From Armatimonadota bacterium (GTDB lineage: Bacteria > Armatimonadota > Zipacnadia > Zipacnadales > JABUFB01): a DNA stretch of 64,000 bases. Position numbers and translations under genes: made by a program. The stretch is taken from NCBI GenBank assembly GCA_013314775.1, contig JABUFB010000006.1, positions 124,001 to 188,000 of the forward strand. The letters are read 5' to 3'. Below are positions 1 through 64,000 of the stretch, piece by piece (positions within the stretch are counted from its first letter, which is position 1; every line of letters starts with the position of its first letter). The notes under the pieces are model-generated. The model had not been told where the DNA came from, ran no database searches, and saw only the letters and a list, made by a program, of their open reading frames with translations.

Positions 1-507
1 GAAATGCCTGCTGTGAACAGCCGGCGTTCCTGACAGACGCAGACACTGGTTGCAGAATCCGCTGAGCAGATACATGAGGGGCCGGGTGAGCACCGTGGTC
101 ATCTGCACCGCCGGGGCCACCCTGGGCGCGACGCGCTCGGCCATGAGCGCACCCCAGGTCTTCGGGGTGATCTCGCAGAACACGAGGATGAAGGCGATCA
201 TGCCCAACTGCCACATCTCCGTCGTCAAGTGGGTCTCATCGCCGAGTTGTCTGTGGAGGATCACCGTCATCAGCGTGGAGATGACGATGATAGTCAGGTT
301 GATCCCTACGATGACTGCGCTCAGGTAATCATTGGTCGTCCTCATCTGCTGGATGAGGAGCGCCCGCCGATCTCCTTTCTCAGCCAGGCGGCGGAGGGCG
401 ATGTCACTCACGGAGACGAGGGCGGCTTCCGACAACGACAGCAGGAAGTTGGCCCCAAGCGCGAGGACGATCACCGCGCCGCCGATGATACTCAGGGGGT
501 CATCCAA
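1..507 (-). CDS. CNNM/HlyC-CorC-like membrane protein, N-terminal part (runs off window)
   Basis: This is the N-terminal 169 residues of a gene that continues past the left edge of the window. The best start is TTG at 507-505, because an in-frame stop lies just upstream and a purine-rich GGGTGGGATGA precedes it. The reading frame begins DDPLSIIGGAVIVLALG and has three hydrophobic segments (about residues 5-23, 58-80 and 95-115) with the motif FCEITPK near the third. This is the pattern of the CNNM (DUF21) transmembrane domain, in which GEIxPK is usual. CBS and CorC_HlyC domains would be expected in the missing part. It follows another CNNM protein on the same strand with a 30-bp gap, so the two paralogues are probably co-transcribed. 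The family includes Mg/Co efflux and 'hemolysin-like' proteins; the substrate cannot be read from sequence. Confidence 0.75.
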   Translation of the reverse strand, partial: MDDPLSIIGGAVIVLALGANFLLSLSEAALVSVSDIALRRLAEKGDRRALLIQQMRTTNDYLSAVIVGINLTIIVISTLMTVILHRQLGDETHLTTEMWQLGMIAFILVFCEITPKTWGALMAERVAPRVAPAVQMTTVLTRPLMYLLSGFCNQCLRLSGTPAVHSRHF

Positions 508-537
508 AAATCATCCCACCCATTGAGGCGCCGGACA

Positions 538-1839
538 TCAGCAACATGCATCCCCGTTCTCAGACCGCGGGCGCTCAATGACCCGGATGCGCTTGATGCG
601 CGTGCCCTCGGTCTCCTCGATGACCAGCGTCAAACCGTCATAATCAACGGACTCTTCCACCACCGGCAGGTGACCGGCGATATCCATCACAAGTCCGCCC
701 AGGCTCTCATACTGTTCTGTCGGCAATTCAGCGCCTGTGAGGTTATTCTCAAGTTCATGAAGGCTGACCCGGGCGTCGCACAGGAACTCCCCCGGACCCA
801 CCGGGATGATCTCCGGCTCTTCCTGATCGTCGTACTCGTCCCGGATGTCCCCGACGATTTCCTCCAGCAGATCCTCAACCGTCACAAGCCCGGCGGTCCC
901 GCCGAACTCGTCCCGCGCAATCGCCATCGTGATCCGCTGGGCCTGTAGCCGCTTGAGGAGCTCGTCGGCCGCCAGGGTCTCCGGCACATGGTAAGCCGGC
1001 CGGCTTACGGTCCGCACCGGGTCTCCCAGGCGACCCTCCAGTGCGTAAGGGAGGAGGTCCTTGAGATTGAGAATCCCCACGATGTCATCCGGCGTGGAAC
1101 GGTAGATCGGCAGCCGCGAATGCCGATGTTCGAGACCCAGTTCCAGCGCCTCCTGCAGCGTCTGGTTTTCTTCCACGCAGATCATGTCCGGCCGGGGGAC
1201 CATGATCTGCGCCACCGTGTAGTCACCGAATTCCAGGACACCGCGGAGCATCCGGCGCTCGGTGGCCTCAATCGAGCCCTGTTCCTCGCCCTGCTCGATC
1301 ATCGCCTTCAAATGGTCTTCGGTCACGCTGGGCAAGACCGTCCTTGCATGCACCCCGACCACGCGCAACATCAGCCGTGACAGCAGAGACATCGACAGGA
1401 CCACGGGCATCAGCAGAACGGTGAAGAGAGCCACCGGTACCGAGCCGCGCAGTATCGTCTTCTCGGGGTTATGCGCGCCGTACTGGATAGGGATGACTTC
1501 GCAGAAGACGATTACCACCACCGCCATGACTATCGCTGCGACCACCGGGCCGTACGTGGGGTCGATCCGTATGGCGTACATGACCGCAAGGCGCTCAGCG
1601 GTGTAGTTTGCGGCGGTGATGACCACCAGAATGGTGGACAGGACGAGGGAGCGATTCTGTTGGAGAAGGCAAAGCAAGCGGGCGGTCCGAAGCCCCTGAT
1701 CCCGCAGGTGACGCGCGCGGGTAGGCCCAACCGCCATGAACCCGACCTCCGCGGCGCTGAAGATCGGAGACAGCATCAGACAAAGGAGAAGTACACCTAG
1801 CTCGCCCTCAGGCGACACAGCAGGTACCCACCGTTTCAA
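538..1839 (-). CDS. CNNM-CBS-CorC_HlyC domain membrane protein (hemolysin/CorC-like)
   Basis: A 433-residue inner-membrane protein with the full three-part architecture. A CNNM/DUF21 domain spans about residues 15-170, with an AAEVGFMA start and FCEVIPIQYGAHNPE, the counterpart of GEIxPKxxAxxxPE. A CBS pair spans about 205-330 (IMVPRPDM, HSRLPIY, GILNLKDLL). A CorC_HlyC domain closes the protein at about 345-425. In characterised relatives such domains bind nucleotide (CBS) and act in divalent-cation efflux. The usual lysine of the PK motif is isoleucine here. The TTG start sits about 20 bp downstream of a good -10 box, leaving a very short leader. It is the first gene of a pair with a truncated paralogue downstream. 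Confidence 0.85.
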   Translation of the reverse strand: MKRWVPAVSPEGELGVLLLCLMLSPIFSAAEVGFMAVGPTRARHLRDQGLRTARLLCLLQQNRSLVLSTILVVITAANYTAERLAVMYAIRIDPTYGPVVAAIVMAVVVIVFCEVIPIQYGAHNPEKTILRGSVPVALFTVLLMPVVLSMSLLSRLMLRVVGVHARTVLPSVTEDHLKAMIEQGEEQGSIEATERRMLRGVLEFGDYTVAQIMVPRPDMICVEENQTLQEALELGLEHRHSRLPIYRSTPDDIVGILNLKDLLPYALEGRLGDPVRTVSRPAYHVPETLAADELLKRLQAQRITMAIARDEFGGTAGLVTVEDLLEEIVGDIRDEYDDQEEPEIIPVGPGEFLCDARVSLHELENNLTGAELPTEQYESLGGLVMDIAGHLPVVEESVDYDGLTLVIEETEGTRIKRIRVIERPRSENGDACC

Positions 1840-1858
1840 CGTGCCATCCGTCGATTGG

Positions 1859-1888
1859 AGTATAACATAGGCGGCAGAGACGAAGCAA
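1859..1888 (-). promoter_or_regulatory. Sigma-70-like promoter for the CNNM gene pair
   Basis: Read on the minus strand, TTGCTT (1888-1883) and TATACT (1864-1859) are separated by 18 bp. The -10 box lies 20 bp before the TTG start at 1839, so the 5' leader would be only about 12 nt. Confidence 0.45.
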
Positions 1889-2138
1889 CAGACCGGGCGC
1901 CTGGTGCCAATGGTGCCCCGAGCGCGGCATGAAGCATCATCCTATCCACCCAACAAAGCCCGAACCGCGCGGCTTCAGGCAGGACCGGCGCTGCGCAATA
2001 CGGCTGCGAGCAGTTATTGTGCCCATTCCAAGAAGGTCTATGGGGCCCGGAATTGGAATATACGTCTGTCACGGTCGGGTTGCCGCCGAGGGCGGGTATC
2101 ACATTGGGCCCCCTGGGCCACAGAGAGAAGGTGGCTGC
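1889..2138. other. Intergenic stretch upstream of the split pseudopilin gene
   Basis: This is a spacer between the divergent CNNM promoter and the pseudopilin start at 2139. A good ribosome binding site (AGAAGGTGG) lies at its right end. I saw no convincing gene, hairpin or repeat inside it. Confidence 0.4.
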
Positions 2139-2192
2139 ATGCGCAAAGGCTTCACCCTTATCGAGTTGCTCGTCGTCATTGCGATCATCTAA
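2139..2192 (+). pseudogene. Pseudopilin gene, 5' fragment, interrupted by an insertion sequence
   Basis: ATG at 2139, preceded by AGAAGGTGG, begins [17 protein letters not shown], the class III (type II secretion/type IV pilin) prepilin leader and hydrophobic helix. The frame then hits TAA supplied by the end of an insertion sequence, so only 17 residues remain. The rest of the gene resumes in the same frame at 4002. Joining the flanks restores [18 protein letters not shown], so the gene was intact before the insertion. Such H-x9-DG/DUF1559-like pseudopilins are numerous in this group. Confidence 0.85.
2183..2189 (+). repeat. Target-site duplication, left copy (GATCATC or ATCAT)
   Basis: GATCATC at 2183-2189 is repeated at 4001-4007. 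If the element is taken to begin CTAATCGC, the duplication is ATCAT (2184-2188 and 4002-4006). If it begins TAATCGC, it is the 7-bp GATCATC. Sequence alone cannot separate the two. Confidence 0.8.
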
Positions 2193-2200
2193 TCGCTGAA
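2189..2200 (+). repeat. IS left terminal inverted repeat
   Basis: CTAATCGCTGAA is the exact reverse complement of the 12 bases at the right end. Identity beyond these 12 bp is patchy. Confidence 0.85.
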
Positions 2201-2249
2201 AAAGTTGGGAGGTCTTGCGTGTTCATAGGGGAATCGTGGGTGTGAGGTG

Positions 2250-3853
2250 ATGGCGTTGCAGCACAAAGACCTTCCCCGCACCCCTTCGCTGTATGACGAC
2301 GTGATAGGGCTTCATACGTTCCTGCGGACCATCCGTTACGTCGGATCAATGCCGTTGTGGATTTTTCTTTCGTTCATGATCTTGTGGCGGACCTGTATCA
2401 CGAAGATAATGGTCGTCCGGCCTACAACCCCGAAGTTCTCCTGCGCCTCATCTTTCTTCAATTGCAGTACAAGCTGTCGGACCGCGCGGTGATCGATCGA
2501 GCCCAGACGGACCATGCGTTCCGTTTGTTTTTGGGTTTGGATTGGGACGACGAATTGCCGCATCCTACCAGTCTCACGAAGTTTCGCCAGCGACTTGGGG
2601 AAGAGCGGTTCAAGGCGGTGTTCCACGGTTTTTTGCGCCAGGCTTTGGAGCGCAAGTTGGTGAGCAATAAGCGTTTGCTGATCGACAGCTTCAACGTGCA
2701 GGCGGACATCGCCGTGCCGGGTTTTCGCACTTTGCTGGACCGGATCATCAGCCGCGCTTTGAGGTCTTTGGAAGCCAGCGGCATGGATGTAACGGCGCTG
2801 CGTGAAGGGCATGCATCTTTGCGGGAAGACAAGTCGTACCAGTTGGGGACGGAGTTTCGCAAGCAACTGCTGGAAGAATGGCTGGCTTTAGCGGAGTTGG
2901 TTGCGGAAGCTTTGGAAGAGTTGGAGCGCCCAACGGTGGCGCAAGCGGAGGCTTTGGAACTGCTCAATGATGCGCTTGAGCGGTGGGAGAATCACGGCAA
3001 GCGGAACGTGAAGAAGGACGACTTGCTCAGCGATGTGGACCCGGATGCGCGGTGGGGTCGCAAGAAGCGGGGGAAACAGGTTCAGGCGGGCTATAGCGAG
3101 CAATTGGCGGTGGATGCCGAGTATGGGATTGTGACCCATGTCGAAGTGGTTCCGGGCAATACGGATGACAGTGAGATGTTGGTGGCGGTGGTGGAAGGGC
3201 ACCAGGAGAGTGTGGGCGACGCGCCGCGTGAAGTGGTTGCGGATAGCAAGTACCAAAGCGGTGAGAATCGGGCGTATCTGCAGGATCGAGGGATCGAAGA
3301 TCACATCGCCGCTCCGACGCCAAAGGGGAGCAAGCAGGGGAAGTTCTCGGTGTCGGATTTCGCCGTGGAGTTCGACAGTGAAGGGGTGCCGACCGTTGCG
3401 CTGTGTCCCGCGGGACAGATATCCGAATGTCCTCGCTGGCGCAAGGCGACCCATGCGTGGGTATTTCAGTTCACCAAGGCGCAATGCGAAGGCTGCCCCT
3501 TGCGCGAGCGTTGCAGTAAGCAGAAGCGGGGTCGGCAATTGTCGGTGGATCGGCATTATCCGTTGACCGAAAAAGCGCGAGTGCAACAAGCCGGGGCCGC
3601 GGGTGAGGAAGCACAGATTGCGCGCCTGGGCATCGAGCGTCAGTTCGCGTACCAGCAACGCCAAGGCGGGCGCCGCACGCGGTATCGAGGACTGACGAAG
3701 AATCGGATGTGGGGTTGGGCGTGGGGGATGTACCTGAACATCACTCGGATGGCGAAGCTACTGTGGCAACCGGTGGTGTCGGCAGCGGTCTGGGAGGGCA
3801 GTGACAAGGAAAGAACCGCCAGATACCCAGGCGGGAGTGTGGCTGTTTGCTAA
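2250..3853 (+). pseudogene. IS1182-like transposase, N-terminus separated by a -1 frame offset
   Basis: The main frame (GTG at 2357 to 3853, 498 residues) encodes the DUF772-like N-terminal domain (NGRPAYNPEVLLRLI), the first catalytic Asp region (LLIDSF), the second (VVADSKYQSGEN), a cysteine cluster (CEGCPLRERC) and the catalytic Glu (GIERQF). Conserved N-terminal family sequence lies upstream of the GTG in two frames. ATG at 2250 reads MALQHKDLPRTPSLYDDVIG. One base back, from about 2309, the frame reads ASYVPADHPLRRINAVVDFSF, which runs on into the main protein. A -1 shift at GGG (2307-2309) would restore a full-length protein. This is either a one-base deletion, a sequencing error or frameshifting. 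The GTG-started form would lack the PADHPLRRI segment. Confidence 0.75.
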
Positions 3854-3989
3854 AAAGCGGGGGAAAAGGGATGTAACCGCAACAGAATGGCCTTCAGAGC
3901 GCCTGTAAACGGCTCACGTTGAGAGAAAAGGGCCCGGGCCTTCAAAAAAGACGGCCAGAGCGACGCGTAACACCCCGCCAATGGGGTTG

Positions 3990-4001
3990 TTCAGCGATTA
4001 G
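3990..4001 (-). repeat. IS right terminal inverted repeat
   Basis: TTCAGCGATTAG mirrors the left end exactly over 12 bp. It is followed by the right copy of the target duplication (GATCATC from 4001, or ATCAT from 4002). Confidence 0.85.
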
Positions 4002-4616
4002 ATCATCGCCATTCTGGCGGCGATCCTGTTCCCCGTCTTCGCCAGGGCGCGGGAGAAAGCGCGTCAGGCCTCGTGTCTGAGCAATGTCAAGCAGCTGATG
4101 CTCGCCGTGAACATGTACCAGTCGGACTACGACGGCTTCTTTCCTTACTCGACGAACTACGCCCCCTGGGGTACCTGGTACACCTACTTCCTGGCGCCGT
4201 ACATCAAGAATGACCAGATGATCCGCTGCCCATCGAACCCCACCTGGCCAACCGGCTACGCCTACAATATCCAGTTCGGGTACTTCCCCGGCCGGCAGAT
4301 CAGCCCGCCGCGAACCGGAGCCATGTACGATGGCGTGCACGAAGCCAAGGTCAGTAGCCCCGCGGAACGCATTGTGATCTGCGACGGAACCCTCGGCTAT
4401 TACTGGATGCGCAATGTTCTGGCGTACACCGACTCGCAGGCGGTCGGCCTGTGCTGGCGGTTCTTCCCGCAGACCACCCGGGCCACCATGGAGAGCATGT
4501 ACAACTGGCCCGACGCGGGCCTTCATAACGGCGGCATCAACTGCGGCTTCGCCGACGGTCACGCAAAGTGGATGGGCCTGAGCCAGGTGCTCGAGCCCAC
4601 CCTCTGGTTCCCGTAG
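4002..4616 (+). pseudogene. Pseudopilin gene, 3' fragment
   Basis: Continues the interrupted pseudopilin: [25 protein letters not shown], then SNVKQLMLAVNMYQSDYD, and near the end NGGINCGFADGHAKWMG. This is the H-x-DG type C-terminal signature of these pseudopilins (fold exported by type II secretion or type IV pilus machinery). Together with the 5' fragment it would make about 220 residues. The fragment has no start codon of its own near the junction. An internal ATG at 4098 would remove the helix, so it is unlikely to be functional. The frame is otherwise intact, which suggests a recent insertion. Confidence 0.8.
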
Positions 4617-4640
4617 GCGTCGCCGTCCACCCGGATCTGC

Positions 4641-4680
4641 ACGGCCGGAGGAGCCTTCTGCGCCCGGCTCCTCCGGCCGT
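4641..4680 (+). terminator. Perfect 15-bp hairpin after the pseudopilin gene
   Basis: ACGGCCGGAGGAGCC at 4641-4655 pairs perfectly with 4666-4680 across a 10-nt loop. It starts 25 bp after the stop codon. No T-run follows, so it is terminator-like rather than a textbook intrinsic terminator. Confidence 0.6.
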
Positions 4681-4713
4681 CATGTCTCTCCCCTTCCGCG
4701 GTCCCGCCTCGCG

Positions 4714-4742
4714 TTGACTTGCCCCATGCCCTGTGCTAAACT
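4714..4742 (+). promoter_or_regulatory. Sigma-70-like promoter for the repeat-protein gene
   Basis: TTGACT (4714-4719) and TAAACT (4737-4742) are 17 bp apart. The next start codon is at 4858, leaving a leader of roughly 110 nt that contains a terminator-like hairpin. Confidence 0.55.
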
Positions 4743-4793
4743 CTCAGCTGTCTGACTGGAAACGGACGCGGAGATTGCGGAATCCGTGCACGT

Positions 4794-4822
4794 CCTGCCC
4801 CTTGCGAGGCAGGCTTTTCTTT
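4794..4822 (+). terminator. Terminator-like hairpin with T-tract inside the leader (possible attenuator)
   Basis: CCTGCC (4794-4799) pairs with GGCAGG (4808-4813) and is followed by CTTTTCTTT. It lies between a promoter and the gene start at 4858, and GC-rich hairpins around CCGG pairs follow. Placement inside a leader suggests conditional termination. I cannot identify a known riboswitch or leader peptide. Confidence 0.4.
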
Positions 4823-4857
4823 CAGGGGACCCGGAAGTCCGGGCCCGGACGCGAGAC

Positions 4858-5721
4858 ATGGCCAGGATCAAGTGGACCCGGGACCGCATCGTCCTCGAAA
4901 TCCGCAGGCTCCACGCGCGGGGCGAGCGACTGACATCCCGCAGAATGGCAGCAATCGGGCTGGGCGGGATGGTGACCACCGCCTACAAGCTCTTCGGTTC
5001 CTGGAGCGCAGCGATTCAGGCCGCGGGGGTGCCGGCGCCGGTGTCCGAGCCACACCGGTGGACGCTGGAGAGAATCACCACCGAAATCCTCCGGCTGGCG
5101 CGAGAGGGAAGGCCCCTTTCCTACGCCCAGGTGCGCAAGACACACCGCGCTCTCGTGGACGCAGCCTACCGTAACCCGGCGCTGGGCAACTGGGAGCGGG
5201 CGCTCCAGGCCGCCGGGCTCGATCCCGATCGGCACCAGCAGCGCAACAAGCGAACCCGCCAGAGTATCATCAACGAGATTCGCGAGATCGCGGGACGGGG
5301 TGAGCCCCTGTCTTTCGCACATGTTCGCGCGCAGTATCCCAGGCTCGCGTCCGCGGCGGTGAGTGAGAGCCAGTTCGGCTCCTGGGCCGCCGCCGTTGAG
5401 GCCGCCGGGTTTGACTACGAGGAGCACCGGCAGAGGCGACGTTGGACACGGGAGCGCATCCTCGCTACCATCAAACGCCTTCACGCCTCCGGCCAGCCGC
5501 TCAACTCCGCGTGGCTGAGCAGGAACGGGTACGGTGCGCTTGTGGTTGCAGCCCGGCGACCCGGGATGTTCGGAAGCTGGCCCGACGCCGTGGAGTGCGC
5601 CGGTATCGACTATGAGCAGGCGCGCAGGGCCGGCCTCCAGGCTTCGCGCAGTCTCAACGCTGGGGCTGTCGAGCCGGATCAGACCGGCGGTCGTTGTGGG
5701 AACGATCGCGGCGGAAACTGA
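4858..5721 (+). CDS. Four-repeat DNA-binding protein (homing-endonuclease-associated repeats)
   Basis: A 287-residue protein made almost entirely of four tandem repeats of about 60-65 residues. Each repeat runs W/R-T-R-x-x-I...EI..L...G.PL...... AA.....FGSW..A(V/L)(E/Q)AAG. This is the pattern of the HNH/homing endonuclease associated repeat, a small helical DNA-binding unit. No HNH, GIY or other nuclease motif is visible, so it is probably a DNA-binding protein or regulator rather than an endonuclease. ATG at 4858 is chosen because it begins right at the first repeat and lies after the leader hairpin; an ATG at 4786 would translate through that hairpin. The BFN gene starts 20 bp after its stop, so the two are likely co-transcribed. 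Confidence 0.75.
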   Translation: MARIKWTRDRIVLEIRRLHARGERLTSRRMAAIGLGGMVTTAYKLFGSWSAAIQAAGVPAPVSEPHRWTLERITTEILRLAREGRPLSYAQVRKTHRALVDAAYRNPALGNWERALQAAGLDPDRHQQRNKRTRQSIINEIREIAGRGEPLSFAHVRAQYPRLASAAVSESQFGSWAAAVEAAGFDYEEHRQRRRWTRERILATIKRLHASGQPLNSAWLSRNGYGALVVAARRPGMFGSWPDAVECAGIDYEQARRAGLQASRSLNAGAVEPDQTGGRCGNDRGGN

Positions 5722-5740
5722 CGCGCAGGGGTTGAGATCC

Positions 5741-6283
5741 ATGGTTGAGATGCACGTGCATCGTGTGCTGATGAACCCGCAGGGGCAGGCCTTCGTGCTG
5801 CTGGAGGACCCCACTGGAGACCGGCTCCTGCCCATCTGGATCGGCCAGTTCGAGGCAACAGCGATCGCTTGGAAGCTTGAGGAGCAGGTTTTCGAGCGCC
5901 CCCTCACTCACGACCTGTTTATCAACGCACTGGCTGCCGTAGGGTACGAGATCGTGCGCGTTGATGTGACAAAACTGGAAAACCGAATCTTCTACGCGCT
6001 TCTGACGCTCTCTGACGGCAAGAGGGAAGTCCAGGTGGACAGCCGGCCCAGTGACGCCCTGGCTCTCGCGGTCCGGGCGCACGCGGACATATACGTGGCC
6101 GAGCAGGTGCTGGATGAAGCGCAGATCTTGCGCCACGAGATTGACGAGAAGGCCGAAGTCGAGAAATTCCGCGAGCTTATTGAGTTAGGGTTGTCCAGGG
6201 ACCTTGAGGGGGCCGAAGAGGACCTGGGCGATGCTGATGAAGACGCAGAACCCGGCCAGGCAGACATGGAGGACGATCAGTGA
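5741..6283 (+). CDS. Bifunctional nuclease (BFN/DUF151) domain protein
   Basis: A 180-residue protein with a BFN domain over about residues 1-135: VLLEDPTGDRLLPIWIG, then PLTHDLF, and SRPSDALALAVR, the family's typical SRPSDAIALA motif. The C-terminus is acidic and low-complexity (EEDLGDADEDAEPG). Some characterised members have nuclease activity or act in stress gene regulation; most bacterial ones are uncharacterised. ATG at 5741 starts directly at the domain. The stop overlaps the GTG of the next gene by 4 bp, so translation is probably coupled to the UPF0182 protein. Confidence 0.88.
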   Translation: MVEMHVHRVLMNPQGQAFVLLEDPTGDRLLPIWIGQFEATAIAWKLEEQVFERPLTHDLFINALAAVGYEIVRVDVTKLENRIFYALLTLSDGKREVQVDSRPSDALALAVRAHADIYVAEQVLDEAQILRHEIDEKAEVEKFRELIELGLSRDLEGAEEDLGDADEDAEPGQADMEDDQ

Positions 6284-9237
6284 CGCTTTCTTCGCGCATT
6301 TTCAGTTGGGTCTTCGGGGTCATCTTCCTGCTGATCCTCATCGCCAAAGCCCTGACCCTGTGGACCGACTATCTCTGGTTCGGCGTCATGGGCCAGCCCG
6401 CCGTTTTCAGCACCATCCTGTGGACCCGCGTCGTTCTGGGCCTCGTGGTCGGTGTCCTGTTTTTCGCCTGGATCTGGATCAACCTGCGCATCGCCCGCAA
6501 GCCCCTGCCGGCTAACGTCACGCTGATCGGCAAGCGCCTCATGCCCGAGGAAGAGCGCGCACAGGTGGAGGAGTACGCCGACAAGGCGCTGCTCGTCTTC
6601 GCCCTCATCGCGGGGCTCATGGCGGGACTCGTGGCCAGCAGCAAGTGGCTGCCGTGGCTGCAGTTCACCCATGCCGTAGACTTCGGCGACACCGACCCAC
6701 TCTTCAACCGCGACGCAGGCTTCTACGTGTTCAAGCTGTCCTTCCTGCAGTACGTCTACCGCACCGCGTTCTACGGCGTGATCATCGCCCTGGTCACCTC
6801 CACACTGGTTCATCTCTACCAGGAAGCGATCCGCATCGCCGGCAATACCATTCAGACCATCGGCCGGGCCCGCGCCCACGTCTACTCGCTGGTGGCCGTC
6901 GCTCTGCTTCTCAAGGTCTGGGGCTACCACCTGGACATGCTGGCCCTGGTCTTCTCCCGGCGCGGCGGCTCCTTCTCCGGCGCTGCGTATGCCGACGTCT
7001 ACGGTCGTATGCCGGTCATGTACGCTCTCATGGCCCTTTGCGTCATCGCGGCCGTGGTGATTCTCAGCCAGATCCGCTCTCGCCGCCTCTTCTGGCCGGT
7101 AGGGGCACTTGCGGTGGTCATCCTCTTCTCCATGCTCGGCGGCAGCGTCTACCCGGCGCTGGTGCAAAAGCTCGTGGTCCTGCCCACTCAGCTCGAGAAA
7201 GAGCAGCGGTTCATTGAGTACAACATCGCGGCGACCAATAAGGCTTTCGACCTGGCGGGCATCGACAACCGTATACACGATGTGAGCGGGCAGTTGACCT
7301 GGAAGGACATCGAAGCAAACCGGGGCACCATCGACAATATCCGCCTTTGGGATCACCGCCCATTGGAGCGCACCATGGACCAGACCCAGGCGCTCCGGGC
7401 TTACTATGACTTCCCCGATGTCGACGTAGACCGCTATACGGTGGATGGCCGCTATCGCCAGGTCATGCTGGCCCCGCGACAGATCGACTCCAACAAGATC
7501 CCGCCACCGAAATCCTGGGTGAACGAGCGCCTGCAGTACACCCACGGCTACGGCGTAGCCGCCGCGCCTGTCTCGGAGATTGAGCGCGGGGAATCAGACG
7601 AGGGTCTGCCGAAATGGTGGGTCAAGGACATCCCGCCCCAGAGCGTTGAGGGCATGGAGATCGACGAGGACCGCGCGGGCATCTATTTCTACGCCAGCAT
7701 CCACCCGCGGTATATCGAGTACATCCAGCGCATTGACCGCAGGGAGCGCGCCGGCACCCCCGAACCCGAAGGCGGCCAGGCGCAACAGCAGCCTGACGGC
7801 CCTGGCGGTCCGGGAGCCGCGACTGACCGCCCCGGCGCCGCGGACCAGAAACTCATGGACGAACCCCTCGCGAAGATCGAGGACTTCGTCCTGGTGAACA
7901 CCGAAGAGAAGGAACTGCACTACCCGCGTCTCGCCCAGGGCGCCAGTGATGACCCCAATGCCACGGGCGCCGACAGCAACGCCTACCACAACTACTCCGG
8001 CAAGAGCGGCGTCCCCATCGGCGGCTTTTTCCGCCGCCTGGCCTTCTTCGCGCGCTTCCACGATCTGAACCTGCTGCTCACCCAGTCTCTCAACAAGGAC
8101 AGCAAGGTCATCATCAACCGCACCTTGCCCGAGCGCATCCAGGCTTTGATGCCCTACTTCGCCATCTGCGATCCGGACCCGTACATCTGCATCATCGACG
8201 GGAGGCTCACCTGGATCAACGATGTCTACACCTACACCCGCATGTACCCGTACTCCACCCCACACAGGGTGGTGCCGGTCAACTATCTGCGCAACTCCAT
8301 CAAGGTCACCGTGGATGCCTACGACGGCATCCCCGAGTTCTACGTGGTGGACGACGCGGACCCGATGGTGAAGTGCTACCAGAAGATCTTCCCGACGCTC
8401 TTCAAGACCGAGCCTGCCCCGGCGAAGGTGCGCGAACATTTCCGCTACCCGCAGCTTCTGTTCATGGTGCAGGCCGAAATGTACGCCGACTACCACATGC
8501 GCGACGCGAAGACCTTCTACCAGCGCGAGGACAGCTGGTCCATCGCCACCGAGCTCTACGCAGCCGAACCGCGCATGGTGGAGGCCTACTACGTGATCAT
8601 GAAGCTCCCCGGCGAGGACCGCGAGGAGTTCCTGCTCATGATCCCCTTCACCCTCCGTGGCCGCGAGGACCGCAATATGGTGGCCTGGATGGCCGCCCGG
8701 TGCGATGGCGACAGGTATGGCGAACTCGTCTGCTTCAAGATGCCCAAGAGCGTCCTGGTTGAGGGCCCGATGCAGGTTGAGACACGGGTCAGCCAGAACC
8801 GCGGGTTCTCCGAGCGCCAGACCCTCTGGAGCCAGAAGGGCTCGACCATCATCCGCGGCAATATGCTGGTGATCCCGGTCGAGGACTCCCTGCTCTACGC
8901 CGAACCGATCTACATCGCGGGCTCGGTCAGCGCCATTCCTGAGCTCAAGCTCGTGGTCCTGGTCCACAACAAGAGGGTCGCGCTTGGTGATGACCTCGAA
9001 GACGCCCTGCGCAAGCTCTTCGGCGAACCCGGCGCCAATGCCCCGGCCGCAAAACCGACCACGGAGATCGACGCCCCGCGTCCGCCCGCGGGCAATGTGC
9101 TGCAACTGCTCGACAAAGCCCTGCAACTGGACGGGCAGGCCCAGCAGGCCCTGTCATCCGGAGATCTCGGCGAATACCAGCGCCTGCACCGTGAGATCAG
9201 CGATATCCTGCGCGAGGCCAAGGGCCGCGCGGAGTGA
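6280..9237 (+). CDS. UPF0182 (COG1615) family large membrane protein
   Basis: A 985-residue protein. The N-terminal third (to about residue 300) holds roughly seven hydrophobic membrane segments (for example IFSWVFGVIFLLILIAKAL). The remainder is a large, probably extracytoplasmic region that matches UPF0182: FNRDAGFYVF near residue 150, YNIAATNKAFDL, and WSIATELY in the C-terminal half. Function is unknown for the family. An insert of Gln, Gly and Pro (about residues 495-530) looks like a flexible linker. GTG at 6280 overlaps the stop of the BFN gene. The 3' end overlaps the HAD gene (GTG at 9234), so the three genes form a tight translational unit. Confidence 0.9.
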   Translation: MTLSSRIFSWVFGVIFLLILIAKALTLWTDYLWFGVMGQPAVFSTILWTRVVLGLVVGVLFFAWIWINLRIARKPLPANVTLIGKRLMPEEERAQVEEYADKALLVFALIAGLMAGLVASSKWLPWLQFTHAVDFGDTDPLFNRDAGFYVFKLSFLQYVYRTAFYGVIIALVTSTLVHLYQEAIRIAGNTIQTIGRARAHVYSLVAVALLLKVWGYHLDMLALVFSRRGGSFSGAAYADVYGRMPVMYALMALCVIAAVVILSQIRSRRLFWPVGALAVVILFSMLGGSVYPALVQKLVVLPTQLEKEQRFIEYNIAATNKAFDLAGIDNRIHDVSGQLTWKDIEANRGTIDNIRLWDHRPLERTMDQTQALRAYYDFPDVDVDRYTVDGRYRQVMLAPRQIDSNKIPPPKSWVNERLQYTHGYGVAAAPVSEIERGESDEGLPKWWVKDIPPQSVEGMEIDEDRAGIYFYASIHPRYIEYIQRIDRRERAGTPEPEGGQAQQQPDGPGGPGAATDRPGAADQKLMDEPLAKIEDFVLVNTEEKELHYPRLAQGASDDPNATGADSNAYHNYSGKSGVPIGGFFRRLAFFARFHDLNLLLTQSLNKDSKVIINRTLPERIQALMPYFAICDPDPYICIIDGRLTWINDVYTYTRMYPYSTPHRVVPVNYLRNSIKVTVDAYDGIPEFYVVDDADPMVKCYQKIFPTLFKTEPAPAKVREHFRYPQLLFMVQAEMYADYHMRDAKTFYQREDSWSIATELYAAEPRMVEAYYVIMKLPGEDREEFLLMIPFTLRGREDRNMVAWMAARCDGDRYGELVCFKMPKSVLVEGPMQVETRVSQNRGFSERQTLWSQKGSTIIRGNMLVIPVEDSLLYAEPIYIAGSVSAIPELKLVVLVHNKRVALGDDLEDALRKLFGEPGANAPAAKPTTEIDAPRPPAGNVLQLLDKALQLDGQAQQALSSGDLGEYQRLHREISDILREAKGRAE

Positions 9238-9932
9238 GTGATGCCCGCAGGATGACCGCCGGACAGTTGGAGCAGATCCGCGCCGTGGTGTTCGACTTCG
9301 ACGGCACGCTGGCGGAGACGGAGATCGACTTCGCCGAAATGCGCCGCCGGACCGTGGAGCACATCAAGTCCTGGGGTCTGTGGGAAGAGGGCATGGACCG
9401 GGACCGCTATGTTTTGGAGCTCATCGACCACGCGGCGGCCAAACTTGCGTCCGGCAACGGCGCGGTGGATGAATACCGGCGCGAGGCGGCGCAGATTCTG
9501 GAAGACGTGGAAATGCTGACCTGCCCAGGCGCGCGACCGTACCCGGGCATCCAGGAGATGCTGAACGCCCTGCGCACACGGGGGCTGCGGGTGGGAATTG
9601 TGACCCGCAACTGCCGCCGAGGGGTGCGGGCCGTCACGGAGAACCATCACCTGCACCACGACGTCCTGCTGACCCGGGACGACGTGGCGCGGGTCAAGCC
9701 CGACCCGGAACACCTGCTGCTGGCACTGGCGCGGCTTGAGGTCGAGCCCTCCGGCGCGCTCATGGTCGGCGATCACATCACCGACATCCAGGTGGGCAAG
9801 GCCGCGCGGACATTCACCTGCGGCGTGCTTACCGCCAGGACCGAGCGCGAGGCCTTCGTCACCGCTGGAGCCGATCTGATCCTGGATAGCGCCGCCGACC
9901 TGGTCCACATCATCTGCATCGCCGACAATTGA
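9234..9932 (+). CDS. HAD-superfamily phosphatase (phosphoglycolate phosphatase-like)
   Basis: A 232-residue haloacid dehalogenase hydrolase. Motif I is FDFDGTLAETE (nucleophile Asp in VVFDFDGT). Motif II is in GIVTRNC, motif III includes the Lys of RVKPDPEHL, and motif IV is MVGDHITDIQVG. The helical cap between motifs I and II puts it in subfamily IA, with Gph and PGMB relatives. The substrate cannot be assigned. GTG at 9234 overlaps the UPF0182 stop codon; an ATG at 9252 is an alternative start. Confidence 0.88.
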   Translation: MSDARRMTAGQLEQIRAVVFDFDGTLAETEIDFAEMRRRTVEHIKSWGLWEEGMDRDRYVLELIDHAAAKLASGNGAVDEYRREAAQILEDVEMLTCPGARPYPGIQEMLNALRTRGLRVGIVTRNCRRGVRAVTENHHLHHDVLLTRDDVARVKPDPEHLLLALARLEVEPSGALMVGDHITDIQVGKAARTFTCGVLTARTEREAFVTAGADLILDSAADLVHIICIADN

Positions 9933-9956
9933 CGCACCGCGCCGCGCATCCACTCT

Positions 9957-9981
9957 CCGGACAGGCCCCGCGCCTGTCCGG
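9957..9981 (+). terminator. 9-bp hairpin between the HAD and AIR-synthase-like genes
   Basis: CCGGACAGG (9957-9965) pairs perfectly with CCTGTCCGG (9973-9981) across 7 nt. It ends 11 bp before the GTG at 9993, so it could also mask the ribosome binding region of the downstream gene. No T-run follows. Confidence 0.4.
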
Positions 9982-9992
9982 TTGCGCATGGG

Positions 9993-11021
9993 GTGAAACC
10001 CGTGGACGACCGCACCCTCCCCGTGGGGAAGCTCGACATGCACCTGCTCGCCGAGCTCATCGGTGACCTGCCCCGGGACCCCGGCGTCGTCGTGGGCTCG
10101 GGAATCGGCTGCGATGTCGCTGTGCTGGACATCGGCGCACCGTACTACCTGCTCCTGAAGAGCGACCCCATCACCTTCGCCACCGACGAGATTGGGCACT
10201 ACGCGGTGACCGTGAACGTGAATGACATCGCCTGCGCGGGCGGCCTGCCCCGCTGGCTCGTGGCCACCCTCCTGCTGCCCGAAACCACCACCACCGAGGC
10301 GCTCGTCCGCGACATCTTCAGACAACTGCGCCAGGCCTGCGCGCGCCACGGCGTGCTGCTGGTCGGCGGGCACACCGAAGTCACCCACGGTCTGGACCGG
10401 CCCATCATCGTCTGCGGGATGGTCGGGGACGTGCCCGTGGATCGCCTGGTCACCAGTGGGGGCGCGAAGCCCGGCGATGCGCTCCTGCTCACCAAGGGCA
10501 TCGCCGTGGAGGGAACGTCGCTCATCGCCCGGGAGAAGCGCGCGGAACTGCTATCTGCCGGCTTCGAGGGGCCGTTCATCAATCGGTGCGCGGGGATGCT
10601 GCACGAGCCGGGGATCTGTGTTCTGGACGAGGCGCGTGCCGCAAGTCTCGCCGCGCCGGTTCACGCCATGCACGACCCGACAGAGGGGGGAGTGGCCACG
10701 GGGATTTGGGAACTTGCGGACGCCGCCGGTGTGGGGATGCGGGTGGATGGGGACGCGCTGCCGGTCTTCCCCGAGACCCGCGCGCTTTGCGCTCATTTCG
10801 GACTGGACCCGCTGGGCCTGATCGCCTCCGGGGCGCTACTCATCGCCGCGGCGCCAGGAGACGCCTCGACCATCATCGAAGCCTGCGCGCGCCGGCAGAT
10901 TCCCTGCGCCGTCATCGGCGCGGTCACGGAGCCAGGAACCGGCTGCATACTCGTGACGGATGGCGCCGAAACCCGCCTCCCCCGCTTCGACCAGGACGAG
11001 ATCGGCAAGCTGTTCGGGTAA
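9993..11021 (+). CDS. AIR synthase-related protein (PurM/HypE/ThiL superfamily)
   Basis: A 342-residue ATP-binding protein of the PurM-like superfamily. The N-terminal half has GSGIGCDVAVLD and KSDPITFATDEIGHYAV, followed by VNVNDIACAGG. The middle has LLVGGHTEVT, and the C-terminal domain has MHDPTEGGVATGIWELADAAGVGM. These are the motifs of the AIR synthase N and C domains. The overall length fits HypE-like proteins, but the protein ends KLFG and lacks the C-terminal cysteine of true HypE, and no hydrogenase genes are nearby. The start of SelD (with its Cys/Lys motif) is also absent. The best call is a HypE-related kinase-like enzyme of unknown substrate. GTG at 9993 is the only start close to the domain. 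Confidence 0.8.
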   Translation: MKPVDDRTLPVGKLDMHLLAELIGDLPRDPGVVVGSGIGCDVAVLDIGAPYYLLLKSDPITFATDEIGHYAVTVNVNDIACAGGLPRWLVATLLLPETTTTEALVRDIFRQLRQACARHGVLLVGGHTEVTHGLDRPIIVCGMVGDVPVDRLVTSGGAKPGDALLLTKGIAVEGTSLIAREKRAELLSAGFEGPFINRCAGMLHEPGICVLDEARAASLAAPVHAMHDPTEGGVATGIWELADAAGVGMRVDGDALPVFPETRALCAHFGLDPLGLIASGALLIAAAPGDASTIIEACARRQIPCAVIGAVTEPGTGCILVTDGAETRLPRFDQDEIGKLFG

Positions 11022-11134
11022 CGGACCCGCTCGAACACATTGTTGCGGCGCCGTTTGTCGCCACCCGACCCAACACATTGTAGGAGCGGGCTTGCCCGCG
11101 ACGCCGTCCTTTTTCAGATGCCACACCACAGACT

Positions 11135-11175
11135 GTCACGGGTCCCGTGCTCTGGACGGCGAGCACACCCGTGAC
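11135..11175. ncRNA. Bulged hairpin in duplication copy 1 (possible structured RNA or REP element)
   Basis: GTCACGGGT (11135-11143) pairs with ACCCGTGAC (11167-11175). GTGCTC (11147-11152) pairs with GAGCAC (11161-11166). A CCC bulge separates the two helices and the loop is 8 nt. The same structure recurs at 11324-11364, and there both substitutions fall in the bulge and loop, not in the stems. Confidence 0.35.
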
Positions 11176-11323
11176 CTGACCTGCCGCCGTGAACCGGAAG
11201 ACGCGCCCCGACGCGGGGTGCTTCGTCGGTGGAGCACTGTCGTTCAGTGCCACCCGACCCAACACATTGTAGGAGCGGGCTTGCCCGCGACGCCGTCCTT
11301 TTTCAGATGCCACACCACAGACT

Positions 11324-11364
11324 GTCACGGGTCGCGTGCTCTTGACGGCGAGCACACCCGTGAC
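11324..11364. ncRNA. Bulged hairpin in duplication copy 2
   Basis: This is the equivalent of the 11135-11175 hairpin, with both helices fully kept. The bulge reads CGC instead of CCC and the loop TTGACGGC instead of TGGACGGC. Confidence 0.35.
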
Positions 11365-11458
11365 CTGACCTGCCGCCGTGAACCGGAAGACGCGCCCCGG
11401 CGCGTGGTGCTTCTTCGGTGGAGCACTGCTTTTCGTAGCAGCGCCACCCGCCGCCCTC

Positions 11459-12109
11459 CTACTTGAACACCTGCCGTACCTCGCCACCCTGGAACTTGAC
11501 ATGACCGTCGAGGTAACAGATGTTGATCGAGCCATTATGGGAGTCGTGCAGCGTGACCCCGTGCTGTTCCCGGGTCAGCTTGCACCAGCCATCCGAGAAC
11601 AGCCACGACTGGCTGTCCCACGACTCGGTCATCACCCGCGGGAAATTGCCGTAGTTTGAGCTCAGAAAGCCCCAGCAGACCCAGGTGCTCCAGTTGGGCT
11701 TTGCGGGCGCAACGGTCCCCGGCGCCTGGTCATAGCTGAAGCAGTAGTAGCTGATGTTCCCCGCCGCGATGTTCGCGTCCGTCGCCACGAAGTCCGGCAT
11801 CCAGGTTGCGATCTTGCTGGCCGACGGGCAGTACATAATCTGCCGATTCTTGATGTACGGCAGTATCTGCGCCACCAATCGCGAATGTGTGGTGCTGCTG
11901 TTGCAGGCGTGGTAGTCGCAGGGCATCATCTCGTCGAAATCCTGGGCGTACATGTGGGCCGCGAGCCCAAGCTGCCGCAGGTTCGAGACACATGATGTAC
12001 GCCGCGCCGCTTCCCGCGCTCGGGCGAATACCGGGAACAGGATCGCAGCCAGGATCGCGATGATCGCGATCACCACGAGCAACTCAATCAGTGTGAACCC
12101 TCTGCGCAT
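11459..12109 (-). CDS. Type II pseudopilin-like protein (prepilin leader, H-x-DG family)
   Basis: A 216-residue exported pseudopilin. The prepilin leader is [17 protein letters not shown], with cleavage expected after Gly by a prepilin peptidase. It is followed by [18 protein letters not shown] and [19 protein letters not shown], and ends [15 protein letters not shown]. This is the same family as the gene split by the insertion sequence at 2139-4616, here intact. ATG at 12109 has AGGAGCGAACC upstream. The gene lies 17 bp after the phosphotransbutyrylase-like gene on the same strand, so it may be read from the rlmN side. Many pseudopilins of this kind occur as singletons, so its partner machinery cannot be inferred. 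Confidence 0.92.
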
Positions 12110-12126
12110 CGGTTCGCTCCTGTTTT

Positions 12127-13068
12127 CTAGAAATGAACTCGTCCTATCTTCAGCCTGCCGGTTCTCTGCAGGCCGGCCATGAGCACCGCCGCGGCGATGG
12201 AGTACATCTTCGCCTCGGCCGAATCGGCCCTGGAGGTCAGGACCACCGGGGCAGCCGCACCCACAAGCACCCCCGCCAATCTCCCACCACCAAGGAAGAC
12301 AAAGGACTTCGCCAGAATGTTCCCGGCTTCGATGTTCGGGCAGACCAGTATATCGCAGTCGCCCGCCACGTCACCGGGTATCTTCTTCTCCCTCGCCGCC
12401 TCAACGCTCACCGCATTGTCCAGCGCCAGCGGACCGTCAACCCGGCAAGTCGGGAACTGGTTCCGGTGCTCCATGGCGTGCAGCGCCGCCGCGTCGAGAG
12501 TGGCCTGCATCTTCGGGTTGACCTGCTCCGTTGCCGCGAGCACGCCTACCTTCGGGTCGTCGATCCCAAGGCAGTTGGCAAGATACACCGCGTTCAGGAT
12601 GATTTCCGCCTTGCCCTCCAAATCCGGCGCAATATTCATCGCCGCATCCGTCACCAGTGTCAGTTTTCCCCGGCGAGTGGTTTCCAGGATGAACACGTGG
12701 GACATGATGGTGTCCGTGCGCAACCCGGTCTCTCGAGATAACAGCGCCCGCAGGAAGTCGTCCGTGTGGATATGCCCCTTCATCAGGATATCCGCTCGGC
12801 CCTCGCGCACCGTGAGACAGGCCGTCCGGGCGGCCTTCAGATCGTCCGGCTCATCCACGATTTCCACGCCGTCGCCGCTCAGTCCTGCCTCTTCGCAGAG
12901 CCGCTCAATCTCGGCGCGGTTTCCGACCAGCACCGCCCCCACGATGTCCCGGTCTCGAGCGGTCTTGACCGCTTCGACTACGCTGGCCTGGGCTGCCACC
13001 GCCACGGCCACGGTCTGCCTTGGATGCTCGCGGATTGCGTCGAGGATTCCGTCCAGGCTGGTGATCAT
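12127..13068 (-). CDS. Phosphate acetyl/butyryltransferase family protein (phosphotransbutyrylase-like)
   Basis: A 313-residue member of the PTA_PTB family, which interconverts acyl-CoA plus phosphate and acyl-phosphate plus CoA. Recognisable segments are [69 protein letters not shown] and [27 protein letters not shown]. Start ATG at 13068 is set by a strong AGGAGGAAT site. No butyrate or acetate kinase gene lies beside it in the window. The start of the gene lies inside the 3' end of the rlmN frame, a 164-bp overlap. Confidence 0.85.
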
Positions 13069-14134
13069 GCGGAGATTCCTCCTCGGTAATTGTCGGCGCG
13101 CCTTCGGGCTTCTCCAGGCGGGTGTTGGTGCGCAGTTGACCACAGGCGGCATCGCTCTCCGCGCCCTTGCTTCGGCGCAGGCTTACATTGAGCCGGTACC
13201 TGCGGCACTGGTGGATGAACGCCCAGGCGCGGTCACGATCCGGAGCCTTCATGGTCGTGTGGGCCACCGGGTTGAGCGGGATCACATTCAGATGGTGCGG
13301 CTGCCCGGTGAGCAGTTCCCCCAGCGCCTTCGCATGATCCAGATCGTCGTTCACGCCGTCGATCAGCACATACGCGAAGGTCACCGGCTGCCCCCCATGG
13401 GCCTTGCTGAACTCCGCGCAGGCGCTCAGTATGTCAGCGATGGGCCAGCGCGCGACTCCCGGCATCAGCCGGCGCCGCAGGGTATCGTCCGGTGCATTGA
13501 GGGATACAGCAAGCTCCGTTGCCAGACCCTCCTGCGCGTACCTGTGGATCATCGGAGCTACGCCCGCCGTGGATATGGTGATGCGGGAGGGCGACATGCC
13601 GAAAGCCTGCGGATCCACGAGCCTGCGCACAGCAGCCACCGTATTCGCGTAGTTGTGGAAGGGCTCGCCCATCCCCATGAAGACCACGTTCGAAATGGGC
13701 TCGCCCAGGCCGCGCAAGGTCACGAACTGCTGGATCATTTCCGCCGAGTCCAGGCTGCGCTCGCACCGCATCTGCCCGGTTGCGCAGAAAGCGCAGCCTA
13801 CCGCGCATCCCACCTGCGAGGACAGGCAGGCCGTGTATGTCCCGCCCATGTGGATGCGCACGCATTCCACTTCGCCGCCGCCGGGCATGGGCAGCAGCAG
13901 CTTGGTGGCGTCGCGTCCAGTCGAAATCGCCGCCGGCTCGATTGGGCCGATACTGAAGGCCTCACTCAGCGTCTCCCGCAGCGCGGCAGGCAGGTTCGTC
14001 ATCACCGAGAAACTCGGCGCGTTCTTGCCGTAGGCCCACTCAAATATCTGCTTCGCGCGAAAAGGCTTCTCACCGCGCTCACGCAGCCAGGCCGACAGCT
14101 CATCAATATTCAGATCGTACAGGCACTGCTTCAT
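12905..14134 (-). CDS. rlmN: Radical SAM 23S rRNA/tRNA A2503/A37 methyltransferase RlmN
   Basis: RlmN makes 2-methyladenosine in 23S rRNA and some tRNAs. The protein has the radical SAM cluster motif CAVGCAFC (Cx3CxxC) near residues 107-114, VFMGMGEP, and the conserved C-terminal cysteine in SDAACGQL. From ATG 14134 it is 409 residues, about 60 more than usual. After AACGQLRTN the frame runs on for 164 bp into the next gene and yields an Arg/Gly/Pro-rich tail that looks like out-of-frame coding. ATG 14161 adds nine residues but lacks a ribosome site. The tail is probably junk translation following loss of an earlier stop, but it could be real. Confidence 0.9.
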   Translation of the reverse strand: MKQCLYDLNIDELSAWLRERGEKPFRAKQIFEWAYGKNAPSFSVMTNLPAALRETLSEAFSIGPIEPAAISTGRDATKLLLPMPGGGEVECVRIHMGGTYTACLSSQVGCAVGCAFCATGQMRCERSLDSAEMIQQFVTLRGLGEPISNVVFMGMGEPFHNYANTVAAVRRLVDPQAFGMSPSRITISTAGVAPMIHRYAQEGLATELAVSLNAPDDTLRRRLMPGVARWPIADILSACAEFSKAHGGQPVTFAYVLIDGVNDDLDHAKALGELLTGQPHHLNVIPLNPVAHTTMKAPDRDRAWAFIHQCRRYRLNVSLRRSKGAESDAACGQLRTNTRLEKPEGAPTITEEESPHDHQPGRNPRRNPRASKADRGRGGGSPGQRSRSGQDRSRPGHRGGGAGRKPRRD

Positions 14135-14308
14135 CAGGTTTCGCGGTCCTGGATGCACCATGGTGGCATCAGCGCCAAATTGCGCGCAGTAATCCTCTCA
14201 GATGATGTATAATCTGTCAATTCGCCAGGTTGGAGAGCTTGAGCGGATCTGCCGGAGAGCAGGCTTCTGGAGAGCCCGACCCAAACCACCGAACAGGAGG
14301 ACGTACCG

Positions 14309-15667
14309 GTGAGCGAACGCAGGATTGACTTGCCCGTCAGCGAGTTGCCCGACAAGTGGTACAACATCCAGGCAGACCTGCCCAGGCCCTTGGACCCGCC
14401 GTTGCACCCGGGAACCGGCCAGCCGATCGGCCCCGAAGATATGGCGCCGCTGTTCCCCATGGCATTGCTCGAGCAGGAGATGAGCCCTCAGAAATGGTTC
14501 GAGATCCCCGACGAAGTCGCGGAGATCTACAAGCTCTGGCGGCCGTCCCCTGTCTACCGGGCTTACGCGCTGGAGAAGGCTCTGGACACCCCGGCACACA
14601 TCTACTACAAGCTCGAGGGAGTCAGCCCGGCGGGAAGCCACAAGCCGAATACCGCCGTGGCGCAGGCCTACTATAACAAGCAGGAAGGCATCACCCGAAT
14701 CACTACCGAGACCGGCGCCGGTCAGTGGGGCTGCGCTCTTTCCATGGCCTGCCAGATGTTCGGCATCGAGTGCGTCGTCTACATGGTGCGCATCAGCTAC
14801 GAGCAGAAGCCCTACCGTCGCTTGATGATGAACACCTGGGGTGCGACCTGCTATCCCAGCCCCAGCGACCGCACCGCTTTCGGGCGCAAGATCCTCGCCG
14901 AGACCCCGGACTCCCCGGGTTCGCTGGGCATCGCCATCTCGGAGGCCATCGAGGACGCCGTGGCCCGGGAGGACACCCACTACTCTCTGGGCAGCGTGCT
15001 CAACCATGTCATGCTGCACCAGACCGTCATCGGCCTGGAAGCCAAGAAACAGATGGAAATCGCAGGAGAGTACCCGGACGTGGTGATCGGCTGCCACGGC
15101 GGCGGCTCCAATTTCGCCGGCCTCAGCTTCCCCTTCGCCCATGACAAGCTGGTGGACGGCAAGCCGGTACGCATCATCGCATCCGAACCCACCGCATCAC
15201 CCACCCTCACCCGCGCGCCCTACGCCTATGACTTTGGCGACACCGCAGGCATGACCCCGCTCCTGCGCATGTACACCCTGGGCCACGGGTTCGTGCCCGC
15301 GCCCATCCACGCCGGCGGTCTGCGCTATCACGGCGCTGCCCCGCTGGTGTCCTTGCTGGTGAACGAGGGCGTCATCGAGGCCCAGGCATATCACCAACTC
15401 GAGTGCTACGAGGCCGCGGTCTTGTTCGCGCGGACCGAGGGCTGGATTTCGGCACCCGAAACATCTCACGCCATCCGGGCGGCTATCGTGGAGGCCGAGA
15501 AGGCAAAGGAAGCCGGCGAAGAGCGAGTCATTCTCTTCAACTGGAGCGGCCACGGGCTGCTGGATCTGGCGGGCTACGATGCCTACTTCTCCGGAAAGTT
15601 GACCGACTATGTCCTGCCGCAGGAGGACATCGACGCATCCGTCGCCGAACTGCCGGGACCGAAGTAG
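14309..15667 (+). CDS. trpB: TrpB2-type tryptophan synthase beta subunit (TrpB-like PLP enzyme)
   Basis: A 452-residue PLP-dependent enzyme. The PLP lysine lies in [13 protein letters not shown] and is followed by TETGAGQWG. The glycine loop is [10 protein letters not shown]. The extended N-terminus ([20 protein letters not shown]) is typical of the TrpB2 class rather than the classical TrpB1. TrpB2 condenses indole (or related substrates) with serine and often lacks a partner TrpA; no trpA is visible here. GTG at 14309 has an AGGAGG site seven bases upstream. It is divergent from rlmN, and the spacer holds a TATAAT at 14208-14213 but no good -35 at the usual distance. Confidence 0.92.
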
Positions 15668-15699
15668 CCCCGCCTCCCACCCGGTCAGCATAACCACGA

Positions 15700-15725
15700 A
15701 GGGCGAGGGGTCACTCCCTCGCCCT
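15700..15725. terminator. Bidirectional hairpin between convergent trpB and rhomboid genes
   Basis: AGGGCGAGGG (15700-15709) pairs with CCCTCGCCCT (15716-15725) across 6 nt. It lies between two convergent stops and probably serves both genes. No T-run is present. Confidence 0.55.
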
Positions 15726-15753
15726 CATCGTATCTGCCGCTTCGGGGTTTGTC

Positions 15754-16473
15754 CTACAGGTCCCGCACGTCCATCTCAATGATCCGGGGCAAGGGGCGCT
15801 TGCGCGGCCTGTTCATCCCCCGCGCGATGATATACCCCGTCACGAACCCGCCAATGTGCGCCCAGTAGGCCACCGCCGCACCTGGCCCGAGTATACTCCC
15901 CAGGCCGGCGAACAACTGAAGCACAAACCACAGGAAGATGAAGAAGCCCGACGGGATCTCCAGGATCGTGATGAAGATCACCAGCACCACCAGCGTCCGG
16001 ATTGACGCCCCGGGCACCAGCACGAAATAAGCGCCCATCACCCCGGCGATCGCACCGCTGGCGCCCACCAGGCCCCGGTCAAGCAGCATCGGGTTCACCA
16101 GGAGCCCGAACACCGCCGACAGGCTGTGCGCCAGCGTGGCAACGATCCCGCAGAACAGGTAGAAGATCAGGTAGCGGATATGCCCCATACGGTCCTCGAC
16201 GTTGTCGCCGAAGACCCACAGAGCCAGCATGTTCGAACCGATGTGCAGAAGACCGCCGTGCAGGAAGATGGAGACGAGAAGCGTCTGGAACGCGAAGGCA
16301 GGCCCGACCGCCAGTAGCTCTCGCGAAAACAGGTAGGCAGGCTTGAAGGCCATGCGTTCCGCGAAGCCCCGGTCCACCCACTCGTACACGAACAGGGCGA
16401 TACAGACGAGTATGATCGCAACATTGACGTAGGGGACGCTGCGCGAACGGATGTTGTCGGATAGGGGTATCAT
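15754..16473 (-). CDS. Rhomboid family intramembrane serine protease
   Basis: A 239-residue polytopic membrane protein. The catalytic serine is in GASGAIAG and the catalytic histidine is in WAHIGGFVTG. HGGLLHIGSNMLALWVFG is the conserved helix 2/loop segment. It cleaves transmembrane helices of partner proteins; the substrate is unknown. It lies 54 bp after groEL on the same strand, but a strong hairpin sits in that gap, so groEL read-through may be limited. No clear Shine-Dalgarno precedes the ATG. Confidence 0.9.
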   Translation of the reverse strand: MIPLSDNIRSRSVPYVNVAIILVCIALFVYEWVDRGFAERMAFKPAYLFSRELLAVGPAFAFQTLLVSIFLHGGLLHIGSNMLALWVFGDNVEDRMGHIRYLIFYLFCGIVATLAHSLSAVFGLLVNPMLLDRGLVGASGAIAGVMGAYFVLVPGASIRTLVVLVIFITILEIPSGFFIFLWFVLQLFAGLGSILGPGAAVAYWAHIGGFVTGYIIARGMNRPRKRPLPRIIEMDVRDL

Positions 16474-16485
16474 TGAGGTGAGGGG

Positions 16486-16512
16486 GGAGGGGACGGGTTA
16501 GCCGTCCCCTCC
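16486..16512 (-). terminator. 11-bp hairpin after groEL
   Basis: GGAGGGGACGG (16486-16496) pairs perfectly with CCGTCCCCTCC (16502-16512) across a 5-nt loop. It lies between groEL and the rhomboid gene on the minus strand. No T-run follows. Confidence 0.55.
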
Positions 16513-16527
16513 TGTGCAGATGGAACG

Positions 16528-18174
16528 CTACATCATGCCGCCCATGCCACCCATGCCACCCATGCCACCCATATCGGGGGATGGTGTCGGCGGCTCTTCC
16601 TTCTCGATCTCTGCGAGAATGCTCTCGGTGGTCAGCACCATGCTGGCGATGCTTGCGGCATTCTCAAGCGCCGAGCGGGTGACCTTCAACGGGTCGGTAA
16701 TCCCGGCCTTGATCATGTCTTCGAACTCGCCGGTGACTGCGTTGAACCCTGTCTTCGCGCCCTTCTTCAATGCCTGGGCGACGATGACCGAACCCTCGAA
16801 GCCGCCGTTCTCGGCGATCATGCGCATCGGCTGCGCCAGGGCGCTGCGGATAATCTCCACACCGATCTTCTCGTCCTCGTCGGTGACTTCCAGCTCATCC
16901 AGCGCCGCCGCCGAATGCAGGAGAGCTGCGCCGCCGCCGGCGATGATACCCTCCTCCACCGCTGCGCGGGTAGCCGACAGCGCGTCCTCGAACCGGTGCT
17001 TCTTCTCCTTCAGTTCCGTCTCTGTGGCTGCGCCGACCTCGATAACCGCAACGCCGCCCGACAGCTTGGCCAGGCGCTCCTCGAGTTTCTCGCGGTCGTA
17101 GTCGGAATCCGTCTCGGCGATCTGTCGGCGAATCTGCTCGATGCGGCCCTTGATGGACGCGGGGCTTCCCGCACCCTCGACGATGGTGGTATCGTCGGCG
17201 GTCACGGTAACGCGGCCCGCCCGGCCGAGCTGATCCAGCCGGATGCTGTCAAGCTTCAGGCCGAGGTCCTCGGTGATGAAGGTCCCGCCAGTGAGGATCG
17301 CGATGTCCTCGAGCATGGCCTTCCGGCGGTCGCCGAAACCGGGGGCTTTGACTGCTACGGCGTTCAGCGCACCGCGCAGCTTGTTCACGACCAGGGTCGC
17401 CAGTGCCTCGCCCTCCACGTCTTCGCAGATGATCAGCAGTGGACGCCCGGCCTGAAGCACCTGCTCAAGCAGCGGGATGATGTCCATCGCGACGCTGATC
17501 TTCTTCTCATACAGGAGGATGTAGGGCTCCTCGAGCACCGCCGAGAGACTTTCGCGGTTGGTCATCATATACGGGGACAGGTAGCCCTTATCAAACTGCA
17601 TCCCCTCGACAAGTTCCAGCCGGTCCTCGATACTCTTGGACTCCTCGACGGTGATGACCCCGTCCTTGCCCACTTCGGTCATCGCGTCGGCAACCATCGC
17701 GCCAATCAGCTCGGAGTTCCCCGCGATCGATGCCACATTGCGCATTTGGTCCGGGGTCTTGACCTCAACGGCCATGCTCCGCATCTTCTCGATAGTCGCG
17801 GCTACTGCCTTGTCCATCCCGCGCTTCACGAACATTGGATTGGCTCCGGCGGCAATGGCCTTCAGGCCCGCCCGGAGCATGGACTGCGCGAGAACCGTGG
17901 CGGTGGTGGTTCCGTCGCCTGCCACGTCGTTGGTCTTCGACGCCACTTCCTTGAGAAGCTGGGCGCCCATGTTCTCGAACCGGTCCTTCAGCTCGATCTC
18001 CTTGGCCACCGTCACACCGTCCTTGGTGATGGTGGGGGACCCGAACTTCTTCTGCACCAGGACATTGCGGCCGGCTGGTCCAAGCGTCACCTTGACCGCA
18101 TCGGCAACGATGTTCGCACCGCGCTCCAGCGCCCGGCGCGCACTCTCGTCGTACAGTATCTCCTTGGGTGGCAT
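16528..18174 (-). CDS. groL: 60-kDa chaperonin GroEL
   Basis: A 548-residue chaperonin that folds proteins in an ATP-driven double ring with GroES. Conserved elements include [20 protein letters not shown], the ATP-site [12 protein letters not shown], and the terminal Gly-Met repeats [10 protein letters not shown]. The length is normal. It lies 85 bp after groES on the same strand and should share the CIRCE-controlled promoter upstream of groES. Confidence 0.98.
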
Positions 18175-18259
18175 AACTTCACCGTCTCCTTGTGGTCATC
18201 TCTTCTGCACACCACTCACTCGGCCACGCGCGAGATCCGCCGGCCATTACGGGGGCAGA

Positions 18260-18562
18260 TTACTCGTCGTCTTCGAGCGTGGCGTAGATCATGTCGGCGT
18301 CGATGATGATGAGTTCCTCACCATCCGACTTGATCTCGGTTCCACCGTACTTCGCGAACATCACGTGGTCGCCTTCCTTCACGTCAGGCGCCACTAGGCT
18401 GCCGTTGTCCAGACGGCGACCTTCTCCCACTGCAACGACGATCCCGAACTGCGGCTTCTTCTTCGCGCTTTCGGGCAAGTAGATCCCGCCCTGGGTGGAC
18501 TCTGCCTCGTCAGGGCGCACAAGAACGCGGTTGCCTAGAACTTTGAGAGCCGTAATGCGCAC
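18260..18562 (-). CDS. groS: 10-kDa co-chaperonin GroES
   Basis: A roughly 95-100 residue GroEL cap protein: LGNRVLVRPDEAE, QGGIYLPESAKKKPQFGIVVAVGEG, the mobile-loop region, and VMFAKYGGTEI. The start is ambiguous. GTG at 18562 overlaps the only Shine-Dalgarno sequence (AGGGAGGTG), so that site cannot serve it. The same site is 5 nt upstream of ATT (18556) and 8 nt upstream of ACG (18553). Alignment with usual GroES N-termini also favours those positions. The coordinates given are the longest frame. A CIRCE element and promoter lie upstream. Confidence 0.95.
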   Translation of the reverse strand: MRITALKVLGNRVLVRPDEAESTQGGIYLPESAKKKPQFGIVVAVGEGRRLDNGSLVAPDVKEGDHVMFAKYGGTEIKSDGEELIIIDADMIYATLEDDE

Positions 18563-18666
18563 CTCCCTTCGTTTTTTCTGCAGCCCCTATTGCAGCAATT
18601 GAGAGCGGGCGGCAAGCGCCCGCGTCGAGCCTCATGCCGGCCGGCAGCACTCACGCCGGGTGCGTA

Positions 18667-18695
18667 ATCATACCCGTTTTGGCATCCGCATGCAA
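18667..18695 (-). promoter_or_regulatory. Sigma-70-like promoter of groES-groEL
   Basis: On the minus strand TTGCAT (18695-18690) and TATGAT (18672-18667) are separated by exactly 17 bp. This is about 100 bp upstream of groES and directly next to the CIRCE element. Confidence 0.7.
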
Positions 18696-18699
18696 GCTC

Positions 18700-18726
18700 T
18701 TAGCACTCCCATGCGGCCAGTGCTAA
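18700..18726 (-). promoter_or_regulatory. CIRCE operator (HrcA binding site)
   Basis: TTAGCACTC (18700-18708), 9 nt, then CAGTGCTAA (18718-18726). It matches the CIRCE consensus at 17 of 18 inverted-repeat positions. It lies just upstream of the groES -35 box. HrcA, the repressor that reads CIRCE, is not encoded in the window. Confidence 0.9.
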
Positions 18727-18767
18727 CACGCCCCAACCCGCCCCATCTCGCGATGCCTTTTGTCAGG

Positions 18768-18944
18768 TCACTTCCCGCTTCCTTCGCCCCCGCCGAGGGC
18801 GAACAGCACACCGATTGCGGCGCCCATCAGGACGGCCACCACCGGATTGCTGGTCATCGGTCACCCGCCTCCTGCACACGCCGAGGCTCTGTGCAGACCG
18901 TAGCCCACCGCAGCACCGATTATCCCCGCAAGCACAACCTTCAT
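18768..18944 (-). CDS. DUF6132-like small membrane protein with in-frame TGA (candidate selenoprotein)
   Basis: From ATG 18944 the frame reads 27 residues (MKVVLAGIIGAAVGYG...SACAGGG), then TGA at 18863-18861, then in the same frame PMTSNPVVAVLMGAAIGVLFA and a stop at 18768. Read through, the 58-residue product has two hydrophobic helices around CAGGG-TGA-PMTSNP. From my knowledge of DUF6132 proteins, this region is normally CxxGxCPxTSNP. The TGA falls exactly on the second cysteine, with the first at the correct distance, so selenocysteine is the most attractive reading. Alternatives are a real stop (the second half has its own ATG with GGAGG ten bases upstream), a Cys-to-stop mutation or a sequencing error. 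A TTG at 18953 is an alternative start. The gene begins 66 bp after clpB on the same strand. Confidence 0.55.
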
Positions 18945-19009
18945 CCAGAGCAAGCTACCACATGCCTTTCATTCGGTCTCTTTCTTGCGTGCGACACTGA
19001 CAGGGGGCC

Positions 19010-21454
19010 TCAGCCCTCCTGCCCCTCCGCTACCACCAGGCGTAGCTTGATGGCGCCCTCCTGAGCATCCACCTGGATGGTGTCGCCTTCGGCAAACTCG
19101 CCCCGCAGGATCGCGCTGGAAATCGGATTCTCCACCTGTTTCTGGATCACCCGCCGCAAGGGTCTCGCACCGTATGCCGGGTCGTACCCCTCGCTCGCCA
19201 GCAGCCGCCTCGCCGCATCCGTCAGCTGCAGCGACATTCCCCTCTGCTCCAGGGCCTTCCTCACCCGCTCCACCATCAGGTCCACGATCTCCAGTATCTC
19301 GGCTTCAGTGAGTGCGTGGAAGACCACGATCTCGTCGATCCGGTTCAGCAACTCCGGCCGGAACACGTCCCGCAGCGCGGCCACCACTTCGTCGCGCATT
19401 TGCTCATAGTGCTCCTGGCGTCTCTCCGCGTCCCAGTCAGGCTGGGGCGGGCTGATAAACTGGCTGCCCACGTTCGAGGTCATGATCAGAACCGTGTTGT
19501 TGAAGTTCACAACACGCCCGGTGTTGTCAGTGAGCCGCCCGTCCTCAAGAATCTGCAACAGTATGTTGAAGACATCCGGGTGCGCCTTCTCAATCTCATC
19601 CAGCAGGATCACCCGGTACGGCCTGCGCCGCACCGCTTCTGTGAGCTGCCCGCCTTCCTCATAGCCCACATACCCCGGGGGCGCGCCGATGAGCCGCGAC
19701 ACTGCGTGCCGCTCCATGTACTCGCTCATGTCGATGCGAACCATGGCATCCTCGTCGTCGAACAGGAACTCGGCAAGCGCCTTGGCAAGCTCGGTCTTCC
19801 CGACCCCGGTCGGCCCCAGGAAGATGAAGGAGCCGATCGGCCGCCGCGGATCGCTCAGACCGGCGCGCGAACGCCGGATCGCTTCGGAGATCGCCACCAC
19901 CGCCTCATCCTGTCCCTTCACCCGGCGATGCAGCCGCTCTTCCATGCGCAGCAGCTTCTGCGCTTCTTCTTCAAACATCCGCGTGACCGGGATACCGGTC
20001 CATTCCGAGACGATCTGCGCAATGTCTTCGGCATCCACCACATCGTCCAGTTGCTCCACCCCGGCCCACTTCTCTTCCGCGACAGGTAGCCGCGCCGTAA
20101 GGTCGTCGATCTGCGCCTTGATCCGGTGTGCTTCCTCATACCGCCCCTGCGCAGCGGCATCCTGGCCCTGTTGGGTGAGTCGCTGGATTTCCTCCCGGAT
20201 CGCTTCGGGCTTCGGTGGCAAGTCGTAGGTCTCGATGCGCAGCTTGCTCGCCGCCTCGTCCACAAGGTCGATGGCCTTGTCCGGCATCTTGCGGTCGGAA
20301 ATGTACCGGTCCGACAGTTGTGCCGCGGCCAGCAGGGCCTCGTCGGATATGCGCACCCCGTGGTGCTCCTCGTACCGCGACCGCAACCCTTCCAGGATCT
20401 TCACCGTGTCCTCGACACTGGGCTCGTCGACGAACACCGGTTGGAACCGTCGCTCCAGCGCCGGGTCCTTTTCGATGTTCTCCCGGTATTCATCCAGCGT
20501 GGTCGCGCCGATGCACCGCATCTCGCCCCTTGCCAGGGCCGGCTTGAGCATATTCGAAGCATCCATCGCGCCTTCGGCAGCCCCGGCGCCAACCACCGTG
20601 TGTATCTCGTCGATGAAGACGATGATCTCGCCCTGCGCGGCGCGGATTTCGTCGATAACGCCCTTCAGCCGCTCCTCAAACTCGCCTCGGTACTTGCTCC
20701 CCGCCACCATGCTCGCCAGGTCCAGCGCAACCAGCTTCCGGTTCTGCAGCATCTCCGGCACGTTGCCGCTGACGATTTCCTGTGCCAGCCCCTCCACCAC
20801 CGCGGTCTTGCCAACCCCCGCGTCCCCGATAAGCACCGGGTTGTTCTTGGTGCGTCGCGACAGCACCTGGATGAGCCGCTTGATCTCCTTCTCGCGCCCG
20901 ATCACCGGGTCCAGCTTGCCCTCTCGCGCCAGGGCCGTCAGGTCCCGCGAGAATCGCTTCAAGGCTTCGTACTTGGACTCGGCGCCCGCGTCTGTCACTG
21001 AGTGGCTCCCCCGCAGGCCCTGCAGGGCCTTGAGGGTAGTCTCGATGGTGACTCCCGCCGAGGTGAGTATTCGCGCTGCCGGGGTCTGCCCGTCCTCGAG
21101 GATCGCCAGAAACAAGTGCTCGGTGGCGATGAACTGGTCGCCAAAACGCTGGCACACTTCCCACGCCTTGTCGAAGATCCGGCTGGTGTGCGGGGTTATG
21201 TAGATCTGCTGGGTGTCTCCGCCGCCCACCTGCACCTGGGGCCGGCTGCCCAGCTCGCGCTCAACCTGGTGCGTCAACCGGTCGACATCCACGCCCTGTT
21301 CCGCGAGAATCCGCGGAACCGTGCCTTTCTCTTGCTCCAGCATCGCCAGCAGGATATGCTCGGCGTCCAGTTGGTTGTGCTTATACCGCTGCAGCAGTTG
21401 CTGGCTGTGTGCAACGACTTCCTTCGCTGCGTTGGTCAATCGCTCGAAATCCAT
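19010..21454 (-). CDS. clpB: AAA+ disaggregase/unfoldase ClpB/ClpC family
   Basis: An 814-residue Hsp100 protein. It has a Clp N-domain with two repeats (about residues 1-145). The first AAA+ module has [15 protein letters not shown] and VIFIDEIH-type Walker B sequence ([10 protein letters not shown]). The middle region is short and contains an [14 protein letters not shown] segment. The second AAA+ module has [16 protein letters not shown] and [13 protein letters not shown]. The short middle domain and UVR-like segment resemble ClpC, while the heat-shock context with dnaK, dnaJ and hspR suggests a ClpB role. No ClpP-loop argument could be made. It is the last large gene of the HspR cluster. 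Confidence 0.93.
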
Positions 21455-21503
21455 GGGTTCTCACTTCGCTTCGAAGCCCTCGCTCGCCACCGCGGGGCAT
21501 GTG

Positions 21504-21746
21504 TCATGGGTCGCTGTTACCGATCGCGTCTTCGTTCTCGCGCAGCAGTGCCGGCGCCTCGTGCGCCCGGTCCTCTGGAACCATCACACGCATCGGAGCA
21601 ATCCTCGCTCCGCTCACGTACGCCCCGAGGGTGAACGTCGGAATGCTGTGCACGGGGATTCCGCTCGCGCGCAGCTTGGCCGCTGCAGGATCCGCGTTCG
21701 TGTCGCCGAAGCCCGGGCTGAAACCAGCCTCCTGTACCCAGCCCAC
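21504..21746 (-). CDS. Small DUF2007-like protein between hspR and clpB
   Basis: From GTG at 21746 the frame gives 80 residues. It contains ADPAAAKLRASGIPVHS followed later by MRVMVPEDRAHEAPALL. This resembles the DUF2007 fold: an 'AeLakalLeaaGIpv' helix, then a strand and 'VpeedaeeAraiL'. DUF2007 proteins are small and of unknown, possibly regulatory, function. An upstream AGGGGAGCAGG lies in the 34-bp gap after hspR, a little far from the GTG. Longer frames reaching 21857 overlap hspR and look non-coding. The call rests on partial similarity and tight cluster position. Confidence 0.55.
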   Translation of the reverse strand: MGWVQEAGFSPGFGDTNADPAAAKLRASGIPVHSIPTFTLGAYVSGARIAPMRVMVPEDRAHEAPALLRENEDAIGNSDP

Positions 21747-21780
21747 CGGCCCGGCCGCTTTTTCCTGCTCCCCTGGGGGC

Positions 21781-22149
21781 TCAGAATTGCCTCGGCTGCT
21801 CCTCAGTCTGAATCTCAACGCGGACTCCACGGCTTGCCGGCAGGCTCTTCGGGCCATGCTCGATCAGATCCCGCAGACGTTCGATCTCCATCTGCTGCTG
21901 CTCGATCTGATCCAGCAGCTTGAGCACGATTTCCACCCCGGCCAGATTCACCCCGAGTTCCTGGGTGAGCCGCTGGATCTGCCCGAGTCGCTCGATATCG
22001 CGTTGGGAGTACAGGCGCACATTGCTCCGGGTGCGCCTGGGGTTCACCAGGCCCAGCCGCTCGTACGTCCGCAAGGTCTGGGGGTGGCACTGAACCAGCC
22101 GCGCGGCCACACTGATGTAGTACACCGGCTCGTCATTGGCGTGCGTCAT
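21781..22149 (-). CDS. hspR: Heat-shock repressor HspR (MerR family)
   Basis: A 122-residue MerR-type regulator. The winged-helix region reads YYISVAARLVQCHPQTLRTYERLGLV, then RLYSQRDIERL, followed by a coiled dimerisation helix (LDQIEQQQMEIERLRDLI). This matches HspR, which represses dnaK operons by binding HAIR elements and uses DnaK as co-repressor in actinobacteria. It lies 26 bp after dnaJ with a clear TGGAGG site. A HAIR-like operator precedes dnaK in this window, so autoregulation of the whole cluster is likely. Confidence 0.93.
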   Translation of the reverse strand: MTHANDEPVYYISVAARLVQCHPQTLRTYERLGLVNPRRTRSNVRLYSQRDIERLGQIQRLTQELGVNLAGVEIVLKLLDQIEQQQMEIERLRDLIEHGPKSLPASRGVRVEIQTEEQPRQF

Positions 22150-22174
22150 ATGTTACCTCCACATCCAGGTCGTC

Positions 22175-23293
22175 TCACTTCAAAGTCGTCGGCAGGTCCG
22201 CCCGCGGATCCTCATCCGTCACCCGCTCCAGTTCCTCCAGAAGCTCCCGCTGCTCCTTGCTCAGGCGCCGCGGAGGGACGATGGCCACGCGGACGAACTG
22301 GTCGGCGCGATTGCGGCTTCCAGGTATCTGGGGTCCCTGTCCGCGCAGCCGGAACTTCTGACCGCTCTTGGTCCCGGGTGGGATCTTCAGACTCACCTGG
22401 CCGTCAACCGTGGGCACACTGATCTTGGCACCCAGGGCCGCCTCCGTGAAGGATATCGGGACCTCGACCTCCACATCATCCCCCACGCGTTGGAAGAACG
22501 GGTGTTCCTGCACCTTGATTTGGAGGATCAGGTCGCCATTTGGGCCGCCATTGATGCCGCGGCCACCCTCGCCGGCCAGCCGGATCTTGCTCCCGGTCTT
22601 GACCCCGGGCGGCACCTTCACCTTGATCTGCCGCTCCCGCAGGACCTCACCGCCGCCCCGACATTTCGGGCACTGAGATACGACCATTTCTCCGGTTCCC
22701 TGGCAGTGCGGGCAGGCCCCCGCCATGCCGAAGATCCCGCTGCGCGCGCTCTGCCCCGTGCCGCCACAGGTGGGGCAGGTCTGGGTCTTCCCGCCGACAC
22801 CGCCGCACTCGGGGCAGACGTCCGCGATGCTCAGGTTGAGCTCTTTCTGGGTTCCGCGTACGGCTTCGGCGAAGGTCAGCGTCAGCTCGTGCGCAATGTT
22901 CGCGCCACGTTGCGGCTGGGGCTGCACCCGCGCTCTTTGCCTTCCCGACGACCGCCCGAAATCCCCGAAAATACTGCCGAAAATCTCCTCGAATGTCCCC
23001 GCTCCGAAGTTGGTGTACACAAAGTCCCGGACGTCGCCGCCCTGCCACTGCCCGCTTTGCTGGGCCTGTTGCCAGGCGGTCCCGAACTGATCATACTTCC
23101 TCCGCTTTTCCGGGTCGTTGAGCACCTCGAAGGCCTGGCTGATCTGCTTGTACTTTTCTTCAGCCGCCTTGTCCCCCGGGTTCACGTCGGGGTGATACTT
23201 GCGCGCGAGCTTGCGGTACGCCTTCTTGATTTCATCCGGAGACGCATCTCGCCGCACGCCAAGCAATTCGTAGAAATCTACTGTCGCGTCCAT
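22175..23293 (-). CDS. dnaJ: Chaperone DnaJ
   Basis: A 372-residue type I Hsp40. The J domain (residues 5-70) has the catalytic YHPDVN (HPD). A Gly/Phe region follows ([17 protein letters not shown]). Four zinc-binding CxxCxGxG repeats are present ([32 protein letters not shown]). The C-terminal peptide-binding domains are complete. It delivers clients to DnaK and stimulates its ATPase. It sits between hsp20 and hspR in the cluster. No grpE gene is present in the window. Confidence 0.97.
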
Positions 23294-23335
23294 AGGATCT
23301 CGCCGCTGTATTTCGTTGTTTCGCGCTCCATCCGT

Positions 23336-23758
23336 CTACCCGTTCTCGACCCGGATTGGAACCTCCACCGGCCCCTTCGGCCTTGCCTCCAGACGCCCCA
23401 CCTTCACCGTGAGCACGCCCTGTTTCAGACTCGCGGACACCTTCGACACATCCGCATCCGAGGGCAGCGGAATGACCCTCGCGAAGGACCCGGCCTTCCG
23501 CTCTGACCTGAGCAGCCTGCCCACAGGCGGTTGCCTCTTACCCGCCACCCTCAGCACGCCCTCGTCAGCCACCACGCGCACGCTCTCCGCGGTCACTCCG
23601 GGGACGTCGCACCGGACGATATACTCGTCAGCCGTCCGCGTGACGTCGGTCGGCGGCGCGAATGACGGGGCCGCCGGCCGCGACTTGCCTGCCGCGATAG
23701 CGTCCCGGAAAACCCGGTCGAATTGCTCCTGCAATTCCAGCACATCACCGAAGCGCAT
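23336..23758 (-). CDS. Small heat-shock protein Hsp20 (first copy upstream of dnaJ)
   Basis: A 140-residue alpha-crystallin domain protein: PPTDVTRTADEYIVRCDVPGV, FARVIPLPSDADVSKVSASLKQGVLTVKV (the A-x-x-x-n-GVL motif) and a C-terminal VEVPIRV, resembling the IxI/V oligomerisation motif. It holds unfolding proteins for DnaK/ClpB. It lies 42 bp before dnaJ and 52 bp after a second, divergent hsp20 gene. Confidence 0.92.
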   Translation of the reverse strand: MRFGDVLELQEQFDRVFRDAIAAGKSRPAAPSFAPPTDVTRTADEYIVRCDVPGVTAESVRVVADEGVLRVAGKRQPPVGRLLRSERKAGSFARVIPLPSDADVSKVSASLKQGVLTVKVGRLEARPKGPVEVPIRVENG

Positions 23759-23810
23759 GTCTCACCGCCTGCCATCTCTTCCTGGCCGATTCATGCTCCG
23801 CAGGTCCGCC

Positions 23811-24191
23811 TCACCGCCGCGCCACCACTGTCAGCACGCCCGCCTCCAGGGCCGCATTGACCTCTGAAGGCTCGAAGGCCAGGCTGAAGGACCTGGAAAA
23901 CCTCCCCGCCGGCCGCTCAGCCACCAGAAACTGCTCGCCCTCACCGTCGCGTTCCCGCATGCCGTCAATCGTCAACACGTTGCCGTCGAGCACCACATTG
24001 ATGCTCTCCCGGGTCATTCCGCAGACCTCAAGCTCCACCACGATGCCATCTTCGGTGGCGCGGATGTCCGCTGGCGGCGTCCACCGCCGGCCAACCGGAG
24101 CAGGCTGGACCGGGAAGGCCTCGTCCAGTAGGGATCGCAGCCGAACTCGCAGCCGGGCAATGTCCTCATATCGCCGATCCAGATAGGCCAC
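23811..24191 (-). CDS. Small heat-shock protein Hsp20 (second copy)
   Basis: A 126-residue alpha-crystallin domain protein: PADIRATEDGIVVELEVCGM, RFSRSFSLAFEPSEVNAALEAGVLTVVARR. It is only modestly similar to its neighbour and lacks a C-terminal IxI tail, so the two may form hetero-oligomers or differ in assembly. It lies 189 bp after dnaK; the gap holds a strong hairpin. Confidence 0.9.
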   Translation of the reverse strand: MAYLDRRYEDIARLRVRLRSLLDEAFPVQPAPVGRRWTPPADIRATEDGIVVELEVCGMTRESINVVLDGNVLTIDGMRERDGEGEQFLVAERPAGRFSRSFSLAFEPSEVNAALEAGVLTVVARR

Positions 24192-24335
24192 GTCGCATCA
24201 CCTGCTACCCCTGACTTGGGGGACTGGCATCCCAGCTCGCGCCGTGTGCGAACTTGATGCCAGTGCCCCATGCACAGCGACTCGTTGCTTCATCGTGCCC
24301 ACCCACGCCGTCTATTGCAGAGCGGGCCCCGGCAT

Positions 24336-24362
24336 CCAGGTCCGAGCCTCACCCGGACCTGG
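24336..24362 (-). terminator. 9-bp hairpin after dnaK
   Basis: CCAGGTCCG (24336-24344) pairs with CGGACCTGG (24354-24362) across 9 nt, and GGCA/TGCC outside extends it with one bulge. It lies between dnaK and the hsp20 genes, so it could end most dnaK transcripts or protect their 3' ends. Confidence 0.45.
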
Positions 24363-24380
24363 TGCCTGTACCCAATGCGG

Positions 24381-26249
24381 CTACTTGTCTTCCGCCTCGA
24401 ACTCGCCCTCGATCACGTCGTCACCCACTGAAGACGCATGAGGCGCCCCTGTTGCCGCAGGTCCCGGCTCAGGCGCGGGTCCGGCGCTGCTGGCCTGCTC
24501 ATACATCCGCTGGGACACTTGCGAGAACTCCTGGTTCACCGCATCGATAGCCGCCCGGATCGCCGCCGCGTCCTCACCTTTCACACTCTCGCGCAGGGCC
24601 TCGATCTTCTCCTTGATCGCGGTCCGGTCGGACTCGGCAACCTTGTCCCCAAGCTCATTCAGCGTCTTCTCCAGCTGGTAGGCAACCTGGTCGCCCTGGT
24701 TGCGGGCGTCTGCCAGTTCTTTGAACTTCTTGTCCTCAGCCGCGTGGGCCTCGGCCTCCTGCACCATCCTCTTCACTTCTTCGTCTGACAGCTGGCCCGA
24801 GCCGGTAATGGTGATCGACTGCTGCTTGCCTGTGGCCTTGTCCTGGGCCGACACGTTCAGGATGCCGTTGGCGTCGATGTCGAAGGTGACCTCGATCTTC
24901 GGCATGCCCCGCGGAGCGGGTGGGATGCCCGTGAGGTGGAACCGACCCAGAGACTTGTTCTGGCTGGCCCGCGGACGCTCGCCTTGCAGCACGTGCACCT
25001 CAACCGTGGTCTGCATGTCGCTTGCGGTACTGTAGGTGCGGGTCTCCCGGGTCGGAATATTGGTGTTGCGCTGGATCACCGGGTCCATGACGTCGCCCAG
25101 CGTCTCCACTCCCAGCGTCAGCGGGGTAACGTCCATCAGAACGATGTCCTGGGTCTCGTCACCCGAAAGCACTGCCGCCTGGATCGCAGCGCCAACCGCC
25201 ACAACCTCGTCCGGATTGATGCCCTTCTTCGGCTCCTTTCCGGTGAGCTTGCGGACCATCTCCTGCACCATCGGGATGCGGGTCGATCCGCCCACGAGAA
25301 TGACCTCATCCACCTCGCCGTACTTCAAGCCCGCTTCCTTCATGGCGTCCTCAACCGACACCTGGGTCTTCTGCACCAGGTCGCCGATCAACTCCTCGAG
25401 CTTCGCCCGAGTCAGGGTCATCTCCAGGTGCTTCGGGCCCTCACCATCCACAGAAGTGATGAAGGGCAGGCTGATGGAGGTGGTCACCTGCGAGGACAAC
25501 TCGCACTTGGCCTTCTCCGCCGCTTCCTTCAGCCGCTGGAGCGCCTGCCGGTCCTTGCGCAGGTCAACGCCGTTCTCCTTCTTGAACTCCTCCGCCACGT
25601 AATCGATGATCCGCTGGTCGAAATCATCCCCGCCCAGGTGGGTGTCCCCCGACGTGGCAAGCACCTGGTACGCATCGCGCTCATCAGTGCCAACTTCGAT
25701 GTCCAGGATTGAGACGTCGAAAGTCCCGCCACCCAGGTCATAGACCATAATCGTGGCTTCCTTCTTCTCCGTGGTCTTCCAGCCGTATGCCAACGCCGCC
25801 GCCGTCGGCTCGTTGATGATGCGCAGTACTTCGAGCCCGGCGATCTCCCCCGCTTGTTTGGTGGCGGTGCGCTGAGTATCGTTGAAATATGCGGGCACCG
25901 TAATGACCGCTTGCTTTACCGGCTCGCCCAGGTACGCCTCGGCGTCTGCCTTGATCTTGGACAGGATCATCGCCGAAATCTGCTCGGGCGTATAATCCTT
26001 GCCGTCAATCGTGGTCGTGTGACGGGTGCCCATCACGCGCTTGATCGAGCTGATGGTGCGCTCCGGGTTGAGGATCGCCTGACGCTTGGCCGTCTGGCCA
26101 ACAAGGCGCTCCCCGGTCTTCGAGAACGAAACCACCGACGGGGTGGTGCGGCCGCCATCGGAGTTCACGATGACAGTGGGCTCCCCCGCTTCCACAACCG
26201 CGACACAGGAGTTCGTCGTGCCTAGGTCAATTCCCACCGCTTTTGCCAT
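24381..26249 (-). CDS. dnaK: Chaperone DnaK (Hsp70)
   Basis: A 622-residue Hsp70. The N-terminal ATPase has [27 protein letters not shown] and [12 protein letters not shown]. The substrate-binding domain includes the linker [16 protein letters not shown]. The C-terminal lid ends in an acidic tail ([12 protein letters not shown]). ATG at 26249 is chosen because it gives the standard [12 protein letters not shown] start and has GAAAGGTG upstream; an upstream ATG adds 16 unrelated residues. It is the first gene of the HspR cluster, behind the consensus promoter at 26363-26391 with a leader of about 107 nt. Confidence 0.98.
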
Positions 26250-26362
26250 GGATGAACACACCTTTCCGGACTGACAGAAAGTGAGGGCACGCGCCACAGC
26301 GATACTTGGTCGCGATGCCCGGCGTCAGGCGAGTCAACGCTCGCTCCATATCATGCCCGGAT

Positions 26363-26391
26363 TATAAATGTTGAGTGTATTACTGTCAAGG
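26363..26391 (-). promoter_or_regulatory. Consensus sigma-70 promoter of dnaK
   Basis: On the minus strand the -35 is TTGACA (26391-26386) and the -10 is TATAAT (26368-26363), exactly 17 bp apart. Both boxes are perfect consensus. The HAIR-like operator overlaps the -35 and spacer. Confidence 0.9.
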
Positions 26392-26392
26392 T
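26372..26392 (-). promoter_or_regulatory. HAIR-like operator (HspR binding site)
   Basis: On the plus strand GTTGAGT (26372-26378), 7 nt, then TGTCAAG (26386-26392). This matches the HAIR consensus CTTGAGT-N7-ACTCAAG at 11 of 14 arm positions. It occludes the -35 and spacer of the dnaK promoter, which fits repression by the HspR encoded in the same cluster. Confidence 0.8.
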
Positions 26393-26407
26393 TATTGATA
26401 AGGCTTT

Positions 26408-27418
26408 TTAGTCCCGCCTCCCCCAGCGCGCATACTCAAACATCGCCTCGATATTCTCTCTCGGTGTACCAGGCGGAACCTCACATCCTGCCGCCAGAAT
26501 GTACGGGTCTCCAAGCACTCGGTGGCTCTCCGCGCACGCCTCCAGCACCTTCTCCGGCGTTGACCGGTACAATTCCCTCACCGGGTCGAAGTTACCCATC
26601 AGCACCACATCCGGTCCGATCAGCTCCCGCGCGTGGGTTATATCCGTAGGCGCGTCAAGCTCCACAATCTCCGCCCCCGTTGCTGCGAAATGGGGCAGCA
26701 GTTGGGTCGTCCGACCGCAGATGTGCAACCGCGTCACCGCCCCCGCATCCCGGATCGCCTGTATGATCCGCTGCTCCCGCGGCAGGATGTACTCGGCGTA
26801 CAGGTCCGCCGACACCAGCGACGCCGCGGCGTCTCCCAGCCCGATGAAGTCCGCGCCCGCATCAATCTGGGCCAGCGCGAACTCGATCTCCATCTCCGTA
26901 ATCCAGTCGAACAGGTCCTCCACGAAGCCCGGGTCATCATAGAAGTCCATCATCAGCGCCGACATGTCCCGCAAGTCCGCCGCTTCCGCCATCGGTCCTT
27001 CGATCCACCCCAGAACCGGCACCTCGCCGCCCACCTTTTCCCGGAACAGTTCACAGGCTTTCACGCGGTCGTGCATTCGTCCCCCACCCAGCGGATTCGG
27101 GCGCTTCAGGTGGGCGAGGGTCGCCTTGTCCTCCAGCACGTAGCTCACCGCACGCGGCGGCCCGTCGTCCAGGTAGAGCAGTTCCGCGCCGCAATCCGCC
27201 GTTTCCCGTACCGGGTCGGAGCAGCAGGACACGCAGTCGATCCCGAACTCCTCCACCAGGCGCAACTGGCACCGCACGAGGACACGGTAGTCCTGCACGT
27301 AGTCCGCGTAGCTTTCGCCCTCGAGCTGAGCCGCGTAGATCATGAAAATGGGCATGGCAAGCAGGCGCGGGGTCTTCTCGCCCCGCAGTGTGGCGTGGAA
27401 CATCTCCAGGGGTTTCAC
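26408..27418 (-). CDS. Uroporphyrinogen decarboxylase-fold protein (MtaA/CmuA-like methyltransferase)
   Basis: A 336-residue URO-D fold protein. It has the zinc-ligand pattern of methylcobamide:CoM methyltransferases rather than HemE: RLHICGRT supplies His and Cys, and AAGCEVPPGTP supplies the second Cys. Other family segments are GWIEGPMAEAADL, DAGADFIGLGDAAASL and VVLMGNFDPV. Such proteins transfer methyl groups from corrinoid proteins; the acceptor is unknown here and no corrinoid partner is nearby. GTG at 27418 is chosen for its GGAGGTG site. A longer upstream frame is low-complexity. It is divergent from tldD with a 183-bp gap in which I see no clear promoter. Confidence 0.85.
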   Translation of the reverse strand: MKPLEMFHATLRGEKTPRLLAMPIFMIYAAQLEGESYADYVQDYRVLVRCQLRLVEEFGIDCVSCCSDPVRETADCGAELLYLDDGPPRAVSYVLEDKATLAHLKRPNPLGGGRMHDRVKACELFREKVGGEVPVLGWIEGPMAEAADLRDMSALMMDFYDDPGFVEDLFDWITEMEIEFALAQIDAGADFIGLGDAAASLVSADLYAEYILPREQRIIQAIRDAGAVTRLHICGRTTQLLPHFAATGAEIVELDAPTDITHARELIGPDVVLMGNFDPVRELYRSTPEKVLEACAESHRVLGDPYILAAGCEVPPGTPRENIEAMFEYARWGRRD

Positions 27419-27601
27419 GGGGGCACCTCCGTCAGTCTCGCGCAGTCGCGCGGAATGTTCAGACGGTTCTTCGTGAGCAGGCGGGTGGCCTTCAAGGCGG
27501 GGCTCTGCCCCTGCACACCTGACCGGCGGAGGTCCCCCGCCCTCACGCGTGGAATGTTGGTCTTCGCCGCCCCTGCGTGGCGGTCCTGGAGGTGACGCCG
27601 C

Positions 27602-29071
27602 ATGGACAAGCTCTGCCGCATTGCGGTGGATGCCGCGATCAACGCCGGCGCGTCGTATGCCGACGCCCGGTTTGTATTCCGGCGCGAGGAATCCGTCGAG
27701 ACGAAGAACGGTTCGGTGGACGGGGTCACTTCCTCCACTGACCGAGGGATCGGCGTCCGGGTTATCGCCGGTGGCGCCTGGGGTTTCGCCGCCACCAGCG
27801 AACTGACCGAAAGCGCTCTGGCCGACACCGCTCGCAAAGCCGTGGAAATCGGCAAGGCCGGCGCACCAACTCTCGACGAGCCGGTGGTCCTGTCCTGCCT
27901 GAATCCGGTGATCGATCATGTTCCCCACACCGCGAAGCAAGATCCCTTCGAGGTGCCAATGGCGAAACGAGTGGAGCTCCTGTTGGACTGCGACAGGCGC
28001 ATGGCCGAGGCAGCGGATGTAGTCCTGCGCCAGGGCCTGCTGCTCATTTCGCGACAGGAGCAGTTTTTCGCGAGTTCTGAGGGCAGCGAGATCTACCAGG
28101 AGCGCATCGAGACAGGCGCGGGCATCGAGGCAACCGCCGCGGATGGCTCCGAGACCCAGCGGCGCTCATATCCGGCATCACACGGCGGACAGATGGCCTG
28201 CCGGGGCTGGGAGCTTGTGGAGGAGCTTGACCTGCCTGGCCATGCCGCCGATATTGCCCGGGAGGCCAATGCGCTCCTGTCCGCGCCCCACTTCCCCGAG
28301 GGATGCTTCGACATCATCCTCGACGGACCCCAGCTCGCCCTGCAGGTCCATGAATCCTGCGGTCATCCCATCGAACTCGACCGCGTCCTCGGTACGGAAG
28401 CGGGGTTTGCCGGGACCAGCTTTCTGACACTGGACAAGCTGAACAGCGGCTTCAGGTACGGCTCGGAGATCGTCAACATCACTGCGGACGCCACCCTCGA
28501 CGGCGGACTGGGGAGCTTTGCCTATGATGACGAGGGCGTGCCCGGCCAGCGCACCATGATCGTGGAAAAAGGGATTTTCACAGGCTACCTGACCTCGCGC
28601 GAGACAGCGCCGATTATCGGCCAGGCCAGCCAGGGCTCCATGCGCGCCGACGGTTGGGCCCGCATCCCGCTGATCCGTATGACCAATATCAACCTGCTGC
28701 CCGGCGACTGGACCCTCGAGGAGATCATCGCCGACACCGACCACGGCTTCCTCCTGTGCACGAACACCTCGTGGAGTATCGACGATCGTCGCCTCAACTT
28801 CCAGTTCGGCACCGAGGTCGCCTTCGAGATCGTGAACGGCGAACTGGGACAGATGTACCGAAATCCCACCTACAACGGGATCACCCCGGAGTTTTGGGCC
28901 TCGTGCGACGCCATCTCGGGGAGAGCCCCCAATGAATGGCGCATCTGGGGAGTGCCCAACTGTGGCAAAGGCGAACCCATGCAAACGGCGCGAGTAGGGC
29001 ATGGCGTCGCCCCTGCCAGATTCCGGTCGGTCCAGTGTGGCGCGATGACGCAGCGCGGAGGCGATCAGTAG
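27602..29071 (+). CDS. tldD: Metalloprotease TldD
   Basis: A 489-residue TldD subunit. The zinc-binding site HESCGH (HExxxH) is at residues 250-254, followed by PIELDRVLG, and AYDDEGVPGQRT lies in the central domain. In TldD/TldE heterodimers TldD carries the active site and degrades unfolded peptides or trims microcins. ATG 27602 has GGAGGTGACGCC upstream. The tldE-like gene follows with the next base after the stop codon. Confidence 0.93.
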   Translation: MDKLCRIAVDAAINAGASYADARFVFRREESVETKNGSVDGVTSSTDRGIGVRVIAGGAWGFAATSELTESALADTARKAVEIGKAGAPTLDEPVVLSCLNPVIDHVPHTAKQDPFEVPMAKRVELLLDCDRRMAEAADVVLRQGLLLISRQEQFFASSEGSEIYQERIETGAGIEATAADGSETQRRSYPASHGGQMACRGWELVEELDLPGHAADIAREANALLSAPHFPEGCFDIILDGPQLALQVHESCGHPIELDRVLGTEAGFAGTSFLTLDKLNSGFRYGSEIVNITADATLDGGLGSFAYDDEGVPGQRTMIVEKGIFTGYLTSRETAPIIGQASQGSMRADGWARIPLIRMTNINLLPGDWTLEEIIADTDHGFLLCTNTSWSIDDRRLNFQFGTEVAFEIVNGELGQMYRNPTYNGITPEFWASCDAISGRAPNEWRIWGVPNCGKGEPMQTARVGHGVAPARFRSVQCGAMTQRGGDQ

Positions 29072-30406
29072 ATGATGCGCCGAGAGCAGATTCAGGACAT
29101 CGCCGAACAGGTGCTGGCGGCATCCACAGCCGACCAGACCGAGGTACTCATCTTCGCCGGCGACGAAGCATTGACGCGTTTCGCCAACAACACGATCCAC
29201 CAGAATGTGGCCGAAACCGATACCGGCGTCCGTGTCCGCGCCGTGGTGGGGAAGCGCGTGGGAGTGGTGTCGGGCAACGACACCTCGCCGCAGGCGCTCA
29301 AAGATCTGGCCGCGAAGGCTCTCGAAGTCGCCCGCAACTCCGAACCCAACGAGGAGTTCGTCTCTCTTCCTGCGCCATCGGGGGATCACCGCGAGTCCGA
29401 TGTTCAGCCAGTCCAGGCAACCATAGACTGCGACCCGGCCCAGCGCGCCGAAGCCGTGCGCACCATGCTGGACATCGCCCGCGCCAATGACCTGCGGGCC
29501 GCCGGCCGGTTCTCCACCGGGCACACCGCGGTCTGTGTCGCCAATTCCCTGGGCATCCGCAGCTACTTCGAACGCAGCGGGGCCGGCGCAACGGTGCTCA
29601 TGCAGGCCGCTGATTCCAGCGGCTTCGCCCAGGCCGAAAGCGAGGACGTGACGCGAATAAACCCGCGGGAGATTGCCGAGGTCGCCGCACGCAAGGCCCT
29701 GGAGTCTGCCGGCCCACGAGACCTCGAACCCGGCGCGTATACAGTGATTCTCGAACCCCTCGCTGTCTGCGACATGCTCTACATGCTGGGGATCTACGAC
29801 CTACACTCACTCGCGCACCAGGAGCAGCGGTCATTCACCTCCGGGCATATGGGCGAGAAGGTCTGTGGGGAGAACATCAGCATCTGGGACGATGGCTGGG
29901 ACCCGCGCGGCAACCGGATGCCCTTCGACTATGAGGGCGTCACCCGGCAGCGAGTGGACATCATCACCAACGGGATCCTCACCGCCCTCCCCTATGATTC
30001 CTTCACCGCGGCGCGCGAAGAGGGCGCAGTGAACACCGGGCACGCTTTGCCCGCGCCGAACTCCTGGGGACCCGTGCCTTCGCACCTGTTCATGAACACC
30101 GGCGAGTATTCGCTTCAGGAGATGATCGCCGCCACGGAACGCGGCGTCCTCGTCACTCGCTTCCATTACACGAACATGGTGCATCCCGTGCGCACGGTAT
30201 TCACAGGGATGACACGTGACGGCACATTCCTGATTGAAGACGGCCAGATCGTGGGCGGGCTGAAGAACATGCGGTTCACCCAGAGCATCCTGGAAGCCCT
30301 TAGCAACGTGGACATGATCGGGAGCGAGGGGGTGCTCGACGGCCACGCATGGGCGCCGGCGTTGCGGGTAAACGGCTTCAACTTCAGCAGCGCGACCCAC
30401 TTCTGA
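29072..30406 (+). CDS. pmbA: TldE/PmbA subunit
   Basis: A 444-residue TldE/PmbA partner of TldD. It lacks the HExxxH zinc site, as expected for TldE. It has the family's CVANSLGIRSY, FDYEGVTRQRVDIITNG and VTRFHYTNMVHP segments. ATG 29072 directly follows the tldD stop (no spacing), so coupling and 1:1 production are likely. The stop lies 7 bp before a spacer full of short palindromes. Confidence 0.93.
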   Translation: MMRREQIQDIAEQVLAASTADQTEVLIFAGDEALTRFANNTIHQNVAETDTGVRVRAVVGKRVGVVSGNDTSPQALKDLAAKALEVARNSEPNEEFVSLPAPSGDHRESDVQPVQATIDCDPAQRAEAVRTMLDIARANDLRAAGRFSTGHTAVCVANSLGIRSYFERSGAGATVLMQAADSSGFAQAESEDVTRINPREIAEVAARKALESAGPRDLEPGAYTVILEPLAVCDMLYMLGIYDLHSLAHQEQRSFTSGHMGEKVCGENISIWDDGWDPRGNRMPFDYEGVTRQRVDIITNGILTALPYDSFTAAREEGAVNTGHALPAPNSWGPVPSHLFMNTGEYSLQEMIAATERGVLVTRFHYTNMVHPVRTVFTGMTRDGTFLIEDGQIVGGLKNMRFTQSILEALSNVDMIGSEGVLDGHAWAPALRVNGFNFSSATHF

Positions 30407-30474
30407 GGAGAAGGCCAGGGAGAACGGCCGCTTCTTGCGGTGGTTGTGGAGTGCGCGGCCTCCTATCGATCCGC

Positions 30475-30601
30475 GTGGGGCGGGCCTCTCGCCCGCCAGC
30501 TGTTATCGTCCAGCCCCGGAGGGGCGTGAGCCCTGTACCACCAGCGTAAGCTGGTAGAATCGGGGCCTTCCCTTCATCTCATAGCAGCCCCTGAAAGGGG
30601 C
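30475..30601. repeat. Cluster of short palindromes (REP-like) after tldE
   Basis: Four hairpins occur in a row: GGCGGGC/GCCCGCC (30479-30497), GCCCC/GGGGC (30513-30525), ACCAGC/GCTGGT (30540-30555) and GCCCC/GGGGC (30587-30601). The first belongs to a family seen again at 33630 and 59231. Confidence 0.7.
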
Positions 30602-30641
30602 GGCAGAGCCAACGGCCGGCGCAGGCAATAACTGCCCTGCC

Positions 30642-31841
30642 TCACCGTCTATTGCCGATCGCCGCGCTGATATCCCGGTGAAGCGCCACCGATCCGCCCA
30701 TCACCATGAACGCCACGCACCACCGGGCGAGCACGGTCAGCGCGCCGGGCAGCATCCCTGTAGCCGGCGCGAGCAGACCCAGGAACTCCAACGCTACCAA
30801 CACGGGGAACAGTACCGCTGCGCTGCGGAGCATCAGCACCACCAGGCCGCCGGGAACCGCGTTCAAGAGCCGCGGGAGTTCGGCCAGCCCGCGTCTCGCC
30901 GGGCCTCCGTGCACTGCCACCCGCAATACCCCGGGAAGCGCTATCAGCCACGCCAGCCGGGTGAATAGCCACAATCCCGCTGCAAGTCCCGGCGAGTTAG
31001 GGTGCGGCGCCTGTTGCCAGTCCGGCAGGAACCACCCTGCGAGAGCAACCGCACCCGCGGGCAACACACACAACGTTGCGAAACGTGGCAGCCTTTGCAG
31101 CCACTGTGCGAACAGGCGATCGGCATCAATCGGCTGCGCCAGCACAATTTTCGCCGTCAGCAATGCCAACAGCCCCACGACCGCCCCGCTGATCACGGGA
31201 GCCGCGAACAGGCCGAAGAGCAGGCCAACTCCGCGGGTCGTTGCTTCATCCAGATCGAACTGCCGAATGTTGACAGCGGCCTGCGCCAGATACGCCGCCA
31301 GACCCGTCCAAAGGAGCCACATTGAGACTGCAAAGCGAGCTCGACCTCCCCTTCTGTCCCCGGCACCGGGGGACAGCTTCCGCCGCTGAACCCACCACGT
31401 CACGCCCAACAGAAGCATGATCGATCCCGGCTCCAGCGCCGGACGGAAAGCGGGGTACGCAATCGCGGCATCCAGAAGCTCACGCCAGCGGCAGGCCCAG
31501 TATTCGCCAGAGCGGAAGGCGGCAATGAACCCGGAGGGATCGAAATCTACGAAGGCCTGTAGGCAGGGCGCGGACAGGTCCTGCGGCCATCCCGACACCC
31601 CACAGGCCCAGATGCCCCGGGCAACGCAGGTAACCGTATGCGCCGAGAGCAGCGCGGCTATGAATGCCCACGCGATCCACGCCGTATCCCAAAGGGCGCG
31701 CCACGAATCCCGGGCGGCTCGTGCGGGATTGCGCCAGCTCTGGGCATTCACCGCGCGGCCCTTGACGACTAGCAGCCGCTCGAGGACGTACCACAGTACC
31801 AGAGCAGCCCAGATTGCCTGCAGCAAGTGGAGCGGACTCAA
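30642..31841 (-). CDS. Polytopic membrane protein of unknown function
   Basis: A 399-residue protein with about eight hydrophobic segments (for example LHLLQAIWAALVLWYVLERLLVV at the N-terminus and ALTVLARWCVAFMVMGGSVAL near the C-terminus). I do not recognise a family. The start is TTG at 31841, with GGAGGAC six bases before it. It lies 99 bp after the DUF58 gene on the same strand. Such multi-pass proteins often accompany DUF58/AAA stress modules, but that is only context. Confidence 0.6.
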   Translation of the reverse strand: MSPLHLLQAIWAALVLWYVLERLLVVKGRAVNAQSWRNPARAARDSWRALWDTAWIAWAFIAALLSAHTVTCVARGIWACGVSGWPQDLSAPCLQAFVDFDPSGFIAAFRSGEYWACRWRELLDAAIAYPAFRPALEPGSIMLLLGVTWWVQRRKLSPGAGDRRGGRARFAVSMWLLWTGLAAYLAQAAVNIRQFDLDEATTRGVGLLFGLFAAPVISGAVVGLLALLTAKIVLAQPIDADRLFAQWLQRLPRFATLCVLPAGAVALAGWFLPDWQQAPHPNSPGLAAGLWLFTRLAWLIALPGVLRVAVHGGPARRGLAELPRLLNAVPGGLVVLMLRSAAVLFPVLVALEFLGLLAPATGMLPGALTVLARWCVAFMVMGGSVALHRDISAAIGNRR

Positions 31842-31909
31842 GCACGTCCTCCGTCAGTGTACTGGTCGGGGCCCGGAACCCCGGCCGGGTCGCCTATTCT
31901 CCCGGCGGG

Positions 31910-31927
31910 GCCGGCTTACCTGCCGGC
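31910..31927. repeat. REP-like palindrome in the DUF58 downstream gap
   Basis: GCCGGC (31910-31915), 6-nt loop, GCCGGC (31922-31927). The surrounding 31860-31930 is rich in CCGG pairs. Confidence 0.5.
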
Positions 31928-31940
31928 GGCCACGGCGCAC

Positions 31941-32831
31941 CTACCTCACCCTCGCGCGCCGGCCAAGGTATGCCGTCAGCGCGGCGTCGAAGGGTCTCGC
32001 GGTGTCCAGCAGTTCGTGGTCAATGGTTCGGCGCCGACAGCCCTCGCGCACCCCGGCGAGAAACTCGTTGAGTGCCTCCAGGTACTCCCTCCGCATCGCC
32101 CGCGGATCGGTGACCAGGCGCTCCCCGGTCTCCAGATCGCGGAACTCGGTGAGTCCCCGGAAGTCGAAGACAAGCTCGGCATGGTCCATCACCTGAAGCA
32201 CCATCACATCGTGCCCGCGGTGACGGAAGTAGCTCAGGGCGCGGAGCGTCGGGTCTACATCATCCAGCAGGTCGGAGAGCAGGACCACCAGTCCCCGGCG
32301 CTTGATCGCACCCGCCGCGAGCTCCAGGGCGCGGCTTACCCGGGTCTCGCCGCCCGGTGTCACCGCGTCAAGAGTGTCGAATACAGCCTTCAGGTGCGCC
32401 GGGCGCGTTTGTGCGGGAAGATGAGTGCGCACCTCGGAATCGAACACCGTCAGCGACACCGCGTCGCGCTGCCGGATAGCCAGATAGGCGAGACCGGCGG
32501 CCAGATATGCCGCATAGTCCACCTTACGCACGCCTCCGCCGTAGGCCATGGAACCGCTGGCATCCAGGAGCAGATGCACATCGAGATTGGTCTCGGCGTC
32601 GAATTGCTTGACCACGAGCCGCTCTCGCCGCCCGTATACCTTCCAGTCGATATGCCGCGTCTCGTCGCCAGGGTTGTATTCGCGGTGATCGGCGAACTCC
32701 ACACTGGCGCCGCGGAAGTGGCTCCGGTGACGGCCCGAGAAATGTCCTTCCACCATGGCCCGCGCCCGCAGTTCCATGGAACCGAGCTTCTGGACGGCAT
32801 CAGGCGTCAGGGCTGTCTGAACTTGGGGCAT
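31941..32831 (-). CDS. DUF58 domain protein (vWA-like)
   Basis: A 296-residue DUF58 protein. The core motif REYNPGDETRHIDWKVYGR is followed by LDVHLLLDASGSMAYG, whose DxSxS is the MIDAS metal site of a vWA-like fold. In other bacteria DUF58 proteins pair with MoxR AAA+ ATPases, but none is present here. ATG at 32831 (MPQVQTAL) is preferred; an ATG at 32855 is upstream. The phosphatase gene ends 36 bp upstream on the same strand. Confidence 0.88.
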   Translation of the reverse strand: MPQVQTALTPDAVQKLGSMELRARAMVEGHFSGRHRSHFRGASVEFADHREYNPGDETRHIDWKVYGRRERLVVKQFDAETNLDVHLLLDASGSMAYGGGVRKVDYAAYLAAGLAYLAIRQRDAVSLTVFDSEVRTHLPAQTRPAHLKAVFDTLDAVTPGGETRVSRALELAAGAIKRRGLVVLLSDLLDDVDPTLRALSYFRHRGHDVMVLQVMDHAELVFDFRGLTEFRDLETGERLVTDPRAMRREYLEALNEFLAGVREGCRRRTIDHELLDTARPFDAALTAYLGRRARVR

Positions 32832-32867
32832 GGTGGGTGAGAAGGTGGACGACAAGCCGCGGCCCGC

Positions 32868-33359
32868 CTACCTCCGCTCCTGCTTTTGCTCCCACAGATG
32901 CCGCGCGTATTCGATCACCGCGCGCTCCTGGGACAGCGTCTCGATAGAACCCGGGCGCCGCTTGCGCACTTCTTCGATGGCCGGCCAGGCCGCCATCCCC
33001 TTGCTCACCAGATAACAGGCGATCATCGTCCCCGTGCGGCCGACCCCGCCCATGCAGTGGACCATCACGGGCATCTCGCGGGACAGGTAGCGGTCCACGG
33101 TCTGCACGAAGACCACGATGTCCTCCATCGTGGGCGCTGCTCCGTCTTCAAGCGGCAGATGTGCACCCTTCAGGCCAACCGCAGCGGCCATCTGCGTTGG
33201 TCCGGGCTTCTCCGTGAGATTGATGACCAGAGCGAACCCGAGCTCACGCAGCTGCACCAGTTCCTCCCGGGTGGGCATGCACATTGCCGCGAGACGGCCA
33301 TCGATGATCCAGTCGGCGCAATCGGGAAGCGCCTGCGGCCTGCGTCCGAGTAGACCCAT
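32868..33359 (-). CDS. Dual-specificity protein phosphatase-like protein
   Basis: A 163-residue cysteine-dependent phosphatase. The P-loop HCMGGVGRTG places the catalytic Cys at residue 102 and Arg at 108. The likely general acid is Asp72 in LPLEDG. ATG at 33359 is chosen because GCAGGTGG precedes it and the frame upstream is low-complexity. Such proteins dephosphorylate Tyr/Ser/Thr, phosphoinositides or RNA 5' ends; the substrate is unknown. Confidence 0.85.
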   Translation of the reverse strand: MGLLGRRPQALPDCADWIIDGRLAAMCMPTREELVQLRELGFALVINLTEKPGPTQMAAAVGLKGAHLPLEDGAAPTMEDIVVFVQTVDRYLSREMPVMVHCMGGVGRTGTMIACYLVSKGMAAWPAIEEVRKRRPGSIETLSQERAVIEYARHLWEQKQERR

Positions 33360-33576
33360 CCGGACCACCTGCCTTGATTGGGCTCCGTCGCCGACAGGAG
33401 GGGCCACATGGGATAGGCGTTGGCACGACGCGCAAGCCCCATCCGGCCCTTGGCCTTCAGTCGCGTGGGGCGTTGTCTCGCTCGACGAGCCGTTTGCCGT
33501 CGGTGCCCCGGGTTGAAACCCGAGGCTGGGGGCCTTCGGCCGGGCGTCCCGAGGGACGAGAAGGCCTAGGAGATTG

Positions 33577-33593
33577 CCGACCGGGACGGTCGG
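33577..33593. repeat. Perfect palindrome CCGACCG/CGGTCGG, also at 41744
   Basis: CCGACCG (33577-33583), 3-nt loop, CGGTCGG (33587-33593). The same palindrome with about 27 bp of shared flanks is present in inverted orientation at 41744-41760. Confidence 0.7.
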
Positions 33594-33629
33594 CCTGCGC
33601 GAGAACCGCACTTGCCTTCAGTCGCGTGG

Positions 33630-33648
33630 GGCGGGCATCTCGCCCGCC
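33630..33648. repeat. REP-like palindrome
   Basis: GGCGGGC (33630-33636), loop ATCTC, GCCCGCC (33642-33648), preceded by CGCGTGG. Same family as 30479-30497 and 59231-59249. Confidence 0.7.
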
Positions 33649-33669
33649 GGCCATCCCGCGCATGTGCAG

Positions 33670-33849
33670 TCAGCAAGACTCCGAGCCGCCTGGCTGCGGG
33701 CAGCTTTCGCCGTCCTTAGCCACGACCTCCCGCGCCACCGCCTGCTCCATCAGCCGGCGTTCCTCCTCAAAGGGCACCGCCTGGCGCGCGGTGGGATGGT
33801 GGCGCAAGGCCCCGTAGTGTTTACCGACAGGCTTCACTGACTGATCCAT
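33670..33849 (-). CDS. Small hypothetical protein, 59 residues
   Basis: From ATG 33849 the frame reads MDQSVKPVGKHYGALRHHPT and ends with a Cys-containing tail (ESCPQPGGSESC). GAGGG lies seven bases before the ATG and the RNase H stop is 7 bp upstream, so it would be translated after that gene. It is basic and soluble-looking, without a recognised family. The ribosome site and coupling support it; codon evidence is weak. Confidence 0.45.
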   Translation of the reverse strand: MDQSVKPVGKHYGALRHHPTARQAVPFEEERRLMEQAVAREVVAKDGESCPQPGGSESC

Positions 33850-33856
33850 GGTACCC

Positions 33857-34288
33857 TCATCCCCCTGCCGCTTTCTTCCGCGACTTCTCCACGCCCTGCC
33901 GTGCCAGGGCATCCGCCCGCTCGTTCTTCTCCCGCGCCACGTGCTCGAACTTCACCGAGTCGAACCCTTCCATCGCCCGCCGCAACTGCACATGGAGCTT
34001 CGCGATGCCCGGATTCTTGATGCGGTATTGCCCCCAGACCTGCTTGCACATGAGTTCGCTATCGGAACGCACAGTCACGTTGCGCAGCCCCAGCTCCCGC
34101 GCCCGCTCCAGCGCCGCGATGGCGCCGCTGTACTCGGCGATGTTGTTGGTGCCGTGGCCGACGGCAACCGCGTCTTCGGCCAGGATTTCCCCGTCAGGTG
34201 CGGCGATGACGTATCCTGCGCCGGCCGGCCCCGGATTTCCGCTGCATGCTCCGTCGGTGTAGATCACGGCCTCGTCACACGTTGCCAT
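33857..34288 (-). CDS. Ribonuclease HI family protein
   Basis: A 143-residue RNase H-fold protein: IYTDGACSGNPGPAGAG (first catalytic Asp), NNIAEYSGAIAALE (Glu), VRSDSELMCKQV (second Asp) and NERADALARQG (final Asp). It has the RHEYGD-type short form seen in RNase HI paralogues that cleave RNA in RNA-DNA hybrids. It directly precedes a small hypothetical gene and directly follows a membrane protein gene; no gap separates the membrane protein stop from its ATG. Confidence 0.92.
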   Translation of the reverse strand: MATCDEAVIYTDGACSGNPGPAGAGYVIAAPDGEILAEDAVAVGHGTNNIAEYSGAIAALERARELGLRNVTVRSDSELMCKQVWGQYRIKNPGIAKLHVQLRRAMEGFDSVKFEHVAREKNERADALARQGVEKSRKKAAGG

Positions 34289-35236
34289 TTACCGCTCCCA
34301 GTCTCCAGGCTTCTTCTTCTCGGGGTCGAACAGCGGGCCGGGCAGGTCAGCCGACGGTTTCTGCTGCTGCAGGCCGATCCAGTCCGCCGGTGCCGGCCGC
34401 CCCAGGGATTCGGCCATCATCATCAGGTCGAAGCCTTCCTTGCGAATGCGCAGATCGTAGTACACCAGCACCACGCCGATCATCCACAGGGGCTGCAGCA
34501 GCAGTGACACCAGGGAACTGACCACCTGGTTCAATATCTGGGCCGCCATCGCAAGCTGGCTCTCCTGCGCCATCATCACCGTCGCGAGAATCTGGGTGGG
34601 CAGGCTCACGCCGTAGGTGACCACTGCCGCCAGCAGCATGAGAATCGACAGGGCGCCGAAGATCCGCCAGAAATGTCCCGCGGTCAGCGACCAACTCCGC
34701 GCAAGAGCGTCCCAGCCGGACCGGTTTTCCAGCACGTTGATGACCGCCGGCCCCAGCATGTACCGAACCATGAGCCAGATCATCAGGACAAAGCCGGCGA
34801 TCAGCAGCCCGCCGATGAACACCCCGTAGCCGATGAGCCAGTACAGGATCGTCGTCCACAGCACCTGACCCCAGCGCGGGAGTGCCGCTTCATACGCATC
34901 GCGCACACTGATCGGCCTGCCCAGGTAACGTTCGGAAATGCCGATGGCCAGCGCAGCCTGGCCCAGCGGGTACAGCAAGCTCATCAGGAAAAGCAGGACT
35001 ACCGGCCCGATGGCGCTGGACATCTGCTCCAGCGAGACCTCGGAGCCCGACTGCCCGGAGGCCATCAGGATCGGCATGAGGCTCACCTGAACGGCGATGC
35101 CCACCACCATGATGGGTATCTGGACCACCGCCGCAATGCCCAGGATCGGCGCGAAATTGCGGCGGTAGATCCAGATCGACGCGTCGATGATGTCCGAGAT
35201 CGTCAGTGGCCGCAGGTACAGCTTGTCCGCGCTCAT
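34289..35236 (-). CDS. Membrane protein with glycerophosphodiesterase-type membrane domain
   Basis: A 315-residue protein with about six hydrophobic segments and the C-terminal signature VYYDLRIRKEGFDLMMMAESL, found in the membrane domain shared with glycerophosphoryl diester phosphodiesterases and DUF-type relatives. No phosphodiesterase catalytic domain is attached. ATG at 35236 (MSADKLYLRPL) is chosen because a GGGGGCGAG lies just upstream. The stop is one base before the RNase H start. Function unknown. Confidence 0.75.
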   Translation of the reverse strand: MSADKLYLRPLTISDIIDASIWIYRRNFAPILGIAAVVQIPIMVVGIAVQVSLMPILMASGQSGSEVSLEQMSSAIGPVVLLFLMSLLYPLGQAALAIGISERYLGRPISVRDAYEAALPRWGQVLWTTILYWLIGYGVFIGGLLIAGFVLMIWLMVRYMLGPAVINVLENRSGWDALARSWSLTAGHFWRIFGALSILMLLAAVVTYGVSLPTQILATVMMAQESQLAMAAQILNQVVSSLVSLLLQPLWMIGVVLVYYDLRIRKEGFDLMMMAESLGRPAPADWIGLQQQKPSADLPGPLFDPEKKKPGDWER

Positions 35237-35365
35237 GGTCTCGCCCCCTGTTGTCTTGCCCGTCTCGCGTTGCAACCCGACACAGAGCCTTTACTGCGCG
35301 TCAATCAACCTGCCTTCGGCCTCGCCGATAGTAACGCCGAGACTGCAGAATGAGAGGTTCGCGAC

Positions 35366-35515
35366 ATGATCTTCGCCTTCGCCATCACCGCATGGTTCAT
35401 CCTGGGACTGCTCGCTCTCGGCGCCTGCTGCGTCGGAGCCCGCAGGACCGAGCCCGAGCCCCAGCCCGAACCGGTGCCCGCGAGCGCCGCCCAGGTGGAG
35501 CGCATGGCAGCCTGA
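35366..35515 (+). CDS. Small single-pass membrane protein, 49 residues
   Basis: ATG at 35366 has GAGAGG eight bases upstream. The product has one hydrophobic helix (FAITAWFILGLLALGACC) and a Pro/Glu-rich tail (TEPEPQPEPVP). It ends exactly where the nucleotidyltransferase gene on the other strand ends, with no gap. It is a plausible but unproven microprotein. Confidence 0.5.
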   Translation: MIFAFAITAWFILGLLALGACCVGARRTEPEPQPEPVPASAAQVERMAA

Positions 35516-36574
35516 TCACCGGTCCACGGCCTGCTCCACCTGGCCGTCGGGCCGCACGATCATCGGTCGCGCCCGGTCGCCCCGCAGTTCCGTGCCTTCC
35601 GGCACCACGGCATTCTCCTCCACGATGCAGCGGGTCAGTATCGACCCCGCGCCGATGGTCGCCCCGGTGAACACCGCCACATTGCGAAGCTGGGCATTGT
35701 CCTCTACCCGGCAGCCATCCATAAGCACCGTGTTTGGCCCGACGCGGCAGTTCGTCAGCCTGCATCCCGCGCCGATATGTATGGTGGGCTTCACCACGCA
35801 GCCGTCATCCACGTCGGCGGACGGATCGATGAACATCCCGTGCTGGTCTCGGTAGCGGTGCTCCATCATGCGCGCATTCAGGTCCAGCACCGCCGCCGGC
35901 CGGGCTACGTCGGACCAGTAGCCTTCCAGTTTCACCGCACGGATGCGCCGCCCCTCGCGGATCATGGCCTGCACTGCGTCGGGCAGTTCAATCTCCCCCC
36001 GGACCGAGGGCCTCAGCGTCCGCAAGCGGTCGAAGAACTCGGGGCGGTAGACGAAGACCCCGGCATTGTTCCAGGTGGTGGTGCTGGTGCCCTTGGGCGG
36101 CTTCTCCTGGATGCGCGTGACGTACCCCTCCTCCTCATACACCGCCGCGCCCTCGAAGGGATCTTCCACATAGTTGAGGCTCAGAACCGCGTCGGGATCG
36201 TCCTCCCGGAAGGCTCGGACCACCGCCTGATAGTTCTCCGGCGGCACGAGAATATCGCCCCAGGACATGAAAAAGGGCTCACCCGCCACGAAATCCTCGG
36301 CCATGAGCGCCGCGTGACCCGTGCCTTTCGGCTCGCCCTGCCAGATATACTCGATGCGCACCCCGAGACGGCTGCCGTCGCCGAAATGATCGATGACCGT
36401 CTCACCAAGATGCTGGATGATCAGCGCGATCTCGTCCACCCCGGCATCCCGCGCGCCAATGACGATATGTTCGAGAATAGGCCGGTCGAGCACCGGTACG
36501 AGGGGCTTGGGGCGGCGCTCGGTGAGAGGCAGCATGCGAGTGCCTTTACCGGCGGCGAGAATGACGCCCTTCAC
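35516..36574 (-). CDS. Sugar-1-phosphate nucleotidyltransferase (GlmU/RmlA-like)
   Basis: A 352-residue NTP transferase. The N-terminal fold has GVILAAGKGTRMLPLTERRPKPLVPV (the signature loop) and VLSLNYVEDPFEGAAVYEEEGYV. Residues about 230-350 form a left-handed beta-helix like repeat (PTIHIGAGCRLTNC, GPNTVLMDGC, GATIGAGSIL), typical of GlmU-type or bacterial GMPP enzymes. GTG at 36574 is set by GGAGGTG. The exact sugar nucleotide is unclear (glucose-1-P thymidylyl or mannose-1-P guanylyl are possible). Confidence 0.88.
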   Translation of the reverse strand: MKGVILAAGKGTRMLPLTERRPKPLVPVLDRPILEHIVIGARDAGVDEIALIIQHLGETVIDHFGDGSRLGVRIEYIWQGEPKGTGHAALMAEDFVAGEPFFMSWGDILVPPENYQAVVRAFREDDPDAVLSLNYVEDPFEGAAVYEEEGYVTRIQEKPPKGTSTTTWNNAGVFVYRPEFFDRLRTLRPSVRGEIELPDAVQAMIREGRRIRAVKLEGYWSDVARPAAVLDLNARMMEHRYRDQHGMFIDPSADVDDGCVVKPTIHIGAGCRLTNCRVGPNTVLMDGCRVEDNAQLRNVAVFTGATIGAGSILTRCIVEENAVVPEGTELRGDRARPMIVRPDGQVEQAVDR

Positions 36575-36897
36575 GCGCGGTTCACCTCCGAAGAGTTGTC
36601 CGTCAAGAGGGTGCCCAGAGCGGCACCGGTGCTCATACCCGCCGACGGTCTCGGACCGGGGGACTCGGAAACGGAACACAGGCACCCTCTTCGCAGGAGG
36701 CCGCGAAACGTGATGCCAGTCCCCCGGTTCCGCCGCGCCTTCCAGCCCCTTCCCGGTGGAAACAGGTCCCGGTTTGTGATAACCTGTAGCCGCTGGGCAT
36801 TGGCGGCTGCATGCCGCTACGCCCCCGGCTGTTGCACGCTATCTTACACGAAGGTTCTGCGTCGGGCAAAGCGTCGCGCGCACCGAAGGAGTCTGCC
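36575..36897. other. 323-bp divergent spacer, no gene seen
   Basis: It lies between the divergent nucleotidyltransferase and ComB starts. I see no promoter pair, hairpin or repeat that stands out. Frames crossing it are not convincing. Confidence 0.4.
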
Positions 36898-37656
36898 TTG
36901 CTCGTCTTTGTGGAAAACGGTCTGGCCGGTTGCGCGCTGGCTCTGGAGCGCCAGGCCGTGGCCGTCATCGTCGATGCACTGCGCGCCAGCGCCAACATCA
37001 CCTCCATGTTCCACTACGGGACTGCCGAACTGCTGGTGGTACGCGAGGTGGAGCAGGCATTCCGGCAGCGCGAACTGTGGCCCGGCGCAATCCTTTCGGG
37101 CGAGCGCGGTGGCCTACCCGTGCCCGGTTTCGACCGGGGCAACAGCCCGTTGCAGGCGCCGCCCGACCTGGATATCCGGCGGGTGGTGTTCAGCTCATCC
37201 AACTGCTCGCGCTGCTGCGTGGGCGTCGCCGGTGCGCCCTGGGTCTTCCTGGGAACAACGGTCAACGCCTCCGCCGTGGCGGGGAAAATTCTCGAGACCG
37301 CCTGCCGGGAACTGGTCTGCATCACCGCCGGCGCCTTCGAGGACGAGGTGCGCCTGACTATCGAAGATCACCTGGCCGCGGGCGCGATCCTGTCAGCCAT
37401 CGAGGCGACAGGCGAACCCGTGGAACCGGGCAATGACCGGGCGCGCTTGTGCCGCATGGTGTACGAGCCAATGAACCAGCCCGAACTGACCCGCGCATTC
37501 CAGGAATCCGATAATGGCCGGGGCCTGGCGCGCATCGGCCTGGGCGACGACGTGCAATTTGCCTCGTTGCTGGACGTGTTCACTGAAGTCCCGCGCGTGG
37601 CCGAGATGGTGCCCCTGCCGGGTGGCGAGACAGGGGCGCTTGTACTGCCTGACTGA
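36898..37656 (+). CDS. comB: 2-phosphosulfolactate phosphatase family protein (ComB)
   Basis: A 252-residue ComB-fold enzyme. Key segments are VAVIVDALRASANITSMF, GERGGLPVPGFDRGNSPLQ, VFSSSNCSRCC and VCITAGAFEDEV. Family members hydrolyse (2R)-phospho-3-sulfolactate in coenzyme M-type pathways, although many bacterial ones have unknown substrates. The start is TTG at 36898 with AAGGAG five bases before it (GTG 36910 is possible). It lies 44 bp before the exported SGNH gene on the same strand. Confidence 0.85.
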   Translation: MLVFVENGLAGCALALERQAVAVIVDALRASANITSMFHYGTAELLVVREVEQAFRQRELWPGAILSGERGGLPVPGFDRGNSPLQAPPDLDIRRVVFSSSNCSRCCVGVAGAPWVFLGTTVNASAVAGKILETACRELVCITAGAFEDEVRLTIEDHLAAGAILSAIEATGEPVEPGNDRARLCRMVYEPMNQPELTRAFQESDNGRGLARIGLGDDVQFASLLDVFTEVPRVAEMVPLPGGETGALVLPD

Positions 37657-37700
37657 CCCGCAGGATATGCTCCTGTTGGATTCGTTTCCTGGAGGCTCAC

Positions 37701-39503
37701 ATGAAAGCCCTCCTTGCCTTTGCCCTTGCTGCTGTGCTCTGCGCCGTCGCAGGCGCCGAGATCATGTTCCAAGATTCCTTCGAAGGCCCCAGCCCTGTGA
37801 ACTGGCAGCAGTCGTGGGGCCCTGCGGAACGATCCCGGGACATGGCCCAGGACGGCGAGTGGGCCATCAAGGAGTCGCTCGAGGACAAGTACGGGCTTTC
37901 GGTGTGGTACACCGAGTTCCCAGCCCATCCGCGGGCGATCTACAAGGCTACCGCATGGGTCTTCATCCCGCCCACCGAAAAGAAGGTGTCCGCCGCCCTG
38001 CGCTTCACACGTCGCGACTGGTCCGGGCTTGCCGGCGCGGAGACCGTTGAACAGGGCAAGTGGGTGAAGCTCGAGGCGACCTACGAGAACAAGTCGGAGC
38101 GCACGGTGCGCCTGCAGATGTTCCAGGGCGGCGCCCACCAGGCTGGCCTGGGCGGTACCCTGATGTATTGGGACAATGTGACGCTAGAACGCGAATTGGG
38201 GGAGATCAAACTGGATGAGGGCATTATGATCAACCCGTATGTCATCGAGGGTCTGGAGGTCACGCCCGCGGGCGGCATGAGCGTGAGAGTGGCCCCCGGT
38301 AAGATCGACGTGGACGGCAAGGTCGTCGAAGTGACGCAAGAGACGGTGCTTACTCTGGAGCCCGCGCGAATCATCCGGGTCCGCGACGAGCAGGCGAGGC
38401 TCACCGACGAGGAGCCCCGCAGCTACAACAGAGGGACCCCGCTCCAGCTCTGCCTGGGGCCGGGGGTCACCATCGCGGGCTGTCTGGATCCCAACTCGCT
38501 AGTTATCAAGCAGGCCGCCGGCCCCGATGCGCCGCGCTATGAAGAGGGCAAGGACTGGCGCGCCGACAAGCTCTGGGCGCGAGTCGGCAGGCTGGACGGG
38601 GCAATCGGTGCGGATACCACCGTTTTCATCGATTACGACGTAAGCCTCATGCGGTTGGATACCATCTTTGTCCGCTCTGACGGCACCCTTGGCGTGCGGC
38701 AGGGGGCCGAGCACAAGATGATCCCCGAGCCGCCGAAGGCCGACGCCTTTGCCCGGCCCCTGTGCAATGTGTGGCTGCGCTACAATTGCCGGGAGATCAC
38801 CGAGGACCTGATCTACCCCATCGGCCCGCCGTACCCCTCCGCAACCCAGGCCCAGATCGCGGCCAATGCCGCGCTTCTGCCGAAGACCATCGAAAAGCTC
38901 AACCAGGGCGGGGACTTCACCATTGTCTTCTGGGGCGACTCCGTCACCTGCGGCGGAGACGCATCCAGCCAGGATAAAGCCTTCCCGCTGGCCTTCACTA
39001 ACTGGCTGCGCACCAAGTATCCGCAGGCCAATATCAAGTATGTGAACGCCGGCACCGGCGGATGGAACAGCGACGGCAAGCTGCCCCTCTTCGAGGAGCA
39101 GGTCATGGTCCACGAGCCGGACCTGATGGTCATCGAGTTCGTCAACGACATGGGTATGAGCCGCGAGAAGATCTTCGCCAACTACACGAAGGCCGTCGGG
39201 CGGGTGCGGGAAATCGGTGGCGAGGTCATCATCGTGACGCCCCATTTCGTGCGCCCCGACTGGATGGGCTCCGGCGATAACATGCGCACTCCGGAAACCC
39301 GTGCAGCAGTCACCTACCTGCGGGAGTTCGCCGCCGAGAACAAGGTTGCCCTTGCGGATGCATCGAAGCGTTGGGAGCACCTGTGGGTCGAAGGCCTGCC
39401 ATACATCACGCTGCTTTACAACTCGATCAACCACCCGGAAGATCGGGGGCACTGGCTGTTCGTGGAGGAACTGCAGAAATGCTTCCCGGTGGCTGCACAG
39501 TGA
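37701..39503 (+). CDS. Exported SGNH/GDSL hydrolase with N-terminal carbohydrate-binding-like domain
   Basis: A 600-residue secreted protein. The signal peptide is MKALLAFALAAVLCAVAGA. A jellyroll/CBM-like region is at about 25-170. The C-terminal SGNH hydrolase has FWGDSVTCGGDA (Ser414), a glycine-rich NAGTGGWNSDGK block, VIEFVNDMG (Asn block) and SINHPEDRGHW (Asp-x-x-His). These are esterase or lipase-like enzymes acting on extracellular carbohydrate esters. GGAGG lies seven bases before the ATG. It starts an array of exported proteins. Confidence 0.85.
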   Translation: MKALLAFALAAVLCAVAGAEIMFQDSFEGPSPVNWQQSWGPAERSRDMAQDGEWAIKESLEDKYGLSVWYTEFPAHPRAIYKATAWVFIPPTEKKVSAALRFTRRDWSGLAGAETVEQGKWVKLEATYENKSERTVRLQMFQGGAHQAGLGGTLMYWDNVTLERELGEIKLDEGIMINPYVIEGLEVTPAGGMSVRVAPGKIDVDGKVVEVTQETVLTLEPARIIRVRDEQARLTDEEPRSYNRGTPLQLCLGPGVTIAGCLDPNSLVIKQAAGPDAPRYEEGKDWRADKLWARVGRLDGAIGADTTVFIDYDVSLMRLDTIFVRSDGTLGVRQGAEHKMIPEPPKADAFARPLCNVWLRYNCREITEDLIYPIGPPYPSATQAQIAANAALLPKTIEKLNQGGDFTIVFWGDSVTCGGDASSQDKAFPLAFTNWLRTKYPQANIKYVNAGTGGWNSDGKLPLFEEQVMVHEPDLMVIEFVNDMGMSREKIFANYTKAVGRVREIGGEVIIVTPHFVRPDWMGSGDNMRTPETRAAVTYLREFAAENKVALADASKRWEHLWVEGLPYITLLYNSINHPEDRGHWLFVEELQKCFPVAAQ

Positions 39504-39516
39504 GGGAGTGAGAGTG

Positions 39517-40173
39517 ATGCTCAGACTTCGAGGAATGCTGATCTGCCTTGCCATGACCACCATCTGCAGCGCAGTCACCGCCGCCGACCTGCTCCACTTT
39601 GACCTCAGCCAGTGGCCCATCGCGGGCTGGGCGGATGCGCGCGAAGAGCGTTTCCCGGCTTTCGGCCAATGGGCGGTCTCCCAGCAGGGCATCACAAATG
39701 TGATCCCTTCCGGGGTCGAGGAGAAGGACATCGTCGCCATGAAAAACGGCGTGGGCATGGCCAGTTCGGTTCTGGTCGGCCGGCCGGCGCGGAATGTCAC
39801 CGCGACCGCAACCACGTCCTTCGAACGCAAGGGAGCCCCGTCAATCCTCCTGCGCGCCGAAGCCCGGCCTGACGGCCGCGGCTATGTGACCGGACAGATG
39901 CTCTCGCTGGTCCTGTACGAGTCTGGCGTGAACCTGTGGCGGTTTGACGGCGCGAAATGGCACAAGGCGGCCGCCGAGAAGTTCGAGGTGGAGCCCTGCG
40001 TCTTCCATACACTGAAGGTACGGCTGGAAGGCCCTCGCGCCAGGGTCTGGTTGGACGGCAAGGCCGTCATGGAGACCGAGGACGTGGGCCTGGACGTCCC
40101 CGGCCTCGTGGGCTTGTGGGCGGGGGAAGGGCCCTGCCATTTCCGCAGCCTGCGCCTGCGGCTGGCTGATTGA
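39517..40173 (+). CDS. Exported laminin-G/DUF1080-like protein
   Basis: A 218-residue protein with signal peptide MLRLRGMLICLAMTTICSAVTA. The body is a beta-rich fold ending VFHTLKVRLEGPRARVWLDGKAVMETEDVGL, then VPGLVGLWAGEGPCHFRSLRL, as in DUF1080/3-keto-disaccharide hydrolase-like and LamG proteins. It has no catalytic motif I recognise. ATG 39517 has GAGGGAG upstream. It follows the SGNH gene with a 13-bp gap. Confidence 0.7.
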   Translation: MLRLRGMLICLAMTTICSAVTAADLLHFDLSQWPIAGWADAREERFPAFGQWAVSQQGITNVIPSGVEEKDIVAMKNGVGMASSVLVGRPARNVTATATTSFERKGAPSILLRAEARPDGRGYVTGQMLSLVLYESGVNLWRFDGAKWHKAAAEKFEVEPCVFHTLKVRLEGPRARVWLDGKAVMETEDVGLDVPGLVGLWAGEGPCHFRSLRLRLAD

Positions 40174-40231
40174 GCATTCCGGGAGCGGTTCGCGCAACGC
40201 TCCAGACTGTCTTGGGGAGAGAGCAACCACG

Positions 40232-41716
40232 ATGCACCGGCTGATGCTTGTCCCGGCGCTCATTGTTGCGTGTGTCTGTGCATGGGCAGAACCGGCCCTG
40301 CAGATCGGTATTTCCAAGCGCATCCCGGCCCAGGGCGACACCGTGAGGCTGTCGGCATATCTCGAGGGCTGGCAAGCGCCCGCGGATAGTTCCGGCGTAG
40401 TCTTCACCGCCCAGCGTGGGGGCATCGAGCGCACCCTCGGCAAATGCGCACTCGCGACCAACCCCGCGAAACCCTTTGAGCCCAGTGTGGAATGGGCGCC
40501 CGGCGCGTCCGGGCTGTATCGTATCACCGCGCGGCTGGAGTCCACCGGCGAAGAGACCCGGCTGCTTGCGCCGGTGGTCACCCAGAACGTCTACTTCTGC
40601 TTCTACGGCGCAACCCGGCCTGAAACAACCTGGATGACCCACCACCTTACCGCGAGCGCGTCCGAGATCGACGGCCTTCATGCCCGCGGGGTCGTGGCGC
40701 TGAAGCCTGTGGGTGGAGTCTCGTATCTTGGTGGCCCGCGACCCGAGGACATCCGTCAGGACATCGATTTCGAGCAACTGGCGCAGAGGGTGGTCGCGGA
40801 CTACACCCAGGTCGATCCGTGGGACGGGATCGCCATCGACGAACTGGGCATGTGGGACGACCACCCCGAGCAGGAGCAACTCGCCCTGGGCTTCTGGCAG
40901 ATCATGAAAAAGGCCCGCGCGGCGGCGCCCGGCAAGTTCATCGCGGCCTGGCAGTTCGCGTCTCTTAGTCCCTTGGTCTGCAATATGTTGCGGGACACCA
41001 CCGATCTTGTCATGTGCGAGGTCTACCAGAACTACTTCCGGGCCTGGTATGACCAGCACCGCTTCTATGACTACCTGCAGCAGCGCATCGATATGGCCCG
41101 GGACATGATGATCAGCAAGAAGACGGTCATCGGCCTGAGCATCTCCTCGGACTACGGCTCGATCACCCCTGAGGAGCTTGAGGACCAGATCCGGTACATC
41201 CGCGCGCACGGGCCGGAAATCCGCGGCCTGGCGTTTTTCACCACAAGCCGATGCGACCCCGAAGTCCTCAAGCGGGCCAATGACTGCTGCTATCGGTACT
41301 GGGTGAAGCCTGCGGTGGGGATCTTCAGCGAAGCCGACCTGACCTTCTCGGACTACCAGCCCCGGAATCACGGCGTTGTGCGGATCAACGCGACGGTGCA
41401 TAATGTGGGCGGCAGCACCGCGGCGCCGGTGGCAGTGCGCTTCTGGGAAGGCGACCCGGCCAACGGTGGGAAGCTCATCGGCCAGCGCAGCATCGCCTCG
41501 ATCCCCGCGGCCCGCTGGGTGGATCCCCTGGCTCGCGACGCGGCAAGCATCGAACCTGCGGAAGCCATGCGCAAGGAAGGTTTCGGCATGGTCACCGTGT
41601 CTATGGACTGGAAAGCAACTTCCAGCGGACCGGTCGAGATCTGGGCGGAGATCGTGCCGGATGACGGCTACACCATCATCCGCGGTTTCCAGTCGAAGAG
41701 AATCAGCGTCAAGTAG
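40232..41716 (+). CDS. Exported protein with TIM-barrel-like and C-terminal Ig-like regions, unknown
   Basis: A 494-residue secreted protein (signal peptide MHRLMLVPALIVACVCAWA). The middle (about 130-350) looks like a glycoside hydrolase-type barrel: DGIAIDELGMWDDHPEQ with acidic residues at strand ends, then AWQFASLSPL. The C-terminal 120 residues resemble a CARDB/Ig-like domain (DYQPRNHGVVRINATVHNVGG). I do not recognise the family. It lies in the exported gene array before a polyol set. Confidence 0.6.
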   Translation: MHRLMLVPALIVACVCAWAEPALQIGISKRIPAQGDTVRLSAYLEGWQAPADSSGVVFTAQRGGIERTLGKCALATNPAKPFEPSVEWAPGASGLYRITARLESTGEETRLLAPVVTQNVYFCFYGATRPETTWMTHHLTASASEIDGLHARGVVALKPVGGVSYLGGPRPEDIRQDIDFEQLAQRVVADYTQVDPWDGIAIDELGMWDDHPEQEQLALGFWQIMKKARAAAPGKFIAAWQFASLSPLVCNMLRDTTDLVMCEVYQNYFRAWYDQHRFYDYLQQRIDMARDMMISKKTVIGLSISSDYGSITPEELEDQIRYIRAHGPEIRGLAFFTTSRCDPEVLKRANDCCYRYWVKPAVGIFSEADLTFSDYQPRNHGVVRINATVHNVGGSTAAPVAVRFWEGDPANGGKLIGQRSIASIPAARWVDPLARDAASIEPAEAMRKEGFGMVTVSMDWKATSSGPVEIWAEIVPDDGYTIIRGFQSKRISVK

Positions 41717-41743
41717 GGACGGGAATGATTGGTCGCGCGCAGG

Positions 41744-41760
41744 CCGACCGTCCCGGTCGG
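41744..41760. repeat. Perfect palindrome CCGACCG/CGGTCGG, inverted copy of 33577
   Basis: CCGACCG (41744-41750), 3-nt loop, CGGTCGG (41754-41760). It lies between two operons and shares about 27 bp with the element at 33577-33593 in opposite orientation. Confidence 0.7.
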
Positions 41761-41824
41761 CATGAACGACTGGAACATCGCACCCACACCAACCCTTCAC
41801 ATAACTGAAAGGCCGTGAATCGTC

Positions 41825-42583
41825 ATGTCTCAGGATGTCATGACCAATCTCGTCTACCTGTCTCATGTCCTCGGGGATCCCGCCAATGACTTCGCGATCC
41901 TCGGCGAGGGCAACACTTCCGCCCGCGCCGATGCCGAGACCTTCTGGGTCAAGGCCAGCGGCACCGAACTGCGCACCATGCAGCCCGATGGTTTCGTCCG
42001 GGTGCGGTTCGACAAGATCATGGAGCTTCTCCAGTTCGAGGACGTCTCCGATGATCTGTGCAAGGAATACTTCGACGCCGCCTCCGTAGACGCCGCCGGC
42101 AAGCGGCCCTCCACGGAAGCGCTCATGCACGCGATCCTGCTCTCCATGCCCGATGTCAATTATGTCGGGCATACCCACCCCACCGCCATCAATATGTTCA
42201 CCTGCGCCAATGAGGGCAAGCAGGCCTGGCAGGGCCGGCTGTTTCCCGATGAGATCGTCTGCTGCGGCGTCGCCCCGGTCTGGGTGGACTACACCGACCC
42301 CGGCATCCCCCTGGCCCGGGAGGTCAAGACCCGGATTGAGGCGTATATTCAGGAGTACGGCGTGCGCCCCAAGGTGCTTCTGGTGCAGAATCACGGCTTG
42401 ATCGCCATCGGCGCCACGCCGTCGGAAGTGATCAATGCGACGATGATGATGTGCAAGACCGCGCGGGTCCTGTGGGGAACTTTCGCCCTGGGCGGGCCGC
42501 ACTATCTCACACCGAAACAGGTGGAGCGCATCTTCACTTGGCCGTCCGAGAAGTACCGCATGCAGCTACTCGAGAACCGCTGA
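41825..42583 (+). CDS. Class II aldolase/adducin family protein (fuculose/rhamnulose-phosphate aldolase-like)
   Basis: A 252-residue zinc aldolase. GEGNTSAR is the phosphate-binding loop, GHTHP the zinc His pair, and QNHGLIAIG supplies the third His. The substrate cannot be fixed by sequence. It precedes the SorE-like and SrlD-like genes in the same direction, so a polyol- or ketose-phosphate pathway is likely. The aldolase would make DHAP and an aldehyde. Confidence 0.88.
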   Translation: MSQDVMTNLVYLSHVLGDPANDFAILGEGNTSARADAETFWVKASGTELRTMQPDGFVRVRFDKIMELLQFEDVSDDLCKEYFDAASVDAAGKRPSTEALMHAILLSMPDVNYVGHTHPTAINMFTCANEGKQAWQGRLFPDEIVCCGVAPVWVDYTDPGIPLAREVKTRIEAYIQEYGVRPKVLLVQNHGLIAIGATPSEVINATMMMCKTARVLWGTFALGGPHYLTPKQVERIFTWPSEKYRMQLLENR

Positions 42584-42625
42584 GTTACCGCGGGGATCAT
42601 ACTGAGCCTGAAAGGACAATCTGAT

Positions 42626-44365
42626 ATGACTTTCGAAGAATACAAAGCCGGCGTGGGCGCCATCCCCGAGAAGATGCTAGCCTGGCAGGTGTTCGGCAGC
42701 GGCCTCGAAAACGTGGGCATCAACGGCAAGCCGGTTGAGATCGACACCTACCAGGTGGGGCCCGACCAACTCCTCGCCCGTGTCGACGCAGCAGGCCTGT
42801 GCTTCTCCGACGTGAAGATCCTCAACCTGGGCGGAGAGCACCCTCGATTGTTCGGGCGCGACCTCAAGAACGACCCCATCGTCATGGGGCACGAAGCATC
42901 TATCACAGTGGTCAAGGTTGGCGAGAAGTACCAGGGCAAGTACAAAGTGGGCGACAAGTTCGTCGTCCAGGCGGAAGCTTACTACAAGGGCAAGAACCTG
43001 GCCTTCGGGTACATGCTCCCCGGCGCACTGCAGGAATACACCATTATCGGCCCGGAACTGCTTGAGGGCGATGACGGCTGCTATCTACTTCCCGTAAAGC
43101 CGGAGACCGGATATTCCGAAGCCGCACTGTCCGAACCCTGGGCCTGCGTGGTCTGCGCCTACCGGGTCAAGCCCCGCACCAGCCTGAAGTCCGGCGGAAC
43201 GGTGTGGATCGTGGGCACGCCCGGCAGCGAGAACATGAGTTTCAACTTGGGCGCTTTCGAGTACTCCGGCGTCTACCCTGCCCGCGTGTTCCTCACCGAC
43301 GTGCCCGCTCCTTTGGCAAGCCAGATTACCGACCTGTGCGCCAGCGCCGGCATCTCCGTGATCACGACCGCCCCGCTGGCCGGACTGGACCCGGCCGCGG
43401 TCTTCCCCGAAGCCGGCGTGGATGACGTCTTCGTCCTGGGCTCCGGCAGCGCGGAAGTGGTCGAGACTGCCGACAGGGTCCTGGCAAAACACGGAATCCT
43501 GAATCTTCTCGCCAATAGCCCCCTCCCCCGTCCCGTGAGCGTCGACGTGGGCCGCGTGCATTATGACGGCACCTTCTACCAGGGCGGTAAAGGACCTGAC
43601 GCTTCCGCCGGGTATACCCGCAAGCGTGGCCCTGCCCTGACCAAAGGCGGCAAGGCATGGATGCTCGGTGGCGCAGGGCCCATGGGCCAGATGCACGTCC
43701 AGCTTGCTATCGAGATGAAGGACGGGCCGTCAGTCATTGTCGCCAGCGATATTGATCCCGAACGCCTGGCTACCGTGCCCGAGCGCTTCGGTCAGAATGC
43801 CAGGGACAAGGGTATTGAGCTCATCTGCCTCAATCCCAAAGAGATGGGCGATGAGGCTTTCGATGCGAAGCTGCGCGAGATCGCCCCGGATGGCTTCGAT
43901 GATGTCGTCGTTCTCGTGCCTGCACCGCCGCTTGTCACCCAAGGCTCGAAGTACGTGGCCCAGGACGGCTGGCTCAATATCTTCGCAGGTGTTGCACGGG
44001 GGACTCTCGCGACACTGGATGTGAGCGACGTCGCCCTGCGCGGCGTGCGCTACACCGGCACCAGCGGCTCATCCATCGACGACCTGCGCAAGACCCTGAG
44101 TCTCACCGAGGGTGGGGAGCTCTCGCCCAATCGTTCGGTGGCCGCAATCGGTGGGATCTACGCGGCTTACGAGGGTCTCGACGGCGTCAAGAACGCGCGC
44201 TTCCCCGGCAAGGTTGTGATCTATCCCCAGATCAGGGATCTGCCGCTCACGCCGCTGGAGGATCTCGCTGACGTGCTGCCCGAAGTCGCGGCGAAACTCT
44301 CGCCCCAGGGCGCATGGACCCGTGAGGCCGAGATCGAGCTGATCAAGCATTTCTTGCCCGAGTAG
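42626..44365 (+). CDS. SorE-like zinc alcohol dehydrogenase, double-Rossmann form
   Basis: A 579-residue protein, about 170 residues longer than a usual MDR dehydrogenase. The N-terminal catalytic part has GLCFSDVKILNL (Cys zinc ligand) and MGHEA (His-Glu). Two nucleotide-binding-like regions follow, GGTVWIVGTPGSENMS (about 195) and GKAWMLGGAGPMGQMH (about 345). The second resembles the SorE family (L-sorbose-1-phosphate reductase). The four-cysteine structural zinc loop is absent. The N-terminal sugar-phosphate hint and the SrlD neighbour suggest a polyol-phosphate dehydrogenase. The gap to the aldolase is 42 bp. Confidence 0.8.
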   Translation: MTFEEYKAGVGAIPEKMLAWQVFGSGLENVGINGKPVEIDTYQVGPDQLLARVDAAGLCFSDVKILNLGGEHPRLFGRDLKNDPIVMGHEASITVVKVGEKYQGKYKVGDKFVVQAEAYYKGKNLAFGYMLPGALQEYTIIGPELLEGDDGCYLLPVKPETGYSEAALSEPWACVVCAYRVKPRTSLKSGGTVWIVGTPGSENMSFNLGAFEYSGVYPARVFLTDVPAPLASQITDLCASAGISVITTAPLAGLDPAAVFPEAGVDDVFVLGSGSAEVVETADRVLAKHGILNLLANSPLPRPVSVDVGRVHYDGTFYQGGKGPDASAGYTRKRGPALTKGGKAWMLGGAGPMGQMHVQLAIEMKDGPSVIVASDIDPERLATVPERFGQNARDKGIELICLNPKEMGDEAFDAKLREIAPDGFDDVVVLVPAPPLVTQGSKYVAQDGWLNIFAGVARGTLATLDVSDVALRGVRYTGTSGSSIDDLRKTLSLTEGGELSPNRSVAAIGGIYAAYEGLDGVKNARFPGKVVIYPQIRDLPLTPLEDLADVLPEVAAKLSPQGAWTREAEIELIKHFLPE

Positions 44366-44441
44366 CTGCTGCACCGGGTGTGGAATGCCCGTGTCTTCCA
44401 GCGCACGGGCCCCGCACATCAATACGCGAGGTTGGATTCAA

Positions 44442-45263
44442 ATGGCATTGCCGGATACATACCCAGACAAGTCCGTTTGCGCCCGTGTCGAAAACAAGGT
44501 CGCATTTGTCACCGGTGGCGCGCAGGGCCTCGGTGAGGCCATCTGCGCCCATCTTGCCGCCAATGGTGCCCAGGTGATGGTGGCCGACCTCAACGCAGAG
44601 GGTGCGCAACAAGTTGCCGCCGAAATCGCCGCCAAGTACGGCACGAAGTCTCTTGGCATCGGCTGCGACATCACCGATGAGGCCGACGTTGAGAAGAGCT
44701 TCGCCACCCTCAAGGCCGAACTGGGTCCCGTCGACATTGTGGTGAGCAACGCGGGGATCCTGATCTCCGGCCCCATCACTGAGTTTGATGTGAGCAAGTG
44801 GCGCAAAGTGGTGGACGTCAACCTTGTGGGTTATATGGTGGTGGCCAAGCACGCCGCTCTGCAGATGATTGGCCGCGGTGGCAGCATCATCCAGATCAAC
44901 AGCAAGTCCGGGAAGACCGGAAGCAGCAAGAACAGCGCGTACGCCGCCAGTAAGTTCGGCGGCATCGGACTCACCCAGAGCCTTGCGCTTGAGCTTGCCG
45001 AATACGGCATCCGTGTAAACTCCATCTGCCCGGGTAATCTGCTGGACTCCCCCCTGTGGGTGGACAGCCTTTACGAGCAGTATGCGAAGCGCTGGAACAA
45101 GACGGTGGAAGAAGTCCGCGCCATGTACGTGGATAAGGTCCCGATGAAGCGCGGCTGCACCTATGCGGACGTCTGTGGGCTGCTGGTGTACCTGGCCTCC
45201 GACGAATCCAGTTATGTCACAGGCCAAGCTCTCAACGTGGACGGCGGCCAGACCATGCACTGA
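44442..45263 (+). CDS. SDR oxidoreductase, sorbitol-6-phosphate dehydrogenase (SrlD)-like
   Basis: A 273-residue short-chain dehydrogenase. TGGAQGLGEAI is the cofactor loop, NAGILISG the family motif, and the catalytic set is in SKSGKTGS...SAYAASKFGG (Ser, Tyr and Lys). The downstream sequence VDKVPMKRGCTYADV is very close to the SrlD signature. It oxidises sorbitol-6-phosphate to fructose-6-phosphate in enterics; the exact polyol here is inferred. ATG 44442 has GAGG about nine bases upstream. Confidence 0.87.
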   Translation: MALPDTYPDKSVCARVENKVAFVTGGAQGLGEAICAHLAANGAQVMVADLNAEGAQQVAAEIAAKYGTKSLGIGCDITDEADVEKSFATLKAELGPVDIVVSNAGILISGPITEFDVSKWRKVVDVNLVGYMVVAKHAALQMIGRGGSIIQINSKSGKTGSSKNSAYAASKFGGIGLTQSLALELAEYGIRVNSICPGNLLDSPLWVDSLYEQYAKRWNKTVEEVRAMYVDKVPMKRGCTYADVCGLLVYLASDESSYVTGQALNVDGGQTMH

Positions 45264-45305
45264 TCGGTGACCCCGAACCCTCGGGGTCCTTTGGAGGTAG
45301 CGCGG

Positions 45306-46070
45306 ATGAACCAGACCCGATTGCTTCTGCTGCCGGTATTGGCACTGATCGCGGCCGCGACCATGTCTGGATGCGGAGTGCCCGCGGCGGTGCAGGATAT
45401 CCCGCCTGCGCCTGCGGTCAGTCTGGCCGAGCCCGAGACCGGTGCCGCCGCGAACGCCGAAGCCCCGACGGCCGCGCCCAAAGCTGCGGCCCCAGAAACA
45501 CCTTCACCCGGACCCGAAGGCGCGCCGGCAATGGGAGCCCCGAGTCCCGGGGGCATGCCGATGATGGGACCGGAAGGTGCGGCTGCAGTGGGTGGTGCCG
45601 CGGTAGCCGAACCGCCGATCTCCGCCGCCGAGAAGCCGGCGAAGAAGACCGAACCCGCCGAGCCGAAGTCCAAGAAGAAGGCGGAGCCGGAAGAGAAGAC
45701 TGAAACGAAGAAGAAAGCATCTCCAAAGTCCGACGACCAGGCGGAAGAAAAGCCCTCGACGAAGAAGACCGCCAAGAAGTCTGACGACGAGCCCGAGAAG
45801 AAGCCCGAAACGACGACAAAGAAAACAGCTGTCAAGTCTGACGACGAGCCGGAAAAGAAGTCCGCAACGAAGGAAACCGCCAGGAAGTCTGACGACGAGA
45901 CCGAGAAGAAGACCACGACAGCGACAAAGAAGCCGGCCGCGAAGAAGACGACCACCAAGGCCCCGGCCCCTTCTCCCACTACTGATCCCGAAGGCGCCGC
46001 GGCCACCGGGGGTGTCCCATCCGGAGCGTCGCCTGGAGGAGCCGAGCCTCCTTTGTCCCGCAACGGATAG
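45306..46070 (+). CDS. Lipoprotein with Lys/Glu/Asp repeats
   Basis: A 254-residue secreted lipoprotein. The lipobox is TMSGCG (acylation at Cys22). A Pro/Ala/Met-rich part is followed by degenerate repeats of K-S-D-D-E-x-E-K-K-x-x-T-x-K-x-T-A (about residues 145-215), and a Pro/Gly tail. It is disordered and highly charged. No enzymatic domain is visible. It may tether the cell surface or bind metal or anionic polymers. GGAGGTA precedes the ATG. Confidence 0.75.
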   Translation: MNQTRLLLLPVLALIAAATMSGCGVPAAVQDIPPAPAVSLAEPETGAAANAEAPTAAPKAAAPETPSPGPEGAPAMGAPSPGGMPMMGPEGAAAVGGAAVAEPPISAAEKPAKKTEPAEPKSKKKAEPEEKTETKKKASPKSDDQAEEKPSTKKTAKKSDDEPEKKPETTTKKTAVKSDDEPEKKSATKETARKSDDETEKKTTTATKKPAAKKTTTKAPAPSPTTDPEGAAATGGVPSGASPGGAEPPLSRNG

Positions 46071-46117
46071 CAGCGTCGAGATAAACACAGCAGCTCTCAA
46101 TGCACGGAAGGAGTTCC

Positions 46118-47116
46118 ATGTCTCGCAATCTCAAGTTGCGCCTGGGTATCAATGGAGCATTCTGCGCCCGCCGCTGGGAGCGTCCGGAGAACTGGATGCA
46201 AATCACCCGCGAGTTGGGCTTCACCTGCCACGAATTCTGCGCCGATCTCATCGACCCGTTCTTCACTGGTGACCGCGAGTACCAGCTGGAGCTTGCCCGC
46301 GAAGTCAAAGAGGCCGCGCAACGGCACGGCGTGACCATCCCCTCGGTGTATAGCGGCCTTGCGATACACCGATTTCACGGCCTTGCTCACAGCCACCCGC
46401 TGCCCAGGCAGCGCATGGTGGAGTGGATCGTCGGCATCATGGACATCGCCCGCGAAATGGGCGCGCAGCGAGTCGGGGGGCATTTCGACACCATCCCGAC
46501 AGAGGTACTGGAAGCAGGCGAGGAAGCGTACGCCGAAGCGATCAAGCGCCAGCATGAGATTTTCCGCGACCTCGCGAAGATCGGCCGCGACAAGGGCCTC
46601 GAAGCACTCCACCAGGGACAGATGTACACCCCCGCCGAGCCTCCCTGGACCATCAAGCAGGCCGAAGAGTTCCTGATCCAGGTCAACCGGAACAGCAAAG
46701 GCTGCCCGGTCTACCTGGTCGTCGATGTGGGTCACATGGCCGGGGAGCACCACGGGCTGCAGGGGCGCGATGTGGACTACCTCGAATGGCTGCGGGCATT
46801 GGCGCCATACTGCGAGGTTATTCACCTGCAGCAGACCGTTCCCGGCGCCAGCCACCACTGGCCTTTCACCGAGGAGTACAACCGCAAGGGGCATATCGAC
46901 ATCGATAAGATGCTCGAAGCCATCGTGCAGGGACACGAACACCACGAGCAGAACTGGATCGCGGAAGTGCTGGACCCGGTGGAAGAGTGCTGGCTGATCC
47001 TTGAGGTCCTGCCCTCATCCACGAAGACCCAGGATCGGCTCATCGCCGACCTGCGCGAGAGCGCCGACTACCTCAAGCAATGGATGGCTGATGGGGAACT
47101 GGAGATGGTTGTGTAA
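46118..47116 (+). CDS. Sugar phosphate isomerase/epimerase-like TIM barrel (AP_endonuc_2)
   Basis: A 332-residue protein of the xylose isomerase-like AP endonuclease 2 fold. Metal-ligand candidates occur in GGHFDTIPTEV, HQGQMYTP, VVDVGHMAGEHHG and EVLDPVEE. Such proteins isomerise or epimerise ketose phosphates or inositols, which fits the polyol genes upstream. ATG 46118 has AAGGAG six bases upstream. A palindrome follows its stop. Confidence 0.83.
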   Translation: MSRNLKLRLGINGAFCARRWERPENWMQITRELGFTCHEFCADLIDPFFTGDREYQLELAREVKEAAQRHGVTIPSVYSGLAIHRFHGLAHSHPLPRQRMVEWIVGIMDIAREMGAQRVGGHFDTIPTEVLEAGEEAYAEAIKRQHEIFRDLAKIGRDKGLEALHQGQMYTPAEPPWTIKQAEEFLIQVNRNSKGCPVYLVVDVGHMAGEHHGLQGRDVDYLEWLRALAPYCEVIHLQQTVPGASHHWPFTEEYNRKGHIDIDKMLEAIVQGHEHHEQNWIAEVLDPVEECWLILEVLPSSTKTQDRLIADLRESADYLKQWMADGELEMVV

Positions 47117-47141
47117 ACCGTCCCGAACCGCGCGAAATCTG

Positions 47142-47173
47142 GGCCCGCAGGCTTCGCATTGAGCCTGCGGGCC
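47142..47173 (+). terminator. 11-bp perfect hairpin after the isomerase gene
   Basis: GGCCCGCAGGC (47142-47152) pairs with GCCTGCGGGCC (47163-47173) across 10 nt. No strong T-run; tctccatttcc follows. Confidence 0.55.
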
Positions 47174-47280
47174 TCTCCATTTCCGGCGAGCCGGAACAAA
47201 ACCACGGCTTGTCTGGTCAAAGAAGCATCCCCAAGCGGGCAATGCTGGTCATATCCCCGCCGTGAGCTGGAGACGAGACA

Positions 47281-48501
47281 ATGGGTCGCGTCTTGAGGAA
47301 GGCGCATGATGCTATGCGCTGGTGCGTTTCGGCGCCCGGGGTGGTCCCGGGAGCGTTCCTGCTCCTCGTAGGAGCGTTGATGGTCCCCTCCGACCCGCCG
47401 ATGGAGGAGGTCTGGGACCGCTTGCATGAGCCCCTGCGTGGCATTGACCAGGTCGCTTTCGTGCTCACGCGTTCCGCCGACCTGTGGTCAAACCTGCTGG
47501 TTGCCGGGCTCCTTCTGGCTTTTGCAGGGAAAGGCCGCTTCCGCCTGCTGGCGGCCTTCGCGGCGGCAAGCATCGGAGGAACGGTCCTGTGCGAGGGGAT
47601 CAAGGAGCTCGTGGGTCGCGCCCGGCCCGACGCTCTGGGTGAGATCAACTTCTTCGCACCCATCTCTGCTTCCGGCGGCTTCCACTCCTTCCCATCAGGC
47701 CACGCGACCAACGTGGTCGTCATGGCGGTATTCCTGTCGCGCCTGTTCCCAGGCGCGCGCATTGCCTTTACCACCTGGAGCTTTCTTGTCTGCTGCGCGC
47801 GGGTCACTCTCGACCGCCACTTCTTCGGCGACGTCTTCGCAGGAGCCGGCCTTGGCATGCTGGCAAGCGGAGTCTCCCTGCGTGGCCTGAAGCTGGCTGA
47901 TCGGGATGACCTGCTGGAGTTCCTGCTGTCCAAGCGCGCCCGCCTGCACGTCGCCGTGGCTGCCTCCTTCATGCTCGTTGCCCTCCCCACCGACGCCAGC
48001 GTGCGTGCGGGTATGATGGTCATCCTCCCCGGCGTGGCCCTGCGACTCTGGGCGCTGGGGCATATCCGCAAGAACCAGGGCGTCTGCAATACCGGCCCGT
48101 ACGCGCTGGTGCGCCACCCCCTGTATCTGTCCAGCATCCTGTGTGCCACCGGGGCGGCGGTGATGGCCAACTGGTTCCCCCTCACGGTTGTGGTGGTCGG
48201 CTCTGCGCTGGCGATCCACATCTGGCTGATCCGGAAAGAGGAAGCGTGGCTGACCAAGCAGTTCGGCCCGGCCTACACCGAATACGCGCGCACAGTGCCG
48301 GCCTTGCTGCCCAACCCTCTGCGCATCTCCGACGGGATACTGACGGGGGAGTTCAACTGGAAGCTTGCGGCGGCGAACCGCGCGGCCAGCGTGGTCCCGC
48401 TCGCCCTCTTGACCTACCTTATCATGCAGGGGAAGCAGGAGTTGTTCGAGGGCCTCGCGCAGACCACGATCCTCACGACGTACGGACTGCCGTGGTGGTA
48501 A
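47281..48501 (+). CDS. Fusion of PAP2 phosphatase and ICMT/PEMT-type methyltransferase domains
   Basis: A 406-residue membrane protein. Residues about 50-205 are a PAP2 phosphatase: KELVGRARP (KxxxxxxRP), FPSGH, and RVTLDRHFFGD (RxxxxxHxxxD). Residues about 250-350 have the isoprenylcysteine/phospholipid methyltransferase signature GPYALVRHPLYLSS followed by WLTKQFGPAYTEYARTVP. Both domains are membrane-embedded lipid enzymes. The fusion suggests coupled dephosphorylation and methylation of one lipid or prenyl carrier, but this is inference. GGAGACGAG lies just before ATG 47281. Confidence 0.85.
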   Translation: MGRVLRKAHDAMRWCVSAPGVVPGAFLLLVGALMVPSDPPMEEVWDRLHEPLRGIDQVAFVLTRSADLWSNLLVAGLLLAFAGKGRFRLLAAFAAASIGGTVLCEGIKELVGRARPDALGEINFFAPISASGGFHSFPSGHATNVVVMAVFLSRLFPGARIAFTTWSFLVCCARVTLDRHFFGDVFAGAGLGMLASGVSLRGLKLADRDDLLEFLLSKRARLHVAVAASFMLVALPTDASVRAGMMVILPGVALRLWALGHIRKNQGVCNTGPYALVRHPLYLSSILCATGAAVMANWFPLTVVVVGSALAIHIWLIRKEEAWLTKQFGPAYTEYARTVPALLPNPLRISDGILTGEFNWKLAAANRAASVVPLALLTYLIMQGKQELFEGLAQTTILTTYGLPWW

Positions 48502-48675
48502 GCCCCGGCCCGGATAGACCAGTCGTCCCTGTCTTCCAGGCGCGGGTTGTGCCGGCTGACCGCTGGCGGTCTCTGTCTTGCGGCCTCCTCCCCTCGCCGT
48601 CTAGCGCCGCGAGGACAACGACCGGCAGCAGGCGGACGGTACGCTCGCTTCACGCCACCGCAGGGCCTCTTTGTC

Positions 48676-49833
48676 TCACATCGCCTTGTCCAGCAGCGCC
48701 ACCACGTCCTCCTCGCGCACGATCCGCGGGTTCGCCTTGCTGGAGCCGGAAGCCATTGTTGCCTCGACAATCGCCGGGTAGTCCTCGTGCTTCAGGCCAA
48801 ACTCCGCGAAGTGGCGTCGGCACCCCAGTTCCGCGCAGAGCTGCTCCGTCCACTGGATCAGATCCACGGTGGCGTCGTCGTCGTTGAGTTTCGCGCTGAT
48901 TCCCATAGCTCGCGCGGCCCTGGCCATCTTCGGCGCTCGAACCGGCGCATTGAACTCCAACACGTATGGCAGCAGAAGCGCGCAGGCCTCGCCATGAGCC
49001 AGCCCGTAGAGCGCCCCCAGCGGGTGGGCGATCCCGTGCACCAGCCCGAGCCGTGCGCTCGCCAGTGCAAGACCTGCGAACATGCTGCCAAGAGCCATGT
49101 TCTCTCGCGCCTCGCGGTTGTCACCCTCCGCATACGCCACCGGGAGCCACGCACTGATGCGCACGGCGGCCTCCAGCGCGAGATGATCGCTGAAGGGGTT
49201 GTCTCCCCGCGACAGGTAGGACTCCAGCGCCTGGGTCAGCGCGTCCAGCCCCGTGAAGGCGGTCTGCTCCGGCGGGACGGAGAGCGTGAGCGCCGGGTCC
49301 ACGATGGCCACCGAAGGCATCATCCCCTCGGTCCGGATGCTGGCCTTGAGCCGGCGCTCGGGGTCCGTGAGCACCGATACATGGGTGACTTCCGACCCGG
49401 TGCCCGACGTGGTAGTGCAGCAGATGTTGGGAACGCAATCAGGACTGATCTCGCGACCCGCCACGAATTCTGCTGTGGGCGCGTCCTCATTTGCCAGACC
49501 TGCGATGGCCTTGGCGGCGTCCATCACGCTCCCGCCACCCAGCCCGATTACAAGATCGCAGGCATCGCGCGCAAATGCCTCCCGGCCGCGATCGATGATT
49601 TCCACCGATGGATCGTGCCCGACTCCCTCAAACAGAGCGGGCTTGAGGCCGGCATCGCGGAGGCCCTCCAGGATTCCGTCCAGCAGTCCTCCACGGCGAA
49701 TGGATCCACCGCCGATGACCACCAGCGGCTTGTTGCCCAGCTTCTTCGCGGCTCCGGGCAATTCGCGGACTGCGTTCCAGCCGAAGAGAACTTCCCGGGG
49801 TGAGCGGATCACGAAGGAAGGCACGAGGGGCAT
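48676..49833 (-). CDS. Iron-containing alcohol dehydrogenase
   Basis: A 385-residue group III alcohol dehydrogenase. NAD-binding GLGGGSVMDAAKA, then TTSGTGSEVTH, TGLDALTQALESYLS (metal Asp), and GIAHPLGALYGLAHGEACALLLPYVLEF (two metal His residues). These enzymes reduce aldehydes or oxidise diols. ATG 49833 has AGGAGG eight bases upstream. Convergent with the PAP2 fusion across a 174-bp spacer in which I see nothing clear. Confidence 0.92.
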   Translation of the reverse strand: MPLVPSFVIRSPREVLFGWNAVRELPGAAKKLGNKPLVVIGGGSIRRGGLLDGILEGLRDAGLKPALFEGVGHDPSVEIIDRGREAFARDACDLVIGLGGGSVMDAAKAIAGLANEDAPTAEFVAGREISPDCVPNICCTTTSGTGSEVTHVSVLTDPERRLKASIRTEGMMPSVAIVDPALTLSVPPEQTAFTGLDALTQALESYLSRGDNPFSDHLALEAAVRISAWLPVAYAEGDNREARENMALGSMFAGLALASARLGLVHGIAHPLGALYGLAHGEACALLLPYVLEFNAPVRAPKMARAARAMGISAKLNDDDATVDLIQWTEQLCAELGCRRHFAEFGLKHEDYPAIVEATMASGSSKANPRIVREEDVVALLDKAM

Positions 49834-49881
49834 CGCAGACGCCTCCTGACTGACGAGTCGGCCGATGCGTTATGGGCTATG

Positions 49882-49908
49882 AAAAGGGGCCCGCGAAATG
49901 CGAGCCCC
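49882..49908 (-). terminator. Intrinsic terminator for the exported Met/Gly-rich protein gene
   Basis: On the minus strand GGGGCTCGC (49908-49900) and GCGGGCCCC (49894-49886) form a 9-bp stem (one G-T pair) with a 5-nt loop and then TTTT (49885-49882). It lies 29 bp after the stop of the 49937-51229 gene. Confidence 0.75.
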
Positions 49909-49936
49909 TGATGCGCTTGGCGTGTTGTGACGGTCT

Positions 49937-51229
49937 CTACTGCGGCCCCATACCCATTGAGCCACCGCCGGGACCGCCGGGCATTGCCGGTCCCATCCCC
50001 GGCATCTCCCCGGCCATTCCGGGCATTCCGGCGCCACCGGGGCCCATGTCTGCCCCGCCCGCGCCACCTGCAGCGCCACCAGGAACCGGACCGATGAACT
50101 TCATCTGTTCGGGCGGGCCACCGTCTACCACAAGCCGGGCCGCCGCGTTGTCCAGGGCTTTGAGCTGGTCCTTGGTGAGAGTGAACTCGAACTCGAAATA
50201 CCAGCCCTCCTTGCCGTCCAGGTTCAGGCGGCCGCCGTTGAACTTCTGGTCATCAGGCGGGAGAAGCAACCGATAGCGCGGGGTGTAGTAGATTGTGGGT
50301 GGATGGAGCATCTGGGTGAACAGGCCCGGCGTCAGACCAGACGGCTGTGCCGCCCGGACAATCTCCTTGCCCTCTGGATCAAACAGGCGAAGCTGCACCT
50401 GCACCCGGCCCCACAGATCGTTCCAGACCTGAATCGCCTCGTCCGCCAGATGGAAAGTAACCTTGCGGTACGCGCCGCTGTCCCAGGTGACGAACTCGAA
50501 GGGTGACCGGCCGTGACCGGGGTTGTCGAACTTCTTCAGCGCATTGTAGAACTTGCGCCCATAGTTCTTCTGGCAGCCATCCTTCACGTGCATGACCACG
50601 GGTACCGTAATGGTGAAGGAATCCGGCAGGGTGGCTTCCCAGCGTCCCCAGCGCACGGTGCCGTCGGGATTGTGCATGGCCTTGCGCTCCCAGTCGTAGC
50701 GGAGCAGTTGCGGGCCGATGCGCGGGTGGCCGACCTCGAACCAGAAATTGGTGAGCGCGTCCTTCCAACGCTCCCAGATGGCATTGACTTCGTTGTGTTT
50801 GACTGCGGCCTCAAGATACACCTGGCTCCACAACTTGCCGCCGGGTTGCCCACGCAGAGGCTGGGCAACATCCACCGGTTCGTCGGCATAGACACGCGCC
50901 AGGGAATACCACATATTCCGCGTATAGCGCTTGGGCGTGCCGTCCTCCTCCATGAGGTAGACTTCCGGCAACGGCACGGGAGCCTGCCCCTCCTGCGCGA
51001 GGAACTCACCGTAGGTCATGAGCAGTTCCTCGGGCATTGCGTTCTCGGTCCACTGGTAGCTGTGGCCACCGGCGCCGCCGCCACCGCCGCCAGGGCCACC
51101 CGCCATACCCATATCCATCCCGGGACCCATCATTTCCTGGGCGAATGGCTGGGTGACGAAAACGCCGACGCATGCGGCAAGCGCCAGTGTAATCGCCCCG
51201 AGGATCATAAGCACGCGTCTTGCACGCAT
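49937..51229 (-). CDS. Exported protein with Gly/Met/Pro-rich tails, unknown
   Basis: A 430-residue protein. The signal peptide is within MRARRVLMILGAITLALAA. Gly/Met-rich low-complexity stretches occur just after it (MMGPGMDMGMAGGP, then poly-Gly) and at the C-terminus (PGMAGEMPGMGPAMPGGP). The middle (residues 60-380) is folded and contains GRWEATLPDSFTITVPVVMHVKDGC. No family recognised. Met-rich tails could bind copper, but no other evidence supports this. ATG 51229 has GAGGTGTG upstream and a good promoter at 51289-51318. Confidence 0.7.
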   Translation of the reverse strand: MRARRVLMILGAITLALAACVGVFVTQPFAQEMMGPGMDMGMAGGPGGGGGGAGGHSYQWTENAMPEELLMTYGEFLAQEGQAPVPLPEVYLMEEDGTPKRYTRNMWYSLARVYADEPVDVAQPLRGQPGGKLWSQVYLEAAVKHNEVNAIWERWKDALTNFWFEVGHPRIGPQLLRYDWERKAMHNPDGTVRWGRWEATLPDSFTITVPVVMHVKDGCQKNYGRKFYNALKKFDNPGHGRSPFEFVTWDSGAYRKVTFHLADEAIQVWNDLWGRVQVQLRLFDPEGKEIVRAAQPSGLTPGLFTQMLHPPTIYYTPRYRLLLPPDDQKFNGGRLNLDGKEGWYFEFEFTLTKDQLKALDNAAARLVVDGGPPEQMKFIGPVPGGAAGGAGGADMGPGGAGMPGMAGEMPGMGPAMPGGPGGGSMGMGPQ

Positions 51230-51288
51230 AGAATCACACCTCGAGAGCGGCCGGCTGTCGAGGAATAACGGCTTTCTCGCACGGCTGG

Positions 51289-51318
51289 AGTATATCCGTT
51301 TCGTCCGCAAACCGTCAA
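51289..51318 (-). promoter_or_regulatory. Sigma-70-like promoter of the exported Met/Gly-rich gene
   Basis: On the minus strand TTGACG (51318-51313) and TATACT (51294-51289) are 18 bp apart. This is about 60 bp upstream of the ATG. Confidence 0.65.
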
Positions 51319-51682
51319 GCGGCCCTCATAGGTAGCCACGAGCATCGGTTTTCCGGGATGCGTGCCGGCCAATGCCGAATCCGCGTCCAGCGTGCCCTTC
51401 GCCCTGAGCCCTTGCCTCACAGCCCGCCAGCGTGATTCCAGCACGTTTCAGGGCAGCCGAACTCACACCACACAGAAAGGGAGCATGACCTCGGCAGGTC
51501 GGCAAGCCCTCGGGCCAGGGGAGCTCGCACCAGACAGGAAGAGTGGATGATTTCGGCTCGTCCAGAAGCACCGGGGGCCAGCGATCGGATGACGCCCGGA
51601 TAACTGAGAGACCGAAACGGCCCCTGGCAGCCCGCGGTGTGCCGTCTGCGAATGCCGGCTGCATACAATCGTCCGCCCTCGC
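51319..51682. other. 364-bp spacer, no gene seen
   Basis: It separates the promoter at 51289-51318 and the membrane protein gene ending at 51683. No frame here has a family match, ribosome site and plausible composition together. No strong hairpin was seen. Confidence 0.4.
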
Positions 51683-52654
51683 CTACCGCTCGCGCTGCGG
51701 CCTCTTGCGAGACCGTGGCGGGGGGGTCGTGCTCTGCAGGTAGTGCAACAGGCAGCGGGTGAACACCGTGCCGCCGACGAACACGAAACCCGACCAGAGT
51801 ATGGCGTGGTAGTAGAACCCGTCCTGCAGCATCTCCCGGGCCAGATACCAGATGGTCAGCACGATGATGACCATCATCGCCAGCGTCGCACTGCAGGAGC
51901 CGGCTGCGGGCGCATCCACCGGATGACCGCCGTAGTCGCCGGTGGGAGGGTGTCCCAACACCATCACCGGGCTGTCACTCTCCGGGGGACGCAGTGCCCA
52001 GTGCCGCATGCCGCGGAACAGGCTAATCGTTCGGTCGTGGATTTCCCGTAGTGACGAGGCCTCACGGGACTCCAGGGTGAAGCTGCGGTTTGGCTCGCGC
52101 GGAGCATGCCAGTGAACCACAATGCGCGGCGGCCCCAAAGGCGCCGGAGTCAGTTCGATGCGGTCGATGCGCGACTTGCTCAGCGACCAGGTAAATCGGT
52201 CGCCCACGAACACCAGGGCTCCATCATGGATGCACAGGAAGCCCACGTCCAGGTCAGTCTCGCCGTCCCACGTCCGCACCTGATCTCCCGGCGCGAAACC
52301 GATGAAGCGCACATCGCTGGCACAGTCGCGCACCAGCTCGCAGCTGTTGAGATGGTCCTCCAAACGCTTGCGCAGCCAGCCATTACCCAGCAGCGCGAAG
52401 CGATTCTGCACCACCCACGTCAGCCCGCTGGAGGCCAGGAACGCGAAACCTGTGATCAGCCCGGCAACCCATCCTGTGGGGTCGGGGAGGAGGTAGGTGA
52501 TGGTGATCAGAGCCAGCGCAAAAGGTGCCGCCGAGGCGAGCACGATCGCCACGCTGGCGATGATGCGGTTGCGGGCCTTGAAGGCACCGGTAAAGAAGCG
52601 TGGACCGTCCCCGCCGGGCACGGCCACGACTTTCTGTCCTGGCATACTGTTCAT
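51683..52654 (-). CDS. Membrane protein with two N-terminal and two C-terminal helices, unknown
   Basis: A 323-residue protein with hydrophobic helices at about residues 27-48, 55-80, 240-262 and 270-295 and a soluble central region (CDxCRD-like ELVRDCASDVRFIGFAPGD). It ends in an Arg/Pro-rich cytoplasmic tail. No family recognised. ATG 52654 is 5 bp after the ceramidase-like stop codon on the same strand, so the genes are coupled. Confidence 0.6.
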   Translation of the reverse strand: MNSMPGQKVVAVPGGDGPRFFTGAFKARNRIIASVAIVLASAAPFALALITITYLLPDPTGWVAGLITGFAFLASSGLTWVVQNRFALLGNGWLRKRLEDHLNSCELVRDCASDVRFIGFAPGDQVRTWDGETDLDVGFLCIHDGALVFVGDRFTWSLSKSRIDRIELTPAPLGPPRIVVHWHAPREPNRSFTLESREASSLREIHDRTISLFRGMRHWALRPPESDSPVMVLGHPPTGDYGGHPVDAPAAGSCSATLAMMVIIVLTIWYLAREMLQDGFYYHAILWSGFVFVGGTVFTRCLLHYLQSTTPPPRSRKRPQRER

Positions 52655-52659
52655 ATTGG

Positions 52660-53955
52660 CTACTCGGCCCAAAGGTCCTGCAAGAGTGTGTTAGTCACTG
52701 CAGCCATCCGCGGCCCGGTATCCTCAACGAACCGAGCGCTCTGGCCCTCATAGGCTCCCTGTCGGAAGCCCTCTACGGTAGGAACATAACCCACGCAGTC
52801 GTTTGCAAGTTCCACGAGAAACGTCCAGCGCGCGGGAGACTGGGCCTTGATCTGCAGCCCGTACTCCACGAAATACTCCGCGGGGATGCCCACGATCGCC
52901 AGGTCTCCGACGCGGAAGGCCTGCAGTTCGGTGGACTGGCTCGTGACGCCCTGCTCCACCCGGCCCAATCGCCCCCGAGCGTTGATCTTGCGAAAGTCGG
53001 TTTCCGCAATCTCCGGGTCCGCGACAATCCGACGCAGCCCGGCGATCTCCTTTTCCGTGAAGGGGCGGTATTCCAGCTCGAGGATTTCACGCCGGGCACC
53101 GACGACAGGTTCCCCGCTGGTGATGGAGTCCGGCGCGACCATGCACTTGAGCACCTCTCCCGCCAGGATCTGCCCCATCTTCCGGCAATGCTCGAACCCG
53201 CCCTGCCGGGTTTGCGCGAAAACGTTGATATGGTTGATGTTCCCGCAGCAACCATTGGCGAAAAGGACGGTCGCGCCCGGAAATCCCGCCTTCGCCAGAG
53301 TCTCCCGCATGAAGTACGGGTAGTCGGCGGAGATCAGGTGGTTACCGTTGCCCAGCACATCCAGGTGACAGGCGAAGTTGACCAGGATCGCCGACGGGGC
53401 GGTGGCCGGGCCTGCGAACAAACAGCCGACATCCGGGTCGGTGGGGCCATCACTGCGCACCACGTCAGGGTTGCCCACGCCGGGGTTCGTGCGGGTCGTG
53501 CCGTCGCGCATGAGATACCGGCGGTTGAAGGCGATGGTCGTTTCGCGCCCCACCGCCACACGCAGGTCGCCCTCAGCCAGCCGCGAATGGGCCTCGGCCA
53601 CCGCTCCCGCGAGGCGCTCGGGGAGCGTGCAGATCCAGCCCTCGTCCCGCCTGTCCTTGCCGCCGGGCATCATGATCGGGCCGGCGTGGGTGTGGGTGGC
53701 CCAAACCATCACGTTGTCCGCGGGAATCCCCGTGTTCGCTGTGACAAGCTCCCGAGTGCGCGCGCAGACCACCGGGTCCATGGCAATGAGGTCGCAGCCA
53801 ATCATGGCCACCTTCTCTCTGCCGTTGGAGATCACCATCGCGGCTGCGAGAAGCGGGTCGTGGATACCCACCGACGCGCGGCTCACGAAATGCCCCGCCA
53901 GATACCCGCCCAGAGGCGGGGTGATGTCGACGATCGCGGCTCCCGTTGAGTACAT
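52660..53955 (-). CDS. Neutral/alkaline ceramidase-like protein
   Basis: A 431-residue protein of the neutral/alkaline non-lysosomal ceramidase N-terminal domain family. It has AAIVDITPPLGGYLAG at the N-terminus, ATHTHAGP (metal His), FACHLDVLG and SADYPYFMRETL. Many bacterial members lack a known sphingolipid substrate and may act on other amides. ATG 53955 has AGAGGAG upstream. It lacks an obvious signal peptide. Confidence 0.85.
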   Translation of the reverse strand: MYSTGAAIVDITPPLGGYLAGHFVSRASVGIHDPLLAAAMVISNGREKVAMIGCDLIAMDPVVCARTRELVTANTGIPADNVMVWATHTHAGPIMMPGGKDRRDEGWICTLPERLAGAVAEAHSRLAEGDLRVAVGRETTIAFNRRYLMRDGTTRTNPGVGNPDVVRSDGPTDPDVGCLFAGPATAPSAILVNFACHLDVLGNGNHLISADYPYFMRETLAKAGFPGATVLFANGCCGNINHINVFAQTRQGGFEHCRKMGQILAGEVLKCMVAPDSITSGEPVVGARREILELEYRPFTEKEIAGLRRIVADPEIAETDFRKINARGRLGRVEQGVTSQSTELQAFRVGDLAIVGIPAEYFVEYGLQIKAQSPARWTFLVELANDCVGYVPTVEGFRQGAYEGQSARFVEDTGPRMAAVTNTLLQDLWAE

Positions 53956-54055
53956 ATTGGGGGCTCCTCTCAGAAAACGCACCCAGGCAAAGGCCCCGCA
54001 GGTGCCCGCTCTGGTGGACAGTCAGGATTGCCAGTCCCACTGACGGCGAACGGCC

Positions 54056-54076
54056 GGCGGGACACAGGTCCCCGCC
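54056..54076. repeat. REP-like palindrome in the 253-bp spacer 53956-54208
   Basis: GGCGGGAC (54056-54063) pairs with GTCCCCGCC (54068-54076) with one bulge. The rest of the spacer shows no gene. Confidence 0.5.
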
Positions 54077-54208
54077 ATGTATACGGCGTTGGCGTCGATG
54101 GACGGTCGGCAAGAGCCGGCTCCGCCTCCAGGCCGCGGAGAAGTCGTTCGCCTCTAGCCGCGGGTGCAAGCCCCTGGAACCCTGGCGCAGTGGCGCCTTT
54201 GCGGCTCT

Positions 54209-56830
54209 CTAACGCAGGAACGCGACCTCGCCCGGTTCGAGGCTGAGCGTCCGTCGGGCGCCGTGCCAGGTGAGCACACCTTCCACCCGCTCATGCTTGA
54301 TATTCACCGCCACCAGCGCTTCGGTTCCGTCCGCTGCGCGAAAAGCATTGTGCAGGATCGCGGGAAGCTGCCGACCACTCACCTCCACCGTGCCCACTTC
54401 CAGCGGCGGCTTGTGCAGCATCCGCCCGTGGAGCAGATATGCGCTTGCCTCGTCGCAGTACAGGTCCACCCAGCGGCGCATGAACCCATGGTCCAGCGGC
54501 ACCTCGGGGCGCATGACCTGCGCCCACGTTCCGTCCGGTAGTGCGCGCTCGAGCACCATGTCATCTACCCAGACCTTCCCCGGCCCGTCGATGTGAATCA
54601 TGATCCGCAGCATCTCAGACTGGGCCGGGACAGTAAACTCCGCACTGCCCTCGACCCATTCCCCGCCTGTGTCCTGGGGAATCTGGATGCGCGCGCCACC
54701 GGTGCTGCGCAGTCCCGGGGCGAAAGTGCCCAGCCCGATACCATTCGGCTTCTGCATGGCTTCCGACCGCAGCCACGCGCGGAGCCGGTACTGACCGCCG
54801 ATAGCGAACTGGCCGCCGACGCTTACATTCTGCGACACCTGCACCACATCCGTGGGCTCAGTGTTCTCCAGTCGCAGGCTGTGGTTGCCACCATGGGCGA
54901 CCTCGGCATCGTGGAAACACTTGCCTGACCACGTCCGCCCCTGGTAGCCGCCGACCTTGTCCCAGCCCGCCGGCGCGCCGCCCACCCATTCCTCGAAGTC
55001 CCCGCCAAGGAGCGACGGCCCGGGCCCGGTGAGCATGGAGGGCACGAAATGGGGCATCTGCCCGGTGACAAGGCAGTACCCCGCGCCGGGCAGGTCATTG
55101 GCGCGCGGGTTGCTCTGGAAGGTGGGCAGGTACTCGTGGTACACATAGTTGAAGACCGATTCTGGAATCGTGTCATCCTCGGCGCGCCGCGTCGGCTCCC
55201 AGTCGCGGTAGTCCTGGATCGCCACCTGCTGGATGAAATGCTCGTTGGGCTCCTCGAAGCAAACCAGGGCGTCGGGGTCGATCTTCCGACATTCCGCCAG
55301 CATGGTCTCCAGTTGCCGGCGAAACACTTCGGTCATCCACACCCCCGGCCCCGGCGGGTGGTTGTGGTCGGTCTTGTAGCAGAACGGGTACGCGCCGCCC
55401 ACTACCTGGTCCACCTGTACCAAATCAGAGCCACGCTCCACCAGTTTCACGGCCAGGTCGTTGAACCAGTCGATGGTCCACGGGTCCCCGGGGCACATGG
55501 TCGCCGTTGCTCCGCCGCGCAGCCAGCTGGGCTCGCGCACATACAGGCTGCCGTCCCGATTGTGTATGGCGTGGGGGCGGGCGCTCTCGTCGAATCGCTC
55601 CCGGTCGTCCCACCGGAATGTGCCGTCAGCCAGCTTCTCGAAGGTCAGCGTATAATGGTACCCGCTGGGCCAGGGGAAAGTATGTACCCCGTGCGCTCTT
55701 GCGAAAGCGGCAAGGCTGGTGAACTCCTCATCGTTGGGGAACACCGGGAAGTAGTCCGGCGTGACCCAGCTCTCCACTTTCTCCCAGCCCCAGTAGGCCG
55801 CGATCAGATGGTTTCCCGCCGGGAAGTGCTTGCCCCAGTAGCCAGTGAGCCAACTACGGATGCGTTCGGGCTTCGCAAGCCATGCGCGGTTGAAGCGCAC
55901 CATGGCCGGACCGTCCTTGAACCACTGAGGGACATCGTCGCGGTCGGCGAACTTCCGCGCGCACCAGTGCTGCTTCTCGGCCCATGCCTTGTAGATGTCG
56001 GCCCCGTCGCGCCAGGTCGTCGCGGCCCCGTTTTCACCCCGGAAGGTGCCGATCGCGGCTTCGAAACCCAGGCTGAAGTCCCCCGTATCAAAGCAGTGGC
56101 GGTCCCAGTCGGTCTCCAGGCCCTCTTCAATGCGCCGGCATTCCACGGTCTTCGGGTACCCCGCCGAATCCAGGGCGGCGAAGACTACGCCCACGCCGTC
56201 GTCATGGTAGCAGCCGAACTGTGCCGCCAGGCTCCCCGGCTGCCGGGCGTATATTCGCCGATTCACGGCCCAGTTCGAGGGCCGAGGCGACATGCCCCCC
56301 TTCGTGCGGCCAAGCACCAGCGCGTCTTCGCCCTGCCCGCTCAACGGCGCACGGAGCGCGATGAAAGGATACTGCACTTCCTCGCAGACGAGATCCTCGG
56401 GGATACGCGCCTGCAGCCCGAACCGCGCCAGCTGATCGGGCTGGTCCACGGTGACGTTGCAGACGACCTCGACGCTCTGCCCCGGAAAACCACTGTATGT
56501 GACCTGCACGCCGCCGGGCAGCGTCTCGAAGGTCACCGATTCCGCCTGCGCGCTGGACAAGTACTGCGGCGTGCCGGATTTGTCTCCGCGCTTGGTGAGG
56601 GTCAGCTGGAACAGGCGCGGTGACTTCTGAAGCGCTGCAAGTTCCCGGTCCAGGGACCTGTCGCGCAGGGAAATGATGGCGCCTTTCTCAGCCTTCCCCA
56701 GGGCCAGCGACAACCGGTCATTCTGTAGGATGAGCCGCCCGGGAGTGTCGCTTACCTGCACCCCGTGAGCTGGGCCACAGGTGGCACACAGGACGATCGC
56801 TCCCAGGGTCATGAGCATTGGGGATGTCAT
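54209..56830 (-). CDS. DUF6259-like glycoside hydrolase, exported, with C-terminal CBM-like region
   Basis: An 873-residue secreted protein (signal peptide MTSPMLMTLGAIVLCATCGPAHG). An N-terminal beta-sandwich is followed by a TIM-barrel region with SDLVQVDQVVGGAYPFCY and DALVCFEEPNEHF, as in DUF6259 and related alpha-glycosidase-like families. Residues about 620-770 look like a carbohydrate-binding module (GNHSLRLEN, VWVDDMVLERAL). The C-terminus is a beta-domain. Substrate unknown. Its start overlaps the signal peptidase gene by 4 bp (ATGA), so they are translationally coupled. Confidence 0.82.
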   Translation of the reverse strand: MTSPMLMTLGAIVLCATCGPAHGVQVSDTPGRLILQNDRLSLALGKAEKGAIISLRDRSLDRELAALQKSPRLFQLTLTKRGDKSGTPQYLSSAQAESVTFETLPGGVQVTYSGFPGQSVEVVCNVTVDQPDQLARFGLQARIPEDLVCEEVQYPFIALRAPLSGQGEDALVLGRTKGGMSPRPSNWAVNRRIYARQPGSLAAQFGCYHDDGVGVVFAALDSAGYPKTVECRRIEEGLETDWDRHCFDTGDFSLGFEAAIGTFRGENGAATTWRDGADIYKAWAEKQHWCARKFADRDDVPQWFKDGPAMVRFNRAWLAKPERIRSWLTGYWGKHFPAGNHLIAAYWGWEKVESWVTPDYFPVFPNDEEFTSLAAFARAHGVHTFPWPSGYHYTLTFEKLADGTFRWDDRERFDESARPHAIHNRDGSLYVREPSWLRGGATATMCPGDPWTIDWFNDLAVKLVERGSDLVQVDQVVGGAYPFCYKTDHNHPPGPGVWMTEVFRRQLETMLAECRKIDPDALVCFEEPNEHFIQQVAIQDYRDWEPTRRAEDDTIPESVFNYVYHEYLPTFQSNPRANDLPGAGYCLVTGQMPHFVPSMLTGPGPSLLGGDFEEWVGGAPAGWDKVGGYQGRTWSGKCFHDAEVAHGGNHSLRLENTEPTDVVQVSQNVSVGGQFAIGGQYRLRAWLRSEAMQKPNGIGLGTFAPGLRSTGGARIQIPQDTGGEWVEGSAEFTVPAQSEMLRIMIHIDGPGKVWVDDMVLERALPDGTWAQVMRPEVPLDHGFMRRWVDLYCDEASAYLLHGRMLHKPPLEVGTVEVSGRQLPAILHNAFRAADGTEALVAVNIKHERVEGVLTWHGARRTLSLEPGEVAFLR

Positions 56831-57969
56831 CGCGCGTACTCCTCCTGGGCCACCGTGCCCATGCGGTCCGGCGGCCAGTATCGGTACACCAGTCTGCCCC
56901 GCAGGGCGCTCATGGGCAGGAAGGGCATCTCTTCAACGTCCCGGCCGTCCGCGGTGATACGCCGCCAAAGGTGGGCGTCGAAGGAATCATTGCGGTTGTC
57001 TCCCAGCACCACAACTTGCCCCTTCGGAACCTCTACCTGTTCCCCGGCCTCCGGCCACTCATACGCCGGAGGTTCGGAGATGTACGGCTCATCCACAGGC
57101 TGGTCATTGCGGACCAGCCTCCCCTGGCGCACTTCCAGACGGTCGCCGGGCAGGCCCACCACACGCTTGACGAAGATCTTGCCTTCTTCATCCACCCAGT
57201 CGGGGGCGCGGAACATCACGATCTCCCCATGCCTCGGGGCGCGCAGGCGCAGGACCAGCTTGTTCGCGAGAATCCGGTCGCCGATCTGGATCGTGGGCTC
57301 CATGGAACCGCTGGGCACCACGTAGGCTTCCACCAGGAAGGGGCGCACGACGATGAAAGGCACTGCCAGCCACAGGACCGTTGCCCCAGCGGCCAGACGG
57401 GTCAGACGATCCACAGGCACCGGGTCCTCGCGCAGCACGAACGTCCTTGCCGCGAGGTCGTGGATCGCCTGCCTGCGGCGGGTGGTGAGGATGTAGAAGG
57501 GGTCCACCAGGCCAATGATCGACCCAAGACCTGCCCCCGACAGGGCGCAGGCGACCTTGTCCGCGCCGGAAATCGAAGCGAAGAGCCAGCCCACGGCCAT
57601 GAACGCGACACCGGTCATGTCGAAGGCTGCCTCAACCAGGACCCGCCTCAGGACCACAGACTTCGGAGGAACCTGCCCGTCCGCGTCGACCACGCGGATT
57701 TGAGCGGCCATCTTGCCGATAGTCTGACCACGCAGCGCAGTGAGGCGGTAGACGTAGAGATACCACAGGATTCCCGAGGCCACGAAACCCAGCGCGATCG
57801 TCAGCGGCGGCAGGCCCAATGCATTGAGCAGTGCGCCAAGCGCCACCAGCAGCGTCTCCACCACCACCCACAGGCCGTGGTCTATGAGCTTGGCTCCCAC
57901 GCGCAACCACAGCCCGGCGTCAGGGAACTGCGCGGTCAGATTCGATGAGACAGAATCAGTCGGCGGCAT
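56827..57969 (-). CDS. RDD domain fused to signal peptidase I
   Basis: A 380-residue membrane protein. Residues about 15-170 form an RDD-type transmembrane domain (RVGAKLIDHGLW, TALRGQTIGK). Residues about 200-375 are a leader peptidase: the catalytic Ser222 in VVPSGSMEPT, Lys268 in FVKRVVGLPGD and VVLGDNRNDSFDAHLW. Signal peptidase I cleaves Sec/Tat signal peptides at the outer face of the membrane. The RDD part is an unusual addition and would anchor or regulate it. It precedes an exported glycosidase gene with 4-bp overlap. Confidence 0.9.
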   Translation of the reverse strand: MPPTDSVSSNLTAQFPDAGLWLRVGAKLIDHGLWVVVETLLVALGALLNALGLPPLTIALGFVASGILWYLYVYRLTALRGQTIGKMAAQIRVVDADGQVPPKSVVLRRVLVEAAFDMTGVAFMAVGWLFASISGADKVACALSGAGLGSIIGLVDPFYILTTRRRQAIHDLAARTFVLREDPVPVDRLTRLAAGATVLWLAVPFIVVRPFLVEAYVVPSGSMEPTIQIGDRILANKLVLRLRAPRHGEIVMFRAPDWVDEEGKIFVKRVVGLPGDRLEVRQGRLVRNDQPVDEPYISEPPAYEWPEAGEQVEVPKGQVVVLGDNRNDSFDAHLWRRITADGRDVEEMPFLPMSALRGRLVYRYWPPDRMGTVAQEEYAR

Positions 57970-58072
57970 TTGAACGCCGCGGCGCTCAGACGGGCCCCAG
58001 GCGGCGTACTCTCCCTTCTGAATCAGGTCCTTCTAGTTCAGCGGTAAGCGTACCACATTCCACGACGCGAAC

Positions 58073-59065
58073 TTACGCCGGCGCGACGGGCATACCTGCT
58101 GCCGCCGACCGGTATGCGGCGTCGATAATGCGCTGAATGTTGTAGGCCTCGGTGGCCCCCTCGGAGGGTTCGGCGCCGGAATCGATCAGCCCCAGGAACC
58201 GCTCGAACTGGGGCGCGAGACCTCCGCCGTCCCCTGCGAAAGTGATCACTTCAGCGTTCTCGGTCTCCCCTGCGTGGATCGCCACGCGGGTCGCGGTCAC
58301 ATCCAGCGTGGCCTTCGTGCCATGCAGGACCACCTGGCGGTTGGACGGCTGGCAGATGAAGCAGCAGACCACGTTCCCAATCCCGCCGTCGGGGTAGTCG
58401 AGCACCAGACAGGCGCGGTCGTCCACATCATAGTCACCCGGCAGGGCATTGCCTCGACCAAGCGAGCAGTAGACCCGCTCGGGCATCCCGCGCAACCAGT
58501 GCAGGATGTCCAGGATATGCCAGCCCGAATCGATCACTGCCACACCACCGGACTTCTCGCGCACCGCGCGCCAGCGCCAGTTGTTCGCGAAAGCCCCGCC
58601 CCAGCGGTATGTGATGATCCCCCGGGACAGGAAGACGTCTCCCAGCATCCCGCTGCCCACCAGTTCCCCGGCCCTCTGGAACCCAGGCGAGTACTTGCCC
58701 TGCCCGGCCACCATGAGGGTCCGGCCAGCGCTTTTCGCGCACTCCATCATAGTCCGCGCATCCGCAAGATCTTTCGCGAAAGGCTTCTCCTTGAGCACGT
58801 GTATCCCGTTCTCCAGGGCCATGCACACGGCTGCGGGGTACAGGTCGTGTGGCAGGACGATGATCGCTGCGTCGATATCATCCCGGGACAGCGCCTCCCG
58901 GAAATCCGCCGTCGTCGCGATGCCCTGACCTGCGAGGGGCGCCAGGACTTCGGGCGCCGCGTCGCAGACCACCTTCAGCTCGACCCGCGGGTGATTGCGC
59001 AGCACAGCGAGATGCCCGCCGCCGAAACCTCCAGCACCGACGAGAGCGAAGCGCAGGCGATCCAT
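58073..59065 (-). CDS. Gfo/Idh/MocA family NAD(P)-dependent oxidoreductase
   Basis: A 330-residue sugar oxidoreductase. The cofactor loop is VGAGGFGGGHLAVL and the catalytic Lys lies in LKEKPFAKDLADA. The C-terminal dimerisation half carries a GWHILDILHWLRG segment. These oxidise pyranoses or inositols; many act in sugar turnover together with extracellular glycosidases. It lies 103 bp upstream of the signal peptidase gene on the same strand. An intergenic tRNA-like motif beside it was rejected. Confidence 0.88.
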   Translation of the reverse strand: MDRLRFALVGAGGFGGGHLAVLRNHPRVELKVVCDAAPEVLAPLAGQGIATTADFREALSRDDIDAAIIVLPHDLYPAAVCMALENGIHVLKEKPFAKDLADARTMMECAKSAGRTLMVAGQGKYSPGFQRAGELVGSGMLGDVFLSRGIITYRWGGAFANNWRWRAVREKSGGVAVIDSGWHILDILHWLRGMPERVYCSLGRGNALPGDYDVDDRACLVLDYPDGGIGNVVCCFICQPSNRQVVLHGTKATLDVTATRVAIHAGETENAEVITFAGDGGGLAPQFERFLGLIDSGAEPSEGATEAYNIQRIIDAAYRSAAAGMPVAPA

Positions 59066-59187
59066 GGGAGAGCCTCCAACAGAGCAGATAAAGCCGCTGG
59101 TCGCAGCCCGCCCTCATTTCGGCGCGCGGAGAACGGGACCTTCCGAAAGAGCCGTGGGGGCGAGGCCGTTGCCCTCGTCGTTTGTGG

Positions 59188-59208
59188 GGCGCGGGCTTGT
59201 ACCGCGCC
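59188..59208. repeat. REP-like palindrome GGCGCGG/CCGCGCC
   Basis: GGCGCGG (59188-59194), 7-nt loop, CCGCGCC (59202-59208), preceded by GTGG as in other family members. Confidence 0.55.
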
Positions 59209-59230
59209 GGACGGATACATGAGCGCGTGG

Positions 59231-59249
59231 GGCGGGCGTCTCGCCCGCC
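59231..59249. repeat. REP-like palindrome, third copy of the GGCGGGC family
   Basis: GGCGGGC (59231-59237), loop GTCTC, GCCCGCC (59243-59249), preceded by CGCGTGG. It matches 30479 and 33630 in both arms and in the loop ending TCTC. Confidence 0.7.
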
Positions 59250-59349
59250 GCCGTTCGCCGTCCGGAGGGCGGCATTCACGCAGGCCATTCCTGCTCCGGT
59301 GTGGAAACATCTCTCACGCGACTTGATCCGCCGCGCCAGGAGTGTTCCC

Positions 59350-60660
59350 ATGGAAGTCCCCGCCTCACACCGTGGCGTCTGGTATGCCTGCGGAATCCCC
59401 AATGCTCTGCCGGGCCACGGCCACGTGTACTCCGGCCCCATGGCGACGTACTGTGCCTGGCACAGGCCGATGGCGATCTATTGCCCGGAGCCGGACAGGA
59501 CCTTCTGGGTCTACGGGAATGCCGACAATGCCCCCACCATCACCTTCTTCGACCACGCGACGGCGAGGTTCGCCCAGCCGGTAGTGCTGGGGTCAAACCC
59601 CGACGGCGATGCCCATCGCAACCCGACTCTGCTCATCGATGAGGCCGGCTTCCTCAATGTTTTCTACGGGGCTCACAGCGACCCGTCTCACGTGGTCCGC
59701 AGCGTGAAACCGTACGACATCACCGCGTGGCGCCAGATGCCCGACCTGGCCGACCCGCTTGGCAGTTACCCGCAGGCCTGGCAGGCGATGCCTGGCGAGA
59801 TGAACGTCTTGTTCCGGCACAGTCCGGGCTGGCGTTGTAGGATATCCCGGGACGGCGGAGAGTCCTGGGAGGAACCCATCGACGTGGTCTCCCTCGCAGA
59901 GGATGAGGGCTGGAGCATCAGCGTCTATGGCCTGAGCGTCGCGGCCGAGGGCCCCCATCCGCGGCGCCTGCATTTCGCCTGGTCGAAACTGGGCGGCGGC
60001 ACCCCGGAGGAGGTGGCCGCCAAGCATCTGTGGGCCCGGCGCTACAATGTCTACTACGCCTGCAGCGACGACGGCGGGCGTACCTGGCAGCGCTCGGACG
60101 GCGCCCCCTGCGCCCTGCCCATCACCGAAGACAATGCGGAGATGCTCTACGACTGCGGAACCCGCGGTGTCTGGCTCAAGGACATCCAGGTGGATTCCCG
60201 GGGATACCCGTACATATTGTTTCTGGATGCCGAAGTCGAGACATTCCGCGCGCGCTGGATGGTCCTGCGCTTCGACGGCGCAGATTGGAAGCTGTCACAG
60301 GTTACCGAGAGTGACCACATGTACGATGACGGGGCACTGGTGATCATCGCCGATGATGACATCCGTATCTGGGGGCCGACTGCGCCCGTGCAGCCCTCGG
60401 AAGACGGCGGCGAAATCGAGGAGTGGCAGTCAACCGATGGCGGGGACAACTGGACCCGGACCAGGGCGCTGACATCGGGGTCCCGCTACTCGCACAACAA
60501 TGTCAAGCAGGTGTGGAACCACCGCGCGGGAAAGGGCGACTTGCGGGTCTTCTGGAGTTACGGCGACTCCAATTCCCCGCCCGAGGATCGCGAGGTGCGC
60601 CTGTTCTGCTACGGTGAGAACATGCCCGCGCCCCGGGAAGTGCAATTCCCGGTGGAGTGA
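59350..60660 (+). CDS. BNR/sialidase-fold protein, no signal peptide
   Basis: A 436-residue protein with Asp-box-type repeats: SRDGGESWEEP, CSDDGGRTWQRS and STDGGDNWTRT. These belong to a six-bladed propeller used by sialidases and related glycan hydrolases. The catalytic Arg/Glu/Tyr sites are not clear, so the substrate is unknown. ATG 59350 is chosen because CAGGAG lies eight bases upstream. Longer frames to 59182 run through a palindromic repeat. It lacks a clear signal peptide. Confidence 0.82.
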   Translation: MEVPASHRGVWYACGIPNALPGHGHVYSGPMATYCAWHRPMAIYCPEPDRTFWVYGNADNAPTITFFDHATARFAQPVVLGSNPDGDAHRNPTLLIDEAGFLNVFYGAHSDPSHVVRSVKPYDITAWRQMPDLADPLGSYPQAWQAMPGEMNVLFRHSPGWRCRISRDGGESWEEPIDVVSLAEDEGWSISVYGLSVAAEGPHPRRLHFAWSKLGGGTPEEVAAKHLWARRYNVYYACSDDGGRTWQRSDGAPCALPITEDNAEMLYDCGTRGVWLKDIQVDSRGYPYILFLDAEVETFRARWMVLRFDGADWKLSQVTESDHMYDDGALVIIADDDIRIWGPTAPVQPSEDGGEIEEWQSTDGGDNWTRTRALTSGSRYSHNNVKQVWNHRAGKGDLRVFWSYGDSNSPPEDREVRLFCYGENMPAPREVQFPVE

Positions 60661-60695
60661 TAGACCTGCGACCTCAACACACGGAGATGATCCCT

Positions 60696-61700
60696 ATGCC
60701 AGAAGCAATCCAGACCGCCCTGCCCCGCTGGCGAGGTTTCAACCTGCTGGAAATGTTTACCACGAAGAGCGACTGCAACTTCCGGGAGGACGATCTGCGC
60801 TGGATGTCCGACTGGGGCTTCGACTTCGTGCGCCTGCCCATGTGCTACACCCTCTGGACCCAGGGCGATGACCCGTACGCCATCCACGAACCGGCCCTGG
60901 AGAGCATTGACCGCGTGGTCTCGTGGGGCGAGAAGTATGGCATCCACATCTGCATGGACTTCCACAGGGCGCCGGGGTATTCCGTGAACCGCGAGCGCGA
61001 GGAGCCTTTCAACCTGTGGAAGGACCAGGATGCGCTGGACGCCTTCTGCTTCCACTGGCAGCTCTTCGCAAAACGCTACAAGGGCATTTCCAACGAGCGC
61101 GTGAGTTTCGACCTGGTGAACGAGCCGTGCGCGCCCAATAATCCTGACTTCATGACCCGCGAGGACCACGAGCGCGTGGTGCGTGCCACGGTCAAGGCGA
61201 TTCGTGACGTGGACCCCGGACGGCTCATCATCGCCGACGGGCTGTCGTGGGGCAATGACCCGCTGCCCGAACTGGCGGACCTCGGCATCGGTCAGAGCTG
61301 CCGGGCGTACGTGCCCATGGGGATCAGCCACTACAAGGCGTCCTGGGTCAGCTCCGAGGGCTGGATGGAGCCTGCCTGGCCGGGGACTATCCAGCATGGC
61401 GAGTACTGGGACCGAGCGAAGCTCGAGGCCCACTACCAGAAATGGATCGATCTCGCAGCACAGGGCGTCGGGGTGCATTGCGGCGAAGGCGGAGCCTTCA
61501 ACCAGACGCCCCATGACGTGTTCCTGGCATGGTTCCGGGACGTGCTGGAGATTCTCACCGCAGGCAACATCGGCTGGGCACTGTGGAACTTCCGGGGAAG
61601 TTTCGGGATCCTGGACTCGGGTCGCTCCGACGTAGCCTATGAAGACTGGCGCGGCCACGCGTTGGATCGAAAGCTGCTGGACCTGCTGCAGGAGTTCTGA
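60696..61700 (+). CDS. GH5-family glycoside hydrolase (endo-glucanase/mannanase-like)
   Basis: A 334-residue TIM-barrel enzyme. The acid/base is Glu143 in LVNEP. The nucleophile is Glu264 in HCGEGGAF. LGFDFVRLPMCY-like strand sequence (WGFDFVRLPM) fits GH5. It has no signal peptide, so it probably acts in the cytoplasm or is exported some other way. ATG 60696 has GGAG nine bases before it; it is 36 bp after the BNR gene. It probably acts with the neighbouring propeller proteins on glycan fragments. Confidence 0.86.
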   Translation: MPEAIQTALPRWRGFNLLEMFTTKSDCNFREDDLRWMSDWGFDFVRLPMCYTLWTQGDDPYAIHEPALESIDRVVSWGEKYGIHICMDFHRAPGYSVNREREEPFNLWKDQDALDAFCFHWQLFAKRYKGISNERVSFDLVNEPCAPNNPDFMTREDHERVVRATVKAIRDVDPGRLIIADGLSWGNDPLPELADLGIGQSCRAYVPMGISHYKASWVSSEGWMEPAWPGTIQHGEYWDRAKLEAHYQKWIDLAAQGVGVHCGEGGAFNQTPHDVFLAWFRDVLEILTAGNIGWALWNFRGSFGILDSGRSDVAYEDWRGHALDRKLLDLLQEF

Positions 61701-61872
61701 TGCAGCGGGCCGGGAATTGGGACGGCGGATTGGGTGCAGACACCGAGCTCGTAAGGGTGTGAACTCGGATGCCGGCGACCCGCCGTCAGTGGCGCCAAGC
61801 CGGGAGAAGCCGAAGCATGGCCCTTCCGGCCAGCTTCCACGATACACCGCCACAAGTAGGGAGAATAGTAAT

Positions 61873-63561
61873 ATGAAACGCGGCCCTCTCGGCATCGCGC
61901 TCCTTGCTGCGCTCGCACTCCCGGCCCTGGCCCAACAGCCCGGGGAGTTCGAGTGGGACCACATCTACACCCCCACCGACCTGCCCACGAAGTTCGGGTG
62001 GAGCGGGGGCGGCAACCCCAACTCGCAGACTTCGGCGGAGATCACCGACGACGGCGCTCTGCGTATCATCGACGCCAGCAGCGCACCAACCCACCTGCAT
62101 GCCTACAGCTATTCGTGGCGGGCGCGACCGGACTGTGGCGGGATTGCCCAGGCTACCGTGAAGGTCATCAGCAACACGGACCGCGCCGGAGTTGCGCTCA
62201 TGGTGGCCGACGGGGTTCGTGAGATCGGCCTTACGCTCTACCCCGACCGCGCGGTTCTCGGCGATAACCAGTTCGTCCACCCCATGGATACCACCGACGA
62301 CTACCACACCTACCAGCTTCGCATCAGCGGCATGAACTTTGAACTATGGGTGGACGGGGAGCTGTCCATCGACGGCTGGGGCAAGCTCGATAACCGCGCA
62401 CACAATGGACGGCGCGTGGTGACCTTCGGGTCCATCTCCAGCGCCGCGAAGAGCGAAGCTCTTTGGAAGGACGTGCGCATCTTGTCTTTCACCCAGCCAG
62501 TGGAACGCTTGGCCGGGGCCCGCGACGTGGTCATCTATCGCAAGCCGGACGTCTACGCCTGTTTCCCATCCCTGACCCGACTGGAAGACGGCAGGCTGTA
62601 CACCAGTTTCGGGACCCGGGTCCGGCGTTCTCACATTGACAGCACCGGGGGCAGCGCGGCCATGGTCTCCTCGGACTTTGGCGAGACCTGGGAGCCCGCC
62701 GACCGGTCCTATTACGACCCGCGTTACCGCCGGGAGGATGGAACCACTTTCGTGCCCCGCGCTGAAGGCTGGGTGTATGTGGATGAGTCGGAACTGCCGA
62801 AGATCAAGGAGCGCGGGCGGACCTGGATGAACGTGCGCCCCGGCACTGTGGCGTATCTCGGTGATTGCCTCGTGGACATCACTCGGCCGGACGGAAAGAA
62901 AGAGCAGATCCGCATGGACAGCCCGGTGGCCGGCGGTGTGATGAGCTTCCACCCGAACTCCGCGTTCCTGCGCAAAGGGAACCTGTGGATCGTCGCGATC
63001 TACGGCGGCGCCAGCAATGAGGCCGAAACGGGAGTCTGGGCGATCCGGTCCGAGGACAACGGGGAGAACTGGGAAGTAGTGCATATCGCCGGGCCCATCG
63101 GCGACAAGATCGGCCTGGGCGAATCAGCCCTGTGCGACAATGGCATGGGCGAACTGATCTGCGTCATGCGTTCCGGTGACGGCGGCACCTACAATACCTA
63201 CCAGTGCTTCTCCAGCGACGGCGGAAAGACCTGGGGGCCGCCCCAGGACACGGGTATCTGGGGCTATCCGTGCAATGTCATCCGCCTGCGGGATGGTCGC
63301 CTGCTGTGCACGTACGGCTACCGCCGGGACCCCATGGGCGTACGCGCGGTCCTCAGCAACACCGGCGGGCACACCTGGGACCTGGACAACGAGATCATCC
63401 TGAGGGCCGACGGTTACGGCAATGGCGGGGACAACGGCTACCCGATCTCGCTGGAGCATGACACTGAGGATGGCCGGATTTTCACAATCTATTACCTGAA
63501 CGACAAGGAGAATGTGACTCACGTGGCCGGAACCCACTGGCAGGTCCCGCCAGCCCGGTAG
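61873..63561 (+). CDS. Exported sialidase-fold protein with N-terminal LamG-like domain
   Basis: A 562-residue secreted protein (signal peptide MKRGPLGIALLAALALPALA). Residues about 30-200 are a jellyroll/LamG-like domain (GGIAQATVKVIS, FELWVDGE). The remainder is a propeller with Asp boxes SSDFGETWE, SEDNGENWE, SSDGGKTWG and SNTGGHTWD. No clear sialidase Arg triad could be assigned. ATG 61873 is chosen because a signal peptide begins there; upstream frames are low-complexity. Confidence 0.83.
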   Translation: MKRGPLGIALLAALALPALAQQPGEFEWDHIYTPTDLPTKFGWSGGGNPNSQTSAEITDDGALRIIDASSAPTHLHAYSYSWRARPDCGGIAQATVKVISNTDRAGVALMVADGVREIGLTLYPDRAVLGDNQFVHPMDTTDDYHTYQLRISGMNFELWVDGELSIDGWGKLDNRAHNGRRVVTFGSISSAAKSEALWKDVRILSFTQPVERLAGARDVVIYRKPDVYACFPSLTRLEDGRLYTSFGTRVRRSHIDSTGGSAAMVSSDFGETWEPADRSYYDPRYRREDGTTFVPRAEGWVYVDESELPKIKERGRTWMNVRPGTVAYLGDCLVDITRPDGKKEQIRMDSPVAGGVMSFHPNSAFLRKGNLWIVAIYGGASNEAETGVWAIRSEDNGENWEVVHIAGPIGDKIGLGESALCDNGMGELICVMRSGDGGTYNTYQCFSSDGGKTWGPPQDTGIWGYPCNVIRLRDGRLLCTYGYRRDPMGVRAVLSNTGGHTWDLDNEIILRADGYGNGGDNGYPISLEHDTEDGRIFTIYYLNDKENVTHVAGTHWQVPPAR

Positions 63562-63589
63562 GGACAGACGCCGTGGGAGGGCGACCGCA

Positions 63590-64000
63590 TCAGCCCCCAA
63601 GCAATTGGATTGCCTTCTCCAGCATCTCCTGGGCTCCAGAATGGCCTTCCTGCGGCGATACGAACCCGCCGCGGCCCAGCACCAGCGCCCGGACATCCGG
63701 GTGGCAGTTGCCCGGCGCCAGCGGTATCCCTACGGTGCGCAGCATGGGGATGTCATTGCTGTTGTCGCCCATGCCCAGAGTGACATCCACCGGGACCCCG
63801 AGGTCCTCGCACAGCCGCACGACCGCTTTGTCCTTCCCCGCAAGGGCCGGGAAGACCTCGATATACCGACCCGAGGTATTGCGGCTGAAATCAAGCTGCA
63901 AACCCTCGGGGAGATTGCACCGCACCCACTCCACGTCCCGGTCGGTCTTGCCGCTCTTTTCGATACACGAGCTAAAGGAGTGCAGCTTGCGGTGGATGCG
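63590..64000 (-). CDS. HAD superfamily hydrolase (Cof-like), C-terminal part, runs off window
   Basis: The frame is open to the right edge. Visible residues end with YIEVFPALAGKDKAVV (Lys of motif III) and LGMGDNSNDIPML (motif IV GDxxND), as in type IIB Cof/mannosyl-3-phosphoglycerate phosphatases. The N-terminal nucleophile is outside the window. It is convergent with the LamG-sialidase gene, 28 bp apart. Confidence 0.8.
   Translation of the reverse strand, partial: RIHRKLHSFSSCIEKSGKTDRDVEWVRCNLPEGLQLDFSRNTSGRYIEVFPALAGKDKAVVRLCEDLGVPVDVTLGMGDNSNDIPMLRTVGIPLAPGNCHPDVRALVLGRGGFVSPQEGHSGAQEMLEKAIQLLGG

Follow-up and report, generated by a model that had tools for sequence, protein, structure and literature searches.

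A DUF6132-family gene with a conserved in-frame TGA, very probably read as selenocysteine, beside the heat-shock genes of an Armatimonadota lineage

Does the TGA inside a short frame among the chaperone genes of an Armatimonadota bacterium end translation, or does it encode selenocysteine (Sec)? The frame lies in a 64,000-nucleotide stretch of one contig, hereafter the window (coordinates in the table). Translation verified both the position and the motif, CAGGG-TGA-PMTSNP, that a sequence-only reading had reported: on the minus strand from 18944 to 18768, one frame reads MKVVLAGIIGAAVGYGLHRASACAGGG-[TGA]-PMTSNPVVAVLMGAAIGVLFALGGGEGSGK and ends in TGA. The predicted full product is 58 amino acids long with Sec28, running from an ATG at 18944-18942 to the terminal TGA at 18770-18768, with a TTG at 18953-18951 as a possible alternative start. 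Its motif is C23-A-G-G-G-TGA28-P-M-T-S-N-P; the window holds a single copy of the pattern CxxGx-TGA-PxTSNP, which none of 100 dinucleotide shuffles contained. With the TGA read as Cys, residues 2-52 match Pfam DUF6132 (PF19628) at E 1.2e-7 and 31.7 bits against a curated cut-off of 23.2 bits, which bears out the earlier call of a DUF6132-like protein. A six-frame search of the genome with DUF6132 recovered the same gene with one TGA inside. NCBIfam holds no model that matches the protein.

The same TGA is found in relatives. We label the window's own genome G000 (6.12 Mb, 37 contigs, 98.5% complete) and compare it with G001 (Armatimonadetes bacterium Gw_SlDig_bin_68) from the same genus, G002 (Candidatus Zipacnadia bacterium AB_3033_Bin_153) from the same family, and G003 from a third genus of the family; all four are draft assemblies, two of them labelled MAGs. 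Among 60 relatives, a DUF6132 search recovered homologues with the TGA from G001 and G002, and a profile built from these two and the window protein found a fourth in G003, MTWWQPVLGAVIGALVGLGLNRLSTCAGGG-TGA-PMTSNPWVAM, with one TGA. The TGA occupies the same column in four of the four family genomes searched, across three genera and at protein identities to the window protein down to 54-57%, and the Cys23 position is Cys in every one. Read with TGA as Cys, the G001 and G002 homologues score 29.9 and 25.1 bits against DUF6132, above the cut-off; the G003 homologue, at 18.1 bits, falls below it. Between the window gene and that of G001, 37 codons are identical, 16 differ synonymously and 5 nonsynonymously; upstream of the TGA the changes are 12 synonymous versus 1 nonsynonymous, and the nine codons that follow the TGA hold a single base difference. 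Further profile matches in G038, G243 and G025, and a second one in G003, look like chance frames.

How far does the TGA form extend? When 84,980 GTDB species genomes were scanned with a DNA pattern for it, 19 loci came back. Only those in G001 and G002 look like DUF6132, so within the limits of this strict DNA pattern the TGA form appears restricted to this family-level Armatimonadota lineage. Most of the hits are chance matches. No Sec form of DUF6132 turned up in the phage and plasmid collections searched. A contig search with the window protein gave no related loci, a blank at least partly explained by its patterns, which had a Cys codon at the TGA.

Outside the family, the position of the TGA is held by cysteine. 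Among 291 genomes of the phylum, TGA-free DUF6132 forms turned up in G261 (motif TGGGCPLTCSP, over the DUF6132 cut-off) and G276 (GSQCMLMCNP, below it), and a Riemerella plasmid carries a further Cys-form, CSTGTCAITSKP. All three have Cys in the TGA column, which in an alignment of seven sequences is C or U and one of five invariant columns. The comparison of homologues that had been proposed as a check on Sec therefore gives Cys outside the family and TGA within it. The first Cys, at the Cys23 position, is absent from the G261 and G276 forms.

The machinery for Sec insertion is encoded in the same genome, where selA, selB, selC and selD, the genes the sequence-only reading had suggested looking for, are all present. 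The matches score 550.8 bits for selA, 345.4/382.6 bits for selB (over cut-off) and 382.1 bits for selD. Selenoprotein SelD carries the motif UxxK (PMC13188914 Table 1), and the selD gene of G000 itself has one internal TGA, in the context LTKMASAAG-TGA-AAKLEPEAL, which is where SelD usually carries its Sec. ARAGORN placed a tRNA-Sec gene about 100 nt downstream of this selD. Each of G000-G003 has a tRNA-Sec (71.6-73.2 bits, anticodon TCA) as well as Sec-type selD and selB over cut-off; selA was not found in G001, whose assembly is 85% complete. In the Cys-form genomes G261 and G276, no tRNA-Sec was detected (the tRNA-Sec model matched tRNA-Gly, tRNA-Ser and tRNA-Leu best) and no selD scored over cut-off; selB had no match in G261 and a partial one, below cut-off, in G276. 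With completeness at 72% and 67%, the apparent lack of the Sec trait in these two genomes is suggestive only.

Bacterial Sec insertion elements (bSECIS) are defined by a loop of 3-9 nt with G in its first two positions, lying 16-37 nt from the UGA, and an MFE of -7.5 or lower (PMC13188914). In the window gene the 57 nt after the UGA form one long hairpin of -29.8 kcal/mol that agrees with this definition in loop, spacing, G position and energy, so the bSECIS prediction proposed earlier as a check came out in favour of Sec. The stem-loop had been described as "not strong", but with about 60 nt included the fold proves strong, with an MFE of -30.5 and z of -3.4 against dinucleotide shuffles. The G001 hairpin (loop UGCUC, 31 nt from the UGA) also fits the definition, as do several candidate hairpins in G003 at 16-34 nt. 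The best fold of G002 has the loop CACGAUUU, without G in its first two positions; G comes first in the loop only in a suboptimal fold that is 6 kcal/mol weaker. Compared with 1000 synonymous recodings, the 57-nt fold gives z scores of -2.0, -1.3, -4.6 and -1.6 in the four species, and the window fold is lower than 97.4% of its recodings. The consensus fold of the four genes has a slightly unfavourable covariation term of +0.63, with six pairs changed on both sides and several pairs broken. The recoding scores thus support a downstream RNA structure in all four genes, whereas a hairpin shape common to the genera is not supported, covariation giving it no net backing.

Could the TGA be anything other than a Sec codon? 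As an ordinary stop it would leave a 27-residue product functional alone, and what lies downstream would be a relic or an independent small ORF. UGA does serve as a normal stop in this genome and terminates this very gene. Yet the PxTSNP motif and second helix persist beyond the internal TGA in the four genomes, which span three genera; the DUF6132 profile runs through the TGA; the frame shows no further stop and no frameshift; and the TGA falls exactly in the invariant Cys column, all of which makes termination very unlikely. A pseudogene, or a sequencing or assembly error in a TGC or TGT cysteine codon, might be suspected in draft assemblies. Three assemblies besides that of the window have the same TGA, which excludes the sequencing error named earlier as a possible refutation; the recurrence in four separately assembled genomes and the predominance of synonymous changes upstream, relative to G001, leave decay or error scarcely credible.

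Readthrough of the UGA by other means, through a near-cognate tRNA or Trp insertion, would accord with the lack of a single SECIS shape common to the four genes. Against it, Sec machinery including tRNA-Sec is present in the family, the replaced residue is Cys, and Cys-forms occur where tRNA-Sec was not found; in most known Sec/Cys pairs, Sec stands in place of Cys. We consider such readthrough highly improbable. Every computable check that the sequence-only reading had proposed (machinery, conserved TGA, Cys homologues and bSECIS) was favourable, and with the observed frame and homology these indicate from sequence that UGA codon 28 is very probably decoded as selenocysteine.

The gene sits in a minus-strand run of chaperone genes, named from their translations: dnaK, two hsp20, dnaJ, hspR, clpB, the DUF6132-family gene, groES and groEL. 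It had been placed directly after an HspR/clpB cluster; hspR and clpB do precede it, and groES-groEL then follow. This chaperone cluster, at window positions 16528-26297, is almost complete, and a weak HAIR-like repeat lies before dnaK at 26370-26390. G002 and G003 also have clpB beside the gene, in G003 with one small ORF intervening. In G001 the contig begins just upstream of the gene, and groES-groEL adjoin it. The window and G001 each have a CIRCE operator between the gene and groES; in G002 one stands ahead of groEL. From the CIRCE position, groESL is probably transcribed separately and the DUF6132-family gene with clpB; the region 18500-19200 yielded no terminator-like or sigma-70-like site. 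In both G002 and G003 a second small membrane protein, similar to this one and without a Pfam match, is encoded next (..LNVPALALSLGVIWGATVLLMTWLNSMTGG..; L074 1000-1392, L071 3934-4269).

Table. Positions of the features discussed (window coordinates unless a locus is named).
Feature	Position	Strand	Basis or remark
DUF6132-family gene, predicted selenoprotein	18768..18944	-	translation; Pfam PF19628 match; TGA homologues in three other genomes
In-frame TGA, codon 28, predicted to be read as selenocysteine	18861..18863	-	TGA in 4/4 family genomes
TGT codon, Cys23, likely partner of Sec28 (CxxGxU)	18876..18878	-	Cys in 4/4 family genomes
Putative bSECIS hairpin, apical loop UGAU 31 nt after UGA	18804..18852	-	MFE and bSECIS criteria
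CIRCE operator, one mismatch, between DUF6132-family gene and groES	18700..18726	.	
groES	18260..18562	-	ORF translation; also adjoins DUF6132-family gene in G001
groEL	16528..18174	-	ORF translation
clpB	19010..21454	-	65 nt upstream of DUF6132-family gene
hspR-type MerR-family regulator, upstream of clpB	21781..22149	-	resemblance of ORF translation, no family search
selD in-frame TGA	L012 4744-4746 (G000 contig C9)		
tRNA-Sec gene, after selD	L012 5841-5938 (G000 contig C9)		

What might the protein do? We propose that the product is a DUF6132-family protein of 58 residues, predicted to form a helical hairpin in the membrane, and that SelB and tRNA-Sec decode UGA 28 under the direction of the RNA hairpin just downstream. 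Insertion would then follow the known SelB/SECIS route. Sec would close the first helix, five positions on from Cys23, in place of the DUF6132 cysteine; AlphaFold models two helices (2-27 and 34-53) and puts Sec in the turn between them. The model is of low confidence (pLDDT 63), too weak for fold searches. The most economical guess is that Cys23 and Sec28 act together at the membrane surface, either as a redox-active pair (selenenylsulfide) or as a binding site for a soft metal, for which we see about an even chance. The heat-shock link of the locus suggests a stress role, and the gene probably shares a stress-controlled transcript with clpB. A bolder and rather unlikely proposal is that this previously unlisted family, found in one Armatimonadota family in the data searched, sets Sec in a heat-shock-linked membrane helical hairpin that serves as a selenium-dependent redox or metal sensor alongside ClpB and GroESL.

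The protein shares with Cys-form DUF6132 proteins its length, two-helix layout, CxxGx[C/U]PxTSNP motif and a score over the Pfam cut-off, but is predicted to have Sec for the conserved second Cys. Its gene is linked to clpB and groESL, whereas the Riemerella plasmid gene, the only annotated outside context seen, follows one for a heavy-metal-associated (HMA)-domain protein. Like the bacterial MerT-type mercuric transport selenoprotein (PF02411), which has a C/SxxU motif (PMC13188914 Table 1), it is a predicted membrane protein with a Cys/Sec pair, and the HMA-domain neighbour in Riemerella adds to the likeness. The two differ in Pfam family and motif, the Cys-Sec gap being four residues in the window protein and two in MerT, and no metal-transport genes were seen at the window locus. 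With the Sec-SelD of its own genome the gene shares an in-frame TGA and would share the decoding machinery. The selD genes of G000-G003, however, have one clear hairpin, CUCGCAG-GUY-CUGCGAG, conserved in four of four genomes with loop GUY at 33 nt after the UGA (GUC in G000), whereas the DUF6132 hairpins differ between genera.

DUF6132 is absent from the 119 prokaryotic selenoprotein families and subfamilies tabulated in a 2026 review (PMC13188914), so this gene would add a family beyond that table and NCBIfam. Given that absence from both, annotation pipelines probably truncate or miss the gene. The sole text match for DUF6132 in the literature searched concerns DUF6/EamA transporters and, judged from its title, is a chance match; no paper was found there that pairs Armatimonadota with selenocysteine. 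The predicted Sec singles out the chemically reactive residue in this small, uncharacterised membrane family, and so offers a direct handle on DUF6132 function. These genomes also document Sec use in Armatimonadota without a detected formate dehydrogenase alpha subunit (TIGR01591), which was found in none of G000-G003. G001 further carries, on contig C351 (L082), a partial second selB with a second tRNA-Sec (68 bits) immediately behind it; the two represent either a second Sec locus or contamination.

Follow-up and report, generated by a model that had tools for sequence, protein, structure and literature searches.

In the stretch of Armatimonadota DNA analysed here, a window of 64 kb, the region in front of dnaK is very probably a combined promoter and HspR operator from which a self-regulating chaperone operon is transcribed: dnaK-hsp20-hsp20-dnaJ-hspR, probably together with clpB. 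HspR, its HAIR operator and repression at the promoter are already known; the instructive detail is the fusion of promoter and operator, in which one arm of the inverted repeat is common to the -35 box. With this operon, the HspR/HAIR heat-shock circuit reaches a lineage that has been little studied.

The dnaK promoter and its chaperone operon

The minus strand from 26390 to 26361 reads CTTGACAGTAATACACTCAACATTTATAAT. It holds an exact TTGACA-N17-TATAAT (minus strand, 26389 to 26361) about 105 nt 5' of the dnaK ATG at 26249, with the -35 box at 26384-26389 and the -10 box at 26361-26366. The transcription start predicted from promoter geometry is 26354, 7 nt past the -10 box, which would give a leader of about 105 nt. 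This is the single TTGACA-N16-18-TATAAT match in the window (the shuffle mean is 0.01, with one shuffle in 100 containing a match), and the whole 6.12-Mb genome has eight exact TTGACA-N17-TATAAT matches against none for the reversed-pattern control. The exact consensus promoter claimed for dnaK in the original prediction is thereby confirmed above chance. Another of the eight exact promoters (L259:1501-1620; contig 5, 209046) lies directly 5' of a tRNA gene.

The inverted repeat CTTGACA-N7-ACTCAAC (minus strand, 26390 to 26370; spacer GTAATAC) overlaps the -35 box, which is identical to positions 2-7 of its left arm. On the plus strand its arms are, as had been claimed, GTTGAGT (26370-26376) and TGTCAAG (26384-26390), two inverted 7-bp arms with the 7-base gap of HAIR. 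This is the core of the predicted HspR site. It agrees with the Streptomyces consensus CTTGAGT-N7-ACTCAAG at 11 of 14 positions, a moderate match by itself, and the left arm departs from that consensus by CA for GT, the same way as in the relatives, across which the operator is conserved.

Within the 158-bp intergenic region, 25 of 5000 dinucleotide shuffles reach a match of 11/14. Counting over whole genomes was less telling: HAIR with up to three mismatches occurs less often in the own genome (151 places) than its reversed control (306), and a HAIR-type pattern run over 61 genomes gave 44 places in 32 genomes, again fewer than its control. When the pattern is refined on the relatives, the dnaK site is its sole perfect match in the own genome; with one mismatch allowed there are 15 + 21 matches, fewer than the 38 + 40 of the control. 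Since neither the own genome nor the 61 genomes yield more matches than the reversed control, we dropped such counting as proof and compared orthologous promoters instead. A HAIR matrix was built from 41 relatives, none of them of the own genus, on sites anchored by a score of which CTTGACA is a part. It assigns 35.0 bits to 26370-26390, 9.4 bits to the complement of the same stretch and 6.5 bits to the next independent site in the 64 kb. At the level of sequence, then, it is the comparison with relatives, and not the match in a single genome, that confirms the dnaK composite as real and above chance.

All genes of the operon lie on the minus strand. dnaK (24381-26249; 622 aa from the ATG; NF001413, 907.7 bits, cut-off 648) is followed by two hsp20 genes (23811-24191 and 23336-23758; PF00011, 55.7 and 67.2 bits, cut-off 20.8), by dnaJ (22175-23293; TIGR02349, 398 bits, cut-off 377.2) and by hspR (21781-22149), which encodes a MerR-family repressor of 122 aa (NF047375, 117.2 bits, cut-off 105) with a MerR-type helix-turn-helix (PF13411, MerR_1, 60.4 bits versus 21.6). 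A clpB-type disaggregase gene (19010-21454) is likely the last member; TIGR03346 is its best model, at 1162.7 bits and below the cut-off of 1232.1, and the protein has Clp_N and ClpB_D2-small domains. No separate clpB promoter could be made out by eye in the stretch from hspR to clpB. The repressor is thus encoded inside the chaperone operon that it would control: the original prediction placed it five genes downstream, and it is indeed in the same operon, as the fifth gene, that is, four genes after dnaK. With the HspR equivalog model over its cut-off, and with the conservation described below, the expected combination of HAIR-like operator, consensus promoter and HspR in one operon is well backed. 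An alignment of 12 HspR sequences, own included, has 33 invariant columns. A short ORF (21504-21857) lies between hspR and clpB, overlapping the end of hspR; by eye its product resembled a DUF2007 protein, but Pfam gave 0 families.

Conservation, the shared arm and the flanking half-sites

The relatives compared are Armatimonadota ("Candidatus Zipacnadia"/WS1), and the best matches of a scan with the HspR alignment come from MAGs of Candidatus Zipacnadia, WS1 and Armatimonadetes. Within Armatimonadota, Zipacnadia has the rank of a class according to the description cited (PMC10290634). Of 61 genomes searched, 50 have dnaK (53 matches); the comparison used 50 upstream regions from 48 genomes, the own genome included and G051, G009 and the second G049 copy left out. 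The promoter-operator composite is present 5' of dnaK in 43 of the 50 regions. Among the other seven, three are cut by contig ends (G007, G013, G029), one is shifted (G049) and three lack the composite (G059, the second dnaK of G057, and G053); a 44th case, outside the 50, precedes the dnaK of G047, with CATAAT as its -10 box. The spacing is 17 in 41 of the 43 composites, and the -10 box is exactly TATAAT in 22. TTGACA occurs in 43 of 43, a figure that is partly built in because the composites were picked with an anchor score that includes CTTGACA. When the neutral Streptomyces consensus is used, the best site contains TTGACA in 40 of the 50 regions, 39 of them also with a -10 box of at least 4/6; the composite is present yet not top-ranked in G021, G010 and G044. 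In a set of named records, some of whose genomes overlap the 61, a degenerate motif finds a site of at least 12/14 at 15 of 16 loci with a dnaK start, and none at the remaining one (L156). Composites outside Armatimonadota were found at three Chloroflexota loci, before a lon-like gene, before dnaK and, in a dnaJ-hspR locus, before the dnaJ-type gene, and at one Deferribacteraceae locus before hsp20 (all named by eye). Most of the other non-Armatimonadota HspR loci scanned have no site of at least 13/14, or have differently placed ones (Campylobacterota).

The scan for other HAIR sites that the original prediction had called for was only partly rewarding: its counts are not above the reversed control, but it yielded candidates, besides the dnaK operon, before an hsp20 gene (contig 3), at hsp20-lon (contig 14) and before a gene for an HtrA-like protease (contig 1). 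These further members were chosen from many pattern matches by their genes: among the matches whose genes were inspected, three of seven in the own genome precede heat-shock-type genes, and five of ten in the relatives precede hsp20, dnaK, dnaJ or an HtrA-like gene, while the rest do not. The contig 3 hsp20 has the same composite in its orthologues in all four own-family genomes. In the lineage as a whole HAIR is conserved at heat-shock promoters, namely at 43/50 dnaK, 8/18 hsp20 and 4/30 lon loci; seven of the eight hsp20 composites are within 200 bp of the match and one (G045) is 665 bp upstream. The four lon loci are those of the own family, scoring 14, 14, 14 and 12, and five others reach 12 away from a recognisable promoter. 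On contig 2 (L006:1450-1530; 82935) there is also a promoter-like stretch, TTGACT-N17-TATTAT, with HAIR-like repeats CTTGAGTATTATGAACCTAAG; it has no obvious gene on the same strand for about 850 bp and no Rfam match.

Across these promoters the left arm varies with the position of the operator. Where the operator coincides with the -35 box the arm is TTGACA, and where it lies elsewhere the arm is usually TTGAG(T/C). The HAIR-like site at hsp20-lon overlaps the -10 box in the same four own-family genomes, its left arm being CTTGAGC in three and CTTTAGC in one. The HtrA-like genes of both genomes examined from the genus have HAIR with a TTGAG arm just upstream, CTTGAGC in the own genome and CTTGAGT, which makes a perfect HAIR, in the genus mate G001. 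At the dnaK of G049, where a promoter recognised by eye (TTGACT-N17-TATATT) is shifted by 5 bp, the site is CTTGAGT-N7-ACTCATA. One hsp20 site of G049 goes the other way, with a TTGACA arm and no -10 box at 17 bp; this counter-case and the small number of cases make the rule a tendency, not a law. The pattern suggests that the -35 arm is held at TTGACA, and not at the HAIR-optimal TTGAGT, so that promoter strength is kept and operator symmetry pays for it. A broader reading is about as likely as not: that in Armatimonadota and a few Chloroflexota and Deferribacteraceae loci the operator arm became a consensus -35 box where the two coincide and tends to stay TTGAG elsewhere, a trade-off of general kind by which a promoter of the greatest possible strength and the site of its own repressor are made one, and that phased half-sites offset the weakened arm. 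The promoters compared here, some with the operator on the -35 box and some with it shifted, form a natural series for testing the evolution of operators that also serve polymerase.

The best of these half-sites lies upstream. A right half-site, TATCAAT (minus strand, 26394-26400), is a candidate low-affinity HspR site 24 bp 5' of the core right arm. Taking one sequence from each of 26 genera, the right half-motif 24 bp upstream of the core has a z of 8.9, against 5.0 for the right half 23 bp downstream and 3.1 for the left half at -23. Registers inside the promoter reach similar values (+8, z 5.1; -15, z 4.7; +10, z 4.7), so that the -24 peak alone is clearly distinct and the +23 half is weak evidence. 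T.AA is found at the upstream half-site in 23 of the 43 composites; in the own genome the upstream TATCAAT is present and the downstream half-site is poor. It is possible, if rather unlikely, that the TCAA/TAAA conserved at -24 serves the polymerase alpha subunit as an UP element and is not a second HspR half-site. It is A-rich and stands at about promoter positions -45 to -39, which we take to be the location of an UP element, and its covariation with the core arm, significant by species (p 0.04), is lost by genus (8,4 / 2,2; p 0.60), for which reason we do not use covariation as evidence. Against this, the sequence fits an HspR half-site best at one register, -24, two relatives have fuller HAIR matches upstream (10/14 in G043 and 12/14 in G044), and beside the left half at -23 there is the right half at +23, weak as it is, where no UP element would be expected. 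Our preferred reading of the upstream element is a candidate second HspR half-site.

Other routes of heat-shock control

The idea of a purely repressor-based heat-shock switch is plausible at the dnaK promoter, because no homologue of sigma-32 (RpoH) passes the cut-off: TIGR02392 is over it in none of the 61 genomes, all of which give weaker matches (other sigma factors), and in two of 14 control genomes. As far as its sequence goes, the promoter fits a housekeeping sigma factor combined with a repressor. For the cell as a whole the idea has only partial support, since the genome also encodes an HrcA/CIRCE system, whose repressor takes a part of the task, and a SigB/SigF-type sigma factor.

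HrcA is encoded in the own genome (TIGR00331, 251.2 bits versus 197.2) and in 56 of the 61 genomes. The own genome has three CIRCE sites, of which two precede groESL. The one in the window (minus strand, 18700-18726; contig 6, 142700-142726), with one mismatch, is 5' of groES (18260-18562) and groEL (16528-18174), minus-strand ORFs named by eye, and lies next to the dnaK operon, so that within the window the HspR branch and the HrcA branch adjoin. At dnaK itself there is no CIRCE with up to two mismatches. The CIRCE in the window is apparently 5' of the likely -35 box (TTGCAT-N17-TATGAT, by eye) and not after the start, and one of its arms is changed; a CIRCE in G001 has the same change. The second groESL (by eye; L139, contig 8, 944000-946500) has TTGACA-N16-TATAAT with CIRCE after the -10 box. 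The third CIRCE (L140:144-170, contig 31) is just 5' of a DUF34/NIF3 gene (PF01784), a seemingly unusual HrcA target.

The sigma factor of the SigB/SigF/SigG family is over its cut-off (273.7 versus 234.35 bits). Beside it are an RsbW-like ORF (122.9 bits, under the cut-off of 145) and an ORF for an RsbV-like anti-sigma-factor antagonist (80.2 versus 53.45), and the whole (L144:1002-2637, contig 9) is likely a partner-switching stress module; a stress sigma factor could therefore act elsewhere. That such a sigma factor, or a leader acting as an RNA thermometer, provides the main heat control of dnaK while HspR only modulates it is very unlikely. Beyond the stress module, what speaks for it is that the own leader folds somewhat better than its shuffles (z -1.61; 9/200 shuffles as good) and that its ribosome-binding stretch (the last 18 nt) is paired to 0.74, against 0.49 in shuffled leaders (z +1.98). 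But inspection by eye revealed no second promoter in the 158 bp 5' of dnaK, and the pairing is not shared, with a z of 0.08 in the genus mate and a mean of -0.09 over 41 leaders. We rejected the thermometer as a lineage-wide feature of dnaK leaders on that mean; the own species alone may have one.

Many relatives have a compact hairpin in the first 55 nt or so of the predicted transcript (L056-L105), unconserved in sequence. The mean z of 42 leaders is -1.14, whereas the 42 regions upstream average -0.33 and the 25 downstream -0.49; z is below -1.5 in 14/42 leaders against 4/42 upstream and 6/25 downstream regions. It is absent in the own genome (z 0.2), and the evidence for a stable 5' hairpin in the relatives' dnaK leaders is suggestive only.

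It is a little less probable still that the site is real and read mainly by a MerR-type protein other than the operon's HspR. The genome does have two more MerR-like stretches, 36 and 41% identical to HspR, which score 61-64 bits with the HspR model, whose cut-off is 105, though with only 70-74 aa scored this is not a fair test of whole proteins; HspR, for its part, is encoded in 54 of the 61 genomes and within the dnaK operon itself. The slimmest chance goes to the repeat being a by-product, with TTGACA just a -35 box and the right arm due to chance or spacer preference: five of the seven left-arm bases are indeed already given by C plus the TTGA of the -35 box, and 11/14 HAIR matches are common genome-wide, but in the relatives the right arm, (R)CT(C/A)AA(G/C), ranks with the best-conserved columns once the promoter boxes are set aside, that of dnaK is the best among 317 TTGACA-like sites of the window by about 10 bits, one as good appears in 62 of 20000 spacer permutations, and it is missing (by eye) from six of the eight exact consensus promoters of the own genome as well as from the second groESL promoter.

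The proposed switch and known HspR systems

With HspR as the reader of this site, we infer the following switch. An HspR dimer would sit on the predicted site at 26370-26390. Since the left arm of this site also serves as the -35 box, the dimer would keep housekeeping sigma-70 RNA polymerase off a near-maximal promoter. The weaker half-site 24 bp upstream, and perhaps another downstream, would probably take up further dimers cooperatively. Upon heat or protein damage HspR would be released, probably through titration of DnaK, a feedback on HspR that has been reported in Streptomyces. The promoter could then fire at full strength, and newly made DnaK and HspR would close the loop.

In the portions of the literature that our search covered, HspR together with Armatimonad- appears in a single paper, which mentions each once, and Zipacnad- only in the class description. 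The closest comparison is with Streptomyces coelicolor, where, in the accounts cited, HspR has the operator TTGAGY-N7-ACTCAA, targets dnaK, clpB and lon, and has several sites at the dnaK promoter (PMC2687793, PMC6102357). Both systems pair HspR with the dnaK operon as a target, here a predicted one. They differ in that here the left arm is TTGACA, a consensus -35 box (the Streptomyces side being taken from its description), that clpB closes the dnaK operon and the genes from dnaK to hspR include no recognisable grpE, and that there is one strong core site with weak flanks.

In this last respect the flanking half-sites resemble the extended operators described, in the excerpts cited, for Campylobacter jejuni, with a high-affinity HAIR and low-affinity flanking sites, and for Helicobacter pylori, with one HAIR and flanks bound cooperatively, the determinants of which are called unknown there (PMC7464140, PMC6102357). 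Unlike in that description of H. pylori, the flanking half-site here recurs at a fixed spacing. Two repressors, HspR and HrcA, with HAIR and CIRCE, are common to our genome and to both species (PMC7464140, PMC6102357), but according to these excerpts HspR and HrcA share promoters there, whereas here dnaK has no CIRCE, and the window has no site besides dnaK that exceeds 6.5 bits with the HAIR matrix. In its membership, the candidate regulon is similar to those of Streptomyces and of Deinococcus radiodurans, with dnaK, clpB and lon in common and, for Deinococcus, hsp20 as well, the HspR regulon of D. radiodurans being given in the part of the source cited as hsp20, dnaK, dnaJ, lonB and clpB (PMC2687793).
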